From the NCBI GenBank assembly GCA_013214965.1, contig JABSRU010000023.1, positions 1 to 64,000 of the forward strand: DNA of 64,000 nucleotides, given 5' to 3'. Both the position numbers and the translations under genes were made by a program. Origin of the DNA: Gammaproteobacteria bacterium. Its GTDB lineage: Bacteria > Pseudomonadota > Gammaproteobacteria > Enterobacterales > Psychrobiaceae. The notes beneath the pieces are model-generated. The model made no database searches, was not told where the DNA came from, and saw only the letters and a program-made list of their open reading frames with translations. Shown piece after piece: positions 1-64,000 of the stretch (the stretch's first letter is position 1; each line of letters starts with the position of its first letter).

Positions 1-77
1 GGATTTGAACCCTAGATGGGCTATAAACCCATGCCGGTTTTCAAGACCGGTGCATTCGACCACTCTGCCATCTCTCC
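1..77 (-). tRNA. serT: tRNA-Ser (anticodon UGA), 3' end cut by window edge
   Basis: Read on the minus strand, the gene starts with GGAGAGATGGCAGAGTGG, the acceptor and D-arm of a serine tRNA. The anticodon stem CCGGTCT-TGA-AAACCGG has loop TGA at its centre, so it reads UCA-type serine codons. A long variable arm (ATGGGTTTATAGCCCAT) follows, typical of class II tRNA-Ser, and then the T-arm GGGTTCAAATCC. The last bases of the acceptor stem and the CCA end lie outside the window. Confidence 0.95.
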
Positions 78-197
78 GCAGGTGATGGCGCTAATATAGA
101 GACTTGATTCAATTCTGTAAAGTAATAATTAACAGCTTTGAACCAAGTGCTTTAATAACCGCCAAACTGAGTTAACTTTATTCAATATTGCTGGGGT

Positions 198-695
198 TTA
201 TGGGCGAAGTGCCCTTTCGCCGCGTGCAATGCCTAAAATACCTGAACGTACCACTTCGATGATTTCTGATGTTTGTTCAATTTGCTTAACGAACGCATCG
301 AGTTTTGAACTGTCACCGACCAAACGTACGGTGTATATTCTTGGAGTTGCGTCAATGATTTTGCCATCGAAGATATTCACCAAGCGGATCACTTCATCAC
401 GTTTTGCGGCAACGGCTGCCACTTTCACTAACGACATTTCCTGTTGAATGTGCTCACCGTCAGTTAAATCAGACACTTTTAAGACATCGATTAGCTTATT
501 AAGCTGTTTCATGATTTGTTCAATCACCCGAGTATCGCCGCCAGTTACTATGGTCATACGTGACAACGACGGATCGTTGGTGACTGATACCGTCAGCGAT
601 TCAATGTTGTAACCACGTTGTGAAAATAATCCGACAATGCGTGAAGTTGCGCCGGCTTCGTTTTCAACCAGTAATGAGATAACTGTTTTAGACAT
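198..695 (-). CDS. ilvH: Acetolactate synthase isozyme III, regulatory small subunit
   Basis: Small subunit of acetohydroxyacid synthase, which makes acetolactate and acetohydroxybutyrate for valine, leucine and isoleucine; it stimulates the catalytic subunit and confers valine feedback inhibition. The 165 residues match the usual family length. Residues 1-75 are an N-terminal ACT domain (LVENEAGATSRIVGLFSQRG) and the rest is the C-terminal ACT-like domain ending in the conserved GILGIARGERAL. Its ATG overlaps the ilvI stop codon by one base (TAATG), so the two are translationally coupled. The identification is secure. Confidence 0.96.
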   Translation of the reverse strand: MSKTVISLLVENEAGATSRIVGLFSQRGYNIESLTVSVTNDPSLSRMTIVTGGDTRVIEQIMKQLNKLIDVLKVSDLTDGEHIQQEMSLVKVAAVAAKRDEVIRLVNIFDGKIIDATPRIYTVRLVGDSSKLDAFVKQIEQTSEIIEVVRSGILGIARGERALRP

Positions 696-2413
696 TAGCT
701 GCGCTCCGATTTACTTAAATACATGTCGTTCATTGCACCATGTTTAATCAGCATTGGGTAAACATGCTCTGCTTCGTCTACCGCAATGTCCATCACGACT
801 AGGCGATCTTTCATCGCGAAACAACGCTCAAGGGCCGCCTCAAGTTCGTCAGGTTTATCCACTTTAATCCCAACATGGCCATAGGCTTCTGCTAGTTTGA
901 CAAAATCTGGCACTGAGTCCCAATAAGAATGAGAATGACGCCCTTTGTAAATCATGTCTTGCCATTGTTTAACCATACCCAATGAACGATTATTTAAGAT
1001 AATCACCTTAATTGGCAAGTCATATTGCATACAAGTCGAAAGCTCTTGAATGTTCATCTGGATTGAACCATCACCGGTAATACAAATAACCGTTTCATCT
1101 GGAAAGGCCATTTGCACGCCCATCGCCGCTGGTAAACCAAAGCCCATAGTGCCTAAGCCGCCAGAGTTAATCCAACGCCGAGGTTTGTCAAACGGGTAAT
1201 AAAGTGCGGCAAACATTTGATGCTGACCAACATCAGAACAAACATAAGCATCGCCATTCGTCGCTTGATACATCGCTGATATCACTTGCTGTGGCTTAAT
1301 CAACTTGTCATTGGTTTGGTAGCTTAGACATTCACGAGAGCGCCATTGTTCAATTTGTTGCCACCATTGCTCGATGTCCGGTTGATTAGGCGTTAAATGG
1401 TCATCATTGATCATTTGTAGCATGTCGTTAATTACATTTTCGCTGTAACCAACAATGGGAATATCGGCGTGCACGGTTTTTGAAATTGAGGTTGGGTCAA
1501 TATCAATATGAATAATCGTGGCGTCTGGGCAATATTTTTCGAGATTGTTGGTGGTACGATCATCAAAACGTACCCCAACAGCAAAGATAACATCACAGTG
1601 ATGCATTGCATTATTGGCTTCATAGGTGCCGTGCATGCCAAGCATACCAACAAACTGTTTATCAGTTGCTGGATATACACCAAGCCCCATTAGGGTATTG
1701 GTGATCGGGTAGTTTAATTGTTGAACCAGTTTTTTCAATAACTCAGGCGTTTTACCTGCAACTGCCCCGCCGCCGGCATAAACAATTGGTCGTTTCGCTT
1801 CAAGTAAGGTTTTAACCGCTTTACGAATTTGACGCTTGTGACCGTTTTTGGTCGGATTGTATGAGCGTAAACTGACCGAATCTGGATATTGATAAGGAAA
1901 CTTAAATTCAGGGTTGATAATGTCTTTTGGTAAATCCACCACAACCGGTCCTGGGCGACCAGTCGACGCAATATAATAGGCTTTCTTGATGGTCGCCGGA
2001 ATATCTTTAGGATCTTTAATTAAGAAACTGTGCTTAACGATTGGTCGTGACACACCGACCATATCGGTTTCCTGAAACGCATCTTCGCCAATATTTTGAG
2101 TCGCCACTTGGCCAGACAAAATAACCAGTGGAATTGAATCCATGTAGGCGGTCGCAATGCCGGTAATACAGTTGGTTGCACCAGGACCTGATGTCACCAA
2201 AATTGTACCAACATCACCCGTTGCACGGGCATAACCATCAGCCATGTGTACTGCCGCCTGTTCGTGGCGTACTAATACGTGTTCGACCGTCGATTGTTGA
2301 AATAAGGCATCATAAAGGTCCAAAACAGAACCGCCGGGGTAACCGTAAATTCGTTTAACCCCTTGGTCTTGTAAGGAACGGATAACCATTTCCGCACCAG
2401 AAATCATTTCCAT
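695..2413 (-). CDS. ilvI: Acetolactate synthase isozyme III, catalytic large subunit
   Basis: ThDP-dependent catalytic subunit condensing pyruvate with pyruvate or 2-oxobutyrate, the first common step of branched-chain amino acid synthesis. It follows E. coli IlvI closely: [12 protein letters not shown] near the start, the FGYPGG-equivalent YGYPGG, the catalytic Glu in [12 protein letters not shown], and the ThDP motif [10 protein letters not shown]...NNRSLGM near residues 440-480. An in-frame TTG at 2425 exists, but GGAG at 2421-2424 is the ribosome binding site for ATG 2413, which matches the family start MEM; this gives 572 residues. Forms an operon with ilvH. Confidence 0.96.
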
Positions 2414-2445
2414 AGTTTGCTCCAAATAAAAAATTGAATTCGAGT

Positions 2446-2474
2446 GCTATATTTTGTCAATCTACATAATGCAA
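2446..2474 (-). promoter_or_regulatory. Candidate sigma-70 promoter of ilvIH
   Basis: On the minus strand a -35 TTGCAT (2469-2474) and a -10 TATAGC (2446-2451) are 17 bp apart, about 33-60 bp before the ilvI ATG. No leader peptide rich in Leu, Val or Ile and no attenuator hairpin is visible between here and ilvI. Control of the E. coli Lrp type is therefore more likely than attenuation, which is inference. Confidence 0.45.
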
Positions 2475-2896
2475 CATCATCGAAAAATTTATGCTAGTTG
2501 TTATAATTCTGATATAACCATTATCTTTTAAGCCTAGCAAGGTTTTTTGCAATATTTATACAAATAAACCGCTTTTGTTTAACAACTTTGACTTTAGTCT
2601 AATAAAGTTTCATTAAAACCAACAGTAATGAGCCTATCAACCCTGTTTTGACAAGAAATATTCTCATTTACATCAACTAGTTTCAAACGGTTGTTTATTA
2701 TTAATAAAACAACATTAAGCATCTGATATTACTTATTTATATAAGTATAGAACAGACAGTAATGACTGCAGGGATTGGATATTTATTTTGTGAATAATAA
2801 ACATACAAAAAACAAATTTTAACAACTAAAAAGTCAATTCATTGATTCGAATTAATGTTAAAATAACCTTTTAATACTGAAATTAAAGTGAACGCT
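2475..2896. other. AT-rich gene-free region upstream of ilvI, with an inverted repeat at 2690-2713
   Basis: About 420 bp between the divergent ilvI and KfrA-like genes without a plausible gene. It is very AT-rich with many A and T tracts, compatible with an Lrp- or H-NS-type regulatory region. At 2690-2713 GTTGTTTATTA is followed directly by TTAATAAAACAAC, a near-perfect inverted repeat with one extra base. No tRNA, riboswitch or terminator was recognised. Confidence 0.4.
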
Positions 2897-3214
2897 ATGG
2901 AAAAGCAAATTATCATCATTGCTAACCAGTTGAAACAGCAAGGCAAAAAGCCCAGTGTCGCCACGGTTAGATCAAGACTCACCGGGCGAGTCAATATACC
3001 GACCTTACTCAAAGCCTTGCAACAATTTGACGCAATGAGCCAAGAAGATATTGATCGGGTGGTAGCCGATACGCCATCACACCAGCCACAAAAACAGCCG
3101 ACTGCTGGTTTGCAGCAACAAATTGACCAATTACAGCAAGATGTCGCGGGTTTAAAACAACAAGTAGCTCAATTAACTGCATTCTTAAAACAGGACAAAC
3201 ATGATCTTAGCTAA
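2897..3214 (+). CDS. Small KfrA_N-like DNA-binding/coiled-coil protein
   Basis: About 105 residues. The first 45 resemble the N-terminal DNA-binding domain of plasmid KfrA proteins (pattern: Ala..Leu, QGKKPSVATVRSRLTG, then a second helix ending in LLKALQQF). The C-terminal half is a Gln-rich heptad coiled coil (LQQQIDQLQQDVAGLKQQVAQL) that should oligomerise. Chromosomal occurrence as a stand-alone mini-KfrA is uncommon. A GTG at 2888 is in frame, but the ATG at 2897 is preferred. The end overlaps the downstream DUF2310 gene by 14 bp, so the two are coupled. The molecular role is unknown; transcriptional regulator or nucleoid-associated protein is inference. Confidence 0.7.
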   Translation: MEKQIIIIANQLKQQGKKPSVATVRSRLTGRVNIPTLLKALQQFDAMSQEDIDRVVADTPSHQPQKQPTAGLQQQIDQLQQDVAGLKQQVAQLTAFLKQDKHDLS

Positions 3215-3971
3215 ATTAGAATTTGAATGTTTTGAAGACACAACCATTACCGCCGTTGAACGCGCGATTTCAGGATTAATTACCGAGCTTAAATACAATG
3301 GCCAAATAATTGGTCAAGAGTTCCCTACGCTGTTAAAAGATGGCTACTTTGTAACCCAAGTTTTGTGCCCTGAGGAACAATCTTTAGCCTACAATAACCA
3401 CAATAAAGCGGTGACCATCGCTATTTCAAAATTAAATGATGTTGGTGTTTTACAACCTAAAATTAGCATATTAGGTCAAGAAATTCATTCTGATAGCAGC
3501 GATCCAGAACATACACCGAGTTGGCAGGTTTTATACACGAGCTACATTCAAACCTGTTCCCCTTTGCGCTGTGGCGATCATTTCTCACCGATCCCGCTGT
3601 ATCGAGTACCCGCTATTGCCAATGGCTGTTATAAGCAACTGATTAATTGGCAACAAGATTGGCAAGCATGTGATCAACTGCAAATGAACGGACGCAGTGC
3701 CGAGTTTGCGGCCTTGGCTGAAATTGGTGAACTCGACAGTTCACTGACCAAACGCGGCATGGCTCTGCGGGAAAAATTTGAACAGCAAACCGGCGTTGCC
3801 ACCTATTACTATTTGTATCGGGTTGGTGGCATCAATGCTACTGCTGAAAAAGAGCGACTCTGCCCAGGGTGTGGTAATGCGTGGGCTTTGCCTGAATCAC
3901 TACATCAGGTGATTGATTTTAAATGTGACTCTTGCCGAGTTGTCTCTAATATTTCTTGGGATTATAACTAA
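3201..3971 (+). CDS. Zn-ribbon protein of the DUF2310 family
   Basis: 256 residues, recognised as the DUF2310 family, described as Zn-ribbon-containing and possibly nucleic-acid-binding. The C-terminus carries a zinc ribbon with two CxxC knuckles (CPGCGNAW at about residue 223 and CDSCRVVS at about 243). The N-terminal 200 residues have no motif I can assign to an enzyme. The start ATG lies inside the end of the KfrA-like gene, so it is probably made from the same message. This family often sits beside ilvIH in related marine gammaproteobacteria. The function is not established. Confidence 0.85.
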   Translation: MILAKLEFECFEDTTITAVERAISGLITELKYNGQIIGQEFPTLLKDGYFVTQVLCPEEQSLAYNNHNKAVTIAISKLNDVGVLQPKISILGQEIHSDSSDPEHTPSWQVLYTSYIQTCSPLRCGDHFSPIPLYRVPAIANGCYKQLINWQQDWQACDQLQMNGRSAEFAALAEIGELDSSLTKRGMALREKFEQQTGVATYYYLYRVGGINATAEKERLCPGCGNAWALPESLHQVIDFKCDSCRVVSNISWDYN

Positions 3972-3983
3972 GCTCAGCTGGCA

Positions 3984-4643
3984 TTAACGTCCGCGCAGGC
4001 TATTAAATATTTCTTTTAGCCGTGGTAATAGGCCGGCTTTGATCTGGATGGGTGCTTGATATGCCAATTCTTTTTCAGGCTCTGGTAGCGGTTGCACCAG
4101 GGTCAGAAACTCACACAGTGATGATGCAAGCACCGTTCTATTTTTATCGCCTGCGGTTTCAACGATTACTTCACCGGTGACGTTGTCCAGGGAAATCATT
4201 TTTTCACTGTTCACCACGCAGCCAATAAACACGGTGTGATCGAGTTTTAGTTTTTTCTGCATTAAGATGTGGCCAACTAAGTTTTCTCCTAGGCGGTCAA
4301 AGTCTTGCTTGTTCCAAATTTGCAGTAGCTCTATTTGCAGCTCTGTTGCTTGGCCATCGGTAAAACTCGCAAACAATGCTCCGCTATAGATCGCACCATA
4401 ATAGTCTTTAATGTCTTGATGAAATGTTAATTCAAGCGCCTGTTCAATATCACCAAAGTTTATTTTTTCCTGTTGCTCACACCACTGCCACTGCACTAAT
4501 ATGCCATCGTTAGCATCGTTTTGTTCACAGGGTGAAGTCCATTCATTATCATGAATAACTTGTGGTAAATATCCCGTTTTATTAACAACAGATTTGCTAT
4601 AATCTGCAGCAAAGTTTTTTAACGCTTCAACAGTGTTCAACAT
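3984..4643 (-). CDS. syd: SecY-interacting protein Syd
   Basis: Peripheral cytoplasmic protein known in E. coli to bind SecY and to act as a proofreader of abnormal or overproduced translocon. The 219 residues align with E. coli Syd (181 residues): ALKNFAADYSK at the start, the SPC motif in the first 40 residues, FDRLGENLVGHILMQKKLKL in the middle, and SGEV near the C-terminal third. About 30 C-terminal residues (from roughly position 190) extend past the E. coli protein and look unstructured or basic. It converges with the DUF2310 gene and is divergent from queF with a 37-bp gap. Confidence 0.92.
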   Translation of the reverse strand: MLNTVEALKNFAADYSKSVVNKTGYLPQVIHDNEWTSPCEQNDANDGILVQWQWCEQQEKINFGDIEQALELTFHQDIKDYYGAIYSGALFASFTDGQATELQIELLQIWNKQDFDRLGENLVGHILMQKKLKLDHTVFIGCVVNSEKMISLDNVTGEVIVETAGDKNRTVLASSLCEFLTLVQPLPEPEKELAYQAPIQIKAGLLPRLKEIFNSLRGR

Positions 4644-4680
4644 TTAGTACTCAGTATTATTAATACGGATAACCATTTCC

Positions 4681-5541
4681 ATGACAGATATCTCAAATCA
4701 TTATCAAGATGCCCCAGCATTGAAATCATTAACCCTTGGCAAAGAAACGCAATATGATAACAGCTTCGATGCTAAACTGTTACAGGGTGTGCCCCGTTCT
4801 TTAAACAGAGACAGTTTAAACCTAGGTGACAATTTACCTTTTGATGGCGTCGACCTGTGGACGGGCTATGAATTATCTTGGTTAAATAACAAGGGCAAGC
4901 CTGTTGTCGCGGTGGTTAGTTTTAGTTTCCCCCATGACAGTGAGTTTTTAGTGGAGTCTAAATCCTTTAAATTATACTTAAATAGCTTTAATCAACATCG
5001 ATTTAACGATGTCAGAGCCGTTGAAGTACAATTAATTACGGATTTATCGGTGTGTGCAAAAGGAATTGTCGCGGTTGAGATTATCCTCGCTAAGGATTTT
5101 GCTAATCAAACCATTATTGCTGCGACTGGTGAGTGTATTGATGAGCTAGATATTGAAATTAATCACTATCAGTTTGATCCGTTATTATTGAGCAATGCCA
5201 TTAGCGATCCTAAAAATATCGTTGAAGAAACATTGCATTCCAATTTGTTAAAGTCGAATTGTTTAATCACCAATCAGCCTGATTGGGGTACTGTCGAGAT
5301 TCACTATCACGGCCCTAAAATAGATCGGGAAGCATTATTACGCTACATTATTTCATTTCGCCAGCATAATGAGTTTCATGAGCAATGTGTCGAACGTATC
5401 TTTGTCGATCTGATCAAATATTGTCAGTGTGATCAGCTAAGTGTCTATGCTAGATATACCCGTAGGGGCGGTTTAGACATTAATCCGTTTCGCTCTAACT
5501 TTGAATTAGCACCGGAGAATGCACGCCAAGCGCGACAATAA
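4681..5541 (+). CDS. queF: NADPH-dependent 7-cyano-7-deazaguanine reductase
   Basis: Reduces the nitrile preQ0 to preQ1 in queuosine tRNA modification. The 286 residues are the long, two-T-fold-domain form of QueF typical of gammaproteobacteria. Seen directly: [12 protein letters not shown] near residue 35, [14 protein letters not shown] near 92-110 (the QueF signature), the catalytic Cys194 in [14 protein letters not shown] with the Asp201 partner, and [15 protein letters not shown] near the C-terminus. It stands alone between the divergent syd and a perfect hairpin terminator. Confidence 0.97.
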
Positions 5542-5578
5542 AAAAACCGCGAGTTAGTTAACTAACTCGCGGTTTTTT
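5542..5578. terminator. Bidirectional intrinsic terminator between queF and the HDOD gene
   Basis: A nearly uninterrupted palindrome: A-tract, ACCGCGAGTTAGTTAACTAA and its complement ending CGCGGTTTTTT. It is symmetrical with T-runs on both strands and lies between two convergent genes, so it can end transcription in both directions. Confidence 0.93.
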
Positions 5579-5593
5579 ATTGATCAATCGAAT

Positions 5594-6436
5594 TTATTCG
5601 AAAGTCGCTTTCGAGGCGGCTAGCTCTTCATAAAATCTGTCATCAGCAATATCTTCAATACCACTAACAAGACCTTTTTTGATAAATGGCGCTAGTTTTT
5701 CGGCACAACCAGCAATGTTATCTTCATTTTTCTGGCATAGAACAGCCAAACGCACAAAGTCTAAATAGCTTACCTCAGCGGTATTATGGCTGTCATTGGC
5801 ATAATATTTAACACTTTCGATCATGTCATCACTAAAATTCCAAGCCTTAACAATTGCAACACCAATATGGCTGTTTAAATCATTAATCGCTTGCTCTAAA
5901 AATTCAGGCTCGGCGAACACATCAGGGTAACCATCGGCTTCGGTTAAGATAGGTAATACGCCAATATTATGCAGTAATGCGGTCAGTGTTAATGTATCAA
6001 CTAGAATCGGTGTGTGTTTATTTTCACGTTTATAAACAGAAAATAATGCCATGGCATAAGCGGCAACATCGGTCGATTGTTGCCAAGACTTTGCCAAATA
6101 TTGCGCAATAAATTCATTGTCTGAAACAAACAATTGTTCCATGGCTAGCGCCATCACAATGTTTTTGATTTGACGCATCCCAATACGGGTTACTGCGGCT
6201 TGCAAGTTCTCAACTTTAACGGCGCGACTAAAATGCGCAGTGTTTGCAATCCGGATCATCCGTGCGGATAGCGCTGCGTCTTGCGAAATTAGAGCTGAAA
6301 TTTGATTAAGATTTGAATCAGGATCTGAAACGGTATCTCTCACTTTAATAGCGATTCGAGGTAACGTGGGTAAAACTAAAGAGTCATTCTTTAACTTCTC
6401 GATTAGAATTGTTCTTAAGGCGTTAGCTGTAGACAT
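5594..6436 (-). CDS. HDOD-domain signalling protein
   Basis: 280 residues with an HDOD domain over roughly residues 15-215 (LPTLPRIAIKVRDTVSDPDS, then ISQDAALSARMIRIANTAHF). HDOD proteins resemble HD phosphohydrolases but generally lack the full His-Asp metal set and act as adaptors in chemotaxis, motility or c-di-GMP networks. The last 60 residues form a short helical tail. It has no fused GAF, EAL or GGDEF domain and no chemotaxis gene beside it, so its pathway cannot be read from context. Convergent with queF; about 160 bp separate its start from the argG stop. Confidence 0.88.
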   Translation of the reverse strand: MSTANALRTILIEKLKNDSLVLPTLPRIAIKVRDTVSDPDSNLNQISALISQDAALSARMIRIANTAHFSRAVKVENLQAAVTRIGMRQIKNIVMALAMEQLFVSDNEFIAQYLAKSWQQSTDVAAYAMALFSVYKRENKHTPILVDTLTLTALLHNIGVLPILTEADGYPDVFAEPEFLEQAINDLNSHIGVAIVKAWNFSDDMIESVKYYANDSHNTAEVSYLDFVRLAVLCQKNEDNIAGCAEKLAPFIKKGLVSGIEDIADDRFYEELAASKATFE

Positions 6437-6552
6437 GCGGAGTCCATTTTATATCTAAGTTATTAAAACCCATGCCATTTAACTGCTATGACATGACAAA
6501 TGTAACTATAATATAGCACTATTTTCTTATTGCGCCAGCTATTTTAATACAA

Positions 6553-6590
6553 AAGCGCACTCTTTTTTGACTCAAAATAAGAGTGCGCTT
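6553..6590 (-). terminator. Intrinsic terminator of argG
   Basis: Stem AAGCGCACTCTT (6553-6564) pairs with AAGAGTGCGCTT (6579-6590) around a 14-nt loop. Read on the minus strand it is followed by a T-run, five bases downstream of the argG stop codon. Confidence 0.85.
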
Positions 6591-6595
6591 CTTGA

Positions 6596-7834
6596 TTAGC
6601 TATCGCCGTTAAATTGACCCGCTTTTGCTAAAGCACAGGCTTCAACCGATAATATATCAGCATAGCCCTGAGAACTTTCAGGATTAAGGCCATTACTGGC
6701 TTCCATCGATGAATCTTCTTCGTTATATAATGAAGCCGCAATATTAGTCATGCTATTAAAGAATACATTTCCTTTGTATAACCCTAAGCTGACTTCACCC
6801 GAAGCGCTGGCGGTTAAAGTATCAATACCTGCCATTGCGGCTTTTGTCGCGACATCAAACTGGCGACCATCATAAATTTGATCAGAAACGCTCTTACTTA
6901 GTGTTTGATACAAGGCTGTAGCACGACGATCTAAGGTGGCTTGCAAAATATTTTGCAATCCTTGACTTAATAATTCCATGCCAGGGGCTTCATATACACC
7001 ACGGCTCTTGGTGCCTATAATCCGGTTTTCTAACGCATTGGACATGCCAACACCATTACGGCCACCAATATCATTCGCTTTAGTCATTAAATCTAATGGA
7101 TTTAACTTTTCACCATTAATCGCAACGGCATAACCATGTTCAAAGGTAATCATCACATGTTCGATTTTATCCGGCGCCTGCTGCGGCCACACGCCCATGG
7201 TCGGATCAACGATTAACATTGATGTATCAAGACTCTCTAAATCTTCGGCCTCATGGGATAATCCGGCTAAATTAGCATCGGTGGAATACTTCTTTTTCAT
7301 TCCAATCACCGCTGGAATGTCGAATTGAGCCAAGTAATCAGCCATTTCACTACGTCCAGGGAACTGTTCTAGCAATTTAGCATCACGCCAAGGTGCATAA
7401 ACTTGCATTTCGGGCGCCAATGAACGGGTATAGCGCTCAAAACGCATTTGATCGTTGCCACGACCCGTTGCGCCATGGGCTAAAATATTAACATTGCGGG
7501 CTTTCATTGCTTTAATTAGCCCCTGAACCGTTACTGCTCTCGCGATGCCAGTGGTGTTCCAGTAGCCTCCATCATAGGTTGCATGGGATTTAATCGCTTC
7601 AAAACAAGCATCGGCCATTTCACTTTTCAAATCAACTAATACGGTTTCTGCACCACAAGGGTCCATTTTTCGAACGACATTCTGAATATCATCTTCATCA
7701 GGTTGTGCCAGATCAGCCGAAAAACAAATGACGTTAATATTGTCTTCCATCAATCGTTTGGTTACTGTTTTGCTATCGAGGCCACCAGAAACACAAACAC
7801 CTACTAATTTATCTTTTAAATCAGACAATTCCAT
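6596..7834 (-). CDS. argG: Argininosuccinate synthase, divergent form
   Basis: ATP-dependent ligation of citrulline and aspartate, the penultimate step of arginine synthesis. 412 residues span the family: a pyrophosphatase-type loop at 16-22 (SGGLDSK), NTTGIARAVTVQGLIKAM, HGATGRGNDQMRFERY, KKKYSTDANLAGLSHEAEDL and ENRIIGTKSRGVYEAPGMEL. Both usual signature motifs are altered: SGGLDTS reads SGGLDSK, and GxTxKGND reads GATGRGND. It is not in an arg cluster, but two sites resembling an ArgR operator pair lie upstream. Probably functional in arginine synthesis; a paralogous or specialised role is possible. Confidence 0.85.
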   Translation of the reverse strand: MELSDLKDKLVGVCVSGGLDSKTVTKRLMEDNINVICFSADLAQPDEDDIQNVVRKMDPCGAETVLVDLKSEMADACFEAIKSHATYDGGYWNTTGIARAVTVQGLIKAMKARNVNILAHGATGRGNDQMRFERYTRSLAPEMQVYAPWRDAKLLEQFPGRSEMADYLAQFDIPAVIGMKKKYSTDANLAGLSHEAEDLESLDTSMLIVDPTMGVWPQQAPDKIEHVMITFEHGYAVAINGEKLNPLDLMTKANDIGGRNGVGMSNALENRIIGTKSRGVYEAPGMELLSQGLQNILQATLDRRATALYQTLSKSVSDQIYDGRQFDVATKAAMAGIDTLTASASGEVSLGLYKGNVFFNSMTNIAASLYNEEDSSMEASNGLNPESSQGYADILSVEACALAKAGQFNGDS

Positions 7835-7968
7835 ATATCACGCTCATTCTAAATATTGATTAAATAGCCAAAATAATATTGGCAAGTTACTAGATTAAAA
7901 AGCCGTTGCTTAATCAAGCTAGTCTATGTTTGCCAAGATATCGCATATTGAAATCTAACACAACACAA

Positions 7969-8007
7969 AGTGAATATTTATTTCACAAAAGTGCATTTAA
8001 ATTCACA
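7969..8007. promoter_or_regulatory. Putative paired ARG boxes (ArgR operator) upstream of argG
   Basis: Two sites resemble the ArgR consensus TGAAT-N4-ATTCA. The second, TGCATTTAAATTCA (7992-8005), has one mismatch. The first, TGAATATTTATTTCA (7971-7985), has one extra base. Their centres are about 20.5 bp apart, close to the 21-bp spacing of classical paired ARG boxes. They lie 135-175 bp before the argG start and upstream of the divergent trhP promoter. On the minus strand TTGTGT and TATCTT, 17 bp apart, follow immediately and could be the argG promoter. Confidence 0.55.
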
Positions 8008-8028
8008 ATGAAAGTTATTTTAAATTAG

Positions 8029-8071
8029 TTGATTTAGATCAGATAACGCTTATAGCAAGATCAAATATAAT
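8029..8071 (+). promoter_or_regulatory. Class II FNR/EtrA-like promoter of trhP
   Basis: TTGATTTAGATCAG (8029-8042) matches the FNR consensus TTGAT-N4-ATCAA except at one terminal base. A perfect TATAAT lies at 8066-8071. If transcription starts near 8078, the box is centred at about -42, the class II activator position that replaces a -35 element. This suggests anaerobic activation of the trhP-ferredoxin pair; it is inference from sequence only. Confidence 0.6.
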
Positions 8072-8101
8072 ACGTAATCCAGCTTTTAGAGATGAAATAC
8101 G

Positions 8102-9481
8102 ATGTTTACACCCGAACTATTATCCCCTGCCGGCAGCCTTAAAAATATGCGCTATGCCTTCGCTTATGGCGCCGATGCTGTTTACGCCGGCCAACCACGT
8201 TATAGTTTACGAGTAAGAAACAATGAGTTTAGTCTCGCTAATATTGCTATTGGTATTAAAGAAGCACATGCCTTAGGTAAAAAATTCTATGTCGTTAGTA
8301 ACATATCACCACATAACAGCAAATTAAAAACTTATATTCGCGATTTGGCCCCAGTGGTCGAATTAAAACCCGATGCTTTAATCATGTCCGATCCTGGTTT
8401 AATTATGTTAGTTAAAGAGGTTTTTCCCGATTTGCCTATTCATTTATCCGTGCAAGCTAATGCGGTCAATTGGGCAACGGTAAAATTTTGGTATCAACAA
8501 GGCATAGAACGGGTCATATTGTCACGTGAACTCTCGGTCACTGAAATAGAAGAAATTCGCCAAGCGGTGCCAGAAATGGAATTAGAAGTTTTCGTTCATG
8601 GGGCATTATGCATGGCTTATTCAGGCCGTTGCTTACTCTCGGGTTACATTAACAAGCGCGATCCGAATCAAGGTACCTGCACTAACTCATGTCGCTGGAA
8701 ATATGACGTTCATCAAGCTAAAGAAAACGAGAATGGCGATGTTGTCGCTGCTGAACCTATCGTTGTTAAGCCACAGAAAACAGCGCCAACGCTTGGTGAA
8801 GGTGGCACCACCAGCGAGATTTATTTATTGCAGGAAGCTGGGCGACCAGGAGAATACATGCCGACTTTTGAAGATGAACATGGTACTTATATCATGAATT
8901 CAAAAGATCTCCGTGCTGTAGAAATGGTCGATCAACTAACAAAAATTGGCGTTCACTCTTTAAAAATAGAAGGCCGAACTAAGTCTTTCTATTATTGTGC
9001 ACGCACGGCGCAGGTCTATCGCAAAGCCATTGATGATGCAGCAGCTGGTAAACCATTCGATCAAGCATTAATGAATTCCTTAGAACATCTAGCTCATCGC
9101 GGTTACACCGAAGGATTCTTACGTCGTCATACCCATGACAAGTATCAGAATTACGATTACGGTCATTCAGTATCACAAACTCAACAATTTGTTGGTGAAG
9201 TACTCGGTCGCGATGATAATAGCTTGGCAATCATTGATGTAAAAAACAAATTTTTGGTCGGTGATTCACTCGAATTAATGACCCCTCAAGGTAATATTAC
9301 ATTCACCTTAGAACAGCTAATTAATAAAAAAGGTCAAGCCATTGATGTCGCGCCAGGTTCTGGACATATTGTGTCGCTGCCAATCCCTGATGATATCAAT
9401 CTAGAGTTCGCACTATTAATGCGAAACTTCTCAGCAGAGCAAGACTCCCGTAACCCTCATCAAGTTGCAGCTACGGCGTAG
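8102..9481 (+). CDS. trhP: Prephenate-dependent tRNA uridine(34) hydroxylase TrhP (U32 family)
   Basis: 459 residues, colinear with E. coli YegQ/TrhP, which forms 5-hydroxyuridine at the wobble base of tRNAs using prephenate in an oxygen-independent reaction. Seen: MFTPELLSPAGSLKNMRYAF at the N-terminus, SVQANAVNWATVKFW, the U32 signature VFHG-equivalent EVFVHGALCMAYSGRCLLSG, and the cysteine set around GTCTNSCRWKY that probably binds an Fe-S cluster. The gene is followed 12 bp later by a YfhL-type ferredoxin, and an FNR-like box precedes it, which fits an Fe-S-dependent anaerobic route to the modification. Confidence 0.96.
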   Translation: MFTPELLSPAGSLKNMRYAFAYGADAVYAGQPRYSLRVRNNEFSLANIAIGIKEAHALGKKFYVVSNISPHNSKLKTYIRDLAPVVELKPDALIMSDPGLIMLVKEVFPDLPIHLSVQANAVNWATVKFWYQQGIERVILSRELSVTEIEEIRQAVPEMELEVFVHGALCMAYSGRCLLSGYINKRDPNQGTCTNSCRWKYDVHQAKENENGDVVAAEPIVVKPQKTAPTLGEGGTTSEIYLLQEAGRPGEYMPTFEDEHGTYIMNSKDLRAVEMVDQLTKIGVHSLKIEGRTKSFYYCARTAQVYRKAIDDAAAGKPFDQALMNSLEHLAHRGYTEGFLRRHTHDKYQNYDYGHSVSQTQQFVGEVLGRDDNSLAIIDVKNKFLVGDSLELMTPQGNITFTLEQLINKKGQAIDVAPGSGHIVSLPIPDDINLEFALLMRNFSAEQDSRNPHQVAATA

Positions 9482-9493
9482 GAAGTTATCAGC

Positions 9494-9751
9494 GTGGCAT
9501 TATTAATCAAAGACAACTGCATCAATTGCGATATGTGCGAACCTGAGTGCCCAAATATGGCGATTGCCTATAGGGAAATAATCTATGAAATAGACTCCAC
9601 GTTATGTACCGAGTGTATTGGTCATTATGAAGAGCCAACCTGTATCAAGGTATGCCCTATAGATTGTATTATTGTTGATCCTAAACATCTTGAGTCAGAG
9701 GAACAATTAATGGAACGCTTTGTTTTAATTCATCATAGTGACAAATTGTGA
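9494..9751 (+). CDS. yfhL: YfhL-family 2[4Fe-4S] ferredoxin
   Basis: 85 residues with two cysteine clusters (CINCDMCEPECP near residue 10 and CTECIGHYEEPTCIKVCP near residue 38). The wider second cluster, with an insertion between its second and third Cys, is typical of the YfhL/Alvin-type ferredoxins. It starts at GTG. In E. coli YfhL is needed for the 23S rRNA C2501 hydroxylation catalysed by the U32 enzyme RlhA, together with prephenate. Location directly behind trhP suggests it supplies electrons to this U32 enzyme; that pairing is inference. Confidence 0.93.
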   Translation: MALLIKDNCINCDMCEPECPNMAIAYREIIYEIDSTLCTECIGHYEEPTCIKVCPIDCIIVDPKHLESEEQLMERFVLIHHSDKL

Positions 9752-9873
9752 CTAAGTGTTTTATTTTTATAGTAATTAAGTTAATATTCACTGAGGTCAA
9801 GTTCTGACCAGCGTTTTACTGCATTTAGCCAATGTCGCAGCAGTAAAACATTTAAAAATACATGGAGATCCAC

Positions 9874-10077
9874 ATGGCAGTAACAGGTCGAGTAAAATGG
9901 TTTAATGAGAAGAAAGGGTTTGGTTTCATTGAGCAACCAGGTAGTGAAGACATATTTGTCCATTTTAGAGCTATTCAAGGCGATGGCTTTAAAACGTTAA
10001 ATGAAGGCCAAGAAGTTCAGTTTGAGATCGAAACAGGTCAAAAAGGACTTCAAGCATTAAATGTTGTACCACAATAA
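9874..10077 (+). CDS. CspA-family cold-shock protein
   Basis: 67-residue single-stranded nucleic-acid-binding OB-fold protein with RNP1 (KGFGFIEQ) and RNP2 (DIFVHF). RNA chaperone or antiterminator roles are known in the family. An in-frame ATG at 9862 overlaps the Shine-Dalgarno GGAG (9864-9867), which is correctly spaced for the ATG at 9874; the mature start is therefore [10 protein letters not shown]. Single-gene unit ended by a strong terminator. Which paralogue (cold-induced or stationary phase) cannot be told from sequence. Confidence 0.95.
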
Positions 10078-10102
10078 TTAATAACATTTAAAAATATTTA
10101 TT

Positions 10103-10132
10103 AAACCGTTCACTCTGGTGAACGGTTTTTTT
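10103..10132. terminator. Intrinsic terminator after the cold-shock gene
   Basis: Stem AAACCGTTCAC (10103-10113), loop TCTG, stem GTGAACGGTTT (10118-10128), then a T-run. It ends the cold-shock transcript and may also work for the convergent FAH-family operon. Confidence 0.92.
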
Positions 10133-10137
10133 AAGTC

Positions 10138-10749
10138 TTAATCAGCCAACCAACTAGCAGTAACCAAGGTTTTATCACCTTGAATAACTTTCGCGTCAAA
10201 CACTGCTCCAGCTTTGATCACCCCAACGCCTTTCGGCGTGCCGGTCATCACGATGTCGCCATCATTGAGATCAATAAATTGCAGTAGCTGTTCGATAATT
10301 TTCTCAGGTTTGTAGAGCATCAACGACACGCCACCAGCCTGGGTTAATGTATTGTCGATGGTTAGTTCCAATGACAAGGTGTCATCAATCGTTGTAATCG
10401 ACACAAATTGACTAAACACCGCGCCACCACGAAAACTTTTAGCCCGCTCCCACGGCAAGCCCTTCGCTTTTAGCTCAGTTTGCAGTTGTCGCTTGGTTAA
10501 ATCTAAACCAAAACCGACCGCCACAAATTTTCCGCCACGATAGACAAAACTTAACTCGCCTTCATAATGCAAAGCTTCTTGATGAAAAGACGATAACTGG
10601 GTCGAAATTGCGCAGTTTGGTTTAATAAAAACGACCATCTCGGTAGGAACTTCATTACCTAATTCACTAATGTGATCAACATAATTTCGTCCGATACATA
10701 CTATTTTGCTCGGGGTTATTGGCTGATTATCTAACAAAACTGTTTTCAA
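10138..10749 (-). CDS. Fumarylacetoacetate hydrolase-family protein
   Basis: 203 residues of the short bacterial FAH fold (YcgM-like), a metal-dependent C-C hydrolase or decarboxylase family. Seen: CIGRNYVDHISELG near residue 18, the metal-binding acidic positions in HYEGELSFV near 62, and the C-terminal GDIVMTGTPKGVGV. Members act as acylpyruvases, oxaloacetate tautomerases/decarboxylases or aromatic-pathway isomerases; the substrate cannot be assigned here. Its start overlaps the stop of the TrmK-like gene by 4 bp. It is the last gene of a three-gene operon with two tRNA methyltransferases, with no catabolic genes nearby. Confidence 0.9.
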   Translation of the reverse strand: MKTVLLDNQPITPSKIVCIGRNYVDHISELGNEVPTEMVVFIKPNCAISTQLSSFHQEALHYEGELSFVYRGGKFVAVGFGLDLTKRQLQTELKAKGLPWERAKSFRGGAVFSQFVSITTIDDTLSLELTIDNTLTQAGGVSLMLYKPEKIIEQLLQFIDLNDGDIVMTGTPKGVGVIKAGAVFDAKVIQGDKTLVTASWLAD

Positions 10750-11426
10750 TGCGTGGGACTCCCAATTAAATTATCTTTGATTTCACGGTAATGGTTAATA
10801 ATATCTGTCACGTTGTGTGCACTCATGCGTTGGTAATGGCTAATGGTTTTGTCTAAATACTCAATCGATAATGTCGGTTGCTGATGCCACATCAATGAAC
10901 CGACCGGTGATATTGGTTGTAGAGCATCGGTGGACACATGAATAATTTCATAAAACCATTTGTTTTCTTTAATCAGCTGCTCATTAACAAGCCCTAACTG
11001 TAATTCATTAAGTTCGCAACGTAATTTATACTGATGACGTAATGGACACAACAGAAATTCTAATTGATGGTGTGGGAATTTCTGTAAAATTTGGTGAATC
11101 ATTGTCATCGTTTGTTCACCGCCGACACCGGCAATCACAATTAAATGTTGAGTACTTGTATCGTCTTGCTCTAAAGGAAGATCGGCGACATCTAAACAAT
11201 GGACATGCCATCGACTCATCTCAAAAATACGGCTTAAATTAGCCGTTAGCGTCGTCATAATTGATGGCACAATGTCGACAAAGTGGATATCTTTATCATG
11301 GATACGATCAAGAATCTTCATGCCTAAATGGCCATGATCACAGCAACAATCCCACACATGCTGCCAACGATGTTGATGCGCTATCACCATCGAACTAATC
11401 GCATCGATACGTTTGCTCACTTTCAT
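10746..11426 (-). CDS. TrmK-like tRNA (adenine22-N1)-methyltransferase
   Basis: 226 residues. The N-terminal Rossmann domain has the SAM-binding motif DCCCDHGHLG near residue 27 and the TrmK-type catalytic-region motif IAGVGG near residue 98, followed by a helical C-terminal region. TrmK methylates A22 of tRNA in Gram-positive bacteria; homologues in marine gammaproteobacteria are known mostly by annotation. Its start overlaps the trmL-like stop by one base. The genomic link to a second tRNA methyltransferase supports a tRNA role, but the specific target is inference. Confidence 0.82.
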   Translation of the reverse strand: MKVSKRIDAISSMVIAHQHRWQHVWDCCCDHGHLGMKILDRIHDKDIHFVDIVPSIMTTLTANLSRIFEMSRWHVHCLDVADLPLEQDDTSTQHLIVIAGVGGEQTMTMIHQILQKFPHHQLEFLLCPLRHQYKLRCELNELQLGLVNEQLIKENKWFYEIIHVSTDALQPISPVGSLMWHQQPTLSIEYLDKTISHYQRMSAHNVTDIINHYREIKDNLIGSPTH

Positions 11427-11893
11427 TAAGACTCGAACTGACTAAAATTCTGACGCAGTGCTTCATAAGCGATAATCGATACCGAATTAGCCATGTTTAA
11501 CGAACGTGCTTGATTTGCCATCGGAATAGTAATACAGCTACTGCTATTTTTGTCGAGCATACTTTGTGGCAAGCCATTATCTTCGCGGCCAAAATAGAAG
11601 TAATCATCTGGCTGATAGCTTGGTTCAAAATAATTTTTAGTGGTTTTTGTTGTAGCCATAAAATGGCGCGGCGACATTGGGTTTTTTAGCCAGAACTCTT
11701 CGATGTTGTCATATTCACGGACATCGAGTTCAAACCAATAATCTAAGCCAGCACGTCTAACTTCTTTAACACTAATTTCGCCAAAGCCATAGGGTTTGAT
11801 TAAATGTAAGGTGCTATTTAGGGCAAATGCTAATCGCCCAATGGTGCCGACATTGCCAGGCATTCTTGGCTCTACTAATACAATATTAAACAT
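11426..11893 (-). CDS. trmL: SPOUT methyltransferase, TrmL-like (tRNA 2'-O-methyl at wobble 34)
   Basis: 155 residues, the length of the compact SPOUT 2'-O-methyltransferase TrmL. Motif 1 is NVGTIGRLAFAL (the E. coli equivalent is NTGNIIRL), motif 2 FGREDNGLP near residue 100, motif 3 IPMANQARSLNMANSVSIIAYE. TrmL methylates the wobble nucleotide of two tRNA-Leu. The sequence is clearly diverged from E. coli TrmL, so a different tRNA position (TrmJ- or TrmH-like) is conceivable. First gene of the operon with the TrmK-like and FAH-family genes. Confidence 0.8.
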   Translation of the reverse strand: MFNIVLVEPRMPGNVGTIGRLAFALNSTLHLIKPYGFGEISVKEVRRAGLDYWFELDVREYDNIEEFWLKNPMSPRHFMATTKTTKNYFEPSYQPDDYFYFGREDNGLPQSMLDKNSSSCITIPMANQARSLNMANSVSIIAYEALRQNFSQFES

Positions 11894-11969
11894 CTAACTT
11901 CATCTGACCATAAAAAACGTCATCATAGCAAAATATCCAGCTGGGTGCTTTATCCCAATTTAATTAAGT

Positions 11970-13043
11970 TTAACCTGACCCTAGTTTATAGAAGGGGTGG
12001 ATTAAATGGGGGGAAGGTTGTGCAACAAATTGGGTGAAATCTTCGGCTAATAAATGACTTAGCTTGAGCACTTCTTGCCAATACGCTATGCGCTGAGACT
12101 CGCTCAAGCGCTTAAAATCATTGCGATCAGGGATTTTTTGGTAAGGTAAGCGCTCAATGAAGGCTTGAGTTGGCGCTAACATCACCACATTATCATAACT
12201 AGAGGCTAATGGCGGTCGTCTTAGGCTCTTGTCAAACCAACCCGCTTTGGGTGATTGACTAAAATGCGGATAAAGCACCAACGATTGTTGGTTGGTGACT
12301 ATTTTAAAATCAAAATGATAATCGATAATCCCACCGTCTCGATAAGTCCCCACCCCTGCGCCGTTAATATCTTGAACACCGTGCATCACTAACGGAATAG
12401 CGCCAGAAGCATAAAGCACGCTTCGTAAGTTGTCAGCGGTTAATGGGACTTGCTCGGTACTAATACCGTAGGGATCTATTAATTGCAAATCGGACTGATG
12501 ATGACTAAATATGACCCGCTGATATTGCTTTGCCAAGTGCTTGCGATTAACCCGGTTTAACAGGTAACTATAAATTAGCCCTGACAGTTGTTTTCCTTGG
12601 TGCTCACTACTGACTAAACCAATAGTTTTGGCCACAATAAAATGTGCTCGAACGATAGGGTTGGCCAAGATTTGTGCAGCGCCCTGTTCTCCTAGTACAA
12701 AATCAAGTACTTCATAAGCTTTACGGCCAATTTCATCGAGCGAAGGCTTTTCGCTATAGGTCACTTGCGAATAAAAAGTGGCTAAGCGTTCAATGGCCGC
12801 CACCGGATCATTTTGCGCTAATGCCGCAAACCGGTAAGATCCCGCCGAGGACCCAATAAGATTAAGCGGCTGGCTGCGGCCATGAAAAAACTCCCCCATC
12901 AGGTAACGGTCAAGCCCGTATAATGTGAACCATTTGGGGCCACCACTAGCCCCTAGTACGGCAGAAAACAGTTGTTGACTGAAGCCATGTTGTTCAATCA
13001 TTTTTCGTGCAGTGTGCCCTGCAAATATTTGTAAGTATTCCAT
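11970..13043 (-). CDS. Patatin-like phospholipase
   Basis: 357 residues with the patatin Ser-Asp dyad: an oxyanion-loop variant GASGGPKWF near residue 32, nucleophile elbow GSSAGSYR near residue 65, and DGGIIDYH near residue 240 with the catalytic Asp. An in-frame TTG at 13079 would add 12 residues, but the ATG at 13043 gives the family-typical start MEYLQIFAGHTARKM. No signal peptide is seen, so it is probably cytoplasmic or injected by other means; no secretion genes are nearby. Substrate unknown, acyl-ester hydrolysis of lipids is the family expectation. Confidence 0.85.
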   Translation of the reverse strand: MEYLQIFAGHTARKMIEQHGFSQQLFSAVLGASGGPKWFTLYGLDRYLMGEFFHGRSQPLNLIGSSAGSYRFAALAQNDPVAAIERLATFYSQVTYSEKPSLDEIGRKAYEVLDFVLGEQGAAQILANPIVRAHFIVAKTIGLVSSEHQGKQLSGLIYSYLLNRVNRKHLAKQYQRVIFSHHQSDLQLIDPYGISTEQVPLTADNLRSVLYASGAIPLVMHGVQDINGAGVGTYRDGGIIDYHFDFKIVTNQQSLVLYPHFSQSPKAGWFDKSLRRPPLASSYDNVVMLAPTQAFIERLPYQKIPDRNDFKRLSESQRIAYWQEVLKLSHLLAEDFTQFVAQPSPHLIHPFYKLGSG

Positions 13044-13100
13044 CGAAAACACTATATTGAACAACGGTGATATTTGCAATATATCAATGGTCCATGTGGT

Positions 13101-13475
13101 TTATATTTTAAAGACTCTTGCCAGTTTATTAAATGCATAAGGGGCAAATAATGCAGAACCGGACAGAAAATACGGCCCTAAACCATCAAGCCTAGTAATA
13201 TCTTCGCCAGTAAATAAAGCGAAGATCACCCAATAGCCAATACCAATAAATACGGCCGCCAGACCCATACTCCCAACGGCTCCAGCAAGCCGACTAAAGC
13301 TTGGTTTCGGTGAGTTATCTTTAGGATTCTTTGGTTGAGGTTCGTCTTCGCTTAATAGTTTTAAGAGTGTGCCTTCGACTTTAAAGGAACTCTTGAGCAT
13401 TCTGAGTCCCCAAATAAGCACTAAGGTGTAAACAAAAAGGCTAAAGTACATGATTACTACTTGATGCATCGTCAT
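13101..13475 (-). CDS. Small three-TM membrane protein of unknown function
   Basis: 124 residues. One N-terminal TM helix (YFSLFVYTLVLIWGL), then a charged, Pro-rich cytoplasmic-looking linker (residues about 40-65, EDEPQPKNPKDNSPKP), then two hydrophobic segments (GSMGLAAVFIGIGYWVIFAL and YFLSGSALFAPYA). I do not recognise a family. It lies between the lysR gene and the patatin-like gene on the same strand, 37 and 57 bp away, so co-transcription with either is possible. Confidence 0.7.
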   Translation of the reverse strand: MTMHQVVIMYFSLFVYTLVLIWGLRMLKSSFKVEGTLLKLLSEDEPQPKNPKDNSPKPSFSRLAGAVGSMGLAAVFIGIGYWVIFALFTGEDITRLDGLGPYFLSGSALFAPYAFNKLARVFKI

Positions 13476-13512
13476 TTTAATTCCTTAATAGTTTAGGTGA
13501 TTTTTCATTGTA

Positions 13513-14433
13513 TCACTCTGCTACCTGTTCAAATAGCCAACGGACAAAACAATCGACTGTCTGATCATCTGGTGTTATGTCGGCATTGAGTGTTGTTATC
13601 AGAAAATAACCACAGTTAGCCGCAATGGGTGAAAAAGGTGCAATTAAGTTTCCACTGAGTAAGTCTTGTTCTAACAGTGCTGAACGCCCTAACGCAATAC
13701 CTTGTCCCGCTGCAGCAGCTTCCATTGCCATGTCAGTGCGATTAAAGCTATGGCCAGATGTACTTAATTGATGACTTAGCCCCATGGTTTCAAACCAATA
13801 TTGCCACTCGCTGTTATATTTTGCATCGCGCCATGGCATCGCATCATGCAACAAGGTGACGTGCTGCCAGGTATTGAGATCTTGCCATTGATATTTTTTG
13901 GCATATGCGCTGTTCATCACTGGCACCAAAAATTCAGCCATTAATAATCGACTTTTTTTACTACTATCAAGCTCTTGATAAGGAATTGGCCCATAGTCTA
14001 TTGCAATGTCGAAATCCGTGGTGTTGGTATCGACTAAACCGCCGTCAGCAAAAATTTGTACCGTGATATCAGGGTAGCGCTGATAAAAATTTTGGAGTCT
14101 CGGCACTAACCATTTGTAGGCAAACGATGGGGTTGATTTAAGTTTAATGTGTTGCAGTTTTTTAGTTTTCTGCAATGAGTTAATGGTATTGGTGATGTTT
14201 TCAAGGCACGGCGAAACTGTTGCAAACAATGTTGCTCCGTCGGATGTTAAACGTATGCCACGTGAGTGACGTTCAAATAGCGTTAGTTGCAACTGTTGTT
14301 CAAAGTTTGCCATTTGTTGACTAATCGCCGCCGCACTAATGTGTAATTCGAGTCCGGCTGATGTGAAGCTGCCAGTACGAGCGGCAACTGAAAAGCTCCG
14401 TAATGCCGCCATCATTTGAGCATTAAGTTCCAT
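13513..14433 (-). CDS. LysR-family transcriptional regulator (GcvA-like)
   Basis: 306 residues: N-terminal winged HTH (residues 1-65: AARTGSFTSAGLELHISAAA, then SQQMANFEQQL and LFERHSRGIRLT) and a C-terminal periplasmic-binding-type effector domain. The subgroup resembles GcvA and other amino-acid regulators. It is transcribed divergently from dadA, and a symmetric LysR-type site lies between them. It is likely to control dadA in response to a D- or L-amino acid; the effector is unknown. Confidence 0.92.
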   Translation of the reverse strand: MELNAQMMAALRSFSVAARTGSFTSAGLELHISAAAISQQMANFEQQLQLTLFERHSRGIRLTSDGATLFATVSPCLENITNTINSLQKTKKLQHIKLKSTPSFAYKWLVPRLQNFYQRYPDITVQIFADGGLVDTNTTDFDIAIDYGPIPYQELDSSKKSRLLMAEFLVPVMNSAYAKKYQWQDLNTWQHVTLLHDAMPWRDAKYNSEWQYWFETMGLSHQLSTSGHSFNRTDMAMEAAAAGQGIALGRSALLEQDLLSGNLIAPFSPIAANCGYFLITTLNADITPDDQTVDCFVRWLFEQVAE

Positions 14434-14447
14434 TGAAACCTACTTTT

Positions 14448-14468
14448 GCGTTAAGTTTGACTTAACGC
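14448..14468. promoter_or_regulatory. LysR-type operator between the regulator and dadA
   Basis: Perfect inverted repeat GCGTTAAG-TTTGA-CTTAACGC. The inner TTAAG-N5-CTTAA has the T-N11-A geometry of LysR recognition sites, placed 15 bp before the regulator start and about 77 bp before the dadA start. Confidence 0.7.
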
Positions 14469-14544
14469 TCATGTTAGCAATGATTGTTTGCCCTGTCATA
14501 AAAAATATCCAACAATGACTCATCGAAGTACAAGGCAACAAACT

Positions 14545-15798
14545 ATGAAAGTATTAATTCTTGGATCGGGGGTCATCGGTGTCACAACGGCTTGGTATTT
14601 AGCGCAGGCAGGGCATGAGGTTACTGTGTTAGAACGCCAAAGCGATGTCGCTCTCGAAACCAGTTTTGCCAATGCGGGTCAAATTTCACCGGGGTATGCT
14701 AGCCCTTGGGCTGGACCGGGAGTACCATTGAAAGCAGTAAAATGGTTGCTCCAGGATTTGTCGCCATTACGGATTAACCCCTTAACCGATCCCGCGCTGT
14801 ACAAATGGATGTTCAAACTATTATTAAACTGCAATGAGAAAAGTTATCAGCGTAATAAATCAAGAATGCTTAGGCTCGCAGAATATAGCCGTGACAACTT
14901 AAAAACATTACGTCAGCAGTTAGCCCTTAACTATGATCAGCGTAGCCAAGGAACACTGCAAATTTTCCGACATCAAAAGCAACTTAAAAACGCAAATCAT
15001 GATATTGCGGCGTTAATCGCAAACGATATTCCCTATCAACAACTTAGCACTGCACAGTGTTTCGAGTATGAGCCGGCCCTGCTCGGCAGTGCTCATAAAA
15101 TTGTTGGCGGTTTGCGTCTACCCGGTGATGAAACCGGTGATTGTTATCAATTCACTCAGCAGTTAGCCCAGCAATGCCAGCTCATCGGGGTTAAATTTTT
15201 GTTTGATCATCAAATTAATAAGATAGTAAAAAACAACAACCGTATAACTTGTGTTGAGACCAGCCAAGGGGAATTTTGCAGTGACGCTTATGTAGTAGCA
15301 CTCGGCAGTTATTCGCCATTATTAGTCAAAGAACTCGGGATTTCATTACCCATTTATCCGGTCAAAGGCTATTCGTTAACCGCGCCAATTATTGATAGTG
15401 CCTTAGCACCGGTATCAACTGTAATGGATGAAACGTATAAAGTGGCGGTGACACGATTTGATGATCGTATTCGCGTTGGTGGCACGGCTGAATTAACGGG
15501 ATTTAATCTGAGTTTACCCCGTTCTCGCCATGCCAATGTTAATTATGTGATCAATGATTTATTTGCGGGAGCGGCAGATATGTCACAAGCCGAATATTGG
15601 ACGGGCTTGCGACCAATGACCCCCGATGGCACTCCTATTATCGGCGACACTGCGATTGAAAACCTATTTCTGAACACCGGCCATGGCACATTAGGTTGGA
15701 CCATGGCAACGGGCTCTGCAAAGTATCTCAGTGACATAATTTCAGGGGTCACTCCGGATATAGATACTGAGGGACTGAGCTTTAGTCGCTACAATTAG
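14545..15798 (+). CDS. dadA: D-amino acid dehydrogenase, small FAD subunit
   Basis: 417 residues, FAD-dependent membrane-associated dehydrogenase that oxidises D-alanine and other D-amino acids to 2-oxo acids, feeding the respiratory chain. Seen: the dinucleotide-binding GSGVIG at residues 7-12, TSFANAGQISPGYASPWAGPG near 40-60 typical of DadA, and the C-terminal GTLGWTMATGS. An upstream in-frame ATG at 14488 would add 19 residues ahead of the FAD motif; ATG 14545, with AAGG about 9 bp before it, fits the family. No dadX racemase follows. Its 3' end overlaps the convergent sitD-like gene by 17 bp. Confidence 0.93.
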   Translation: MKVLILGSGVIGVTTAWYLAQAGHEVTVLERQSDVALETSFANAGQISPGYASPWAGPGVPLKAVKWLLQDLSPLRINPLTDPALYKWMFKLLLNCNEKSYQRNKSRMLRLAEYSRDNLKTLRQQLALNYDQRSQGTLQIFRHQKQLKNANHDIAALIANDIPYQQLSTAQCFEYEPALLGSAHKIVGGLRLPGDETGDCYQFTQQLAQQCQLIGVKFLFDHQINKIVKNNNRITCVETSQGEFCSDAYVVALGSYSPLLVKELGISLPIYPVKGYSLTAPIIDSALAPVSTVMDETYKVAVTRFDDRIRVGGTAELTGFNLSLPRSRHANVNYVINDLFAGAADMSQAEYWTGLRPMTPDGTPIIGDTAIENLFLNTGHGTLGWTMATGSAKYLSDIISGVTPDIDTEGLSFSRYN

Positions 15799-16633
15799 AT
15801 CGGGTGATTCTGGCTAATTGCCACTGTTGATAACTAAAGACCACAATAAATGTGGCCGCCAGGAACATAATAATGGTTGGCGCCGGTGCACTATCAATAT
15901 AAAAGCTAATGAATACGCCACAAATTGAACTCGTCACCGAGATCAACAACGATAACAACGTCATGGTTTGAAACTTGCTGGTCAGTAAAAAGGCAATGGC
16001 TCCTGGCGCGATTAACATCGCAATCACTAAAATCATCCCGACGGCTTTAAGCGCCGCGACAATCGTTAACGACAAAATGGCGAGTAAACCATAATGGAGA
16101 AATCTCACTGGTAAACCAACGGCTTTGGCGTGCTGGTGGTCAAACACATACACCAGTAAATCTCGCCCTTTTACGATCATAAAAGCGAGCACTAATAAGG
16201 TAATGACCAACACTTGTAGCACATCATCCCAACTAACCCCAAGGACATCACCAAACAAGATGTGATCAAGATGAACCCCTGATTCAATCTTGGTCATTAA
16301 GACCAATCCGAATCCGAACATGCTGGAAAATACCACCCCCATAACGGTATCTTCTTTTAATCGACTGTGTTCCTTAATATATCCGGTGGTAATGGCACAA
16401 AACATCCCCGCCACAAATGCGCCTATAATATAGGGAATCGCAAACACATAGGCTAATACCACGCCGGGTAAAATAGAATGAGCAATCGCATCGCCCATGA
16501 GCGACCAGCCTTTAAGCACTAAAAAACACGACAATAATGCGGTTGGAATTGCCACTAACACCACAATAGCAAACGCTTGTTGCATAAAGGTAAAGGTGAA
16601 TGGCAGCCATAAACTATCGAGTAGCTGATTCAT
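15782..16633 (-). CDS. sitD: Mn/Fe-type ABC transporter permease (second)
   Basis: 283 residues, polytopic cluster A-I metal permease (ABC-3/ZnuB family) with about eight TM helices; the loop GWSLMGDAIAHSILPGVVLAY near residues 43-63 is the family signature. It should form a heterodimer with the preceding permease. Start overlaps the sitC-like gene by 20 bp. Last gene of the apparent sodN-sitABCD transcription unit, overlapping dadA tail to tail. Assignment to Mn/Fe rather than Zn rests on the binding protein's ligands and is inference. Confidence 0.9.
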   Translation of the reverse strand: MNQLLDSLWLPFTFTFMQQAFAIVVLVAIPTALLSCFLVLKGWSLMGDAIAHSILPGVVLAYVFAIPYIIGAFVAGMFCAITTGYIKEHSRLKEDTVMGVVFSSMFGFGLVLMTKIESGVHLDHILFGDVLGVSWDDVLQVLVITLLVLAFMIVKGRDLLVYVFDHQHAKAVGLPVRFLHYGLLAILSLTIVAALKAVGMILVIAMLIAPGAIAFLLTSKFQTMTLLSLLISVTSSICGVFISFYIDSAPAPTIIMFLAATFIVVFSYQQWQLARITRSNCSD

Positions 16634-17495
16634 TTAGCACTCCTTTCTTTAACGCCTGTTTTGCTTTGCGTTTAGTGGCAATTAAGCCGTGTTTGGGGGC
16701 TAAGATGAACACAGCCATAAAGATAGTTGCCTGCAACACCACAATAATACCACCGGTTGCACCGTCAATGAAAAAACTTAAATAAGCCCCAAACAACGAT
16801 GTTAAGGTGCCAATCATCACGCTATAGATAATGACAATTGGAAAGCGGTCACTGAGTAAATAAGCCGTTGCACCGGGTGTGACCACCATCGCGATCACCA
16901 AGAATGCGCCAACGGTTTGCATCGCGGCAACCGTTGAAGCACTGAGTAAGGTAAAAAAAAGTATTTTCAATTTATTGGGACTAAGACCAATACTCCGGGC
17001 ATGGTTCTCATCAAAAAAAACCACCATTAAATCGCGCCATTTCACCAATAATATCGCTAATGACACGCCACTAATAATAATCAGTTGTAGCGTATCGCTT
17101 GGGGTAATCGCTAACACATTACCTAGCACAATGGTTTGAATGTTAATTGAGGTCGGCGATAACGACACCATAAACAAGCCTAATCCAAAAAAAGAACTAA
17201 AAATCAAACCAATAATTGCATCTTCTTTTAGTTTAGAGCGTTGATTCAAAAATAACATCGTGGTTGCTGCTAAGCCGCCCGAAAAAAAAGCGCCGAGCGA
17301 AAAAGGCAAACCCAACATATAAGCACCAGCAACGCCCGGCACAATTGAGTGCGATAACGCGTCACCAATTAATGACCAGCCTTTTAGCATTAAGTAAGCC
17401 GATAAAAAAGCGCAAACACCGCCGACTAAGCCACTAATGAAAATTGCATTAACCATGTAGTTATATTGGAAAGGTAATAATAAAGTGTCAATCAT
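16614..17495 (-). CDS. sitC: Mn/Fe-type ABC transporter permease (first)
   Basis: 293 residues, same ABC-3 permease family as its neighbour, with the matching loop [21 protein letters not shown] near residues 39-60. Hydrophobic throughout, with a basic C-terminal tail ([18 protein letters not shown]). The two-permease arrangement is typical of SitABCD/TroABCD/MntABC systems and differs from single-permease ZnuABC. It overlaps the ATPase gene by 4 bp, so coupling is tight. Confidence 0.9.
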
Positions 17496-18343
17496 TTAGA
17501 ACTAGCCACTGCGGTCGAGTTGTCTTCACCATATAACACCACTGGCCGCTCATGATCTGAGAGCACCGTGACTTGTCGGCTATCGTCATCATCGTGAAGA
17601 TCTTTACCCGCCAACACAAAGTGACGTAGCACACCACCAAAGGCGAGTGCTAAATTTTCACGGGTAAACACTTCATTGGTTGGGCCCGCCGCCAAAATCG
17701 TTTGATTGATTAAAACCGTTCGGTCACAGAATTCTGGCACGCTACCAAGGTTGTGGGTCGAGACTAAAATAACTTTTCCCTGCTGACGAAGTTCCCGCAG
17801 CAAGGCCATGATTTGATCTTCCGTGGTCACATCAACCCCAGTAAAGGGTTCATCAAGCAGTATGACTTCGCTTTCTTGAGCCAACGCTCGGGCTAAAAAA
17901 ATTCGTTTCTTTTGACCGCCAGAAAGCTCACCAATTTGACGATGTCTAAACTCGCCCATATTAACCCGCTCAAGCGCTTGAGCAACCAGTAAATGATCTT
18001 TCTTCTTGGCCATTCGAAACATATTCATGTGACCATAACGACCCATCATCACCACATCTTCAACCAAAATCGGAAAATTCCAGTCAATCTCTTCACTTTG
18101 TGGCACATAGGCCACTAAGTTGTTTTTTAATGCTTGTTTGACCGATAGCCCCATGATTTCCACTGAGCCTTTCGCTAAGGATACAAACCCCATAATTGAC
18201 TTAAACATGGTGGACTTACCACTACCGTTCATGCCGACCAATGCCGTAATTGAACCTTGGGGCAGTGAAAAACTCGCATGACTTAACGCGCAATGGCCAT
18301 TGTGATAAGTGACGCTGATATCTTTAACTTCTAAACCAATCAT
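17492..18343 (-). CDS. sitB: Mn/Fe-type ABC transporter ATPase
   Basis: 283 residues. Walker [10 protein letters not shown] near residue 37, signature [16 protein letters not shown] near residue 140, Walker B VILLDEPF, and a H-loop in VSTHNLGSV. The C-terminal 35 residues beyond the ATPase core ([18 protein letters not shown]) include an acidic and His-containing stretch that could sense metal, which is speculative. Powers uptake through the two permeases and overlaps the binding-protein gene by one base. Confidence 0.93.
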
Positions 18344-19221
18344 TATTGAGTCAATCCTTGAACAATCGTGTGAAGTGTCACGGTCAATAAATCGATATAA
18401 GTCGGGACTTTGCCATTGGGGCCGCTTAACGAATCAACATATAACACTCCAGCATAGCGAGCACCCGTTTCCCGAGCAACTTGCTGAGCTGGTCGCGCTG
18501 ACACGGTGCTTTCGCTAAAAATAGCACCAATATTATGCTGTTTAATCTGATCAATGACCTGCCTAACTTGCTGTGGCGACCCCTGCGAGTCAGCATTAAT
18601 TGGCCATAAGTAGAGTTCTTTTAAATCAAAATCGTTAGTCAAATAGCTAAATGCGCCTTCGCTAGTCACGAGCCAGCGTTGTGCTGGCTCAAGTGCTGCT
18701 AATTGCTGCTTAAATGGCGCGACGGCCGCCAGTATTTGTGCGCGATAACGCTTGGCATTTTCATTATAAATAGCGCCATTGGCTGGGTCATATTTGACTA
18801 AGGCTTGTCTGATGTTCTCGACGTAAATCAACCCATTATTGGCCGACATCCAAGCGTGTGGATTAGGTCGTCCCGAATATCGCCCCTGTGATATTCCCAT
18901 CGGTGATACACCGTCAGACACCACAATCGATGGCACATCATGTAAATTCTTAAAAAATTTCTCAAACCATAATTCTAAATTTAAGCCATTATAGAGGATC
19001 AAGTCAGCACCTTGTGCCCGGCGGATATCACTGGGAGTCGCTTGATAATTATGAATTTCAGCATTAGGCTTGGTGATTGACTCAACAACAGCAACATCGC
19101 CAGCAACATTGCGTGCAATATCCGCGATAACAGTGAACGTTGTCACTATTTTAAATTTATGCTGATGGCTATGGGCAGACAGGCTAACAGTAACCATCAT
19201 CAAGATAAAAAAACGAAACAT
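18343..19221 (-). CDS. sitA: Periplasmic Mn/Fe-binding protein of the ABC transporter
   Basis: 293 residues with a Sec signal peptide ([18 protein letters not shown]) followed by a His-rich HSHQHK. Cluster A-I solute-binding fold. The four expected metal ligands are visible: His in [12 protein letters not shown], His in [10 protein letters not shown], Glu in [10 protein letters not shown], Asp in VLYVDSLS. The His-His-Glu-Asp set is the Mn/Fe pattern of SitA/MntC/PsaA rather than the His-rich Zn pattern. An upstream in-frame start (19272) would hide the signal peptide; ATG 19221 was chosen. It starts 13 bp after sodX. Confidence 0.93.
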
Positions 19222-19234
19222 ATTTAACCTATAT

Positions 19235-19534
19235 TTATACGGGAGGCTCAATGACAAAACAGACACGAGCAAGGATTTTTTGAGGTATCACCGCGCCAAT
19301 TTGCGCCATAGTAACGCTTTGCTTACTTTCGCCTCGCAGCCAGTAATTACCTTGTTCATCAACATGATCAATGGTTTTAATCATGTCACCATATTGAGCA
19401 TGGTGTACTTTAACCACTTGACCAGCGCTTAATGACTTCTCTCGAAACCAGCGGTTAGTAATCACAAAACTGCCAGCAGGAATACGGGGAGTCATGCTCA
19501 CTCCCCGTACACGGCTAATGCCAAATCCAAACAT
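19235..19534 (-). CDS. sodX: Nickel superoxide dismutase maturation peptidase (S24/S26-like)
   Basis: 99 residues, a minimal signal-peptidase-like domain: GVSMTPRIPAGS with nucleophile Ser13 and Lys53 in DMIKTIDHV as the general base. In Ni-SOD operons such a protease (SodX) removes the SodN propeptide so that the mature N-terminal His can bind nickel. There is no TM anchor, consistent with cytoplasmic processing. It begins 5 bp after the sodN stop codon; this neighbourhood makes the assignment strong. Confidence 0.93.
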   Translation of the reverse strand: MFGFGISRVRGVSMTPRIPAGSFVITNRWFREKSLSAGQVVKVHHAQYGDMIKTIDHVDEQGNYWLRGESKQSVTMAQIGAVIPQKILARVCFVIEPPV

Positions 19535-19539
19535 GAAAT

Positions 19540-20043
19540 TTACTTATCCAATTTTGGGTAAATAAGTTCTTGAGCTGGTGGATATGGTGAAATAGCTTTA
19601 TAAGTTGTTAATCCTTTACTTAACCAAAATATTTCAGCAAAGCGATTAACTTTATCGAGTAAATCAAGCGTCGCGTCTTTATCAATATTTTGTTTCGCTT
19701 TAGAAGCCACTAACATAATGCTGTGCGTTAACTGGTGCAGTTCAGGAAATTGATCCAGCTGAGGCTGTTTGATGTAATCACCCCATATGACGCGGATTTC
19801 TTCTTTCACTTTAAAGCCATGCTGTTCTTTTTCAGCCACTAAGCGTGAAAATTGTGCTTGGTCATTAAGGGTTAAAGACTCTTTAGCACCTAACTCTTCG
19901 AGTAAATCAACCATTCGGATCATCGTTAAAACGGCAATCTGCGCACTAATTGGATCGTAAATTTTACAAGGAATATCACAATGAGCGGCAACACTCGAGA
20001 ATGATAATTTTTTGTCTAAAGACGAGATTAGATTGAATAACAT
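19540..20043 (-). CDS. sodN: Nickel-containing superoxide dismutase precursor
   Basis: Converts superoxide to hydrogen peroxide and oxygen with a Ni centre. 167 residues: a 20-residue propeptide ending in SVAA, then the diagnostic nickel hook HCDIPCKIY (His21, Cys22, Cys26, Tyr29), then a four-helix bundle. A longer frame back to 20118 is possible but ATG 20043 gives the usual short, non-Sec propeptide, so cleavage should be by the adjacent SodX. The pairing sodN-sodX followed by a metal ABC transporter is in one apparent operon. Ni-SOD spares iron and manganese, fitting control by an iron-type operator. Confidence 0.97.
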   Translation of the reverse strand: MLFNLISSLDKKLSFSSVAAHCDIPCKIYDPISAQIAVLTMIRMVDLLEELGAKESLTLNDQAQFSRLVAEKEQHGFKVKEEIRVIWGDYIKQPQLDQFPELHQLTHSIMLVASKAKQNIDKDATLDLLDKVNRFAEIFWLSKGLTTYKAISPYPPAQELIYPKLDK

Positions 20044-20053
20044 GGTAAATTCC

Positions 20054-20260
20054 TTATTTTTTATTACGATGAGTTTGTTTATTGCCGAAAATTTTATAGG
20101 CAGCATATCCTGCTGCAATCGCCACTGGAGCCAACCACAACAAGTGAATCAAGTTAGCAGATTGAGCAGCATGATCATGTCCTGGGTGAGCCAAAACGGC
20201 CGGGGCAACTAGCGATAAACTCGCGATTGCACAGTTGAATTTAGTCATTATTTTTTTCAT
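20054..20260 (-). CDS. Small membrane protein with predicted N-terminal HPGHDH metal motif
   Basis: 68 residues: signal peptide ending VLA, then HPGHDHAAQS, a single TM helix (LLWLAPVAIAAGYAAYKIF) and a basic tail. Cleavage after VLA would leave a free N-terminal His plus two more His within six residues on the periplasmic side. The HPGH start recalls nickel permeases of the HupE/UreJ family, but the rest of those proteins is absent. AGGA lies 7 bp before ATG 20260. It sits 10 bp upstream of sodN, so a role in nickel capture or delivery is a reasonable but untested guess. Confidence 0.8.
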   Translation of the reverse strand: MKKIMTKFNCAIASLSLVAPAVLAHPGHDHAAQSANLIHLLWLAPVAIAAGYAAYKIFGNKQTHRNKK

Positions 20261-20281
20261 TTTGGTATCCTATTGCTATTA

Positions 20282-20710
20282 TTAATGAAGAGTTTGAGCC
20301 GGTGAAGTCAGCCAGTCTTTTGTGGCTTGCAATGCGTGATAACACTGTTCGCAAATTGGATGATTTTTGCTAAATTCAAGCAATGGCATTAAGGTGATTT
20401 TGATCGCCCGCATCGCCATGGCTTGTAGCTCATCAGAGATGGAATCATCTTGGGACAAGGCCAACATCCATTGATGAGGTAGGGTTAAATAACGTAAAGC
20501 GAGTTCACTGTCTCCCTGCTCTTCAAACAATGTCGATAAATTATGTAATCCGGCAATCCAGGCTAGGAGCAATTCAACATTATTACGATCCTCTTGCCAA
20601 TCCAGTTCAATTAGCGCCAGTGCTTTGTTGTAATATTGCTCAGCATCTAACCAAGCACACTGATCAAAACAATCATTACCCTCGCGCATTAACGTTTGCC
20701 AAATTTGCAT
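20282..20710 (-). CDS. TPR-like protein with CxxC, first gene of the sodN unit
   Basis: 142 residues. Helical repeats of TPR type (residues 10-40: FDQCAWLDAEQYYNKALALI, then AGLHNLSTLFEEQGDSELAL). Two cysteine pairs are present, CFDQC near residue 14 and HPICEQCYHA near 117. The Cys/His pairs could bind a metal or support disulfide chemistry. No signal peptide, so cytoplasmic. First gene behind the palindromic promoter and 21 bp from the HPGHDH gene. I do not recognise a characterised family; an assembly or scaffold factor for Ni-SOD or the transporter is speculation. Confidence 0.8.
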   Translation of the reverse strand: MQIWQTLMREGNDCFDQCAWLDAEQYYNKALALIELDWQEDRNNVELLLAWIAGLHNLSTLFEEQGDSELALRYLTLPHQWMLALSQDDSISDELQAMAMRAIKITLMPLLEFSKNHPICEQCYHALQATKDWLTSPAQTLH

Positions 20711-20727
20711 ATCGCCACCTAAATAAA

Positions 20728-20767
20728 AATGATTCTTATTTATAAGTAAGAATCATTCGTATGTAAA
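20728..20767 (-). promoter_or_regulatory. Promoter of the sodN-sit unit with an overlapping Fur-family-like palindrome
   Basis: On the minus strand -35 TTTACA (20762-20767) and -10 TATAAA (20739-20744) are 17 bp apart. A 30-bp near-perfect palindrome (20728-20757) with arms AATGATTCTTA and TAAGAATCATT covers the -10 and most of the spacer, so a bound repressor would block polymerase. The arms resemble Fur boxes; a nickel-responsive Fur homologue (Nur) is the alternative. Confidence 0.7.
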
Positions 20768-20820
20768 GGTAAATCGCACAATTTTAGATAAATTGCGCGT
20801 TTATGACTGTTTTTTAAACA

Positions 20821-23028
20821 TTAGTCCCAACGATAGTTAAATTCGAGTCCAATCACCCGTGGGTCAGAGACTTCACCCGAATTAATCTGATGCATATTAC
20901 CGACCGTTAAATTCGGCTGATTTTGGGTTGGGATAAAACTATTAAAATTATATTGTGAAATAACAATTTGTTTATCCATTAAGTTTCTGGCGTAAAAATA
21001 AACATCCCATAAGTCAGTTTCATAACCAAGCTTAACGTTGAGCTTGGTTAATGCTTTAATTTGATCGGTGTTTTCCGCCCGATCGTAGAACTTCGATCTA
21101 AAATTGGCATCGACATGTAAAAACCAGTGATCGCCAAAGCGATAAGTACTGGTCACTGACGCCGTATATTTTGAGGCATCGGGGAATTGATTCCCTGAAT
21201 AATCAAATATCTCAGCGCCGGTTGTTTCATCAAAAGATTTGAAAGTATCAAATTTAGTGTCGTTATAACCCAATCCTGCGGTAATTTTCCAATCATCGGT
21301 TGCATAGTAGGTAATATCCATTTCAACACCACTTAAGGTCGATTCACCCGCATTGCGAGTTTCATTATCAAAAGGACGTGGCGAGCGCGTGACATAGACT
21401 TGCTGATCTTGCCACTTATAGATAAACGCATTGGCATTGACCACTAATGTTTTATCTAACCAGGTGCTGCGAACAGCTAGTTCATAAGTATCGTTATACT
21501 CGGCATCAAACGGCACCGCAATTCCTCGAGCCACATTGACACTTAAGCCACCACTACGATAACCAGTTGAGTAAATGGTACTAACATTGATATCGTCGCT
21601 CAACTGATAGGTAACGCTTACACGCGGCAAAACCACATTATAAGTTTCTTGTCCTTGGCCAGGAGTGGTCGCTTCATTTATTAAACCATCAACTAGTTGA
21701 TTATAAGGACCGAGTTCATTAATTCTTTTTGCGTTATTTTTACTAAAGGTGGTCACTTTTTCACGATCAAAACGCAAACCAAGATTCATCGACCAATCAT
21801 CATTAATCGAAATATCATTTGAGGTATAGAGTGCGAGATTTTTGTGACTGAGCTCATTCACAATATTATATTGTAATAGCAATGGAATAACCGCTGTACC
21901 AAACGGATATTCAATCAAGCGCGTACGTTTATTGAAAGATGATGATTCAATATTAGAGTGATACAACGCCACCACCGATGTTAACCAATCGTTGTGATAA
22001 TAAAACTTAAACTCTTGACTAAATGAACGCTCATTACTATCGTAATGACCTGGTGTAAAGCTGGTTAACTCCGTGCTATCAGGATCATTAGTCCTAACCT
22101 GCTCAATATTTGAATACGTGGTAGTGGCATCAAATGACCATTGATCGTTAATTGTATAGTCAAGATTGAACACCGCAATCTCTTCATCTTGTTTCGTTTC
22201 AGTGAGATCATTTTGGATGGTTTTACGTGCAAAAAGATCAAACGTCTTGCCATCACCTCGACTGTACATGTACTCGCTGCCATACACTTTATCAATATTG
22301 GTATAACTTAAACGTAATTTAAGATCATCTGAGGCGTCATAACGGAACTTGGTTCTAATGGTAAGGAGCTTGTCACGATCCCAATCATCGCGGTTTAAAG
22401 TGGTATTTTCTACAAACCCTTTATTATAGCGCTTATCTACGACAATTCTGGCGGCTAGTTTTTGATCAATCAGGTTTAAGTTTTGCGCGATTGCTAACTG
22501 GTAATCCCCATTATCGGTTAAGCCAGCACGTCCCCGCCCGGTAAAGTCAAAATCAGCAGCAGCAGTACGCAAATGAATCGCACCCGCTAAGGCATTTCGG
22601 CCTTGTGTTGTCGATTGTGGGCCTTTTAATATTTCAACGGCTTCAAGATCGAAAATAGACAAACCGCTGCGACGAATCGAAATACTTGGCATCACAGCAC
22701 CATCAACATAGACACTAGCAACATCAGATGTACCGCTAATACCGGTATTTGATATTCCTCTAATGGTGAAACCATAATCACCATTAGTCGAGCTAACATT
22801 CGAGGTTGTTGCAAATAAATCGAACAAGGTAGCGCTGGTGCTCTCTTCGATATCTGATTGAGTAAAAACAGCCACGCTTGATGTCGTTTCCTGCAGTGAA
22901 CGGGTAATTTTTTCACCTTTGACCATGATCACTTCAATGCCATTCGCTGCGGCGTCATCAGCTAATACTGATGGTGAAATAAAACTTGCTGCAACACTAA
23001 GTGCTAATAAACTTATTTTGGTATTCAT
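20821..23028 (-). CDS. TonB-dependent outer-membrane receptor
   Basis: 735 residues: signal peptide (to VLADDAAANG), an N-terminal TonB-box region (IEVIMVKGEK), plug domain (SLQETTSSVAVFTQSDIEES through VEILKGPQSTTQGRNALAGA) and a 22-strand barrel ending in the aromatic NYRWD. The plug and barrel resemble ferric-siderophore receptors, but the ligand is not predictable. A promoter with a Fur-like box lies upstream (23050-23093). It ends just above the sodN-unit promoter, so it is probably transcribed separately from the sodN unit but under similar metal control. Confidence 0.93.
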   Translation of the reverse strand: MNTKISLLALSVAASFISPSVLADDAAANGIEVIMVKGEKITRSLQETTSSVAVFTQSDIEESTSATLFDLFATTSNVSSTNGDYGFTIRGISNTGISGTSDVASVYVDGAVMPSISIRRSGLSIFDLEAVEILKGPQSTTQGRNALAGAIHLRTAAADFDFTGRGRAGLTDNGDYQLAIAQNLNLIDQKLAARIVVDKRYNKGFVENTTLNRDDWDRDKLLTIRTKFRYDASDDLKLRLSYTNIDKVYGSEYMYSRGDGKTFDLFARKTIQNDLTETKQDEEIAVFNLDYTINDQWSFDATTTYSNIEQVRTNDPDSTELTSFTPGHYDSNERSFSQEFKFYYHNDWLTSVVALYHSNIESSSFNKRTRLIEYPFGTAVIPLLLQYNIVNELSHKNLALYTSNDISINDDWSMNLGLRFDREKVTTFSKNNAKRINELGPYNQLVDGLINEATTPGQGQETYNVVLPRVSVTYQLSDDINVSTIYSTGYRSGGLSVNVARGIAVPFDAEYNDTYELAVRSTWLDKTLVVNANAFIYKWQDQQVYVTRSPRPFDNETRNAGESTLSGVEMDITYYATDDWKITAGLGYNDTKFDTFKSFDETTGAEIFDYSGNQFPDASKYTASVTSTYRFGDHWFLHVDANFRSKFYDRAENTDQIKALTKLNVKLGYETDLWDVYFYARNLMDKQIVISQYNFNSFIPTQNQPNLTVGNMHQINSGEVSDPRVIGLEFNYRWD

Positions 23029-23049
23029 ACAACCTCAAAAACAAACAAT

Positions 23050-23093
23050 AATAGAAACGATTCGTATTATATTGCTAACTCATTCAAATGCAA
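23050..23093 (-). promoter_or_regulatory. TonB-receptor promoter with Fur-like box
   Basis: On the minus strand -35 TTGCAT (23088-23093) and -10 TATAAT (23066-23071) are 16 bp apart. The 19 bp at 23050-23068 (minus: AATACGAATCGTTTCTATT) share about 13 of 19 positions with the Fur-type sequence AATGAGAATCATTCTCATT, immediately overlapping the -10. Confidence 0.6.
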
Positions 23094-23150
23094 CATTTAA
23101 GACTGAATTAATCATATTTTTGGCACTAAAGGACTATTGATGTTAATCTA

Positions 23151-23169
23151 AATGGAAATCATTATTATA
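23151..23169 (+). promoter_or_regulatory. Fur-like box upstream of pseudoazurin
   Basis: AATGGAAATCATTATTATA matches the Fur-type sequence AATGAGAATCATTCTCATT at about 14 of 19 positions, 34 bp before the pseudoazurin ATG and inside the likely promoter/leader region. Scored by eye only. Confidence 0.5.
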
Positions 23170-23202
23170 ATATTATTAACAATGACAATCTGGAGAAAAT
23201 AT

Positions 23203-23646
23203 ATGCTAAATCGTAGTACTATTGCTGGGGTCGCTCTGCTTATGTGTGCACCACTACTTAATGCCGCCGAACACACGGTAAAAATGATGACTTCTGGCGC
23301 TAATGGCCAAATTATGGTGATGGAACCGGGTTATTTAAAAATAGCTATGGGTGATACGGTTAATTTTGTGCCCTCTGATCCGAGTCACAATGCACAATCG
23401 ATGTCGATTCCTAAAGGCGCTGAAAATTTCACGACACCAATGGGTAAATCAGCAAAAGTCAGCTTTACTCAAGAAGGAGTCTATCTTTACAAATGCTTAC
23501 CCCATGTGCCACTAGGCATGGTTGGTGTGATCCAAGTTGGCAATGCGGTTAACCTCGAACAAACTAAGACTGATTTAGTTAAAATAAAATCATCGATTGC
23601 GATGAACAAAGACCGTATTGAGAAATACATGGCTCAAGTTAAATAA
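23203..23646 (+). CDS. Pseudoazurin-like blue copper protein
   Basis: 147 residues: Sec signal peptide (MLNRSTIAGVALLMCAPLLN to AA), then a cupredoxin domain. Type 1 copper ligands are visible: His62 in DPSHNAQS, and Cys98, His101 and Met106 in KCLPHVPLGM. The short spacing of the C-terminal ligands and KMMTSGANGQIMVMEPGYLK near the mature N-terminus match pseudoazurin, a periplasmic electron carrier to nitrite reductase or other copper enzymes. GGAG at 23192-23195 selects ATG 23203 over the in-frame ATG 23152. No denitrification genes are nearby. It is divergent from the TonB receptor. Confidence 0.94.
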   Translation: MLNRSTIAGVALLMCAPLLNAAEHTVKMMTSGANGQIMVMEPGYLKIAMGDTVNFVPSDPSHNAQSMSIPKGAENFTTPMGKSAKVSFTQEGVYLYKCLPHVPLGMVGVIQVGNAVNLEQTKTDLVKIKSSIAMNKDRIEKYMAQVK

Positions 23647-23672
23647 CGGCTCTATTCATTAAAAAGCCAGGC

Positions 23673-24542
23673 TTATTGTTTGAGTCTGGTTATTCTATAA
23701 CTACCAATAGCAATTAATATTAGCACCACGGAAATGCTCATTATTATTCGACTAATTAATAGAATATATTGGCTAGTCTCTGTTGTTTTAATTTGTATTT
23801 CTTGTTCAGTATTCTCAAACTGCTGGTTAGATTGAGTCATCAGATTATCCAGTAATTGACTCACCAAATTCGCTTTCCCCCGTAATCGTCCATGAAGCTT
23901 TAATCGCGCTAATTGCAAATTGGCGATACTATTTTTACCGCTTATTAATTGGATAATGATAGTCATATTATTATCAGCAGTCTCAGGTGAATGGCTTAAA
24001 CTCACTAATAATAGTCCTAACTCTCGATTAACCTCCCGTATTTCTTGACTTAATTTGGAGGCTAAAATAACGCCAATACCATGAGTCATTTTCTGATAAA
24101 TACTCAAGCGATGAGATGAGCTTTTAACTAACGTTAACCCCATTATCCCTTGATAAAATTGATGGCTATTCTCAGTCAACTGTGCACGGGTACCTATCAA
24201 TGTTTGTGCATCAATTGCTTGTTGATTGAGTAACTCTACAATAGGGATAAGATTTTCATGGATCTGATCATCAAACTTGAGTTGTTTAATACTTGTTAGT
24301 TTCGCTACATGAGCGGTTAATATTAACGGAATTTCGACCCGATCTATTTCTTGGTTAAGCAATTTCAATTGCTGTGTAACCACCAAAAATTGCTGAATAT
24401 TTTTTTGTTCGCTGACCAATCCATTATTCATTGATTCAATATTCTGGGTCAGAATATATTGCTTGCGCAACTCAATACCAATAGCAATTATCAGTAATGT
24501 TATGGTCAACACAAACAACCAAGTCCTCCATTTTGACATCAT
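23673..24542 (-). CDS. Two-TM protein with a helical periplasmic domain
   Basis: 289 residues: N-terminal TM (TWLFVLTITLLIIAIGIEL), about 230 residues of mostly helical, Gln/Leu-rich sequence, and a C-terminal TM (IIMSISVVLILIAIGSYRI) with only a few cytoplasmic residues. The layout is that of a chemoreceptor or sensor-kinase ligand domain without any HAMP or output domain, so the frame looks complete but unusual. It starts 10 bp after the stop of the nucleotidase-like gene, so the two are likely made together. Function unknown. Confidence 0.75.
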   Translation of the reverse strand: MMSKWRTWLFVLTITLLIIAIGIELRKQYILTQNIESMNNGLVSEQKNIQQFLVVTQQLKLLNQEIDRVEIPLILTAHVAKLTSIKQLKFDDQIHENLIPIVELLNQQAIDAQTLIGTRAQLTENSHQFYQGIMGLTLVKSSSHRLSIYQKMTHGIGVILASKLSQEIREVNRELGLLLVSLSHSPETADNNMTIIIQLISGKNSIANLQLARLKLHGRLRGKANLVSQLLDNLMTQSNQQFENTEQEIQIKTTETSQYILLISRIIMSISVVLILIAIGSYRITRLKQ

Positions 24543-24552
24543 GTGTAACTTC

Positions 24553-26052
24553 TCATAATGAAATATTCCTTATTCTCATTTGTTTACTCGGACTGATTTG
24601 TTTTAGTTGATTGATTTTATCAACGATTAGATCGGATATAACGCTACTACTCTGATTGATTATTGGTAATGATTTGAGCATCTGATAACCATCACCACCC
24701 CGTGCTAAATACGTTGACGTAGCCAAGGTATAGCGGGTTAAAAACTCCAGCGGCCGGCCATTGATTTTGACCCAAGCAATGCGACTACCAATCACTTGAT
24801 TTGAGTCATAGCTAAATTGTATTCCTGAGACTTGGGGAAAACGCCCACTAGCGAAATCAATTGCACTCACCCCATGTTCCAATAACTCAAGTAACTTAAC
24901 TCCAGTTATCTCGAGCAAAACAGTTTTAGTGCGATAGGGTATTAAACGAATGATGTCATGTCTTGTTATCGATTGATTAACCGTTAAGTGCAATGTTTGT
25001 TTAAGCATTCCACTATTGATAATTGCGATGTCAGCCGCAAGAGAGTCACGGACTGTATCAGCCACGAAATTGCCGATGGCTGACTCCTCGACTCTAAAGT
25101 TTTGAAAATCTGATAACAGTGGCACTTTTGTCTGACCAATGGATTGCACCAGAAATTGCTCAAGAAAATCACGATAGTCAGCAATTTCAGAATTTATTGC
25201 AACAGAGCCCTGATACTCCTTGTAGCTAAACTGGTTAGTATTCACTGTTAACTTATTATTATCAGCAGTCGACCAACTCATGTTCATGATAGCAACATCA
25301 TGCTTTCCAATCACCATATTGGCAGAGCGAGGATTTGACATTGTGTTAGGGGGCCGTCTTTTGTCACCGTCCATGCCACCAATTAACAAATCAACAATCC
25401 CTTTATTTAAATACCCAGCTAAAGCTTTACTATAACCAGCGTAATGCAGCACGATCAGATCGGCTCCTTGTTGCCGTAATGATTTAGCCAGCGATTTCAC
25501 CACTGATTGTTTTAATACCTCACTTTGATCAAGCGGATTTTGGACTAAGACTCGAGCATCGAGCAATGAAATGATCCCTAAGCTGATCCCCTGTTGAGTA
25601 ACCAAAGCTGTCTTTACTAAGCCATCGAACGGTTTTTTGCTGTGGCTATCTTGAATATTACTGGCGACCAATGGAAACATTGCTTGATTAGAGCGCTTTG
25701 CGAGTTGTTCTCTCGATATGATGAAATTTCGTTTACTTAACACCATAGCATCTGGAGATAAAGTATTGAGTAAGTCAACAATGTGAGCACCTTGATCATA
25801 AAATGACAAAGTACTTGGGGCAAATGAACCACCATAAATAAAGAAAACCGGACCGTCGATTTTACGTTGTTGCTGTAACAACGTCGCCAAATTCGCTAAA
25901 CCTGACAGCTGATTGTTTGAGATGTCATCCGTGCCATGGGCATAAATTAAACGAATATGATGAGAGGGATCTGATGGTGAGGCATTAAGATGAGTTAATG
26001 TCGCCACAGAAAAGAAAATAACACATGAAAACATCCACTGTTTACAGCTCAC
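24553..26052 (-). CDS. 5'-nucleotidase (UshA)-family protein with degenerate catalytic domain
   Basis: 499 residues, signal peptide then metallophosphatase-like and C-terminal 5'-nucleotidase domains. The C-terminal domain is well kept (SAIGNFVADTVRDSLAADIA, then TSTYLARGGDGYQML). In the N-terminal domain the usual metal ligands appear lost: HTNDxH becomes YAHGTDD, GNHEFD becomes SKRNFI, and GGHxH becomes GGMDGD. It starts at GTG 26052 with AAGGA 8 bp upstream. Probably a periplasmic binding or sensing pseudoenzyme, paired with the two-TM protein that follows 10 bp later; this is inference. Confidence 0.8.
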   Translation of the reverse strand: MSCKQWMFSCVIFFSVATLTHLNASPSDPSHHIRLIYAHGTDDISNNQLSGLANLATLLQQQRKIDGPVFFIYGGSFAPSTLSFYDQGAHIVDLLNTLSPDAMVLSKRNFIISREQLAKRSNQAMFPLVASNIQDSHSKKPFDGLVKTALVTQQGISLGIISLLDARVLVQNPLDQSEVLKQSVVKSLAKSLRQQGADLIVLHYAGYSKALAGYLNKGIVDLLIGGMDGDKRRPPNTMSNPRSANMVIGKHDVAIMNMSWSTADNNKLTVNTNQFSYKEYQGSVAINSEIADYRDFLEQFLVQSIGQTKVPLLSDFQNFRVEESAIGNFVADTVRDSLAADIAIINSGMLKQTLHLTVNQSITRHDIIRLIPYRTKTVLLEITGVKLLELLEHGVSAIDFASGRFPQVSGIQFSYDSNQVIGSRIAWVKINGRPLEFLTRYTLATSTYLARGGDGYQMLKSLPIINQSSSVISDLIVDKINQLKQISPSKQMRIRNISL

Positions 26053-26094
26053 AACAACTATCCTTAGTTTAAGTACTCAACTGATTTTAAAGTG

Positions 26095-26131
26095 TTTTAG
26101 GGCAAGACGCAATCTTTGTCTTGCCCTAAAA
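26095..26131. repeat. 14-bp perfect hairpin
   Basis: TTTTAGGGCAAGAC (26095-26108) and GTCTTGCCCTAAAA (26118-26131) around a 9-nt loop. It lies between the decayed transporter and the nucleotidase-like gene. The T/A ends are part of the stem and no clear T-run follows on either strand, so it is a weak or vestigial terminator at best. Confidence 0.6.
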
Positions 26132-26152
26132 GGACAACAACCCATTCAATGG

Positions 26153-26430
26153 CTAAAGATCAAACACTAACGGTACAATAGTCACATCAGTAATGTAATT
26201 AAGTCGATGGCCGCTATATTCAGCCATAGACCAACCTTAGCCAAATCATTTATTTTAAGTTGCCCGGCACTAAACCACGGCATTGGGAGGTGTTGCACTG
26301 GCATCATGAATGCGCAGCTGGCAGCGGTCGACTGGTGTTGCTTATGAAATCCACCACGTGCCATCCATAGTGCTAATCCTAATGTGTGCCATGCGGCTGT
26401 AGTCATGCCTTGAAAAAGGTGGATCAACAA
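26153..26430 (-). pseudogene. Decayed C-terminus of an SLC13/DASS-family transporter
   Basis: Two minus-strand frames alternate to spell the C-terminal signature of sodium/dicarboxylate (SLC13) carriers. One frame gives AASCAFMMPV, the next ATPPNAVV, then back to FSAGQLKINDLAKVGLWLNI, and finally the second frame gives VTIVPLVFDL before a stop at 26153. Intact homologues read CAFMLPVATPPNAIVF...GxxKxxDxxKxGxWLNI in one frame. At least three frameshifts and no upstream part of the gene mark it as a remnant. The open frame of 82 codons starting at TTG 26430 is thus not a real gene. Confidence 0.72.
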
Positions 26431-26636
26431 TCAAGGTTAGCGACACTCGTTGGTGGTTGGTCGATATGAGAAAAATGATTGAGCTGGGCTTGGAGCTGTA
26501 ACTCAATCATCTGATTTTTAGTACGAAACTGTTGTAGCTGCTGTTCTAAGTGTCGTGATTCTCCAGAAATGTATCCTAAAGATAATACGACTAGAAAACG
26601 ATAAAATAATGGTTTTAAAAATTGATTTACGATTAT
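26424..26636 (-). CDS. Possible small TM/coiled-coil protein, no normal start codon
   Basis: The same frame as the upstream GH114-like gene reopens straight after its TAG stop. It encodes about 70 residues: a hydrophobic segment (QFLKPLFYRFLVVLSLGYIS), a coiled coil (GESRHLEQQLQQFRTKNQMI) and a Pro-containing tail to a TGA at 26424-26426. The composition is protein-like and unlike the other frames. There is no ATG, GTG or TTG in the first half; only ATA, ATC or ATT could start it. It is either translated from a rare start by coupling, or a remnant. Function unknown. Confidence 0.35.
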   Translation of the reverse strand: MIVNQFLKPLFYRFLVVLSLGYISGESRHLEQQLQQFRTKNQMIELQLQAQLNHFSHIDQPPTSVANLDC

Positions 26637-26639
26637 TCG

Positions 26640-27482
26640 CTACAAGCATGAAAAATGAAAGCTATCATCTAACTCTAAAGGTAACACTAAACTGCTAAAT
26701 TTCCGATTAATTGAATCACTACACATTTGATGCCTAGCGTTACTGTCTTTGACATACTTACTGTGATATTCAACATTAAAGACGGGCTTGTTAGCAGCAA
26801 TAAAAAGTTCTAGCGGATCACACTCTGATAAACTAAAACATTGTTCAGTTACGATGAAATCATAGTATGGTTCTAAGCGTTTAATCTGGTCAAGGTCGTT
26901 CTTTAGGCCAACGGATAATAACCGTTTGTGTGCAGCATTAGCTAAGTTACTGTTATATTTTAACTGATCTCTTTCCGATAATTTAAAACCAGAATGATTA
27001 ATATAACCATCAACATTATCAATATCAACCCCTTCACAGCCTTTCTCTTTCGCTGTATCTAATCGAGCTAACATGATCTTATAAACGCCAGGCGCATTAA
27101 TATTTAACCAACGCTCACCATTCCAGTCGGTTAAATTGTTACCGAGCTGTTCAGGGAGGAATTTTTTGGCGTCAGAGCGCCATTTTTCATAGGTGCCACC
27201 AGAAAAATAACAAATAACGTGTTTACCTGATGCTTTAATGGCTGCAATTTCACGTTTACTAACATCAAAGAGATCAATAATATGAATTTCGACGGAATAA
27301 TTAGTATTTATTTTTCCCTGCAGCTGGAGTTGCCACGTTGAAAAAACATTAGGTCGATACCAATCACCTTCAGTGATCGGCGGTTTAAGAACCGGCTCTG
27401 TTGTTTTCACTAATTCGGTAGAATTACTACCACCACAAGCGGTCAATACTGACAGCATCATCAACACTAATATTTTCATCAT
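26640..27482 (-). CDS. GH114-like lipoprotein (endo-alpha-1,4-polygalactosaminidase family)
   Basis: 280 residues with a lipobox (LTACGGSN) after a short signal peptide. The rest is a TIM-barrel of the GH114 type: KHVICYFSGGTYEKWR near residue 85, the acidic DIDNVDGY near residue 152 holding catalytic carboxylates, and the end ELDDSFHFSC. The family hydrolyses galactosaminogalactan-like polymers; Pel-type polysaccharide hydrolases are related. The lipoprotein anchor places it at the outer membrane or periplasm. It follows gmhB by 23 bp and lies downstream of the pilus genes. The true substrate is unknown. Confidence 0.85.
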   Translation of the reverse strand: MMKILVLMMLSVLTACGGSNSTELVKTTEPVLKPPITEGDWYRPNVFSTWQLQLQGKINTNYSVEIHIIDLFDVSKREIAAIKASGKHVICYFSGGTYEKWRSDAKKFLPEQLGNNLTDWNGERWLNINAPGVYKIMLARLDTAKEKGCEGVDIDNVDGYINHSGFKLSERDQLKYNSNLANAAHKRLLSVGLKNDLDQIKRLEPYYDFIVTEQCFSLSECDPLELFIAANKPVFNVEYHSKYVKDSNARHQMCSDSINRKFSSLVLPLELDDSFHFSCL

Positions 27483-27505
27483 TATCCTCGATCATCAATC
27501 AAATT

Positions 27506-28054
27506 CTATTTTAATAATGGAACAAGATCTGCCAAGGTGTCAATAATATAATCAGCATCAAGTTGCCCTTGTTCGGTAATAGCCTTTCCTGTTTTTATTA
27601 AAATGTTAGTTGCAATACCCGCATTTTGACCCGCCTTAATATCAGATTCCTTATCACCAACGAGATAACATTGTGATAAGTCTAACCCTAAATGTTCGGT
27701 CGCATTATGGATCATTCCCGGCTGAGGTTTACGACAATCACAGGCTTGCTTATAATCGCCAATCCCATGTTCAGGGTGATGTGGACAATAGTAAATACCA
27801 TCAAGTTCCACCCCTTTATCAGCTAAAGACCAATCCATCCATTGGGTTAAATTAATAAAATCATCTTCCGAAAAATAACCACGAGCAATACCAGACTGGT
27901 TAGTAATAATAATCAGTTGATAACCTTTTTCTTTTATTTTTTGGCAAGCTTCAATCACACCATCAATAAATTCAAAATCATCGACCTTCGATACATAACC
28001 ATTGTCAACATTAATGACACCATCTCGATCTAAAAATACAGCTCTATTCGTCAC
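27506..28054 (-). CDS. gmhB: D-glycero-beta-D-manno-heptose-1,7-bisphosphate 7-phosphatase
   Basis: 182-residue HAD phosphatase removing the C7 phosphate in ADP-heptose synthesis for lipopolysaccharide core. HAD motif I is FLDRDGVINVDNGYV near residue 7, motif II ITNQSGIARG, motif III/IV YLVGDKESDIKAG. The zinc-binding set CPHHPEHG...CDCRKP near residues 92-108 is typical of GmhB. Other heptose genes are not adjacent. It heads a short unit with the GH114-like lipoprotein. Confidence 0.95.
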   Translation of the reverse strand: MTNRAVFLDRDGVINVDNGYVSKVDDFEFIDGVIEACQKIKEKGYQLIIITNQSGIARGYFSEDDFINLTQWMDWSLADKGVELDGIYYCPHHPEHGIGDYKQACDCRKPQPGMIHNATEHLGLDLSQCYLVGDKESDIKAGQNAGIATNILIKTGKAITEQGQLDADYIIDTLADLVPLLK

Positions 28055-28101
28055 ACTAATATACTCTAATAAATAACTTGGTCGCTAGTTTAACATAGCC
28101 T

Positions 28102-28602
28102 TTACTGGTTTAACTCAATCTGAGTCATAATATATTCTCTGGCATGATCCGCTAGGTAACTATTGGACAAGTAGCTACTTTGCTCCCCTACCCATACCAA
28201 TAATCCAAGTTCTGTCTCTTTAAGCTCATTAATATCTTGCCACTTAATCAGATGATTAACATAGGTCGACTCGGTCATTATTCCTTGTTGATCAATCACC
28301 AAAGTAATCGTGCCATTGGCTGATTTGCTAATCATTTGTCGCATTAACCACCAAGGTTTTTGATAACGTACACTTAATGCGTCTAACACACCAAGTAGCA
28401 ACACGAAAAAACTAATGTAGTGATTATCATGGTCGATCGTCAACAATATTAATCCTGCAACAAATAAGAAAATCGCTTTATAAAACTTTTTAAGGGTCAG
28501 TGTTGGGTCGCTCGACTGATCAAAACATTCGGAAAAATGCGTTTTATCAAGTACAAATGCCGTTTGATAATGGTAGTATTCTTTCTCATTTAACACTACC
28601 AA
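28102..28602 (-). CDS. YcxB-like membrane protein
   Basis: 166 residues with two TM helices ([13 protein letters not shown] and [15 protein letters not shown], residues about 44-75) between an N-terminal cytoplasmic segment and a C-terminal YcxB-like domain ([20 protein letters not shown], then [25 protein letters not shown]). The family is conserved but functionally uncharacterised. Its start overlaps the pilE stop by 7 bp, so it appears to be the last gene of the pilus transcription unit. Confidence 0.82.
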
Positions 28603-28970
28603 TTTTCTTTTTCACCTGTACTTTTTAATATCATAAATTTTGTCGAATCTCTAACTGAAGTGGCTTTTAGAGTATAACTATCACCATTGGCGGCATCAAT
28701 GCTCAGCTCATGGGTTACTTTGCTGCCGTCTGATGGGACAATATCCGGATGGATATCAGGTAAACTAGCGTCAGTATATTTATTATTTTCACTATAATAA
28801 CGCTCCATCGTCGAACTTAAACTAACCAATGCAGCCTGTGCAACTTGTCGTTGTGATTTCAAAACATGCGATTGGTAGCTCGGATAAGCAACCGCTGACA
28901 AAATACCAACGATTGCAACCACAATCATTAACTCAATTAACGTAAAACCTAAATTTTTTCTTTTCATCAT
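28596..28970 (-). CDS. pilE: Type IV minor pilin PilE
   Basis: Minor pilin, about 125 residues. Class III signal peptide MMKRKNLG cleaved before [20 protein letters not shown], with Glu5 for assembly and methylation of the N-terminal Phe. The C-terminal globular part is short and Cys-free. A longer frame from TTG 29003 overlaps pilY1; the ATG pair at 28970/28967 gives the correct short leader. It is last of the minor-pilin operon and probably forms the pilus tip complex with PilY1. Confidence 0.95.
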
Positions 28971-28987
28971 ATTAATCGTCTTCAAGT

Positions 28988-31900
28988 TTACTCTTCTATC
29001 CAAAACATCATTGTACTCTTATTGTTACTTGCTGGGTAACATTCGAGCCCAATACAAAGTATACGCTTGCTAGGATCAGCAGTGGTGCCACTATTACTAC
29101 CGTTGCCACCAATATTTAGTAATGCAGGTCTCGACGGTAAAGACGGATTTTTCAATACCTTTGAGCGATCCGATTTATCACAATTAGCTTGGTCACAACT
29201 ATTAGATAAGTCAAGTGTGGCGTCATCTGGGTTATCAGGTACTACTCTTTTAAAGTTTGGCGTGGCGTCTTCGATATTAACCCGATACAAACGGGCTGTC
29301 CCCTTGCTAATGGCACAACCTGAGGCATCAATCGATGGACTATAAGTAGTAAACCAAACCGCATGGTCAAAGGTTAAACTTGATGCCAATACTTTCTCCC
29401 CATCATTATCCAATGCAACAAACCAACCTGATGCATTAGCCAACTCGCGCTTTGCAAGCGTTGCTTGTGCTTTTGAACCATCACCAATGGTATTAGCTGT
29501 TGCATTATATAGATCAGCCTGCTCAATCGCCACATCATAACCACTGCTAATATAGAGCGGTTGTTTTAGCATATAAAAATTATCGTTAATGACATTATTG
29601 TTTGGATGAGCTCGATATCCAGAGCCTATAGCCACCGCTAACGTTGCATTACCGAGCCCTTTGATGAGTGACACATCCGGTGCATGATAAAAACGTCGAT
29701 TATCGGCATTAGAATCGGTAACCGATAAATCAGCAATGCGTGCGTAACTAATTGATTGACGGCTATCACTAGGCGCAACATCAAAACGCCAGACCTGTCC
29801 GCCCATATCACCGACATACATTTGATCAACATTGTCATCGCCATCAATATCTATCGCTTTAATATCAGACGGAATGCTGTACTTCATTTTTGGGTTTTTA
29901 GTATGACTTGATGTCGACCACAGTAATTTACCGGTCTCAGCAGCGACTATGAACACCTCACTCCCTTTGTTATCATTATGTCGTTTAAGGTAATTGTCCT
30001 GATCTTTATCGTAGCCACCCGCAAAAATTAGAACATCTTGACTCGCTCCGCCAATCTTCATTTTTACTTTTATAGGTTTAGACCAAGTCTGGCCAAGTTT
30101 TTCAAATCCTAAAGTTTTTGGTGAAATAATCCATTTAAGTGTCGGCACGGCACGATTACTAATATCAAACGCATAGTAGTATGAACCACCCCGTCTCATG
30201 CCTGTGTATAAATATTTTTCACTATCACTTTTATTCCAAATGGTTATTTCACCATCCATACCATAGATATGTTGGTTACTTGCAGTCGTTCTAACTTGTC
30301 CCGCCTTAATCTCTTTTTGATTAATTAATAACTGCCCTGGCATAAAGGCATATAGTTCGCTACCCGTTTCAGAATCAATCGCGTGGAGATACCCTTGATT
30401 ATCACCAAAAAATATCACCGAGTCATTATTAGGATAGCTCACTTCGGTGGGTGTTGAATGTAATGGGTCAGCTATGTTCTTATCATTAAGCATCCAATCG
30501 ACAATAAGCTTCTTTTTAGCTTTAGTATTGACGCCGAGATATTTTTTCTTCAATTTTCTATAACTGGCACCTTTCGAAGATAGCTTTGTTAACACTAAAT
30601 TTTTAGACACTGTTGATTTTTTAAAGCCGAGATTACTATAAATATTACGAGGTTGGGTTGCTAGAGCATCGCGTGCTCCGCCCGCCGTAATCACCGCACC
30701 ATCAGCATGATTACTCCACCAACTTTTGGCACCAGTAACAAATTGACCATCAACAATTGCTTTAATTTGCGGTGAACTATTATCATAAATTCCACCATTA
30801 GATTTTAACTGATAACGTTTTAAGTTCCCTGGCCAACTCGATTTTTTATTGGGTTCAAACAAGGCGAAAAAGACTTTATCGTTATGGGATAATTGATTTG
30901 AGGTATTAATTGAGGCCGAACTATTACTAAAGGTAGTTGCTCCCTCTATGATGTTGGTCGTAATCTCTTCAAAGGCTTTAATTAAATCAGCACTATTGGT
31001 CGCGGTGTAATAACGTTTTTCCTTGGCGGCTGTCATTTCTTCGACGGTTTGCCCTTGCCGTGCTAGTTTTTCTAACCAACTATCTGCGTTATTAAAACCA
31101 ATGGTGTAAAGTTTAACTTTGTGTGTTTCTGAGCTATTACCTTCACCATCCCCTAACACTCCGGCACGAAGTTGAGTGGCGAGTTCGACACCACAGGTTT
31201 GAGCATTAGCGTAATTATCAGCGCCGCTGGTCGTACAAGCTGAAATGCCAAGGAAACTGGCGATATCGGTTTGAATATTACCCCAAATAGTGGTGCTGGA
31301 GCTAGTCGCCTCACCATCCGTTAACAAAATAATAGACGCTTCATTCGCTGTTTTATCACAGGTCCCGGTTAACGGGCTAACATATTTTGGGGTGTTCCCA
31401 GTAATAGTAACACCACGACATTGATAAGAATTTAGATTACCAGCGTTACACCCTGTTGGATAACTTATTACGCCATCTTTGATTGCATATTGATGGGCAA
31501 CTCGTTCATTAATTTTAAAAATAGTATTATAGACGTTAGCGCTACGAGTTGTATTTAGGGTGGCATTATTTGGGCTCGCTAAGGCACTGCCACGTAAATA
31601 TTTAGTTGCTTCAAATAACGCAGGTACTATTGCGGTATGAGAATTTAAGGTTTGTTCAGCGAGCGCTTCAAGTAATTTATCTTTAGTTGAAATATGGCGA
31701 GTGACTGCGCTTCTTCTGGCCCCACCTATCGCTCTTTGCTTAAACTCAATAAACAATACCGGCGCGGATGCTCTAGCTACATTTTTAAATCCTGCACTAT
31801 TAACCGCATTATCCACTCCTGTGGTATTGACAATTAAGCTGAGTGAATTGCCACTTTTCCAGCCCGTTTGAGATATTATCTCAGTAATAATATTAGATAA

Positions 31901-32653
31901 ATCAGGCGTGACTATTGGCTTTTCAACTAACGGGTTTTGATAAAAATTAGTCACACGGGCTGACCAATCGCTGATCAAAAATTGAGACGTTGCAGAGGTC
32001 GGTGTTCTTAAGCTAATATCTCTATTATTTAGGCTGAATTTAGGGGATGAAACTTGTTTATCGCCATATATCGTCAAATAAAAACGGGGACAGGCTATCG
32101 TGTAGCCCACAGAATCTCGGCAGGGATTAACCGGAAACATTTCAAGCGATGCTTTGCTAATATAGCTATTTTTTGGGATCGTAATATTGGTAAAACGTAA
32201 ACCAATTAAATTGCCTGCATTAATCGGTAATGAACCGCCAGCATGATCAATTGTCATTACGCCAGTCGCAATATTCTCATGGCCATTATTATGATTTGCG
32301 GTAATCGGCCGATTTAACGAACCGTGTTTTTCAGTAATAATTTGGCCTAAATCAGAAATAGGAAATATCACCGCGCCGGTTTGTTGATTAAGGCGCATTA
32401 AACCAACTTCGACCCCTTTAACATTGCTAATAAATTGATCCATTGCTTTTTTTAATACGGTAAATCGATTTTCCCCACCACTAACATGCGCCGTCATTGA
32501 CGATGAGGTATCTAAAATCATTAATATTTTGGGCTTAACATTACCGCCAATGGTGAAAATTTCAATATCATCGGCTTGTGCTGGCAATATTGACGCCAAC
32601 GGCAAGAGCAAGCCGAACACAAATGCAAAAATCTTATTTGGCAATCTGCTCAT
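28988..32653 (-). CDS. pilY1: Type IV pilus tip adhesin/assembly protein PilY1
   Basis: 1221 residues with signal peptide (to QADDIEIF). N-terminal von Willebrand A-like region with MIDAS DTSSSM near residue 48 and [10 protein letters not shown] near 440. C-terminal beta-propeller (PilC domain) from about 720 on with repeats such as [17 protein letters not shown] and a calcium loop [15 protein letters not shown] near 1000, matching the Ca-binding site known to control PilY1-dependent retraction in Pseudomonas. Part of the minor-pilin operon; it anchors at the tip and mediates adhesion or surface sensing. Confidence 0.95.
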
Positions 32654-32665
32654 GAGATAACTCCT

Positions 32666-33163
32666 TTACTCATAACTAATCCCTTGACTAACAACGGCTC
32701 TCGCACCAGAATTGACCATCACTGCTTCGCCTTCTAAAATAAACCTGTTTTCGCCAATTATCGTTGAATTTTCATCAGCATTTAATGACATTCCAGGCTT
32801 TAACCCCTTATTTTTTTGGTGTCGAAAAGTAATAGTGACATTTATTAATCCGGCCTGAGTTAAAAGTCGACTATTTTTAGTCAACGGATCATCACTATTT
32901 AATGCCTCTGATAACGCGATGTTTGAGCCAGCTCTGGTCGCGGTACCATTAATAGTCATGATCGCTTGCGAGACTGCACTTTCAGCATTGTGAAAACTCT
33001 GGTTGATTTGCTGAGCATTAACCGCCATTTTCTGCTGATCACTTGCACTATTGAGACCGGCAATCGAAATTAATGTAATCACCAGAAGCAGCACTAAACA
33101 AATAACCAGAGCCATGCCAGATTGTTGCCTAATAAGGTGTTGTGAGTAATTATTTTTCATCAT
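32666..33163 (-). CDS. pilX: Type IV pilus minor protein PilX
   Basis: 165 residues. Short N-terminal leader then GMALVICLVLLLVITLISIA, the PilX N-terminal domain, followed by a globular part without Cys. PilX lacks the usual Glu5 of pilins and resembles GspK in the tip complex. Its ATG overlaps the pilW stop by 4 bp and it ends 12 bp before pilY1. Identification rests on the operon order and N-terminal pattern. Confidence 0.92.
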   Translation of the reverse strand: MMKNNYSQHLIRQQSGMALVICLVLLLVITLISIAGLNSASDQQKMAVNAQQINQSFHNAESAVSQAIMTINGTATRAGSNIALSEALNSDDPLTKNSRLLTQAGLINVTITFRHQKNKGLKPGMSLNADENSTIIGENRFILEGEAVMVNSGARAVVSQGISYE

Positions 33164-34260
33164 TGAATCAACTGCCTATTTCTGATTTTAATGGTTGAAC
33201 TAACTAAGTAGCGTAACCTGCGATCTTCTGGGTGGTCACTATTGTCAAGGTCATTACCAGGAGCAACTTCCTGCCCAGGCATTTGGTAGGTCGTTGAATC
33301 AACCGATTTCCTAACACTTTGCTGGCTACTCACTAAAAGTGAAAGTTGGATAGCAGCCACTTTGGTCATATCAACAACAGCATTGGCTTTGCGGAATATT
33401 ACATTACCACTACCAATAACCTCACCGTATAAAATTTGCATATTCTCGACCCCTTCAATGATTTCTACAATATCAAAGCTTGGACTAGCAGCATCAAAAT
33501 TATTGGTTGCTTGAAACAAAGAATAAATTGTATCCCCTGCTGAGTTTGTTCGCTCAGTATCGCCAATAAAATAAAGCCGTGATTGATATCGAGAAACGGT
33601 TGCATCTTCGAAATAGCCACGACTAAGAGAGTTAGTGATATTATTAGCAACACCATGGGTTATCGTGACAATGCCAGCGTCTTCTACTGGAGCACTACTC
33701 ACCTTAAAAATATCAGCACTAGCGCAATCAGAAATAAACGCAACATCATCATCTTGAAGTCCAGGATTACCGACTAATTGAATATCATTGATCGCACTAG
33801 TCATGGTGGTACTTAAAAGAGCATGACTATCCCCCATGCGCGCGATAGAAAAAGCATCGGTGCCTTTTTTGATAATATCTTTTATATTGTCGGCATTACC
33901 ATAGAGCGCAGTGTTTAAAGGATTAGCTGCAATCTCAAAACCAACCAGTTCATTTTCACTGGCGACATAAGCCGCTGGCATGTCTCTAATGTTAATGGTT
34001 ACCTTAGGGTCATCAAAACTAATACAGCCACGGTAGCCGATCATCCGAATATCTTGTTTCAAGTAATCAAGACTAAATCGCGCAGAGTCTTGTACTCGTG
34101 ACATTGCAGTGGTGAAGTTTTGAGTTTCTTTAGTCATTAAAAAAACAGAGAAAATCCCTGCCATTAACGCTAATCCAATTACCAGAGCAATCATCAACTC
34201 AATCATGGTAAAACCCTGTTGATTAAGGGTGAATGGTTTTTTTTCTCTTAATTTAGCCAT
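33160..34260 (-). CDS. pilW: Type IV minor pilin PilW
   Basis: 366 residues. Prepilin peptidase site QQG before FTMIELMIALVIGLALMAGI, then the large PilW globular domain (SARFSLDYLKQDIRMIGYRG near residue 50). GspJ-like tip pilin. The start overlaps the pilV stop by one base (TAATG), so translation is coupled. Confidence 0.94.
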   Translation of the reverse strand: MAKLREKKPFTLNQQGFTMIELMIALVIGLALMAGIFSVFLMTKETQNFTTAMSRVQDSARFSLDYLKQDIRMIGYRGCISFDDPKVTINIRDMPAAYVASENELVGFEIAANPLNTALYGNADNIKDIIKKGTDAFSIARMGDSHALLSTTMTSAINDIQLVGNPGLQDDDVAFISDCASADIFKVSSAPVEDAGIVTITHGVANNITNSLSRGYFEDATVSRYQSRLYFIGDTERTNSAGDTIYSLFQATNNFDAASPSFDIVEIIEGVENMQILYGEVIGSGNVIFRKANAVVDMTKVAAIQLSLLVSSQQSVRKSVDSTTYQMPGQEVAPGNDLDNSDHPEDRRLRYLVSSTIKIRNRQLIQ

Positions 34261-34817
34261 TATTCAATCACTGCCTTAAAGGTATAATTTGCTGTTTGTT
34301 TTATCCGCTTAAAGCTATCTTTGTCCGACGTAGCATCGGTGGTATGCTGCCATTTCTTGACCGACCACGATACGCTAAATGTAAACAAATGCCTATCGGT
34401 ATTAATCATCTTGACGGTCGCTGTCGCTTGAGGTAGTTTTTGATAGGCATTATCATTATTTATTTTCGTAATCAATTTTGCCCATTGCGCAATATCAACA
34501 TCGGCCAAGGCACTAGTATTACAACCCGGCGCCGTTTCACAAACCTCGGTATCGCTAACAAAACCTGAAGAGTTTGCTGTATTAACGATTAAATCATTAA
34601 AATGGCCATCACTGACCGCCTGTGGATTATTGCGCATTCGCTCAATAATATCTTGAGTGATATTAACAGCTTGAGTTCGTAAATAGGCTGCATGATTATT
34701 TTCTAATGAGACTAAATGCAAGCCAGCAACCCCTAACATCCCGATCGCAAAAATAGCACCGGCAATCATCACTTCAAGTAAAGTAAACCCCGCTTGAGCT
34801 CGTTGTTTTATTAACAT
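34260..34817 (-). CDS. pilV: Type IV minor pilin PilV
   Basis: 185 residues with leader ending AG before FTLLEVMIAGAIFAIGMLGV, then ITQDIIERMRNNPQ near residue 52, characteristic of PilV. GspI-like tip pilin. Its start lies 7 bp inside fimT. Two cysteines in ETAPGCNTS-type context (residues about 88-94) may form a disulfide. Confidence 0.94.
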   Translation of the reverse strand: MLIKQRAQAGFTLLEVMIAGAIFAIGMLGVAGLHLVSLENNHAAYLRTQAVNITQDIIERMRNNPQAVSDGHFNDLIVNTANSSGFVSDTEVCETAPGCNTSALADVDIAQWAKLITKINNDNAYQKLPQATATVKMINTDRHLFTFSVSWSVKKWQHTTDATSDKDSFKRIKQTANYTFKAVIE

Positions 34818-35335
34818 TCTATGTTATCCCTCTCACTATCGGAAAATCGTCTCAATTGCCCGCCCATATTTAACGCTAATGCTTTAGCGTAGGTTTTACC
34901 GCGATCATCACAGATCTCGATTGTCCCCGTTTCTGTCGGTGCCCCTGATGGGGTAAATACAACTAAATCGGATGAAAAATTTCGGTAGTTAACAAAAATA
35001 TTATTACCACGAGTCACAACATCGACCATGCGTAACATGGGTTCTGCGTTATCGGCACTGCCATTATTATTGACATCACTAACCACAATGAGATATTTAC
35101 CGCTGTTAGCGCAACCATGATTGTTATTGCTGGTACAAATAATAACCTGATGATTACGCTTAACCGCTTCGCTTTGCGCGTAGGACGTTAAACTAGAAAA
35201 ACGATTGGAAACATTAATAAGCTCAGAGTTTTTTAGGTACGTTTGCATTGAAGGTAAACCAATTGCCAATACTATCGCAACGATTGCCACCGTGATCATT
35301 AATTCGATCAAAGTGAAAGCTAGCTGTTTTTTCAT
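34811..35335 (-). CDS. fimT: Type IV minor pilin of the FimT/FimU (GspH) family
   Basis: 174 residues: short leader MKKQLA before [20 protein letters not shown], then the GspH/FimT domain (NVSNRFSSLTSYAQSEAVKR near residue 42, a conserved segment). Cysteines at CTSNNNHGC and at the C-terminus. First gene of the minor-pilin operon. FimT in some bacteria binds DNA during natural transformation; whether this copy is FimT- or FimU-like cannot be decided here. Confidence 0.9.
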   Translation of the reverse strand: MKKQLAFTLIELMITVAIVAIVLAIGLPSMQTYLKNSELINVSNRFSSLTSYAQSEAVKRNHQVIICTSNNNHGCANSGKYLIVVSDVNNNGSADNAEPMLRMVDVVTRGNNIFVNYRNFSSDLVVFTPSGAPTETGTIEICDDRGKTYAKALALNMGGQLRRFSDSERDNIEC

Positions 35336-35412
35336 TGATTTACCCTTTAAATTCAGTTAGATAATAATACTAAGTTTACACAGTTAACACAAGCACCTCC
35401 TGAGGTTTAGCG

Positions 35413-36771
35413 TTAACTGAAAATTTTATGTGCCCAGCGAGTTAAACCCGAGGTTACGCTACCAAAATGATCTCCGATCACTAATTCGCTGTGAGGAAAA
35501 CGCTGAGCAATCGTCTGTTGTAAAATAGGAATTTTCGCTGTGCCACCAGTAACAAAAACAATATCAGGCTGTGTTTGTGCCTGTAATACAACTTCATCCA
35601 TCAATTTAAGGCTTTGTCTTAAAAATTGAGCATTGGCATTGTTCAATAATTGTGTGTCAACATCAACATTTAAATACTGTTCAAGAAAACTCAGTTCAAT
35701 TTTATGGGACGATTGAGCTGACAATCCTATTTTCGCTTGCTCAGCGCAGTTAACTATTTGATAAGTTAACTTATGTTGATGAACCTTAAGTAATCGTTTT
35801 ACCATCTCAGGTTCCTGTGCTTCGCGGCACAATTGCTGTAAAAACCGACCATTAGCACCACTATAAAAATCGGTTTGTGCCACAATATTGTTGATAGCAA
35901 CCGCATCAGCAAAACAATTCGCTGGCATCGGCTGACCGTTACTTAATAACCGACCCATGCCTAACGCTGGCATAATGCCTTTCAATGCTAGTCGAATATC
36001 AAAATCGTTACCACCAATCCGTTGCCCACAATGCCCGAGCATATGTGACGTTCGATCATCGAGTTGGCTAAATTTTTTTGACATTAACATCATCGAACAA
36101 TCGGTGGTACCACCACCAATATCAACCACTAGCACTTTCTTTTGACTGCTTAAACTGGCTTCAAACTCAAAACCTGCAGCGACTGGTTCATATAAGAACT
36201 CGACTGATTTAAAACCAACCCTTTTAGCAGCATTAGTCAAAATATTGATTGCTTGTTGATTACTTTTTTCGCCGTTAATCCCTTGAAAATTAACCGGTCG
36301 GCCAATCACTGTTTGAGTGACATCACGCTGTAATTGTTGTTCTGTCTGTGATTTCACATGCGACATCATCGCCGCCACAATATCTTCAAATAATGCAACC
36401 TGAGTTGGCGCAAGGCCACTAGCACCCAAAAATGATTTAGGCGACTTAATATAGTAGCCTTCGTCAGGCTCCTCGAGATACTGATTTAATGCAGCTTGAC
36501 CAAAAGATAACTCGGTTGGAATACCATCAAGGGCCAACTCTCTTTGCATCGCTAAACCTTGCTGCAATTGTAATTGTCGAGCATGGGCAAAATCGATCTG
36601 TTGTTGCGTATCTAATTTCTGATGAAGCCAATTAACAATGATTTCACGAGCTGGTGCATATAGTGTAGACGACATATACCGACCGTGCTCCCCTAACTCA
36701 ACTATTGTCGGTTTATTTTTAGCCATCACTCCGACAGCACAGTTAGAAGTGCCGTAATCAAAACCAATCAT
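35413..36771 (-). CDS. yegD: Hsp70-family chaperone-like protein YegD
   Basis: 452 residues made of an actin/Hsp70-type ATPase domain with no C-terminal peptide-binding domain. Phosphate-1 loop IGFDYGTSNCAVGV at the N-terminus, VVDIGGGTTDCS near residue 213, RIGGNDFDIRL near 247, and the adenosine motif VFVTGGTAKIP near 415. It matches E. coli YegD in length and motifs; its clients are unknown. Monocistronic by position, 77 bp upstream of the pilus operon on the same strand. Confidence 0.92.
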   Translation of the reverse strand: MIGFDYGTSNCAVGVMAKNKPTIVELGEHGRYMSSTLYAPAREIIVNWLHQKLDTQQQIDFAHARQLQLQQGLAMQRELALDGIPTELSFGQAALNQYLEEPDEGYYIKSPKSFLGASGLAPTQVALFEDIVAAMMSHVKSQTEQQLQRDVTQTVIGRPVNFQGINGEKSNQQAINILTNAAKRVGFKSVEFLYEPVAAGFEFEASLSSQKKVLVVDIGGGTTDCSMMLMSKKFSQLDDRTSHMLGHCGQRIGGNDFDIRLALKGIMPALGMGRLLSNGQPMPANCFADAVAINNIVAQTDFYSGANGRFLQQLCREAQEPEMVKRLLKVHQHKLTYQIVNCAEQAKIGLSAQSSHKIELSFLEQYLNVDVDTQLLNNANAQFLRQSLKLMDEVVLQAQTQPDIVFVTGGTAKIPILQQTIAQRFPHSELVIGDHFGSVTSGLTRWAHKIFS

Positions 36772-36843
36772 TAATCTTTTCTCAACCTAAATAAAGGTCG
36801 CGTAGGATACCTAGCTCGTTGTTAATAAACAATAGCAATAGTG

Positions 36844-38103
36844 CTAAAAGCGAGTTATCCGATAAGGGGAAAGATCGAGGGTCGAGGGTTTTCCTGCTAT
36901 TATTTCAGTGATCAGTTGTGCTGAAATTGCTGCCCATGTTAAGCCAAGATGTTGATGACCGAAATTAAAAATAACATTTGGATTTTTCTGACAAAAATCA
37001 ATAATTGGTAATGAATCTGGTAATGAAGGTCGCATGCCCATCCAACGTGCCTGCTCGGGAAGTTGGTGAAGCTGAAGTGACGCCAGTTGAGGAACTAAGG
37101 CCTTAGCATGGGTCAACATCATATCACTACGTCGGTAATCGGCTTTATTGACCAAACCGCCAAATTCAACCGTGCCAGCCAAACGCAAGCCCTCTTGCAT
37201 TGGCGTCATAATGAATTTACGGTCGTTAGAAGCAACCGGACGATTGAGTTGCTGCGTCATAGGTACCATTAAATGATAACCACGTTCAACTTCTAATGGC
37301 ACTTGATAGCCAATTTGTGCGGTTAAGGCTTTAGCATAAGCGCCAGCGCAGATAACCAGCTTATCAAAAGTATAAGATTGCTGATCAGACTCAACAATAA
37401 TCGGGTTAAATTGAGTGGTGATCCGATCAATATTTTCAGCAACTAACCTTCCCCCTGCTTCAGTAAAGGCTGAAAATATACATTGTGATAAGTTAATTGG
37501 ACTAATGGTATGCCCAACATCCGTAAAATATAATGCCCCTAATATTTGGTCGCTCAATAAAGGCTCTAACGTTTGTACCTGGTCTTGATCAATCATATCA
37601 ACCGCAACATCTTTCGCGCGGTACATTAAGTAGTCAGCGGCAAGGTTATCGATAGATCCCGCTTCATAGGTTAGCAGTGAACCTTGCATTGTCAGAAAAT
37701 TCAAGCCATCGATTCCTTTTAACAACAGTTTCCACTGAGTTAAAGACTGATCATTTAACTTTGTGATAGCAGCAGTGTTATGCACTCTCGCAGCCGGCCC
37801 CATAGCAGCAAAGAAACGTAAAAACCAAGGAATGGCTTGCAGAATATAATTAGGTCTAATACAGATTGGGCCTAATGGATCAATTAGCATCCGAGGTATT
37901 TTTGGTAACAGCGATGGATCGGCTAAAGGAAAAACTTGCTCGGTCGCAAAATGACCGGCATTACCAAAGGAAGCGCCATTACTAACACCGTTACCATCAA
38001 AAATAGTCACTTGAAAGCCCATTTTCTGTAAACGTAAGGCACTACAAAGACCGATAATGCCGGCCCCGATCACTGCAATTTTATCCTTTGTCTGTTCTAT
38101 CAT
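36844..38103 (-). CDS. FAD-dependent D-hydroxyproline dehydrogenase (DadA-like)
   Basis: 419 residues of the DAO superfamily: FAD motif VIGAGIIGLCSALRLQ near residue 10, SFGNAGHFATEQVFPLADPS near 45 and a C-terminal NFGHQHLGLTWAA. It is divergent from the deaminase and epimerase genes. In hydroxyproline catabolism such an enzyme oxidises cis-4-hydroxy-D-proline to 1-pyrroline-4-hydroxy-2-carboxylate. The substrate assignment is from context; a general D-amino acid dehydrogenase is the alternative. Confidence 0.88.
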   Translation of the reverse strand: MIEQTKDKIAVIGAGIIGLCSALRLQKMGFQVTIFDGNGVSNGASFGNAGHFATEQVFPLADPSLLPKIPRMLIDPLGPICIRPNYILQAIPWFLRFFAAMGPAARVHNTAAITKLNDQSLTQWKLLLKGIDGLNFLTMQGSLLTYEAGSIDNLAADYLMYRAKDVAVDMIDQDQVQTLEPLLSDQILGALYFTDVGHTISPINLSQCIFSAFTEAGGRLVAENIDRITTQFNPIIVESDQQSYTFDKLVICAGAYAKALTAQIGYQVPLEVERGYHLMVPMTQQLNRPVASNDRKFIMTPMQEGLRLAGTVEFGGLVNKADYRRSDMMLTHAKALVPQLASLQLHQLPEQARWMGMRPSLPDSLPIIDFCQKNPNVIFNFGHQHLGLTWAAISAQLITEIIAGKPSTLDLSPYRITRF

Positions 38104-38166
38104 TTTTATTTTCTACTTTTCTAGCCTGAGCATTTATTTTTAATTTGTGCTTGGCAATCATCAATA

Positions 38167-38178
38167 ATTGTATACAAT
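38167..38178. promoter_or_regulatory. GntR/FCD-type operator in the hydroxyproline divergent region
   Basis: Perfect 12-bp palindrome ATTGTATACAAT. The core TTGTATACAA is a common site for GntR regulators of the FCD subfamily. It lies between the two divergent genes, 64 bp from the dehydrogenase start and 74 bp from the deaminase start, so one repressor could control both. Confidence 0.65.
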
Positions 38179-38252
38179 ATACTTAATTTGTTGGTTGATT
38201 ACAAATCTGTAACTTCCGGACATTAACTAACCTACTTTAAGGATGACTAACT

Positions 38253-39164
38253 ATGAACATTAATTGGAACGGTGTTTTCCCCGCTATTTCGACGCAATTT
38301 AACGATAATGGTACTATCAATTTCGAGTCGAATGCACGCATGCTTGAAGCCCTAATAAACGATGGGATCGATGGGATCATCGCCTTAGGTACCATTGGCG
38401 AAAACCTATCATTAACACCTGAAGAAAAACGCCAGTTCATCAAGCATACGGTTGAAGTCGTTGCAGGTCGTATCATCGTCATCAGTGGCTGTGCGGAAAA
38501 TACCGCAGTCGCTGCCATTGATTATGTCAAAAGCATTGAAGAACTTGGCGTTGATGGCATCATGCTATTACCTGCGATGGTTTACCGTGGCTGTAAAGAT
38601 GAAACTCTGTATCATTATCAAACAGTTGCTCGTGCTACCAAACTACCGATCATGATTTACAACAACCCTGTGACCTATGGTATTGACATCGATCTTGAAA
38701 TGACTGCAATTTTGGCCAATGAAGAAAACATTGTTGCAATCAAGGAATCAACCACTGATACCCGTCGTTTAACTGAACTACAAACTCGTTTTGGTGACCG
38801 TTTTACCATTCTTTGTGGCGTAGATGATATCGCGCTTGAATCAATCTTGTTAGGTGCAACGGGTTGGATTTCAGGATTAACCAACGTTTTCCCACAAGAG
38901 TCTGTTGCGCTAATGAAATTAGCACAAGCTGGTCGCATTGAAGAAGCACGTGAAATATACCGTTGGTTTATGCCATTATTACGTCTTGATACTATTCCTA
39001 AATTAGTTCAAGCGATTAAACTTGCTGAACAAATTGTTGGTCGTGGCAGTGAAAATGTTCGTGCTCCACGCTTAAAGTTAGCAGGTGAAGAACGTACTTT
39101 CGTTGAGCAAACGATGAAAACAGCACTTGATAATCGTATTGATTTAACCAAGTTTACATTTTAA
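38253..39164 (+). CDS. 1-pyrroline-4-hydroxy-2-carboxylate deaminase (DapA family)
   Basis: 303-residue TIM barrel of the dihydrodipicolinate synthase/N-acetylneuraminate lyase family. The catalytic Tyr in IMIYNNPVTYG (near residue 138) and Schiff-base Lys in AIKESTTDTRR (near 165) are present. In the hydroxyproline pathway the enzyme converts 1-pyrroline-4-hydroxy-2-carboxylate to 2-ketoglutarate semialdehyde and ammonia. The function is assigned from the neighbouring epimerase, dehydrogenase and aldehyde dehydrogenase; the fold itself is certain. Confidence 0.9.
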   Translation: MNINWNGVFPAISTQFNDNGTINFESNARMLEALINDGIDGIIALGTIGENLSLTPEEKRQFIKHTVEVVAGRIIVISGCAENTAVAAIDYVKSIEELGVDGIMLLPAMVYRGCKDETLYHYQTVARATKLPIMIYNNPVTYGIDIDLEMTAILANEENIVAIKESTTDTRRLTELQTRFGDRFTILCGVDDIALESILLGATGWISGLTNVFPQESVALMKLAQAGRIEEAREIYRWFMPLLRLDTIPKLVQAIKLAEQIVGRGSENVRAPRLKLAGEERTFVEQTMKTALDNRIDLTKFTF

Positions 39165-39190
39165 TAATCATTTTTCAATGACGATAAAAG

Positions 39191-39218
39191 CCAATTTAGA
39201 TCACTAAATTGGTTTTTT
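39191..39218 (+). terminator. Hairpin terminator inside the hydroxyproline operon
   Basis: Stem CCAATTTAG, loop ATCA, stem CTAAATTGG followed by TTTTTT, between the deaminase and epimerase genes. Probably a partial terminator that lowers expression of the distal genes, or a sign that a separate promoter serves them. Confidence 0.7.
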
Positions 39219-39248
39219 GGGTTAATAAAAATGATCCTAGGAGAAACA

Positions 39249-40250
39249 ATGCTCAAAGGCACATTTTTTTGTATTGACGCCCACACTTGTGGCAATCCAG
39301 TACGTTTAGTCACCTCAGGCCATCCTAATTTATTAGGTAATACCATGAGTGAAAAACGCCAAGACTTTCTAGCCAACCATGATTGGATCCGTCAATCCTT
39401 AATGTTTGAGCCCCGTGGTCATGACATGATGTCTGGTTCATTTCTTTACCCACCTTGTAACGAAGACAGTGATGCCAGTATTTTATTCATTGAAACCAGT
39501 GGCTGTCTTCCCATGTGTGGGCATGGCACAATTGGTACAATAACAGCGGCATTAGAACAAGGCTTAATCACGCCCAAAACCCCAGGTAAGTTATTGATTG
39601 ATGTGCCGGCGGGTCAAATCAGGATTGAATATCAAAAAACCGATAACAAAGTTGATTTTGTTAAAATTTACAATGTTGCATCGTATTTAGCCCACCAAGA
39701 TAAGATCATAGATGTACCTGGCTTGGGAGAGTTGACCGTTGATATCAGTTATGGCGGCAATTACTACTGCATTGTCGAGCCACAGGAAAACTTCCCTGGC
39801 ATTGAACATTGGACTGCTGCACAAATTTTGCATTGGAGCCCCATTGTACGCCGAGCCGCTAATGATCAATTAAGTTGCGTCCACCCTGATGATGAAACAG
39901 TTAATGGCATCAGCCATTTATTGTGGGTTGGTAGCCCAACCAAAGACAATAGTGATGGCGCCAACGCTGTATTTTACGGTGACAAAGCTATTGACCGTTC
40001 CCCTTGCGGTACAGGTACTAGCGCCCGTATGGCACAACGATTTGCTAAAGGCTTGCTAGCGCAAGGCGAAACCTTTGTACATGAGAGCTATATTGGCAGT
40101 CAATTTGTCGGCAAAGTAGAAAGTATCACCAAAGTCGGTCCATATCCTGCCATTATGCCAAGTATCCAAGGCTGGGCAAGGATCACTGGCTATAACCAAA
40201 TTCTTGTTGATGACCAAGACCCATATGCTTTTGGTTTTCAAGTAATTTAA
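39249..40250 (+). CDS. 4-hydroxyproline 2-epimerase (proline racemase family)
   Basis: Interconverts trans-4-hydroxy-L-proline and cis-4-hydroxy-D-proline. Both catalytic cysteines are present: Cys90 in PMCGHGTIG and Cys253 in SPCGTGTSA. Two Cys mean an epimerase; dehydratases of the family have Thr at the first position. AGGAG selects ATG 39249 over the in-frame ATG 39231, giving 333 residues. It is 14 bp ahead of the aldehyde dehydrogenase. Confidence 0.92.
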   Translation: MLKGTFFCIDAHTCGNPVRLVTSGHPNLLGNTMSEKRQDFLANHDWIRQSLMFEPRGHDMMSGSFLYPPCNEDSDASILFIETSGCLPMCGHGTIGTITAALEQGLITPKTPGKLLIDVPAGQIRIEYQKTDNKVDFVKIYNVASYLAHQDKIIDVPGLGELTVDISYGGNYYCIVEPQENFPGIEHWTAAQILHWSPIVRRAANDQLSCVHPDDETVNGISHLLWVGSPTKDNSDGANAVFYGDKAIDRSPCGTGTSARMAQRFAKGLLAQGETFVHESYIGSQFVGKVESITKVGPYPAIMPSIQGWARITGYNQILVDDQDPYAFGFQVI

Positions 40251-40264
40251 AAAGAGAGAATAAT

Positions 40265-41821
40265 ATGATAAACATTACCGGACAACATTTAATTAATGGT
40301 CAATGGCTCAATAATGGCCAAAGTACATTTGCCAGTGCCAACCCAACAACTGGTCAGAGTAATTCTTGGAATTTTTTCGAAGCCAATATTTCTGATACAG
40401 AATTAGCCATTAAAGCGGCTAATACTGCATTTAAAAAATACCGACGTGTTAGTGCATTAGATCGTGCTAACTTTTTAGACGCTATTGCTCACGAAATTGA
40501 AGCCTTAGGGGATCAACTCGTTGAAGCTGCAATGAATGAAACCGCTTTACCGCAAGCAAGAATTCAAGGCGAACGCGGACGTACCTGTGGCCAATTACGG
40601 GCATTTGCCGCCAACTTGCGCACCCCTATTAGCCCAGTTTTTATTGATCATGCCCAACCCGAACGTCAACCATTACCAAAAGGCGATAGTCGTTTAACCC
40701 AAATTCCGCTGGGTCCAGTGGTGGTGTTTGGTGCCAGTAATTTTCCATTAGCATTCTCAACAGCCGGTGGTGATACGGCGTCAGCACTAGCGGCCGGTTG
40801 TCCGGTGATTGTTAAAGGCCACCCTGCTCATCCAGCAACCACAGAATTAGTTTGCCACGCCATTACGCGTGCAATCGAGTCGACTAAAATGCCGACGGGT
40901 GTTTTTTCGATGGTTCAATCATCGACCCCTGCTATCTCAGCTTTGTTAGTCGAAGCATCTGACGTTAAAGCGGTTGGTTTTACGGGCTCGCAACGGGTTG
41001 GCGATATTTTAAACAAGCTAACTCAAGCAAGACCAACACCGATCCCATTTTTTGGTGAATTAGGTAGTACCAATCCACAATTTATTTTAAACGAAATTTT
41101 AGCCAATCAGCCACAGGATTTAGCAAATACCCAAGTTGGTTCGATGTTAATGGGTCATGGTCAATTCTGTACTTCCCCTGGTCTCGTTATCGTAGAAGAA
41201 GGTAAAGGATTTGAACAGTTTATAGCGACACTAACAACGGCTGTAGAAGCTGCAGTCGTTGGTACCATGCTAACGAAAGGTATTGCTCAAGCGTATTTAA
41301 CCCAACTTGACCAGCTTATTTCAAATGACCAATTGACTTTATTAGGCCAAGGTAATAATGGCGAAGGCCAGTGCCAGACTCCTGCTGCATTATTGCGTGT
41401 CGATGCTAAAAGTTTCTTAGCCGACAACACTCTAAGCCATGAAATATTCGGTCCTTGTGCATTGATTGTTTGTTGTAAAAACCAAGAAGAGATGAGTGAC
41501 ATTGCACAGTCACTAACGGGTCAATTGACCGCAAGCATTCATGGTAGCGAGTCAGATATTAACAGCTCTGATGATTTAATCAGTGATGTGATGCAGCATG
41601 TGGGCAGACTGATGTTTAATCAAATGCCAACTGGTGTTGAAGTCTGTCATTCGATGCAACATGGTGGTCCTTACCCCGCATCTACCGCGCCACAAACAAC
41701 GTCGGTCGGTAGCTTGGCAATGAATCGCTTTACTCGACCAATTTGCTTACAAAATATGCCGCAATCAATTTTACCGGCCGAACTGAAAGATGACGCTGAT
41801 GTTTTAAAAATTATCGTATAA
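40265..41821 (+). CDS. 2-ketoglutarate semialdehyde dehydrogenase
   Basis: 518-residue aldehyde dehydrogenase with catalytic Cys in GQFCTSPG (near residue 303) and Glu in GELGSTNP (near 265). The subgroup is the NADP-type ketoglutaric semialdehyde dehydrogenases of sugar-acid and hydroxyproline catabolism (N-terminal ISPVFID and FGASNFPLAFS motifs). It completes the path by forming 2-oxoglutarate. Operon partner of the epimerase. Confidence 0.92.
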   Translation: MINITGQHLINGQWLNNGQSTFASANPTTGQSNSWNFFEANISDTELAIKAANTAFKKYRRVSALDRANFLDAIAHEIEALGDQLVEAAMNETALPQARIQGERGRTCGQLRAFAANLRTPISPVFIDHAQPERQPLPKGDSRLTQIPLGPVVVFGASNFPLAFSTAGGDTASALAAGCPVIVKGHPAHPATTELVCHAITRAIESTKMPTGVFSMVQSSTPAISALLVEASDVKAVGFTGSQRVGDILNKLTQARPTPIPFFGELGSTNPQFILNEILANQPQDLANTQVGSMLMGHGQFCTSPGLVIVEEGKGFEQFIATLTTAVEAAVVGTMLTKGIAQAYLTQLDQLISNDQLTLLGQGNNGEGQCQTPAALLRVDAKSFLADNTLSHEIFGPCALIVCCKNQEEMSDIAQSLTGQLTASIHGSESDINSSDDLISDVMQHVGRLMFNQMPTGVEVCHSMQHGGPYPASTAPQTTSVGSLAMNRFTRPICLQNMPQSILPAELKDDADVLKIIV

Positions 41822-41850
41822 TTCCAATTTTGACACGATCAATACATAAT

Positions 41851-41875
41851 AAAGAGCCAGTTATTGGCTCTTTTA
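41851..41875 (+). terminator. Intrinsic terminator of the hydroxyproline operon
   Basis: Stem AAAGAGCCA, 5-nt loop, stem TGGCTCTTT then a short T-run, 30 bp after the aldehyde dehydrogenase stop. Confidence 0.85.
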
Positions 41876-41964
41876 TTTCCAATGGACTTACCATTTTCCT
41901 CAAAACAGCTTATCATGAAGAGAATCTATCGAATGATAAACAGTTAACTAAATAAGAAAATGCA

Positions 41965-42639
41965 ATGGTCAATCCGACAATAATTCATAAAACACGTACT
42001 CAAGTTGTACTCGAAATTATTCGAGAAAGAATCCTATCAGGTGATATCAAAGCAGGTTCACCTTTAAGACAAAGCGCTTTGGCGACAGAGCTCAATGTCA
42101 GCCGAATTCCAGTTCGCGAAGCCTTATTACAACTAGAAGCTGAAGGTTTAGTTAAGTTCGAAGCCCATAAAGGGGCAACGGCTGCCGCTTTAAGCGCAAC
42201 ACAAGTTGCAGAGCTATTCGATTTACGTGCATTAATCGAACCCGAACTGCTTAAACAATCGATTAAAAAAATGTCTGACCATGACATTGAACATGCTGAA
42301 GAGATTTTAGTGCAATTAGAGCATTCATTTCACCAGCCTAATAGTAGTAACTTGTGGAGTGAGTTAAATACATCTTTTCATTCCAGTTTATATACTGCTG
42401 CTGATCGCCCCAACACCATGGAAATAGTGCAAAATCTTAATACCAATTGTGACCGGTATATCCGACTTCACTTATTGCATAAAGGCATTATTCCAAAAGC
42501 AGAAAAAGAACATCGCTTAATTCTTAAATTTTGTCGAAAACGAGACAGCAAAGCGGCTTGCGATATGCTGCGAGAGCACATTTTAGGCAGTGCCACAGAC
42601 ATTATTAAATTAGTTTTACAACAAACAGAAAATCAATAA
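41965..42639 (+). CDS. GntR-family regulator, FCD subfamily
   Basis: 224 residues: winged HTH at residues 10-75 (RIPVREALLQLEAEGLVKFE is the classic FCD-GntR recognition helix/wing) followed by the all-helical FCD effector domain, where the metal-binding set (Asp in LFDLRALIEPEL, His in SFHSSLYTAADRP and REHILGS) can be seen. Probably the repressor of the adjacent hydroxyproline genes, acting on the palindrome at 38167-38178. It has its own start after the operon terminator and is coupled to the DsbA-like gene. Confidence 0.92.
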   Translation: MVNPTIIHKTRTQVVLEIIRERILSGDIKAGSPLRQSALATELNVSRIPVREALLQLEAEGLVKFEAHKGATAAALSATQVAELFDLRALIEPELLKQSIKKMSDHDIEHAEEILVQLEHSFHQPNSSNLWSELNTSFHSSLYTAADRPNTMEIVQNLNTNCDRYIRLHLLHKGIIPKAEKEHRLILKFCRKRDSKAACDMLREHILGSATDIIKLVLQQTENQ

Positions 42640-42640
42640 C

Positions 42641-43237
42641 ATGAACTTAGAATTATTTTTTATTTATGACTCACAATGCCCTTGGAGTTATGCCACATTA
42701 CCGTTAGTTAATGAGATCAAAAAAGCTTTTCCTGACACCATAGTCAATACTATTCATTGTGCGCATTATCATGGAGGTGACACCATTGGCATGGAAAAAA
42801 TCAAGACCATTGAACAACAAGCCAGTGTCAAATTCAGCCCTGAGTATCTACGACAGATAACTCAGCCGAAAAACTCAGTCATCTCAGCCAACGTGATGGC
42901 TTGGTTGCAACTAAAACAACCTGATATGGCATTAGACGTATTGAACGCATTACAACAAACGCACTTTATCGATGGTAACCCTTTAACCAGCGAAGAGGAT
43001 TTTAGTGAAATAGTTAGTCAATTTAAGTTATCGCCAGCGAATAAGTTATTTAAAAACAAACTCACTAAAGAAGCCGAATTCGTCGTTGAGGATCTCTATG
43101 AAATGCAACAGCATATCGGGACATCCTCGTTCCCTGCCATTTTATTAGTGATCGGAGAGAAAGCCGTATTACTCGACCATTCACGCTATCTCAATTGCCC
43201 ACAAGATATTGTTGCCGCAGTCAAACAAGAGTTTTAA
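42641..43237 (+). CDS. DsbA-like thioredoxin-fold protein with a single active-site Cys
   Basis: 198 residues in the DsbA/FrnE fold. The active site is CPWSYATLP, a CxxS motif with only one Cys, and the cis-Pro loop is TSSFPAILLV. No signal peptide, so it is cytoplasmic. CxxS forms typically act on glutathione adducts or as isomerases (2-hydroxychromene-2-carboxylate type) rather than as oxidants. It starts one base after the GntR stop, an unusual tight link to a catabolic regulator. Substrate unknown. Confidence 0.85.
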   Translation: MNLELFFIYDSQCPWSYATLPLVNEIKKAFPDTIVNTIHCAHYHGGDTIGMEKIKTIEQQASVKFSPEYLRQITQPKNSVISANVMAWLQLKQPDMALDVLNALQQTHFIDGNPLTSEEDFSEIVSQFKLSPANKLFKNKLTKEAEFVVEDLYEMQQHIGTSSFPAILLVIGEKAVLLDHSRYLNCPQDIVAAVKQEF

Positions 43238-43316
43238 TTAAAATGTTGCTGCCCTCAATATCGACGGTAGCTTCTTTAAAAAATCATTGACCTAAAACAA
43301 AAAAAATCAAAAAAAC

Positions 43317-43346
43317 AAGACAAAATTATTATTAAGCGCTTATAAT
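43317..43346 (+). promoter_or_regulatory. Candidate promoter of upp-uraA
   Basis: -35 AAGACA (43317-43322) and a perfect -10 TATAAT (43341-43346) are 18 bp apart, 38 bp before the upp ATG. No PyrR-type or attenuator structure was recognised between it and upp. Confidence 0.5.
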
Positions 43347-43383
43347 ATTCCGAAATTTAGCCTAGTCATTTTCGGAGTTCCCC

Positions 43384-44010
43384 ATGAGCGTAATAGAAGT
43401 TAACCATCCCCTGATCAAACATAAGCTTGGCCTAATGCGAGAAGCTGATATTAGTACTAAACATTTTCGAGAATTAGCATCGGAAGTTGGCAGCTTACTC
43501 ACCTATGAAGCCTGTAAAGATTTTGAAGTGGAAACCACCACCATTAACAGTTGGAATGGTGAAATTCAGGTTGAGCAAATCAAAGGTAAAAAAGTCACGG
43601 TCGTACCAATTTTACGTGCTGGTCTCGGCATGATGGATGGCGTTTTAGAACTGATCCCAAATGCAAAAATTTCGGTCGTTGGGATGTTTCGTGATGAAGA
43701 GACTCTAGAGCCGGTGGTCTATTTCGAAAAGCTAGTTAGCCAAATCGATGAAAGGATAGCATTAGTTATCGATCCAATGCTTGCCACTGGTGGCTCAATG
43801 GTGGCTACCATTGATTTATTAAAAAAACGCGGTTGTAAAAAAATTAAAGCCTTGGTGTTAGTTGCTGCACCGGAAGGGATTGCTGCCTTAGAAAAAGCCC
43901 ACCCCGATGTTGAACTATACACAGCCTCCGTTGATGATTGTTTGAATGACGCCGGATATATCCTGCCTGGTTTAGGTGATGCAGGCGATAAAATTTTTGG
44001 TACTAAATAG
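43384..44010 (+). CDS. upp: Uracil phosphoribosyltransferase
   Basis: Pyrimidine salvage: uracil plus PRPP to UMP. 208 residues as usual. [19 protein letters not shown] start, [13 protein letters not shown] near residue 78, PRPP-binding [13 protein letters not shown] near 127, and the terminal [14 protein letters not shown] that shapes the uracil pocket. It is followed one base later by uraA, so uptake and salvage are coupled. Confidence 0.97.
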
Positions 44011-44011
44011 C

Positions 44012-45244
44012 ATGACCAACTCCAAATGGTCATTGGTCAAAGAAATTTTAACCGGTACTCAGATGCTGTTTGTTGCATTTGGCGCGCTAGTGCTAATGCC
44101 GCTACTGACCGGATTAGATCCTAACGTCGCTTTGTGTACCGCTGGCATAGGCACGCTTTTGTTTCAATTGGTGACAAAGGGTCAAGTTCCGGTATTTTTA
44201 GCCTCATCATTCGCCTTTATCGCGCCGATAATGTATGGCACTCAAACCTGGGGCATTCCGACAACGATGGGTGCTCTAATGGTCGTCGGTGGTGTTTATG
44301 CACTGTTTAGTGGCATCATCAAGTTACGTGGCGTTGGTTTCATCCACCGATTCTTACCACCGATTGTTACCGGACCGATCATTATGGTGATTGGTTTATC
44401 GCTTGCTCCTGTTGCCGTTCATATGGCATTAGGTCGTACCGGCGACGGTGCTACACAACTGATAGATCAATCGTTAGCCCTGAGCATTTCTTTACCTGCC
44501 TTATTAACAACCTTATTAGTCGCCGCGTTTAGCAAAGGTTTTATGCGTCTAGTGCCTATTTTAGCTGGAATAATCGTTGGTTATGGCCTCTCGCTATATC
44601 ATTCAATTATCGACTTTTCAGCGGTCATCAATGCGCCTTGGATAGCCATCCCCAATTTCACTGCACCAGAATTCAAATGGGAAGCGGTGATCTACATGTT
44701 ACCAGTCGCATTAGCACCGGCCATTGAACATATTGGCGATGTGCTAGCGATTAGTTCAGCCACGGGTAAAGATTATCTTAAAAAACCTGGCTTACACCGT
44801 ACTTTATTAGGTGATGGCATTGCAACAACAGCAGCATCATTACTCGGTGGACCACCAAATACGACCTATTCTGAAGTCACTGGCGCGGTCATGCTCACTA
44901 AAGCGTTTAATCCAAGAATCATGACCTGGGCTGCTATTTCAGCAATCATCATGGCCTTTGTGGGTAAATTGGGCGCATTATTACAAACCATCCCTAGCGT
45001 CGTGATGGGTGGAATAATGATGTTGTTATTTGGATTAATTGCCAGCGTTGGTTTAGGTAGCATGGTTAAAGCCAAAGTGGACTTTGATCAACCTCGAAAT
45101 TTTATTATTTTCGCGATTGTTTTAGTGTTTGGTATTGGTGGTATGGCGCTTAACTTTGGTGGCTACAACATCCAAGGGATTAGCTTATGTGCCCTAGTCG
45201 CTATCATCCTTAATATCATTTTACCGCAAGACAAACCGGCATAA
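44012..45244 (+). CDS. uraA: Uracil:proton symporter
   Basis: 410 residues, NAT/NCS2 family, about 14 TM segments. The family motif region reads PVALAPAIEHIGDVLAISS near residue 240, with the conserved proton-coupled Glu. GGPPNTTYSEVTGAVMLT near 285 is the UraA signature. An in-frame start at 43976 lies inside upp; ATG 44012 gives MTNSKWSLVKEILTG. Operon partner of upp. Confidence 0.95.
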   Translation: MTNSKWSLVKEILTGTQMLFVAFGALVLMPLLTGLDPNVALCTAGIGTLLFQLVTKGQVPVFLASSFAFIAPIMYGTQTWGIPTTMGALMVVGGVYALFSGIIKLRGVGFIHRFLPPIVTGPIIMVIGLSLAPVAVHMALGRTGDGATQLIDQSLALSISLPALLTTLLVAAFSKGFMRLVPILAGIIVGYGLSLYHSIIDFSAVINAPWIAIPNFTAPEFKWEAVIYMLPVALAPAIEHIGDVLAISSATGKDYLKKPGLHRTLLGDGIATTAASLLGGPPNTTYSEVTGAVMLTKAFNPRIMTWAAISAIIMAFVGKLGALLQTIPSVVMGGIMMLLFGLIASVGLGSMVKAKVDFDQPRNFIIFAIVLVFGIGGMALNFGGYNIQGISLCALVAIILNIILPQDKPA

Positions 45245-45323
45245 CCATTAAAAGGGCAACCTTTATTGTTGCGAGACATTAAGCTACAATATCGGTTGTT
45301 TTTTTAGTAAACGGATCGAAATT

Positions 45324-46886
45324 TTGGTAAAAGTAATATCTTATTTATTGTTAATTCTCTCTTTTTTTTCACTAAATGGCTGCTCATTAACAGCAGATAA
45401 TTCATTTTCAACACCGACAACACAGATTGTTATTCCTCAAGTTGAGCCACCACAAACTGTCGCTATTATTAAACCCCAAATTGAGATCGCTCCGCCACCA
45501 CTTACGCCACAACAAGTTGAGAGTCTGTGGCAACGTATTGCGATGCAGTTATATTTTGAACAACCTGAAACCGCAAAAATAAAACGTCAAATTAAGTGGT
45601 ATTTAAAACATCCAACTTACATGAATAGAGTGGCTCAGCGTGCCCAACCCTTTTTACATTTAATTGTCGACGAAATAGAAAAACGCCAGTTACCACTGGA
45701 ACTCGCTTTATTGCCAATTGTTGAAAGTGAATTTAATCCGTTAGCCTATTCCCATGGCCGGGCGTCTGGGATGTGGCAAATCATTTCTGGCACCGGTAAA
45801 CGTTTTGGTTTAAGCCAAAATTGGTGGTATGACGGTCGCCGTGATGTCTATGCTTCAACCCATGCAGCTTTGGACTACCTTGAATATCTCCATAAGTTTT
45901 TTGACGGCAATTGGCTCCACGCTATCGCCGCCTATAACTCTGGTGAAGGACGAGTTCAACGAGCAATTAGAAAAAACAAAAAAGCCGGTAAAGCCACTGA
46001 TTTTTGGTCATTACAATTGCCAAAAGAAACCAAAGACTATGTGCCTAAGTTATTAGCATTAGCTCTCCTACTAAAAAACCAGCAACATTATGGGGTAACG
46101 TGGCCGATCATTAGTAATCAATCACAAGTCATTTTAGTGGACACTCAATCACAAATCGATTTAAATTTTGCAGCGTCTTTGGCTGACATTGATGTTGATT
46201 ACTTAAGATATTTAAATCCTGGATTCAATCGTTGGGCCACCAACCCTACGGGCCCTCATCAATTGCTATTACCAGTAGATAAGGTCGAGGGTTTTCACCG
46301 TAAGTTAAATCAGAGTGCGCCAAAGGATCGGCTCAATTGGGTTCGTTATAAGATTAAATCTGGCGATAGTTTAGGACTGATTGCTCAACGCCATCAAACG
46401 ACGGTAACTGTCGTTAAAAACATTAATGGCATGACATCAAATAGCATTCGTGCTGGAAAGTATTTACTCATTCCTATCTCTGCAACCACGACTCCACCCA
46501 CGTTTAAGCTCCCAGTAAAAACAAGAGCAAGTACTAAAACCCATGTCGTGAAATCAGGGGATAATTTGTGGGACATCGCAAAAAAATATGATGTAAATTA
46601 CTTAGCGATTGCGACATGGAATAAAATCTCCCATAAAAAAACATTGCGACTAGGACAGAAGTTATTGATTAAATCATCGACAAGTTCTACTCCACCAAGT
46701 GAGAAGAAACTTATCACCAATATCCGTTACAAAGTAAAACGCGGCGACTCAATTGCTCGAATCGCCCAAAAGTTTAGCTTAAAAATCACCGATGTCATTC
46801 GTTGGAACTCGTTAAACACCAAAAAATATCTTAAACCGGGTCAAATGCTAAAGCTTTATATTAACGTAATGGAAACCAATTCTTAA
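45324..46886 (+). CDS. mltD: Membrane-bound lytic murein transglycosylase D
   Basis: 520-residue lipoprotein (lipobox SLNGC) starting at TTG. The SLT domain spans about residues 130-290: catalytic Glu in PIVESEFNPLAYSHGRASG, then GMWQIISGTGKRFGL and AAYNSGEGRV. Three C-terminal LysM repeats follow (KIKSGDSLGLIAQ, VVKSGDNLWDIAKK, KVKRGDSIARIAQK) that bind peptidoglycan. It cleaves glycan strands to anhydromuropeptides, which NagZ then recycles, and the two genes are convergent neighbours here. Confidence 0.95.
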   Translation: MVKVISYLLLILSFFSLNGCSLTADNSFSTPTTQIVIPQVEPPQTVAIIKPQIEIAPPPLTPQQVESLWQRIAMQLYFEQPETAKIKRQIKWYLKHPTYMNRVAQRAQPFLHLIVDEIEKRQLPLELALLPIVESEFNPLAYSHGRASGMWQIISGTGKRFGLSQNWWYDGRRDVYASTHAALDYLEYLHKFFDGNWLHAIAAYNSGEGRVQRAIRKNKKAGKATDFWSLQLPKETKDYVPKLLALALLLKNQQHYGVTWPIISNQSQVILVDTQSQIDLNFAASLADIDVDYLRYLNPGFNRWATNPTGPHQLLLPVDKVEGFHRKLNQSAPKDRLNWVRYKIKSGDSLGLIAQRHQTTVTVVKNINGMTSNSIRAGKYLLIPISATTTPPTFKLPVKTRASTKTHVVKSGDNLWDIAKKYDVNYLAIATWNKISHKKTLRLGQKLLIKSSTSSTPPSEKKLITNIRYKVKRGDSIARIAQKFSLKITDVIRWNSLNTKKYLKPGQMLKLYINVMETNS

Positions 46887-46897
46887 TCTTAGTTAAA

Positions 46898-46927
46898 TCA
46901 ATAGTGGTATTAATTTACCACTATTGA
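46898..46927. terminator. Convergent hairpin between mltD and nagZ
   Basis: Stem TCAATAGTGGTA (46898-46909) pairs with TACCACTATTGA (46916-46927) across the nagZ stop codon. There is no pronounced T-run, so efficiency as an intrinsic terminator is uncertain. Confidence 0.55.
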
Positions 46928-47964
46928 CTATTCATCACAGCGGCTAATTTAACCGCACGGTTCCACCGTTGACTAGTAACAAGTAATTTCCGGTCTATCG
47001 CATCGTTTGGTAGCATGTTTAACAATCGACGTTGAGCATTTTTTCGCTGATCGGCATCCGTAATATCGGTATAATTTTGTGCTAAATAACTCAGAATTAT
47101 CCTCGATGCCTCAGGTTTATTACACACTAACACCATATCGCAACCCGCTTGAATCGCCGCTTGGGTTCTTTGCTCAAAATTCCCAGCAACCGCAGCGCCA
47201 GCCATCGCGAGATCATCACTAAACAACACGCCATCGAAGCCCAGATTTTGGCGTAATATTGTCTGTAACCAAAAAGCTGAAAAACCAGCAGGTTGATCAT
47301 CGAACGCTGGATAAATCACATGAGCAGGCATTAACGCATCTAATTTTTCATAAGCAATCAGCTGTTTAAAGACCGAGAAATCTAATTGTTCAATCGCTTC
47401 TTTACTCCGGTTATCAACCGGTATAGCAAAATGAGAGTCAGCTTCAACACTACCATGACCCGGAAAATGTTTGCCAGTACAAGACATGCCCGCTTGCGTC
47501 ATGCCAAGAATGAAGTGCTGGGCTAACGCAACAACTTGGTCTCCGTCATTTGAAAAAGCCCGATCACCAATCACTTTAGAGCAAATATCTATATCTAACA
47601 CTGGTGCGAAGCTGATATCAATATCAAAGTTTAGCAATTCTGCCGCCATTAACCAACCCAGTTCAGTGGCATAATCCGATGCTAGGGCGAGATCACCATT
47701 GGCATATTTAAGAATATTAGCCATCGCTGGAATATGGGTAAAACCCTGCTTAAAGCGCTGAACTCTGCCACCTTCATGGTCGACAGCAATGATAAATTCT
47801 CGCCCAGCAACCTGCCGAATAGCCGCTATTAATAAGGTGAGTTGATTGGTAGTTTCAAAATTCCTTGAGAACAGGATCACTCCTCCAACCAATGGATGAG
47901 CAAGTTGTTGCTGTTCTTCTGGCGACAGAGTATAGTCGCGGACATCTAACATCAGTGGTCCCAA
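46921..47964 (-). CDS. nagZ: Beta-N-acetylhexosaminidase NagZ
   Basis: Cytoplasmic GH3 enzyme of peptidoglycan recycling, removing GlcNAc from anhydro-muropeptides. 347 residues; catalytic Asp in LFSDDLAMAGAA near residue 246 and the loop GKHFPGHGSVEADSH near 165 with the His-Asp dyad of NagZ. It starts at TTG, as the protein begins MGPLMLDVRDYTLSPEEQQQ exactly like E. coli MGPVMLDVEGY, with AAGGA upstream. Confidence 0.96.
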   Translation of the reverse strand: MGPLMLDVRDYTLSPEEQQQLAHPLVGGVILFSRNFETTNQLTLLIAAIRQVAGREFIIAVDHEGGRVQRFKQGFTHIPAMANILKYANGDLALASDYATELGWLMAAELLNFDIDISFAPVLDIDICSKVIGDRAFSNDGDQVVALAQHFILGMTQAGMSCTGKHFPGHGSVEADSHFAIPVDNRSKEAIEQLDFSVFKQLIAYEKLDALMPAHVIYPAFDDQPAGFSAFWLQTILRQNLGFDGVLFSDDLAMAGAAVAGNFEQRTQAAIQAGCDMVLVCNKPEASRIILSYLAQNYTDITDADQRKNAQRRLLNMLPNDAIDRKLLVTSQRWNRAVKLAAVMNSQ

Positions 47965-48107
47965 AATATTGTTCCTTGTTAGTATTTAACCTAAGTTCCG
48001 GTTATTTAATGAGATAATAAAAACCATCACAGGTCAGATTGGCTCTTTCTTTGGGCTAGTGTATCATTGTCAGTGAGTGTAGTTTAAAGCGTTTATAGAG
48101 AAATATT

Positions 48108-49478
48108 ATGATTAGTGTATTTGACATGTTTAGTATCGGGATTGGGCCTTCTAGCTCTCATACAGTTGGCCCAATGAAAGCAGCATACCAATTTTCCCAA
48201 TTATTAAAAAAACAAGCAATATTAAACCAAGTCAGTCATGTGAAAACAGAGCTATTTGGCTCACTTGGCCAAACAGGCATTGGCCATGGTTCGGGGAAAG
48301 CGGTCATTTTAGGATTAGCGGGCTTTGAACCAGACACTATTGATCCGGAGCAAATCGACCTCTACCTAGAGCAAGTAGAAGCGACCCAAAAACTGCAACT
48401 AGCTGGCAGTCATGAAATTAACTTCCCAAAAAAGAACGCCATTGTTTTCCATCGTCGAAAAACCTTACCAGGTCATGCTAATGCGATGGAACTCATCGCC
48501 TATAACGGCAAAGATGTGTTATTCAGTAAAGTTTATTACTCGATTGGTGGTGGTTTCATCGTCGATGAGCAAGAGCTGGCGGCAATGAGTAAAAAGCAAG
48601 ACAATACAGATCGCTCTAAATACCCTTTCGAAACTAGTGAAGAGTTAATCAGACTCTGTAAAGAATTAGGCTTTAGTATTTCTAATTTGATGATGGAAAA
48701 CGAAAAGCAGTTCATGTCAGAGCAGCAAATCACGGAGAAATTGGCCGGGATTTGGCATGCAATGCAACGCAGTGTCGATCGCGGCTGTCGCCGAGAAGGG
48801 ATCCTACCGGGCGGGTTAAAATTACGCCGACGAGCGCCTTCGTTATTAAGAAGTCTCAATGCCCAAGGTAATAATAGTGACCCATTAATGGCAATGGATT
48901 GGGTTAATTTGTTTGCCATGGCTGTTAATGAAGAAAATGCGGCAGGCGGCCAAGTAGTTACAGCACCAACCAATGGCGCGGCAGGCATTATCCCTGCTGT
49001 ACTAAGTTATTATGATAAATTCGTTGAAACAGTAACCGATGAAGTGGCGGTACGCTATTTATTAGCTGCTGCAGCTATCGGTATTCTATACAAAAAAAAT
49101 GCCTCAATATCAGGCGCTGAAGTTGGCTGTCAGGGCGAAGTTGGCGTTGCTTGTTCAATGGCAGCGGCAGCACTCACCGATATTATGGGTGGTACGGTAG
49201 ATCATGTGGAAAATGCAGCAGAAATCGGAATGGAGCATAACCTCGGTTTAACCTGTGATCCGGTGGGAGGACTCGTGCAAGTACCCTGTATTGAGCGTAA
49301 TGCCATGGGCGCAATTAAAGCGATTAATGCCTCAAGATTAGCGCTGCGTGGCGATGGTAACCACAAAGTTTCACTCGATAAAGTAATCAAGACTATGTGG
49401 GAAACTGGCAATGATATGCGAAGTAAATACAAAGAGACCGCCCGTGGTGGCCTCGCCGTTAATATCGTTGAGTGCTAA
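48108..49478 (+). CDS. sdaA: L-serine dehydratase (single-chain, [4Fe-4S])
   Basis: Deaminates L-serine to pyruvate. 456 residues, fusing the alpha and beta domains as in E. coli SdaA: MISVFDMFSIGIGPSSSHTV at the start, GGQVVTAPTNGAAGIIPAVL near residue 285, cluster-binding Cys in EVGCQGEVGVACSMAAAALT near 343-353 and CDPVGGLVQVPC near 382-393. Oxygen-sensitive Fe-S enzyme. Convergent with cysB. Confidence 0.96.
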   Translation: MISVFDMFSIGIGPSSSHTVGPMKAAYQFSQLLKKQAILNQVSHVKTELFGSLGQTGIGHGSGKAVILGLAGFEPDTIDPEQIDLYLEQVEATQKLQLAGSHEINFPKKNAIVFHRRKTLPGHANAMELIAYNGKDVLFSKVYYSIGGGFIVDEQELAAMSKKQDNTDRSKYPFETSEELIRLCKELGFSISNLMMENEKQFMSEQQITEKLAGIWHAMQRSVDRGCRREGILPGGLKLRRRAPSLLRSLNAQGNNSDPLMAMDWVNLFAMAVNEENAAGGQVVTAPTNGAAGIIPAVLSYYDKFVETVTDEVAVRYLLAAAAIGILYKKNASISGAEVGCQGEVGVACSMAAAALTDIMGGTVDHVENAAEIGMEHNLGLTCDPVGGLVQVPCIERNAMGAIKAINASRLALRGDGNHKVSLDKVIKTMWETGNDMRSKYKETARGGLAVNIVEC

Positions 49479-49493
49479 GCACTAATTATTAGT

Positions 49494-49526
49494 AATTACC
49501 CCATCATTATCAATGATGGGGTAATT
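49494..49526. terminator. Convergent terminator hairpin, sdaA/cysB
   Basis: A 15-bp perfect stem AATTACCCCATCATT / AATGATGGGGTAATT with a 3-nt loop, directly between the convergent sdaA and cysB stops. The T-run is short on both strands. Confidence 0.75.
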
Positions 49527-49527
49527 G

Positions 49528-50514
<987 letters not shown>

Positions 50515-50729
50515 TCAATATTTGTTGAATGTCTTAATGGTGTACAAAACCACCACATAAATGATTTATTGTTATAAGTAATAGAAATATACAACAAAAA
50601 GGTAATAAGAAACAAGGATCAATTATTTTTTCTTAAGATAAATGAATATATGACTCCTTCAATGCGATTGAAACTAGATTTTTTATTGTAACTAGCGTTA
50701 TGATATAAAAATAAATTCAATAAGGTACG

Positions 50730-51443
50730 TTGACCCAGACTAAAATGATGAACCAAACAAACCCAAATAAAATTAACTACGGTAAGGTGTTATCTGCTGT
50801 TGCTCACGACATGAAGAATTCTTTAACCATGATGTTTCAATCACTGCAAACGTTAGGAAATCAGCCTGAGGAACAAAAACATATTACGGCAAGCCAACTT
50901 GCTGACATTAATTATCAGGTGCAACGTCTCAATGGCGGTTTGACTCAAATCATGGGCTTGTACCAAGCAGAGGGCGATCGCCTAGTTATCCACTCTCAAG
51001 AAGTATTGATCAGTGATTTACTGGAGTCAGTCATCTGTCAAAATGATTTATACACTGAAAGCACCGGTATTGATTGCGAGCTTGATGTCGATGAGGATTT
51101 GTTGTGGTATCTTGATACCGAGTTGATTTCTTACTTAATTGATGATGTTCTTAGTAATGCAATTCGTTATAGTAAAAACAAAATCATCATTAAAGCGGCC
51201 ATCATCGAGCAACAATTACAAATTAGTGTCACTGATGATTCTGCAGGCTATCCCCAACAGATGCTTGATGCAGCCGCAGCGCCAATAGAACAGCTTGATA
51301 GTGAGTTTGGTCGCATGGGCATCGGTTTGTTATTTTCCCGTTTAATTGCCATTTCACATCAAAATAATGTTCAATATGGTAAAATTTTCCTCACTAATAA
51401 TAGTAAATTAGGTGGTAGCGAATTCATGATACGTTTACCTTAA
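50730..51443 (+). CDS. Orphan cytoplasmic histidine kinase
   Basis: 237 residues: HisKA-type dimerisation helix with phospho-acceptor His in SAVAHDMKNSLTMM (near residue 28), and an HATPase domain with N box DDVLSNAIRYSKN (near 146), G1 VTDDSAGYP and G2 RMGIGLLFS. It has no TM segment, sensor or PAS domain, and no receiver gene lies next to it. Starts at TTG 50730 (AAGG about 4 bp upstream) or ATG 50745. Followed 25 bp later by a membrane-anchored partner. Signal and partner regulator are unknown. Confidence 0.85.
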   Translation: MTQTKMMNQTNPNKINYGKVLSAVAHDMKNSLTMMFQSLQTLGNQPEEQKHITASQLADINYQVQRLNGGLTQIMGLYQAEGDRLVIHSQEVLISDLLESVICQNDLYTESTGIDCELDVDEDLLWYLDTELISYLIDDVLSNAIRYSKNKIIIKAAIIEQQLQISVTDDSAGYPQQMLDAAAAPIEQLDSEFGRMGIGLLFSRLIAISHQNNVQYGKIFLTNNSKLGGSEFMIRLP

Positions 51444-51468
51444 TTTTGATTAACATGAAAGGCACCCT

Positions 51469-52236
51469 ATGTCCTTAACCATTATATTGATTGCCGTTGC
51501 TGCTCTCATTATCATTTTAATTGTATTTACCGTAATGCAACAGCAAAAGCGTGCCGTTCAATTAGAGCAACGTGCTGAAGTATCACGTTTAACAGTGTCG
51601 ATTGATGAAACTGAAGATTTGTTATCTCGCATTGCTAATATCCCGATCACCAAATCACTGATGATGGTGCTACATAATAGAATCATGGAAACTCAAAAAA
51701 GCATCAAGAGTATCAATGGTGATAACAGCTTAACGCCGATGATCAACGATCGCGCTAATCTTATTCAGCAAATTGCTAAAACGTTTCAATCTAAAGGTCT
51801 CGATACGTTTAGACTGCCTAATGATGACCGTGAAGTTCTGCAAATGGTTCAGGTACTCAAAAAATTAAAAGGGACTATCAATGCAGAACATAAACGAGGC
51901 CGCACTAATCCCCAAGTCTATACCAATGAAATTAAGCGCATCGATTTACTCCAAATACGCATTAACATCAATTCGATCATTAAACGCGCTAAAATTGCGG
52001 TTGAAGCAAAACAAACTGGATCTGCGCGTACTTACCTAGAGAAAGCAATCAAAACATTAAAAGCTATTAACAGCGAAGGCGATGTTTTTGTTGGCGAGCG
52101 CTTATCTGAGGCAACAAAAATGCTACAAAGCCTCGATCAAGTCAGAATTGATCGTCAGGAGCGCGAGAAAAAAGCACAAGATGATAAATCCAGTACTGAT
52201 CTCGATATGCTATTTCAGCCTAAAAAGAAATGGTAA
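51469..52236 (+). CDS. Membrane-anchored helical protein of unknown function
   Basis: 255 residues: one N-terminal TM (IILIAVAALIIILIVFTVM), then about 210 residues of charged, helical, coiled-coil-prone sequence with no Cys, ending in the acidic/basic tail LDMLFQPKKKW. I recognise it as a conserved type seen near cysB in related marine genera, but no function is known. Transcribed with the orphan kinase, so it may serve as its membrane scaffold; that is inference. Confidence 0.75.
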   Translation: MSLTIILIAVAALIIILIVFTVMQQQKRAVQLEQRAEVSRLTVSIDETEDLLSRIANIPITKSLMMVLHNRIMETQKSIKSINGDNSLTPMINDRANLIQQIAKTFQSKGLDTFRLPNDDREVLQMVQVLKKLKGTINAEHKRGRTNPQVYTNEIKRIDLLQIRININSIIKRAKIAVEAKQTGSARTYLEKAIKTLKAINSEGDVFVGERLSEATKMLQSLDQVRIDRQEREKKAQDDKSSTDLDMLFQPKKKW

Positions 52237-52248
52237 TCTTCACCCACC

Positions 52249-52274
52249 AAAAAAGCGCCTAAGGGCGCTTTTTT
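52249..52274 (+). terminator. Intrinsic terminator (GCGCC/GGCGC type) after the kinase unit
   Basis: AAAAAAGCGCC-TAAG-GGCGCTTTTTT, 12 bp after the stop at 52236. Confidence 0.93.
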
Positions 52275-52856
52275 ATTGGCGAAAAAGAACATCCAATGAC
52301 ACATCATTACGCTTATCCCTCAAATCATTACAAAACAATTCGTTATTCGATTCTTAAACATTCATACAGTGGCGGAGCTTTCTGATAATAAGAAATGATC
52401 TGGCTAGTTATCGTTTTTATGTCATCGCTGCCGGTGTAAAAAAAGCTCTTTATCAATCAAATGCCATATTACTAAAATCGATAGAACAGTTAATCTTGGT
52501 TATCCGAAAAAGCACTGACCCTGATGACTCTCTATTTACCATCGATAAGCTCTCACTAACCAAAGGAGCCATTGAATACCCCGATAAGACTGCCAGCAAG
52601 TTATCGGGGTATTCAATGGTTATAGATAGCCACGAGGCAATTCCTTCGTACAAAAGTAATAAAGTCAGCATCAACCACATTGTGACTAATAATAGAATCA
52701 GAACGAGCTGATATGACCATCAGATTAATGTCATAAACTTTATTGAGAATATTGACTTTAAAAGCCTTACAATCTATTTTGTTTGAAGTCATGAGAATGC
52801 CAGTAATAAATACAAAATCATTATCGCAGCACAAAAATAAGGACAATTTAGGATAT
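52275..52856. other. Gene-free 580-bp segment
   Basis: No convincing gene. Short open frames on both strands (up to about 115 codons) lack ATG starts or overlap each other, and two of them read the same PDK/PDN-LSGYSM-like peptide on opposite strands because of an inverted repeat (52569-52619). Some may be remnants of decayed genes. No tRNA or terminator apart from those listed. Confidence 0.5.
52569..52619. repeat. 19-bp perfect inverted repeat with 13-nt loop
   Basis: CCATTGAATACCCCGATAA (52569-52587) is followed after 13 nt by its exact complement TTATCGGGGTATTCAATGG (52601-52619). It has no T-run on either side, so it is not a normal terminator. Confidence 0.9.
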
Positions 52857-52882
52857 AAAAAAAGCGCCGACTGGCGCTTTTT
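52857..52882 (-). terminator. Intrinsic terminator of the alanine/glycine symporter gene
   Basis: AAAAAGCGCC (52859-52868) and GGCGCTTTTT (52873-52882) around a 4-nt loop; on the minus strand a T-run follows, 16 bp after the symporter stop. Confidence 0.9.
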
Positions 52883-52897
52883 CTTATTTAAAATAAC

Positions 52898-54394
52898 TTA
52901 ATCTTGTTTATCATTTTTTAATCGGTCTTCCCAAAAAGTCGCATTCTTAATGTCGAGCTTCACAGGATCGAAGGTGTATTTATCAACCCCTTGTTTACGT
53001 TGCTCTTCATAATCTTTTAATGCTTTAATCGCGGGACGAGAAATAAAGAAGATAATTAAGATGCCGATAATGTTAAGCCAAGCCATTAAGCCAACGCCCA
53101 TATCACCAAGGCCCCAAGCTAAGTTTGCGGTTTTAACACAACCATAGAATGTTGCGCTCATGATCACAATCTTTAGGATAAAGGTAAGTCCTGGGATCTT
53201 TAGAGTTCGGCTAATGTAAGCGATATTCGTTTCAGCAATGTAGTAATAAGCCAAAATAGTAGTAAAGGCAAAAAAGAACAATGCAAACGCAATAAACGGA
53301 TTACCTACGCCCGGCATAACATACTCAATCGCAGCCTGAGTAAAGGCAGGACTGTTAGCAGCCACATCAACCCCAAGATTTTGGACCAAGAAAGTTCCTT
53401 CAACCATACCGTGAACATTATAAGCACCGGTGATTAAAATCATAAATGCGGTCGCAGTACAAACAAACAAAGTATCAATGTAAACAGAGAAGGCTTGTAC
53501 GAGACCTTGCTGTGCTGGGTGGTCTACTTCTGCGGCAGCAGCAGCGTGAGGCCCAGTACCTTGACCCGCTTCGTTGGAGTAAACTCCTCGTTTTACACCC
53601 CAACCAATAGCGGCACCAAAACCAGCCATTGGTGAAAAGGCATCATTGATTATCAACGAAATAACTTCTGGTAAAATATCGATATTTAACGCGATAATTA
53701 CACAGGCAATGATGATATAAGCCAAAGCCATAAAAGGAACAACTATTTGGGTGAAGTTTGCGATACGCTTAACACCGCCGAAGATGATAAAACCAAGCAC
53801 CATCACCACAACTGTTGCAGTAACAATTTTGGTATAACTTAGCGCACCCATTACGGTTTCAATGGTTTGACCTGAGCCTAACGTATTTTCGATAGCATTA
53901 GCGATTGCATTTGATTGAACGCCTGGTAAAAATACGCCACAAGCAAAAATAGTGGTAATCGCAAAAAGCCAAGCAAACCATTTTTGACCTAGACATTTTT
54001 CGAAGTAGTAAGCAGGACCACCACGATATTGACCGTCTTGCTCTTCTTTATATATTTGCGCTAATGTCGATTCTACATAAGCGGTCGCTGCGCCTAAAAA
54101 CGCCACAATCCACATCCAGAAAATCGCACCGGGACCACCGAAACCAATCGCGGCTGCAACGCCAGCAATGTTACCCGTACCCACTCGACCTGATAAGGAT
54201 ACCGCTAGCGCTTGAAATGATGAAATCCCTTTATCTGAACCTTTGCCGGAAAAGAGCAAACGCCACATTTCACCAATGAGCCGAACCTGAACAAACCGAG
54301 TAATAATGGAATAAAATAGCCCGGTACCTAAACACAGATATATTAAAAAAGGACTCCAAATAATCCCATTCATAAAATCAACAAATTCTTGCAT
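52898..54394 (-). CDS. Alanine/glycine:sodium symporter (AGCS family)
   Basis: 498 residues, about 11 TM helices. Family motifs: FQALAVSLSGRVGTGNIAGV near residue 60, GGPAYYFEKCLG near 125, and AAIGWGVKRGVYSNEAGQGT near 259. Imports alanine or glycine with sodium, common in marine bacteria. Ended by its own terminator; it lies between a gene-free region and topA without operon partners. Confidence 0.94.
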   Translation of the reverse strand: MQEFVDFMNGIIWSPFLIYLCLGTGLFYSIITRFVQVRLIGEMWRLLFSGKGSDKGISSFQALAVSLSGRVGTGNIAGVAAAIGFGGPGAIFWMWIVAFLGAATAYVESTLAQIYKEEQDGQYRGGPAYYFEKCLGQKWFAWLFAITTIFACGVFLPGVQSNAIANAIENTLGSGQTIETVMGALSYTKIVTATVVVMVLGFIIFGGVKRIANFTQIVVPFMALAYIIIACVIIALNIDILPEVISLIINDAFSPMAGFGAAIGWGVKRGVYSNEAGQGTGPHAAAAAEVDHPAQQGLVQAFSVYIDTLFVCTATAFMILITGAYNVHGMVEGTFLVQNLGVDVAANSPAFTQAAIEYVMPGVGNPFIAFALFFFAFTTILAYYYIAETNIAYISRTLKIPGLTFILKIVIMSATFYGCVKTANLAWGLGDMGVGLMAWLNIIGILIIFFISRPAIKALKDYEEQRKQGVDKYTFDPVKLDIKNATFWEDRLKNDKQD

Positions 54395-54517
54395 AACTAA
54401 CCATCCCTATTTACATTTATTATGTATTTTAATTGTTATTACTTCGCTTCGAATTGTAGTAAGCAAGACCATTAAATGCAACTTATTTAACATAAGTATC
54501 ACATGTTATTTATTGAA

Positions 54518-54545
54518 AAAAAAAGCGCCAATTGGCGCTTTTTTT
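54518..54545 (-). terminator. Intrinsic terminator of topA
   Basis: AAGCGCC-AATT-GGCGCTT (54523-54540) flanked by A- and T-runs, 12 bp after the topA stop on the minus strand. Confidence 0.93.
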
Positions 54546-54557
54546 ACTGATTAAATA

Positions 54558-57230
54558 CTATTTTTTAGTAGTCTTCTTTTTAGGTTCGACCTTTTTGGTC
54601 GCCCTTTTCGCTTTTTGGTTTTCAACCCACTTGCCACCTTCGTAGTGAGCGGTCCAGCCAGTTGCTTTCTTTTCGATCTCTGTCATCACGTACTGTTCTT
54701 TATTTTTCCGACTATAACGAACAATGGCTTGATTACCATCAGGATCCACTTGAGGCGCATCGGCTAAATAATAAAACTTCTCTGAAATACGATCTCTAAA
54801 GCGATGAAGCTCTGCGACCTGTGGCGCCCGAGTTTCCCGTGCTTTAGGGAAAGTATGAGCGGCCAGGAATATGCCAGCGGCACCATCACGCAATACAAAG
54901 TATGCATCATGATTCAGACATTCAAGTTCAGGTAAGTGAACGGGATCTTCTTTTGGCGGTGCAACGTCACCACTTCTCAGGAGTTTGCGAGTGTTTTTAC
55001 ACTCATCCACATTGGTACACGCAAAATATTTACCAAAACGACCATTTTTTAGTTCCATGTCATGAGCACAACGATCACATTCAATCAATGGACCATCATA
55101 GCCCTTGATTTTAAACTGCCCTTGCTCAATCTCATTGCCTTCACAGGCAGGATTGTTACCACAAACATGAAGCTTTCTCTCTTCATCAACTAAATATGAA
55201 TCCATCGCGGTATCACAAATCTTACAACGACGTTTATCCATGAGTGCTTGAGTTTCAGCATCATCATCCGCAGTCACTGCATCATCACCACTGGTTAAGT
55301 TGATGGTTGTTTTACAGCGCTCTTTTGGTGGTAAATCGTAACCAGAACAGCCCATAAACACACCCGTAGTACCAGTACGAATACCCATTTTACGTTGACA
55401 CGTTGGACATTCAACATCGGTCATGACCATTTGATTCGGACGCATACCGCCTTCTTCAGGTTCAAGATTGGCGATATCCAATTGCTTAGTGAAACCTTTA
55501 TAGAATTTATTTAATGAATCTTTCCAGTCCATTTGACCGTGAGCAATTTGATCGAGCTCTTGCTCCATTTGTGCCGTGAAATCGTATGACAACAATTCTT
55601 CAAAATTTTCAACTAGGCGATCGGTAATAATCTCACCCATCTTTTCTGCAAAAAATCGCTTATTCTCAACTCGTGCATAACCACGATCTTGAATAGTCGA
55701 AATAATTGATGCATAGGTTGAAGGTCGACCAATACCACGCTTTTCTAGTTCTTTAACCAAAGAGGCTTCATTAAAACGCGCCGTTGGTTTAGTAAAATGC
55801 TGTTTCGGTGTGAGTGTGTCCAATGACAATGATTCACCAACCGCTAATGGTGGCAGAGTCACATCATCTTCACCTTTACGTTTAACGGAGACTTGAACAC
55901 GAGTCCAGCCATCAAATTTAACCGTACGACCGGTTGTTTTAAGCTCGTAATTAGCGGCGCTTACTTTTAACGTTGTCACATCATATAACGCAGGCATCAT
56001 TTGACAGGCAACAAACTGACGCCAAATTAATTCATACAACCGTTCAGCGTCACGTTCCATTTTATTCAAAGAAGTAGCGCTACGGCTCACATCACTTGGG
56101 CGAATCGCTTCGTGAGCTTCCTGGGCCCCTTCCTTGCTACCATAACGAATAGGATCGTTAGGTAAATAAGCTTGTCCATATTCACTCTTAATATGTTCAC
56201 GAACTGACTCAACAGCTTCACCGCTTAAATTGGTCGAGTCGGTACGCATATAAGTAATATAACCGGCTTCGTATAAACGCTGGGCCATCATCATGGTTTT
56301 CTTCACGCCAAAGCCAAGTCTGGTACTTGCCGCTTGCTGTAACGTTGAGGTGATGAATGGCGCTGTTGGTTTCGACTTGGTTGGCTTATCAATCCGAGAA
56401 TGTACAGAAAAGTCTGCGTCCTTCAAGGCGGCAACCGCAACATCGCTTTGCTCAGCATTAACCGGCTTAAAGGCTGAACCATCAAACTTGGTTACTTTCA
56501 ATAACAGCTTGGTGTTATCTTCTGCTGACACATCGGCATGAAGGTCCCAGAACTCTTCCGGGTTAAAGGCTTTAATTTCACGTTCACGCTCAACCACTAA
56601 TTTAACCGCAACCGATTGAACTCGACCAGCCGATAAACCACGGGCAACTTTTTTCCATAATAACGGCGACACCATGTAGCCAACAACACGATCTAAAAAT
56701 CGTCGGGCTTGCTGGGCATTAACACCATCCATATTGAGCTGAGTTGGCGTATCGAACGCTTCACTGATCGCATTTTTAGTGATTTCATTAAAAACCACCC
56801 GTTTAAAGCGCGACTCATCACCACCGATAATCTCTTTGAGGTGCCAAGCAATCGCTTCCCCTTCTCTATCCAAATCCGATGCTAGATAAACAAAGTCTGC
56901 GGTTTCAGCCAGCGCCTTAAGTTCATTAACGACCTTTTCTTTGCCAGGTAACACTTCATAGTGCGCTTCCCAACCTCCAAGCGGATCAATACCCATCCGA
57001 TTAATAAGCTGCTGTTTATCACGAGCTGCTTTATAAATAGCTTTTTCTTCAGCGGGCATTTTACGAACTTCTGCCGGTGTTTTGGTGAAGCTGTTCTTTT
57101 TGACTGATCCTGAAGTGGGTAAATCACGGATGTGACCAACCGATGACTTCACAATAAAGTCTTTGCCTAAATATTTGTTAATAGTTTTCGCTTTGGCTGG
57201 CGACTCCACTATTACTAATGATTTTCCCAT
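54558..57230 (-). CDS. topA: DNA topoisomerase I (type IA, omega protein)
   Basis: 890 residues; relaxes negative supercoils behind polymerase. Toprim domain at residues 1-150 ([19 protein letters not shown] and [14 protein letters not shown]), active-site Tyr in [13 protein letters not shown] near residue 320, then three C-terminal zinc-finger-like Cys4 repeats ([30 protein letters not shown]) from about 605 to 720, and a basic Lys-rich tail ending KKKTTKK. Essential housekeeping gene; neighbours follow the cysB-topA order of related genera. Confidence 0.97.
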
Positions 57231-57389
57231 AAAATAAATGCGTCCAAATAAGGAGGTGGAAATAATAAATCTATAATTGCTAATTATATAGTTGGTTTAG
57301 GGGCAGATTTCAAGACTCAAGTGAAAATAAACATGGTTAACTGCTTATTTTTTGACAATTAGTGATGCTTTTGTTTGATAAGCGACCAA

Positions 57390-57419
57390 AAAACAAAAAA
57401 GACGCCTGTTACAGCGTCT
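57390..57419 (-). terminator. Intrinsic terminator of the Ig-like lipoprotein gene
   Basis: AGACGC / GCGTCT stem (57400-57419) around an 8-nt loop; on the minus strand a long T-run follows. It lies about 60 bp after the stop of the 1095-residue gene. Confidence 0.85.
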
Positions 57420-57477
57420 CTTATTGAGCTATTCCGTTTAATGGAATAATGGGCAATTAACCAACAATATTAATTTA

Positions 57478-60400
57478 TTAATTCAGTTTAATCGTTGCAA
57501 GGTTAAACGTTGTTTTGACCGAACCAGAGCCATTATCATCTGGAGTAATGATAGTGACACTCAACGGTCCTGACAATACTGAGCTTTTAACCCCTTTGAT
57601 GGTAACGCCGTAAGTTAATCCACCATTATAATTAATATTTGGCACGACATACTTGCCAATTCCGACTATCGAGCCTACACCCGCAGTAAAAATTATTTGA
57701 GTGCCCGCAGGCATCGGTTGGTTATGTAAATCAGAAATAATAACTGATGCACCGTGACTGCCCTCGCCGATAATAGATAATATGCCATCTAATGGATAAG
57801 TTCTATTAATCCGTGGGTTACTGCCTGACATGACCAACACGAGTGAATCTCTAACATTTAATGATTTTTGACTAGAACAAATTGTCGAGTCACCACATAA
57901 TGAACCATTGTAGAGGCCATCAGCAATATTAAAATTACCGTCGTTGTTAAAATCTTCAGGTTCTTCTAACCCTCCGCCTGTTTCACCACCACTTTGCGCC
58001 GGGTTATAAACACCATCTTCATTATGGTCAACGAAGGCTTCAGCTAAATCAAAGGGATTACCAGCAAGATCTTTACCTAAAAATGCGACTTCCTCACTTT
58101 GGTCAAACACACCATTACCATTATGATCAGGGAATGATTCTTCGCCAATTGCGGTTGCCGAAATAGTCACTCGACCACCGTACGTTTGGCGTAGTGCGTT
58201 GTAGTTTCTTGGCAATGAGGTATTAGCATCGGAGAAAGAACGTTCTCCATCGGCAAGACCTAAACTAGTTAATAAATTAATATCGGTTAAGCTAATATAA
58301 TTTTTACTATTAAGTTTAAGAAAGTCGACTGACGTGACGCTCACTTTTGAATAGCTGTCGGTACCGGTAACACAACTATCATTAACAACCAGCTGCTCTG
58401 TTATCTCCTCAATCAAGTAAGCTTGCGTCCAATAATTATCATCTAACGTAATCACATTACACCCGTCTTCAGTTTCAATTTTAAGTGCAACTGTATTGCC
58501 TCTTAAATCAATCCCATCAACAATATCGGTAGTGCCACGCTTTTCACTAGTAACACCCAATGCTGTACCACCAGTAATGATCACCTTGGTTTCCGCATTA
58601 AACTTAAGATAAGCTTTAGAATTTACGCTAACCGACGAAGTTGTTAACTGGGAATTAAACGCACTGATTAATGCCGCTTTAGTGGCGTAATTTTCATCGA
58701 GTATCACGGCATCTCTATGATCGTTAGACCGGACTGAAAATTTAACTTTATTCGAAGTTAAATCAAGACCATTGACCACATTAACTGAACTTAACTCGTT
58801 GGTGAAATTTAAAACATCACTGACATTTTCATAGCCACTACTATCCGAGACATTAATGGTTAATTGATCGACCGAGACCAAATCAAAATAACGACCATTG
58901 GCTGCATCCGCTTTTATTATATTAAGCGAGTCATAATCAATCGACCCTAGCTGCTTGTTAACTTCCTTAATGACAGCGGCCTGAGTTGAATACTTTTTAT
59001 TTAATATTACATTTACTGGCGTTGAGCCTACTGCAACATTAAATGAAATGTCATAGTCATTAGAAAAATCAACACCACCTAGAATATTGACCTTACCTAA
59101 TATAACGGTTGGTCCAACATTGCTACCACCAAGTATCTGACCACTAGGTCGAACGCTTTGACTAGTCCAAGTAACACTACAACTACTCTTTACTGTGACA
59201 CAAGAATCTTCAATCGCGCCACCTTCAGTAGTAAAAGAAACAACGGTGTTATCTGGTACAGGGTTATTATAAGCATCGGCTAAGCGAGCCGTAATTATCA
59301 CTTTAGCGCCATCATGGTCCCATGCTTCAGGATTCAAGACAGAAGCTGATAGACTAAAACTGTCTTGATCAGGAATACCGGTTGATACAACTAATTCGCT
59401 CGATTGAGTCCGAACAATCGGAGACGTATCAGCGATTTCAGCAGTCACTCGAATTGATGTATGAACCGTGCCCGAGTTAACAACAGTTTGTACGATACCT
59501 GCAGCATTGGTTGAAGCATTGGCTGGATTGAGAACAATGCCACCAACACTAGTGTTCAAGCTGAAGTTAACACGTTTATTAGCGATGGGGTTGCCATTAG
59601 AGTCTAATACTTTAAATATTAGTACTGAACTTTCTTGTCCACCAACACCTTGCAGTGAAATATTTTTAGGAGTCGCAGAAAGAAAAGCAATACTGCCAAT
59701 GCTAGCCGAGGTAACTGAAACAGTGCCAGTCGCCGATAACACGATACCACCAGCATTCGCTGTAGCAGTCACAATATCTTCACCCTCACAACCTTGTGCT
59801 AAGTAAGTGCTGGTTGCAACACCATTAACTGTTGTCACTGTTTTATCAATGGTTGCAATGGGAATAGACAAACTAGCACAAGCCGATGCAAAGCTCACAT
59901 CAACCGCATCAGTAAACTTAACCGCAGGTGTTACAGAAGTATCCCAAATCGTCACTGACAATGTCGTAGTACCACCGGCTGAAATGCTACCACTAGGAAT
60001 TTCAATTTTATTATCTGGCTGATTATTGCTTGGTAATACTGATGTACCAATAGCTAAGGATGACGCACCAATAGAAAAAACCATGTCGGCTTTGTCACCA
60101 TTGGCCAACGTCGCAGTAATTAGACCTGCGCCTAATGAGTTGCTCGCAAAAATATCAACTATCGCAATATTATTTGCATTGGTAATTGCACTAGTGATCG
60201 GGATACTACCGAGGTTACTACTGAAGGTAACAATCACAGGTTCGTTTATGCCATTAACTTCAACCTTAATACGGCCAGGTTTAGTGCTACTGATTTGACT
60301 TGGATTTAACACATTACCTTTAGTGTCAATTAGCTGAATTGACAAACGACTTGAAGATGCATCACCAGCCGTTGTAAAACCAACGATTGATTTTTCACCA

Positions 60401-60765
60401 CTACTTAATATTGCAGTCACTTCACCAGCACCTTTTTTAGTCCCGGCAGTTAGCTTAAGTGTTGCTTTACCTTCAGCATTGGTTAAAGCCGTACCGGCTG
60501 TTGGGTCTAACAGACCTAAGGTCGAGGTAAAGGTTACAACAGTTCCCGAAATAGCCTTACCGTCTTTGGTTACTAAAGCACTTAACTCTGCTGAAGTATC
60601 CTTTGTTACGGTAGTATTAGAAATGCTTAACTCAACTTTTATCTGGCCTGTACTCGTACTACCGCCAGATGTCGTTTTGCCCTCTTCAAGGCTTCCCCCA
60701 CCGCCACAAGCGGATAAAAAGAGACCAAAAAGAAAAAGAATAAAAAAATTACATGCTTGCCGCAT
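57478..60765 (-). CDS. Large Ig-like (Big_1) lipoprotein with tandem repeats and calcium loops
   Basis: 1095 residues, lipobox LSACGGGGS after the signal peptide, so anchored at the outer membrane. Invasin/Big_1 type Ig domains run from about residue 40 to 560 (repeating AxLxxGxG, VTFTS and GxAxxxLxxG patterns). Residues about 570-845 hold three related repeats, each with a VxLDxxY-T-AxLIxxIxxQL core resembling flagellin-hook IN motifs. Residues about 870-955 have three DxNxDGxxD-type calcium loops (DHNGNGVFDQSEE, DHNEDGVYNPA, DFNNDGNFNIADG). Likely a surface adhesin or periplasmic matrix protein; the role is not established. Confidence 0.88.
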   Translation of the reverse strand: MRQACNFFILFLFGLFLSACGGGGSLEEGKTTSGGSTSTGQIKVELSISNTTVTKDTSAELSALVTKDGKAISGTVVTFTSTLGLLDPTAGTALTNAEGKATLKLTAGTKKGAGEVTAILSSGEKSIVGFTTAGDASSSRLSIQLIDTKGNVLNPSQISSTKPGRIKVEVNGINEPVIVTFSSNLGSIPITSAITNANNIAIVDIFASNSLGAGLITATLANGDKADMVFSIGASSLAIGTSVLPSNNQPDNKIEIPSGSISAGGTTTLSVTIWDTSVTPAVKFTDAVDVSFASACASLSIPIATIDKTVTTVNGVATSTYLAQGCEGEDIVTATANAGGIVLSATGTVSVTSASIGSIAFLSATPKNISLQGVGGQESSVLIFKVLDSNGNPIANKRVNFSLNTSVGGIVLNPANASTNAAGIVQTVVNSGTVHTSIRVTAEIADTSPIVRTQSSELVVSTGIPDQDSFSLSASVLNPEAWDHDGAKVIITARLADAYNNPVPDNTVVSFTTEGGAIEDSCVTVKSSCSVTWTSQSVRPSGQILGGSNVGPTVILGKVNILGGVDFSNDYDISFNVAVGSTPVNVILNKKYSTQAAVIKEVNKQLGSIDYDSLNIIKADAANGRYFDLVSVDQLTINVSDSSGYENVSDVLNFTNELSSVNVVNGLDLTSNKVKFSVRSNDHRDAVILDENYATKAALISAFNSQLTTSSVSVNSKAYLKFNAETKVIITGGTALGVTSEKRGTTDIVDGIDLRGNTVALKIETEDGCNVITLDDNYWTQAYLIEEITEQLVVNDSCVTGTDSYSKVSVTSVDFLKLNSKNYISLTDINLLTSLGLADGERSFSDANTSLPRNYNALRQTYGGRVTISATAIGEESFPDHNGNGVFDQSEEVAFLGKDLAGNPFDLAEAFVDHNEDGVYNPAQSGGETGGGLEEPEDFNNDGNFNIADGLYNGSLCGDSTICSSQKSLNVRDSLVLVMSGSNPRINRTYPLDGILSIIGEGSHGASVIISDLHNQPMPAGTQIIFTAGVGSIVGIGKYVVPNINYNGGLTYGVTIKGVKSSVLSGPLSVTIITPDDNGSGSVKTTFNLATIKLN

Positions 60766-60947
60766 AAGGCAATCTCCCTGCTACAATAAATTAAATTGTC
60801 TAGATGGTAATCAAATTATTATCAAGATGCAAAGAACTCAGGTTAAATAAAGACTTTATTTTAAATGTGTAAAGATTTTGCTAGGATCAGATCATAATTG
60901 TAGAATAACGACTAAAATAAATAATAATCATAAATTTAAGGAATTTC

Positions 60948-62231
60948 ATGGTCTCATTTAAATCACTGAGCCTTACCACTCGTATCGTCATTGGTATGTT
61001 TGCTGGGATATTAATCGGTGCAATCATTCAATTTGGTTTTCCCGATAATAATTTTGTCAAAGAGTATATTGTTGAAGGGCTCTTTTTCGTTGGCGGCAAA
61101 GTATTTGTTAACAGTTTAAAAATGTTAGTCGTGCCATTAGTATTCGTTTCACTAATATGTGGTACCTGTTCACTTTCTGACCCAAGCAAATTAGGGAGAC
61201 TCGGTGGTAAATCAATTCTGTTGTATCTTGCGACTACCGCCATTGCTATTACGACCGCGATTACTTTAGCGCTAGTTATTGCGCCGGGTGAAGGTCAAGA
61301 CTTAGTATCGGATGCAACATTTGCAGCCAAAGAAGCGCCTTCGCTGTCTCAAGTGTTGGTTAACATAATGCCTAGTAACCCGATTGAGTCGATGGCCAAA
61401 GGCAACATGTTACAAATCATCATGTTTGCATTACTTTTTGGTATCGCGATTTCGTTATCAGGTGAAAGCGGCAAACGTATTGCTGATTTTTTCAATGACC
61501 TGAATGTTGTCGTGATGAAATTAGTGGTTATTCTAATGAACCTAGCGCCATACGGCGTGTTCTTTTTAATGGCCAAACTATTTAGTGAAATTGAGCTATC
61601 AACCATTGGTAATTTATTAAAATACTTCCTCGTGGTATTACTCGCATTATTTATACATGCTTTAGTCACTTATCCAGTTATTTTAAAACTGCTATCTGGC
61701 TTAAATCCGGTTATCTTTATTCGCAAAATGCGTGATGCGGCTTTATTTGCTTTTAGTACTGCCAGTTCAAATGCCACGATCCCTGTTACTCTTGAAACGG
61801 CGACGAAGAAAATGGGCGTTCACAATAACGTTGCTTCGTTCACTGTACCATTAGGTGCAACAATTAATATGGATGGCACCGCGATTATGCAAGGTGTTGC
61901 CACGGTCTTTATTGCACAAATTTATGGTGTCGATTTAAACATTAATGATTACTTGATGGTTATCTTAACCGCAACGCTAGCATCGGTTGGTACCGCTGGT
62001 GTACCAGGTGTTGGTTTAATCATGCTAGCCATGGTATTACAACAGGTCGGTTTACCGGTTGAGGGAATTGCGTTAATCATGGGGGTTGACCGTCTACTTG
62101 ATATGACCCGTACCGCTGTTAATGTCACTGGCGATACCATGGTAACCTGTATCGTTGCAAAATCAGAGAAAGAGCTCGATATTGAAGTGTATCGTAACCC
62201 ATGGGCAGGTCATAAAGACGAGCGCCTATAA
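60948..62231 (+). CDS. Dicarboxylate/amino acid:cation symporter (DAACS family)
   Basis: 427 residues, 8 TM helices plus two re-entrant hairpins as in Glt-Ph. Motifs: FSTASSNATIPVTLETA near residue 270 (serine-rich hairpin), GATINMDGTAIMQG near 307 (NMDG sodium/substrate site) and GVDRLLDMTRTAVNVTGDT near 380 (substrate-binding Asp and Asn). Imports glutamate, aspartate or C4-dicarboxylates; the exact substrate is unclear. Single gene with own terminator. Confidence 0.94.
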   Translation: MVSFKSLSLTTRIVIGMFAGILIGAIIQFGFPDNNFVKEYIVEGLFFVGGKVFVNSLKMLVVPLVFVSLICGTCSLSDPSKLGRLGGKSILLYLATTAIAITTAITLALVIAPGEGQDLVSDATFAAKEAPSLSQVLVNIMPSNPIESMAKGNMLQIIMFALLFGIAISLSGESGKRIADFFNDLNVVVMKLVVILMNLAPYGVFFLMAKLFSEIELSTIGNLLKYFLVVLLALFIHALVTYPVILKLLSGLNPVIFIRKMRDAALFAFSTASSNATIPVTLETATKKMGVHNNVASFTVPLGATINMDGTAIMQGVATVFIAQIYGVDLNINDYLMVILTATLASVGTAGVPGVGLIMLAMVLQQVGLPVEGIALIMGVDRLLDMTRTAVNVTGDTMVTCIVAKSEKELDIEVYRNPWAGHKDERL

Positions 62232-62252
62232 CCTCTGAGGTTAATCCTAATC

Positions 62253-62286
62253 AAAAAAAACCATCAGCGTGCTGATGGTTTTTTTA
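62253..62286. terminator. Bidirectional terminator after the symporter gene
   Basis: A-run, CCATCAGC, two bases, GCTGATGG and a T-run: a symmetric hairpin between two convergent genes with T-runs on both strands. Confidence 0.93.
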
Positions 62287-62300
62287 TGTCTTAAATGTAT

Positions 62301-62960
62301 CTACCACTTAATTAGATATAAACTTTCCACTAAGTGACTGACCTTTAGTTTTCGCTGGGCAAAAATTTTGTCACTCAGTTCACTCGTAGCAAGAAGCTCG
62401 ATTGAGTCGGCAAAACTAAACGACTGCTCGATCACTGTTTCATCGATACTAAACGGAGGCCCGGAGAGCTCTTGTTGATCAAATTCTAAGGTTAACAAAA
62501 ACAACGTCGCATGTTTAAAAAGGGTCTTTAACTGACTAACATAATCGTCACGCATTAATGCCGGTAAAGCGATCATCGCCGCACGGTCAAATATATCAAC
62601 CTGCTGACCTATCGCTAGTTGTTGATTGGTCAACCCAAAGTAATCACCCTGCCAAATTGAAATATCAAAAGGCGAACGCTGTAATGAATAACGATTATAA
62701 AGCCCCTTGCTATCAACTTGAGGTTGCAGCTTGGCTTCTTTAAAGAAATCTACACAGGCAATCTCACTTAATTCGGCCGCCGCTAATTTATCGTAGCGTT
62801 GTGCTAACGGCCACATATCTAATGATTTCCCGCACAAAGGAACAAACAAGTGAGCATTATTTTTATGCTTAGCGATTAAATCGAGCCAAGGATGATAATC
62901 AGTTTGATGAAAACCAATTAAGTTATTGACCCATTTATCTTGCCAAAAATCTGCTTCCAC
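62301..62960 (-). CDS. tpmT: Thiopurine S-methyltransferase
   Basis: 219 residues of the bacterial TPMT family, SAM-dependent. FWQDKWVNNLIGFHQTDYHP at the start, HLFVPLCGKSLDMWPLA near residue 40 and DIFDRAAMIALPALMRDDYV near 122 are clear family motifs. In bacteria the family methylates selenium, tellurium or thiopurine compounds to less toxic products. It lies downstream of sohB with a 25-bp gap on the same strand, so co-transcription is likely. Confidence 0.95.
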   Translation of the reverse strand: MEADFWQDKWVNNLIGFHQTDYHPWLDLIAKHKNNAHLFVPLCGKSLDMWPLAQRYDKLAAAELSEIACVDFFKEAKLQPQVDSKGLYNRYSLQRSPFDISIWQGDYFGLTNQQLAIGQQVDIFDRAAMIALPALMRDDYVSQLKTLFKHATLFLLTLEFDQQELSGPPFSIDETVIEQSFSFADSIELLATSELSDKIFAQRKLKVSHLVESLYLIKW

Positions 62961-62985
62961 GGTCTTGTTCCTTCTTTTATTTAAT

Positions 62986-64000
62986 TTAAAACCCGCGCCA
63001 CTGGCTTAATCGGCTCCACACACTGGTTAAACTCTGTTCCACGGTAAGGCTCGCGGCTTTGCCCAGCTTTTCACTCAATGTTTTTGGCACGGTGTATTTA
63101 AAGTGAAAAATTTCATTTTCTTCAAGTTGCTTGAGTAAATAGTCATCACTGGTGGTGATTTCATCCACTAAGCCCAAACCAATCGCTTGATTACCATACC
63201 AATGTTCACCTGTCGCCACTTTGTCGATATCCAACGTAGGTCGGCTCTCGCTAACATGTTGCTTAAACAATTCATGGGTTTCATCAATTTCTTGTTGAAA
63301 CTTTTCACGGTTCTTTGCGGTATTCTCACCAAACATCGTCAAAGTTCGTTTAAATTCTCCGGCTGTCACCTGTTCAAATTCAATATCATTTTTTTTCAAT
63401 ATTTTATGAAAATTAGGCACTTGAGCTATCACGCCGATAGAGCCGATAATCGAAAATGGTGCTGCAATAATTTTATCGGCGATACAAGCCATCATATAAC
63501 CACCGCTGGCTGCCACTTTATCAACCGCAATCGTTAACGAGATATCTCGGTCAACAATACGTTTCAATTGGCTTGCTGCTAAACCATAACCATGCACCAC
63601 GCCGCCGGGGCTTTCTAATCGGACTAAGACCTTATCTTCAGGCGTTGCTATTTGTACCACTGCTGTGACTTCTTTTCGTAATGCGGCAACTTCAGTTGCG
63701 TGCAATGAACCATTAAAGTCCAACACATACAGTTTAGGTTTGTTACTCGGGTTTTTCTTTTCAGCCTTGGCCTCTTTTTTATCATTTTTTTCTAAGGCTT
63801 TAAATTGTTCTTTAGTCAACACTTGCTCTTTGATTGATAAAACAACGTCATTCATCTCTTCACTTAAATTAGTCACCATTAATGTGCCCGTTTCAGATCG
63901 TCCTTTGGTTGATAATCCAACGATAGTCACAAGCACGATAACAATCGCCACCACAATGGTGACCACTTCAGCTAAAAATAAGCCATATTGCAATAATAAA
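62986..64000 (-). CDS. sohB: Protease SohB, 5' end outside the window
   Basis: Peptidase S49 membrane protease. N-terminal TM (VVTIVVAIVIVLVTIVGL), catalytic Ser in KVAASGGYMMACIADKI near residue 165 and Lys in EFKRTLTMFGENT near 212; GEHWYGNQAIGLGLVDEI follows. The frame is open up to the edge. The TTG at 63993 is unlikely to be the start because E. coli SohB reads MELLSEYGLFLAK and here LLLQYGLFLAE continues to the edge; the true ATG probably lies just beyond. Operon with tpmT. Confidence 0.92.
   Translation of the reverse strand, partial: LLLQYGLFLAEVVTIVVAIVIVLVTIVGLSTKGRSETGTLMVTNLSEEMNDVVLSIKEQVLTKEQFKALEKNDKKEAKAEKKNPSNKPKLYVLDFNGSLHATEVAALRKEVTAVVQIATPEDKVLVRLESPGGVVHGYGLAASQLKRIVDRDISLTIAVDKVAASGGYMMACIADKIIAAPFSIIGSIGVIAQVPNFHKILKKNDIEFEQVTAGEFKRTLTMFGENTAKNREKFQQEIDETHELFKQHVSESRPTLDIDKVATGEHWYGNQAIGLGLVDEITTSDDYLLKQLEENEIFHFKYTVPKTLSEKLGKAASLTVEQSLTSVWSRLSQWRGF

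Follow-up and report, generated by a model that had tools for sequence, protein, structure and literature searches.

To our knowledge, neither a nickel chaperone nor a dedicated importer has been described for the nickel superoxide dismutase (Ni-SOD) SodN. CbtB, the predicted small subunit of a cobalt uptake system, has one span with conserved histidines and accompanies CbtA. The HupE/UreJ permeases (PF04955) have about six spans; the HX5DH motif of their helix 1 is reportedly important for HupE transport, and a second essential motif lies in helix 4. The starts of HupE/UreJ carry the invariant elements AH, GH and HPxxGxDHL. In some proteins the Ang-1 and Ang-2 'anglerase' domains are fused to HupE, with a conserved His1 exposed by signal peptidase; these N-terminal His capture domains bind metal, and metal capture next to the membrane has been proposed for them (PMC12537917).

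A small membrane protein gene is indeed present beside sodN, as the initial annotation had stated, in the window, i.e. the whole 64,000-nucleotide stretch analysed here (Table 1). Its product reads MKKIMTKFNCAIASLSLVAPAVLA^HPGHDHAAQSANLIHLLWLAPVAIAAGYAAYKIFGNKQTHRNKK in the ORF list of the window, where ^ is the inferred cleavage point. The AxA pattern, together with the helices 3-22, 33-41 and 44-65 of the AlphaFold model, suggests that the signal peptide is cut before His25. The sodN start codon follows 10 nt past the end of the small gene, and AGGA-type ribosome-binding sites are found around it. Both genes belong to an operon-like run composed of the TPR protein, the small protein, sodN and the sodX-like protease, followed by an ABC transporter of the Mn/Fe/Zn type.

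Table 1. Coordinates and contexts of the features discussed; positions without a locus name refer to the window.
Feature	Position	Strand	Remarks
Metal ABC transporter, Mn/Fe/Zn type	15782..19272	(-)	ZnuA-type binding protein, ATPase, two permeases
ZnuA-type binding protein	18343-19230	(-)	predicted mature start HSHQHK; Moritella orthologues without such a start
sodX-like SodN maturation protease	19235..19534	(-)	TIGR02754 51.5 bits (cut-off of 63.25 not reached); consistent in position and in S24/S26 similarity
sodN, nickel superoxide dismutase	19540..20043	(-)	TIGR02753 199 bits, PF09055 161 bits; 20-residue propeptide before HCDIPC
Small N-His single-span protein gene	20054..20260	(-)	68 aa; mature form predicted to comprise residues 25-68 (HPGHDH...)
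Codon of H39, start of membrane helix	20144..20146	(-)	aligned with the first His of HupE HX5DH
Codons of predicted mature N-terminus HPGHDH	20171..20188	(-)	H25, H28, H30 invariant in alignment; cleavage predicted from AxA pattern
Start of predicted mature small protein, peptide HPGHDHAAQSAN			
TPR/DUF2753-like protein	20282..20710	(-)	C120, C123 and C-terminal H142 invariant
Inverted repeat AATGATTCTTATTTATAAGTAAGAATCATT	20728..20757	(.)	near-perfect; 18 nt 5' of TPR start codon
Pseudoazurin-like cupredoxin gene	23152-23646	(+)	near the locus; homologue near sodN in ~15/80 loci
Rhodanese-like ORF	L172:2348-2713		same contig, ~1.3 kb past window end; signal peptide, predicted mature start HSDHDH
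Small relatives after [NiFe] hydrogenase large subunit	L087, L167		Pfam/NCBIfam
Small relative after hypE	L090		Pfam/NCBIfam
Small relatives before ureD	L165, L166, L168, L170		Pfam/NCBIfam
Small relatives after ureG	L150, L164		order-level sample
Nickel-pincer cofactor operon, genome G091	L208:2465-6021		second LarC2-like ORF (43.4 bits, below cut-off) and small gene before larC-larE-larB
DUF6732 genes directly before CbiX	L156-L161, about 1501-1730		six genomes

Absence of the small gene beside other sodN genes had been named as an observation that would refute the proposed nickel role. From one scan of GTDB genomes for SodN, 80 loci were kept; in 59 of these a homologue immediately precedes sodN, usually at a gap of 1-26 nt. 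Most of the marine gammaproteobacteria surveyed thus have it beside sodN. These homologues share a signal peptide with AxA, the start H[P/S/A/E/D]GHDH (HxGHDH in nearly all), one span and a basic tail, and 57 of the 59 have Ala at position -1 of the cleavage motif. Beyond Met1, H25, H28 and H30 alone are invariant among 47 aligned sequences with a mean column identity of ~33%, while G27, D29, A24 and H39 are conserved at 90% or more. Pairwise dN/dS of close pairs of the small genes ranges from 0.05 to 0.48. Lys and Arg are absent from the 14-residue loop that follows the predicted cut (0/60 members) and the N- and C-terminal ends are basic, which fits an N-terminus in the periplasm and a tail in the cytoplasm. 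In the SodN tree, almost the entire gammaproteobacterial sodN clade has the small gene; it was lost in a few places (Oleispira/Marinobacterium, two Pseudomonadales MAGs and one Oceanospirillaceae), and the alphaproteobacterial sodN lineages are without it. The adjacent small gene is missing from 18 of 83 propeptide-type sodN loci, and no convincing copy was found elsewhere in the ten genomes searched that lack the canonical sodN-adjacent gene. At four deeper sodN loci (L069, L075, L097 and L098) other short ORFs occupy that position, with the predicted mature starts HDNGTFHF, HSLNSYHIH, HLTNSLFHLH and HEGNATFHYH, respectively.

The distribution of the small gene follows that of sodN closely. 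Among the 197 genomes of an order-level sample, 27 have a real sodN, and a strong, sodN-adjacent match to the small-protein profile (54-87 bits) was obtained in 24 of these 27 and in 0 of the 170 others (Fisher 7e-28), where the best matches were HupE N-termini or one 66-residue frame, at 34 bits or less. The ORF of the window is a real gene under selection, directly upstream of sodN; conservation, dN/dS and co-occurrence rule out a chance ORF. All 24 order-level genomes with a cytosolic SodN carry it, but none of the six genomes with an exported, signal-peptide SodN (three from the order sample and three from the class sample). Among genomes sampled irrespective of the small gene, it accompanies cytosolic but not exported SodN. 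This correlation, in which SodN lineage is a confounder, is what would be expected if the gene served nickel entry into the cytosol. In the exported Ni-SOD clade (L124-L126, L099-L101), to which no small gene is linked, the enzyme's own signal peptide ends directly before HCQ(I/V)PC, so that signal peptidase probably replaces SodX. The window SodN itself is most likely cytosolic, since its propeptide is short and contains lysine, and a SodX-like protease is encoded next to it. The direct feeding of SodN that was originally suggested is therefore unlikely, the small protein probably facing the periplasm, and a SodN-specific periplasmic chaperone is disfavoured, all the more as the exported SodN forms lack the small gene.

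Relatives of the small protein are found beside other nickel genes as well. When 369 genomes of the class were searched with a profile built from the sodN type alone, eight weaker, sub-threshold small-ORF matches covered a substantial part of the model, and seven of these eight lie beside other nickel genes, which were identified by Pfam/NCBIfam. With a broader combined profile, A3, run on the class genomes, 10 of 11 new small-ORF matches outside the seed were nickel-adjacent versus 1 of 20 controls, i.e. places from the same search, the lone positive being UreJ itself (Fisher p=2.6e-6); the A3 seed includes nickel-linked members, an objection from which the first test is free. The A3 inclusion rule was fixed after the hit list was known and before the contexts were known, and one match, L204, closely resembles a seed member. 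Four of the new matches precede ureD, one follows ureG, three are located at the hydrogenase large subunit, one of them between it and hypC, another lies between a LarC2-like ORF and larC-larE-larB, and L095, which starts with Arg instead of His, is upstream of sodN. The eleventh match, L210, is a protein of another kind, similar to DUF6488. Hence the nickel link, at first guessed for SodN, is wider and includes urease, hydrogenase and lar loci; nickel binding by these proteins is putative.

The resemblance to the start of HupE/UreJ, with the rest missing, was borne out by profile comparison. Indeed, hhalign of the sodN-type set with HupE gave 97.9% probability with the signal peptide included, and the mature parts only scored 37.8 over 31 columns, whereas the maximum of 100 column-permuted controls was 16.6. 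Like HupE/UreJ, the small protein has a signal peptide ending in AxA, a mature start H-x-G-H-x-x-H (within it the HupE-type AxA^H-x-G-H), a histidine opening helix 1 at the membrane entry, and nickel enzyme genes as neighbours. Unlike them, it and its homologues comprise 60-70 aa with one span and lack the helix-4 motif, and the sodN type keeps only the first His of HX5DH, the DH half being lost. The full HX5(D/E)H is kept in L205, L167, L087 and L090; in several hydrogenase-linked relatives the motif reads HLLTQPDH, HLLSSADH, HNLFHIEH and HYLSAPEH. Since neither several helices nor a second His/Glu motif are present in this protein of 68 aa, with one span after cleavage, it is not placed in HupE. 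In line with this, PF04955 did not match the window protein and hit only 2 of 47 members weakly (best E 0.01).

Comparison with the other described systems gave a similar picture of partial likeness. As in the anglerases, a conserved His stands directly behind the predicted signal peptide in the 47 sequences, but the small protein has a six-residue His motif on a free-standing single span, where the anglerases are folded domains, well over 100 residues long, that are joined to a permease. DUF6732 proteins (PF20506) share with it a signal peptide, an N-terminal His, further histidines and one span, but differ in His spacing (HIGHxxxxAGHDHW) and are linked to cobalt/B12, not nickel. Their genes directly precede CbiX, a member of the cobalt chelatase family, in each of the six genomes in which they were found (Pfam identified CbiX in two of them, and in the rest it was recognised from its sequence), and a precorrin-8X methylmutase gene follows CbiX in several cases. 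PF20506 matched 30 of the 47 members below threshold (best E 1.6e-6); the window protein, at 10.2 bits with a cut-off of 27, falls outside this family. It is possible that DUF6732 is the cobalt counterpart of the small protein. The likeness to CbtB, by description only, is that of a small one-span His protein tied to a metal pathway, although no CbtA-like partner was noticed near the small gene. The small protein scores below the cut-off of every Pfam and NCBIfam model, no match was present in plasmid records, and no paper on the one-span protein or on DUF6732 was found in the open-access literature. The claim of an undescribed type is accordingly supported, as no curated family covers the protein: it is new as a stand-alone one-span form, its principle being known from the HupE N-terminus and N-terminal-His metal capture.

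The operon neighbours provide candidate partners. In 34 sodN-linked orthologues of the TPR protein, C120, C123 and the C-terminal H142 (a CxxC and a terminal His) are invariant; its model is confident and TPR-like (pLDDT 92.5), with generic TPR matches only in a fold search. Judged by these residues, the TPR protein, whose gene also occurs at some sodN loci without the small protein, is a better candidate for a cytosolic SodN nickel chaperone than the small protein. The ABC transporter after sodX is an unproven candidate partner of the small protein; among the sodN loci compared, it occupies this position besides the window only in Moritella. A TonB-dependent receptor lies upstream on the same strand, with the inverted repeat between it and the operon. 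A fixed pairing of the small gene with the downstream ABC transporter, common only to Moritella, or with the TonB receptor was rejected. Likewise, a fixed pairing with HupE or NiCoT is contradicted by the window genome, in which HupE is absent and NicO gives just a weak match (29.8 bits), and by four sodN genomes (G406, G139, G442 and G486) with neither HupE nor NicO. As for regulation, the inverted repeat could be a Fur-type operator of the TPR-small-sodN-sodX operon, though it matches the Fur box at only 12/19 positions. About one third of the orthologous upstream regions contain 19-mers that resemble a Fur box at 15/19 positions or more, compared with 0.4% of random sequences, which suggests that iron controls the Ni-SOD operon through Fur.

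We propose that the small protein is a stand-alone periplasmic nickel-capture module similar to the HupE N-terminus, tethered to the inner membrane and aiding nickel entry for cytosolic nickel enzymes, a reading to which we give a probability of about 55%. Signal peptidase would cut behind VLA and leave a free N-terminal His1, whose amino group and imidazole, with His4 and His6, could bind Ni(II) in the periplasm. The single span would hold the chain in the inner membrane, the entry histidine H39 being the putative counterpart of the first His of HX5DH in helix 1 of HupE/UreJ. By concentrating nickel at the membrane, the protein could supply an importer, in the window genome possibly the ABC transporter after sodX, and the imported nickel would load cytosolic apo-SodN, perhaps via the TPR protein, which has CxxC and a His at its C-terminus. 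Small proteins like the one described here would also serve the urease, [NiFe] hydrogenase and nickel-pincer (Lar) loci.

Since no importer is constantly linked to the small gene among the loci compared, and some sodN genomes have neither HupE nor NicO, there is room for a self-assembling permease, in which an oligomer of this single-helix version of HupE would line a nickel path with its membrane-entry histidines. The homology of the mature N-terminus and helix start to HupE helix 1, the HX5(D/E)H retained by hydrogenase-linked members, and the location of urease-operon members after ureG, the position of UreJ in L086, are consistent with such a minimal permease. We consider it unlikely, however, because the part of HupE with the second essential motif is missing, the sodN type is without DH, and the span sequence is variable apart from H39.

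A membrane tether or sensor is another conceivable role: the outer histidines would sense nickel, and the tail would recruit or regulate the proteins of maturation (TPR, SodX, or UreG/Hyp). In its favour, the small gene keeps its place in the operon beside maturation genes, and nearly all members have a basic cytosolic tail. Yet this tail is poorly conserved compared with the invariant periplasmic histidines, and the same architecture occurs beside unrelated cytosolic partners, so that this function is improbable too. N-terminal His motifs bind Cu(II) (PMC12537917), and the pseudoazurin-like gene near the locus, like its homologues at other sodN loci, would suit a metal guard, a sink in the periplasm that takes up copper or surplus nickel and is induced together with the SOD operon. 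Such a role appears very improbable, since the relatives lie beside urease, hydrogenase and lar genes and not beside copper efflux genes, and stoichiometric binding by a 44-residue protein would be a poor defence.

Extending the nickel-capture reading, Ni-SOD, urease, [NiFe] hydrogenase and Lar may share an undescribed superfamily of one-span microproteins, each a detached HupE helix 1 that captures nickel with its free N-terminal His motif and acts as a subunit for nickel entry in general, and DUF6732 would be the cobalt counterpart; we advance this tentatively, at slightly under even odds. With a conserved capture protein and a TPR protein bearing CxxC and a C-terminal His in one operon, the nickel route to Ni-SOD becomes testable. 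Which SOD a marine bacterium uses depends on its supply of nickel and iron. Should the wider family prove real, a single type of short gene would mark the nickel loci of four enzyme systems and could aid the annotation of nickel metabolism in such bacteria.
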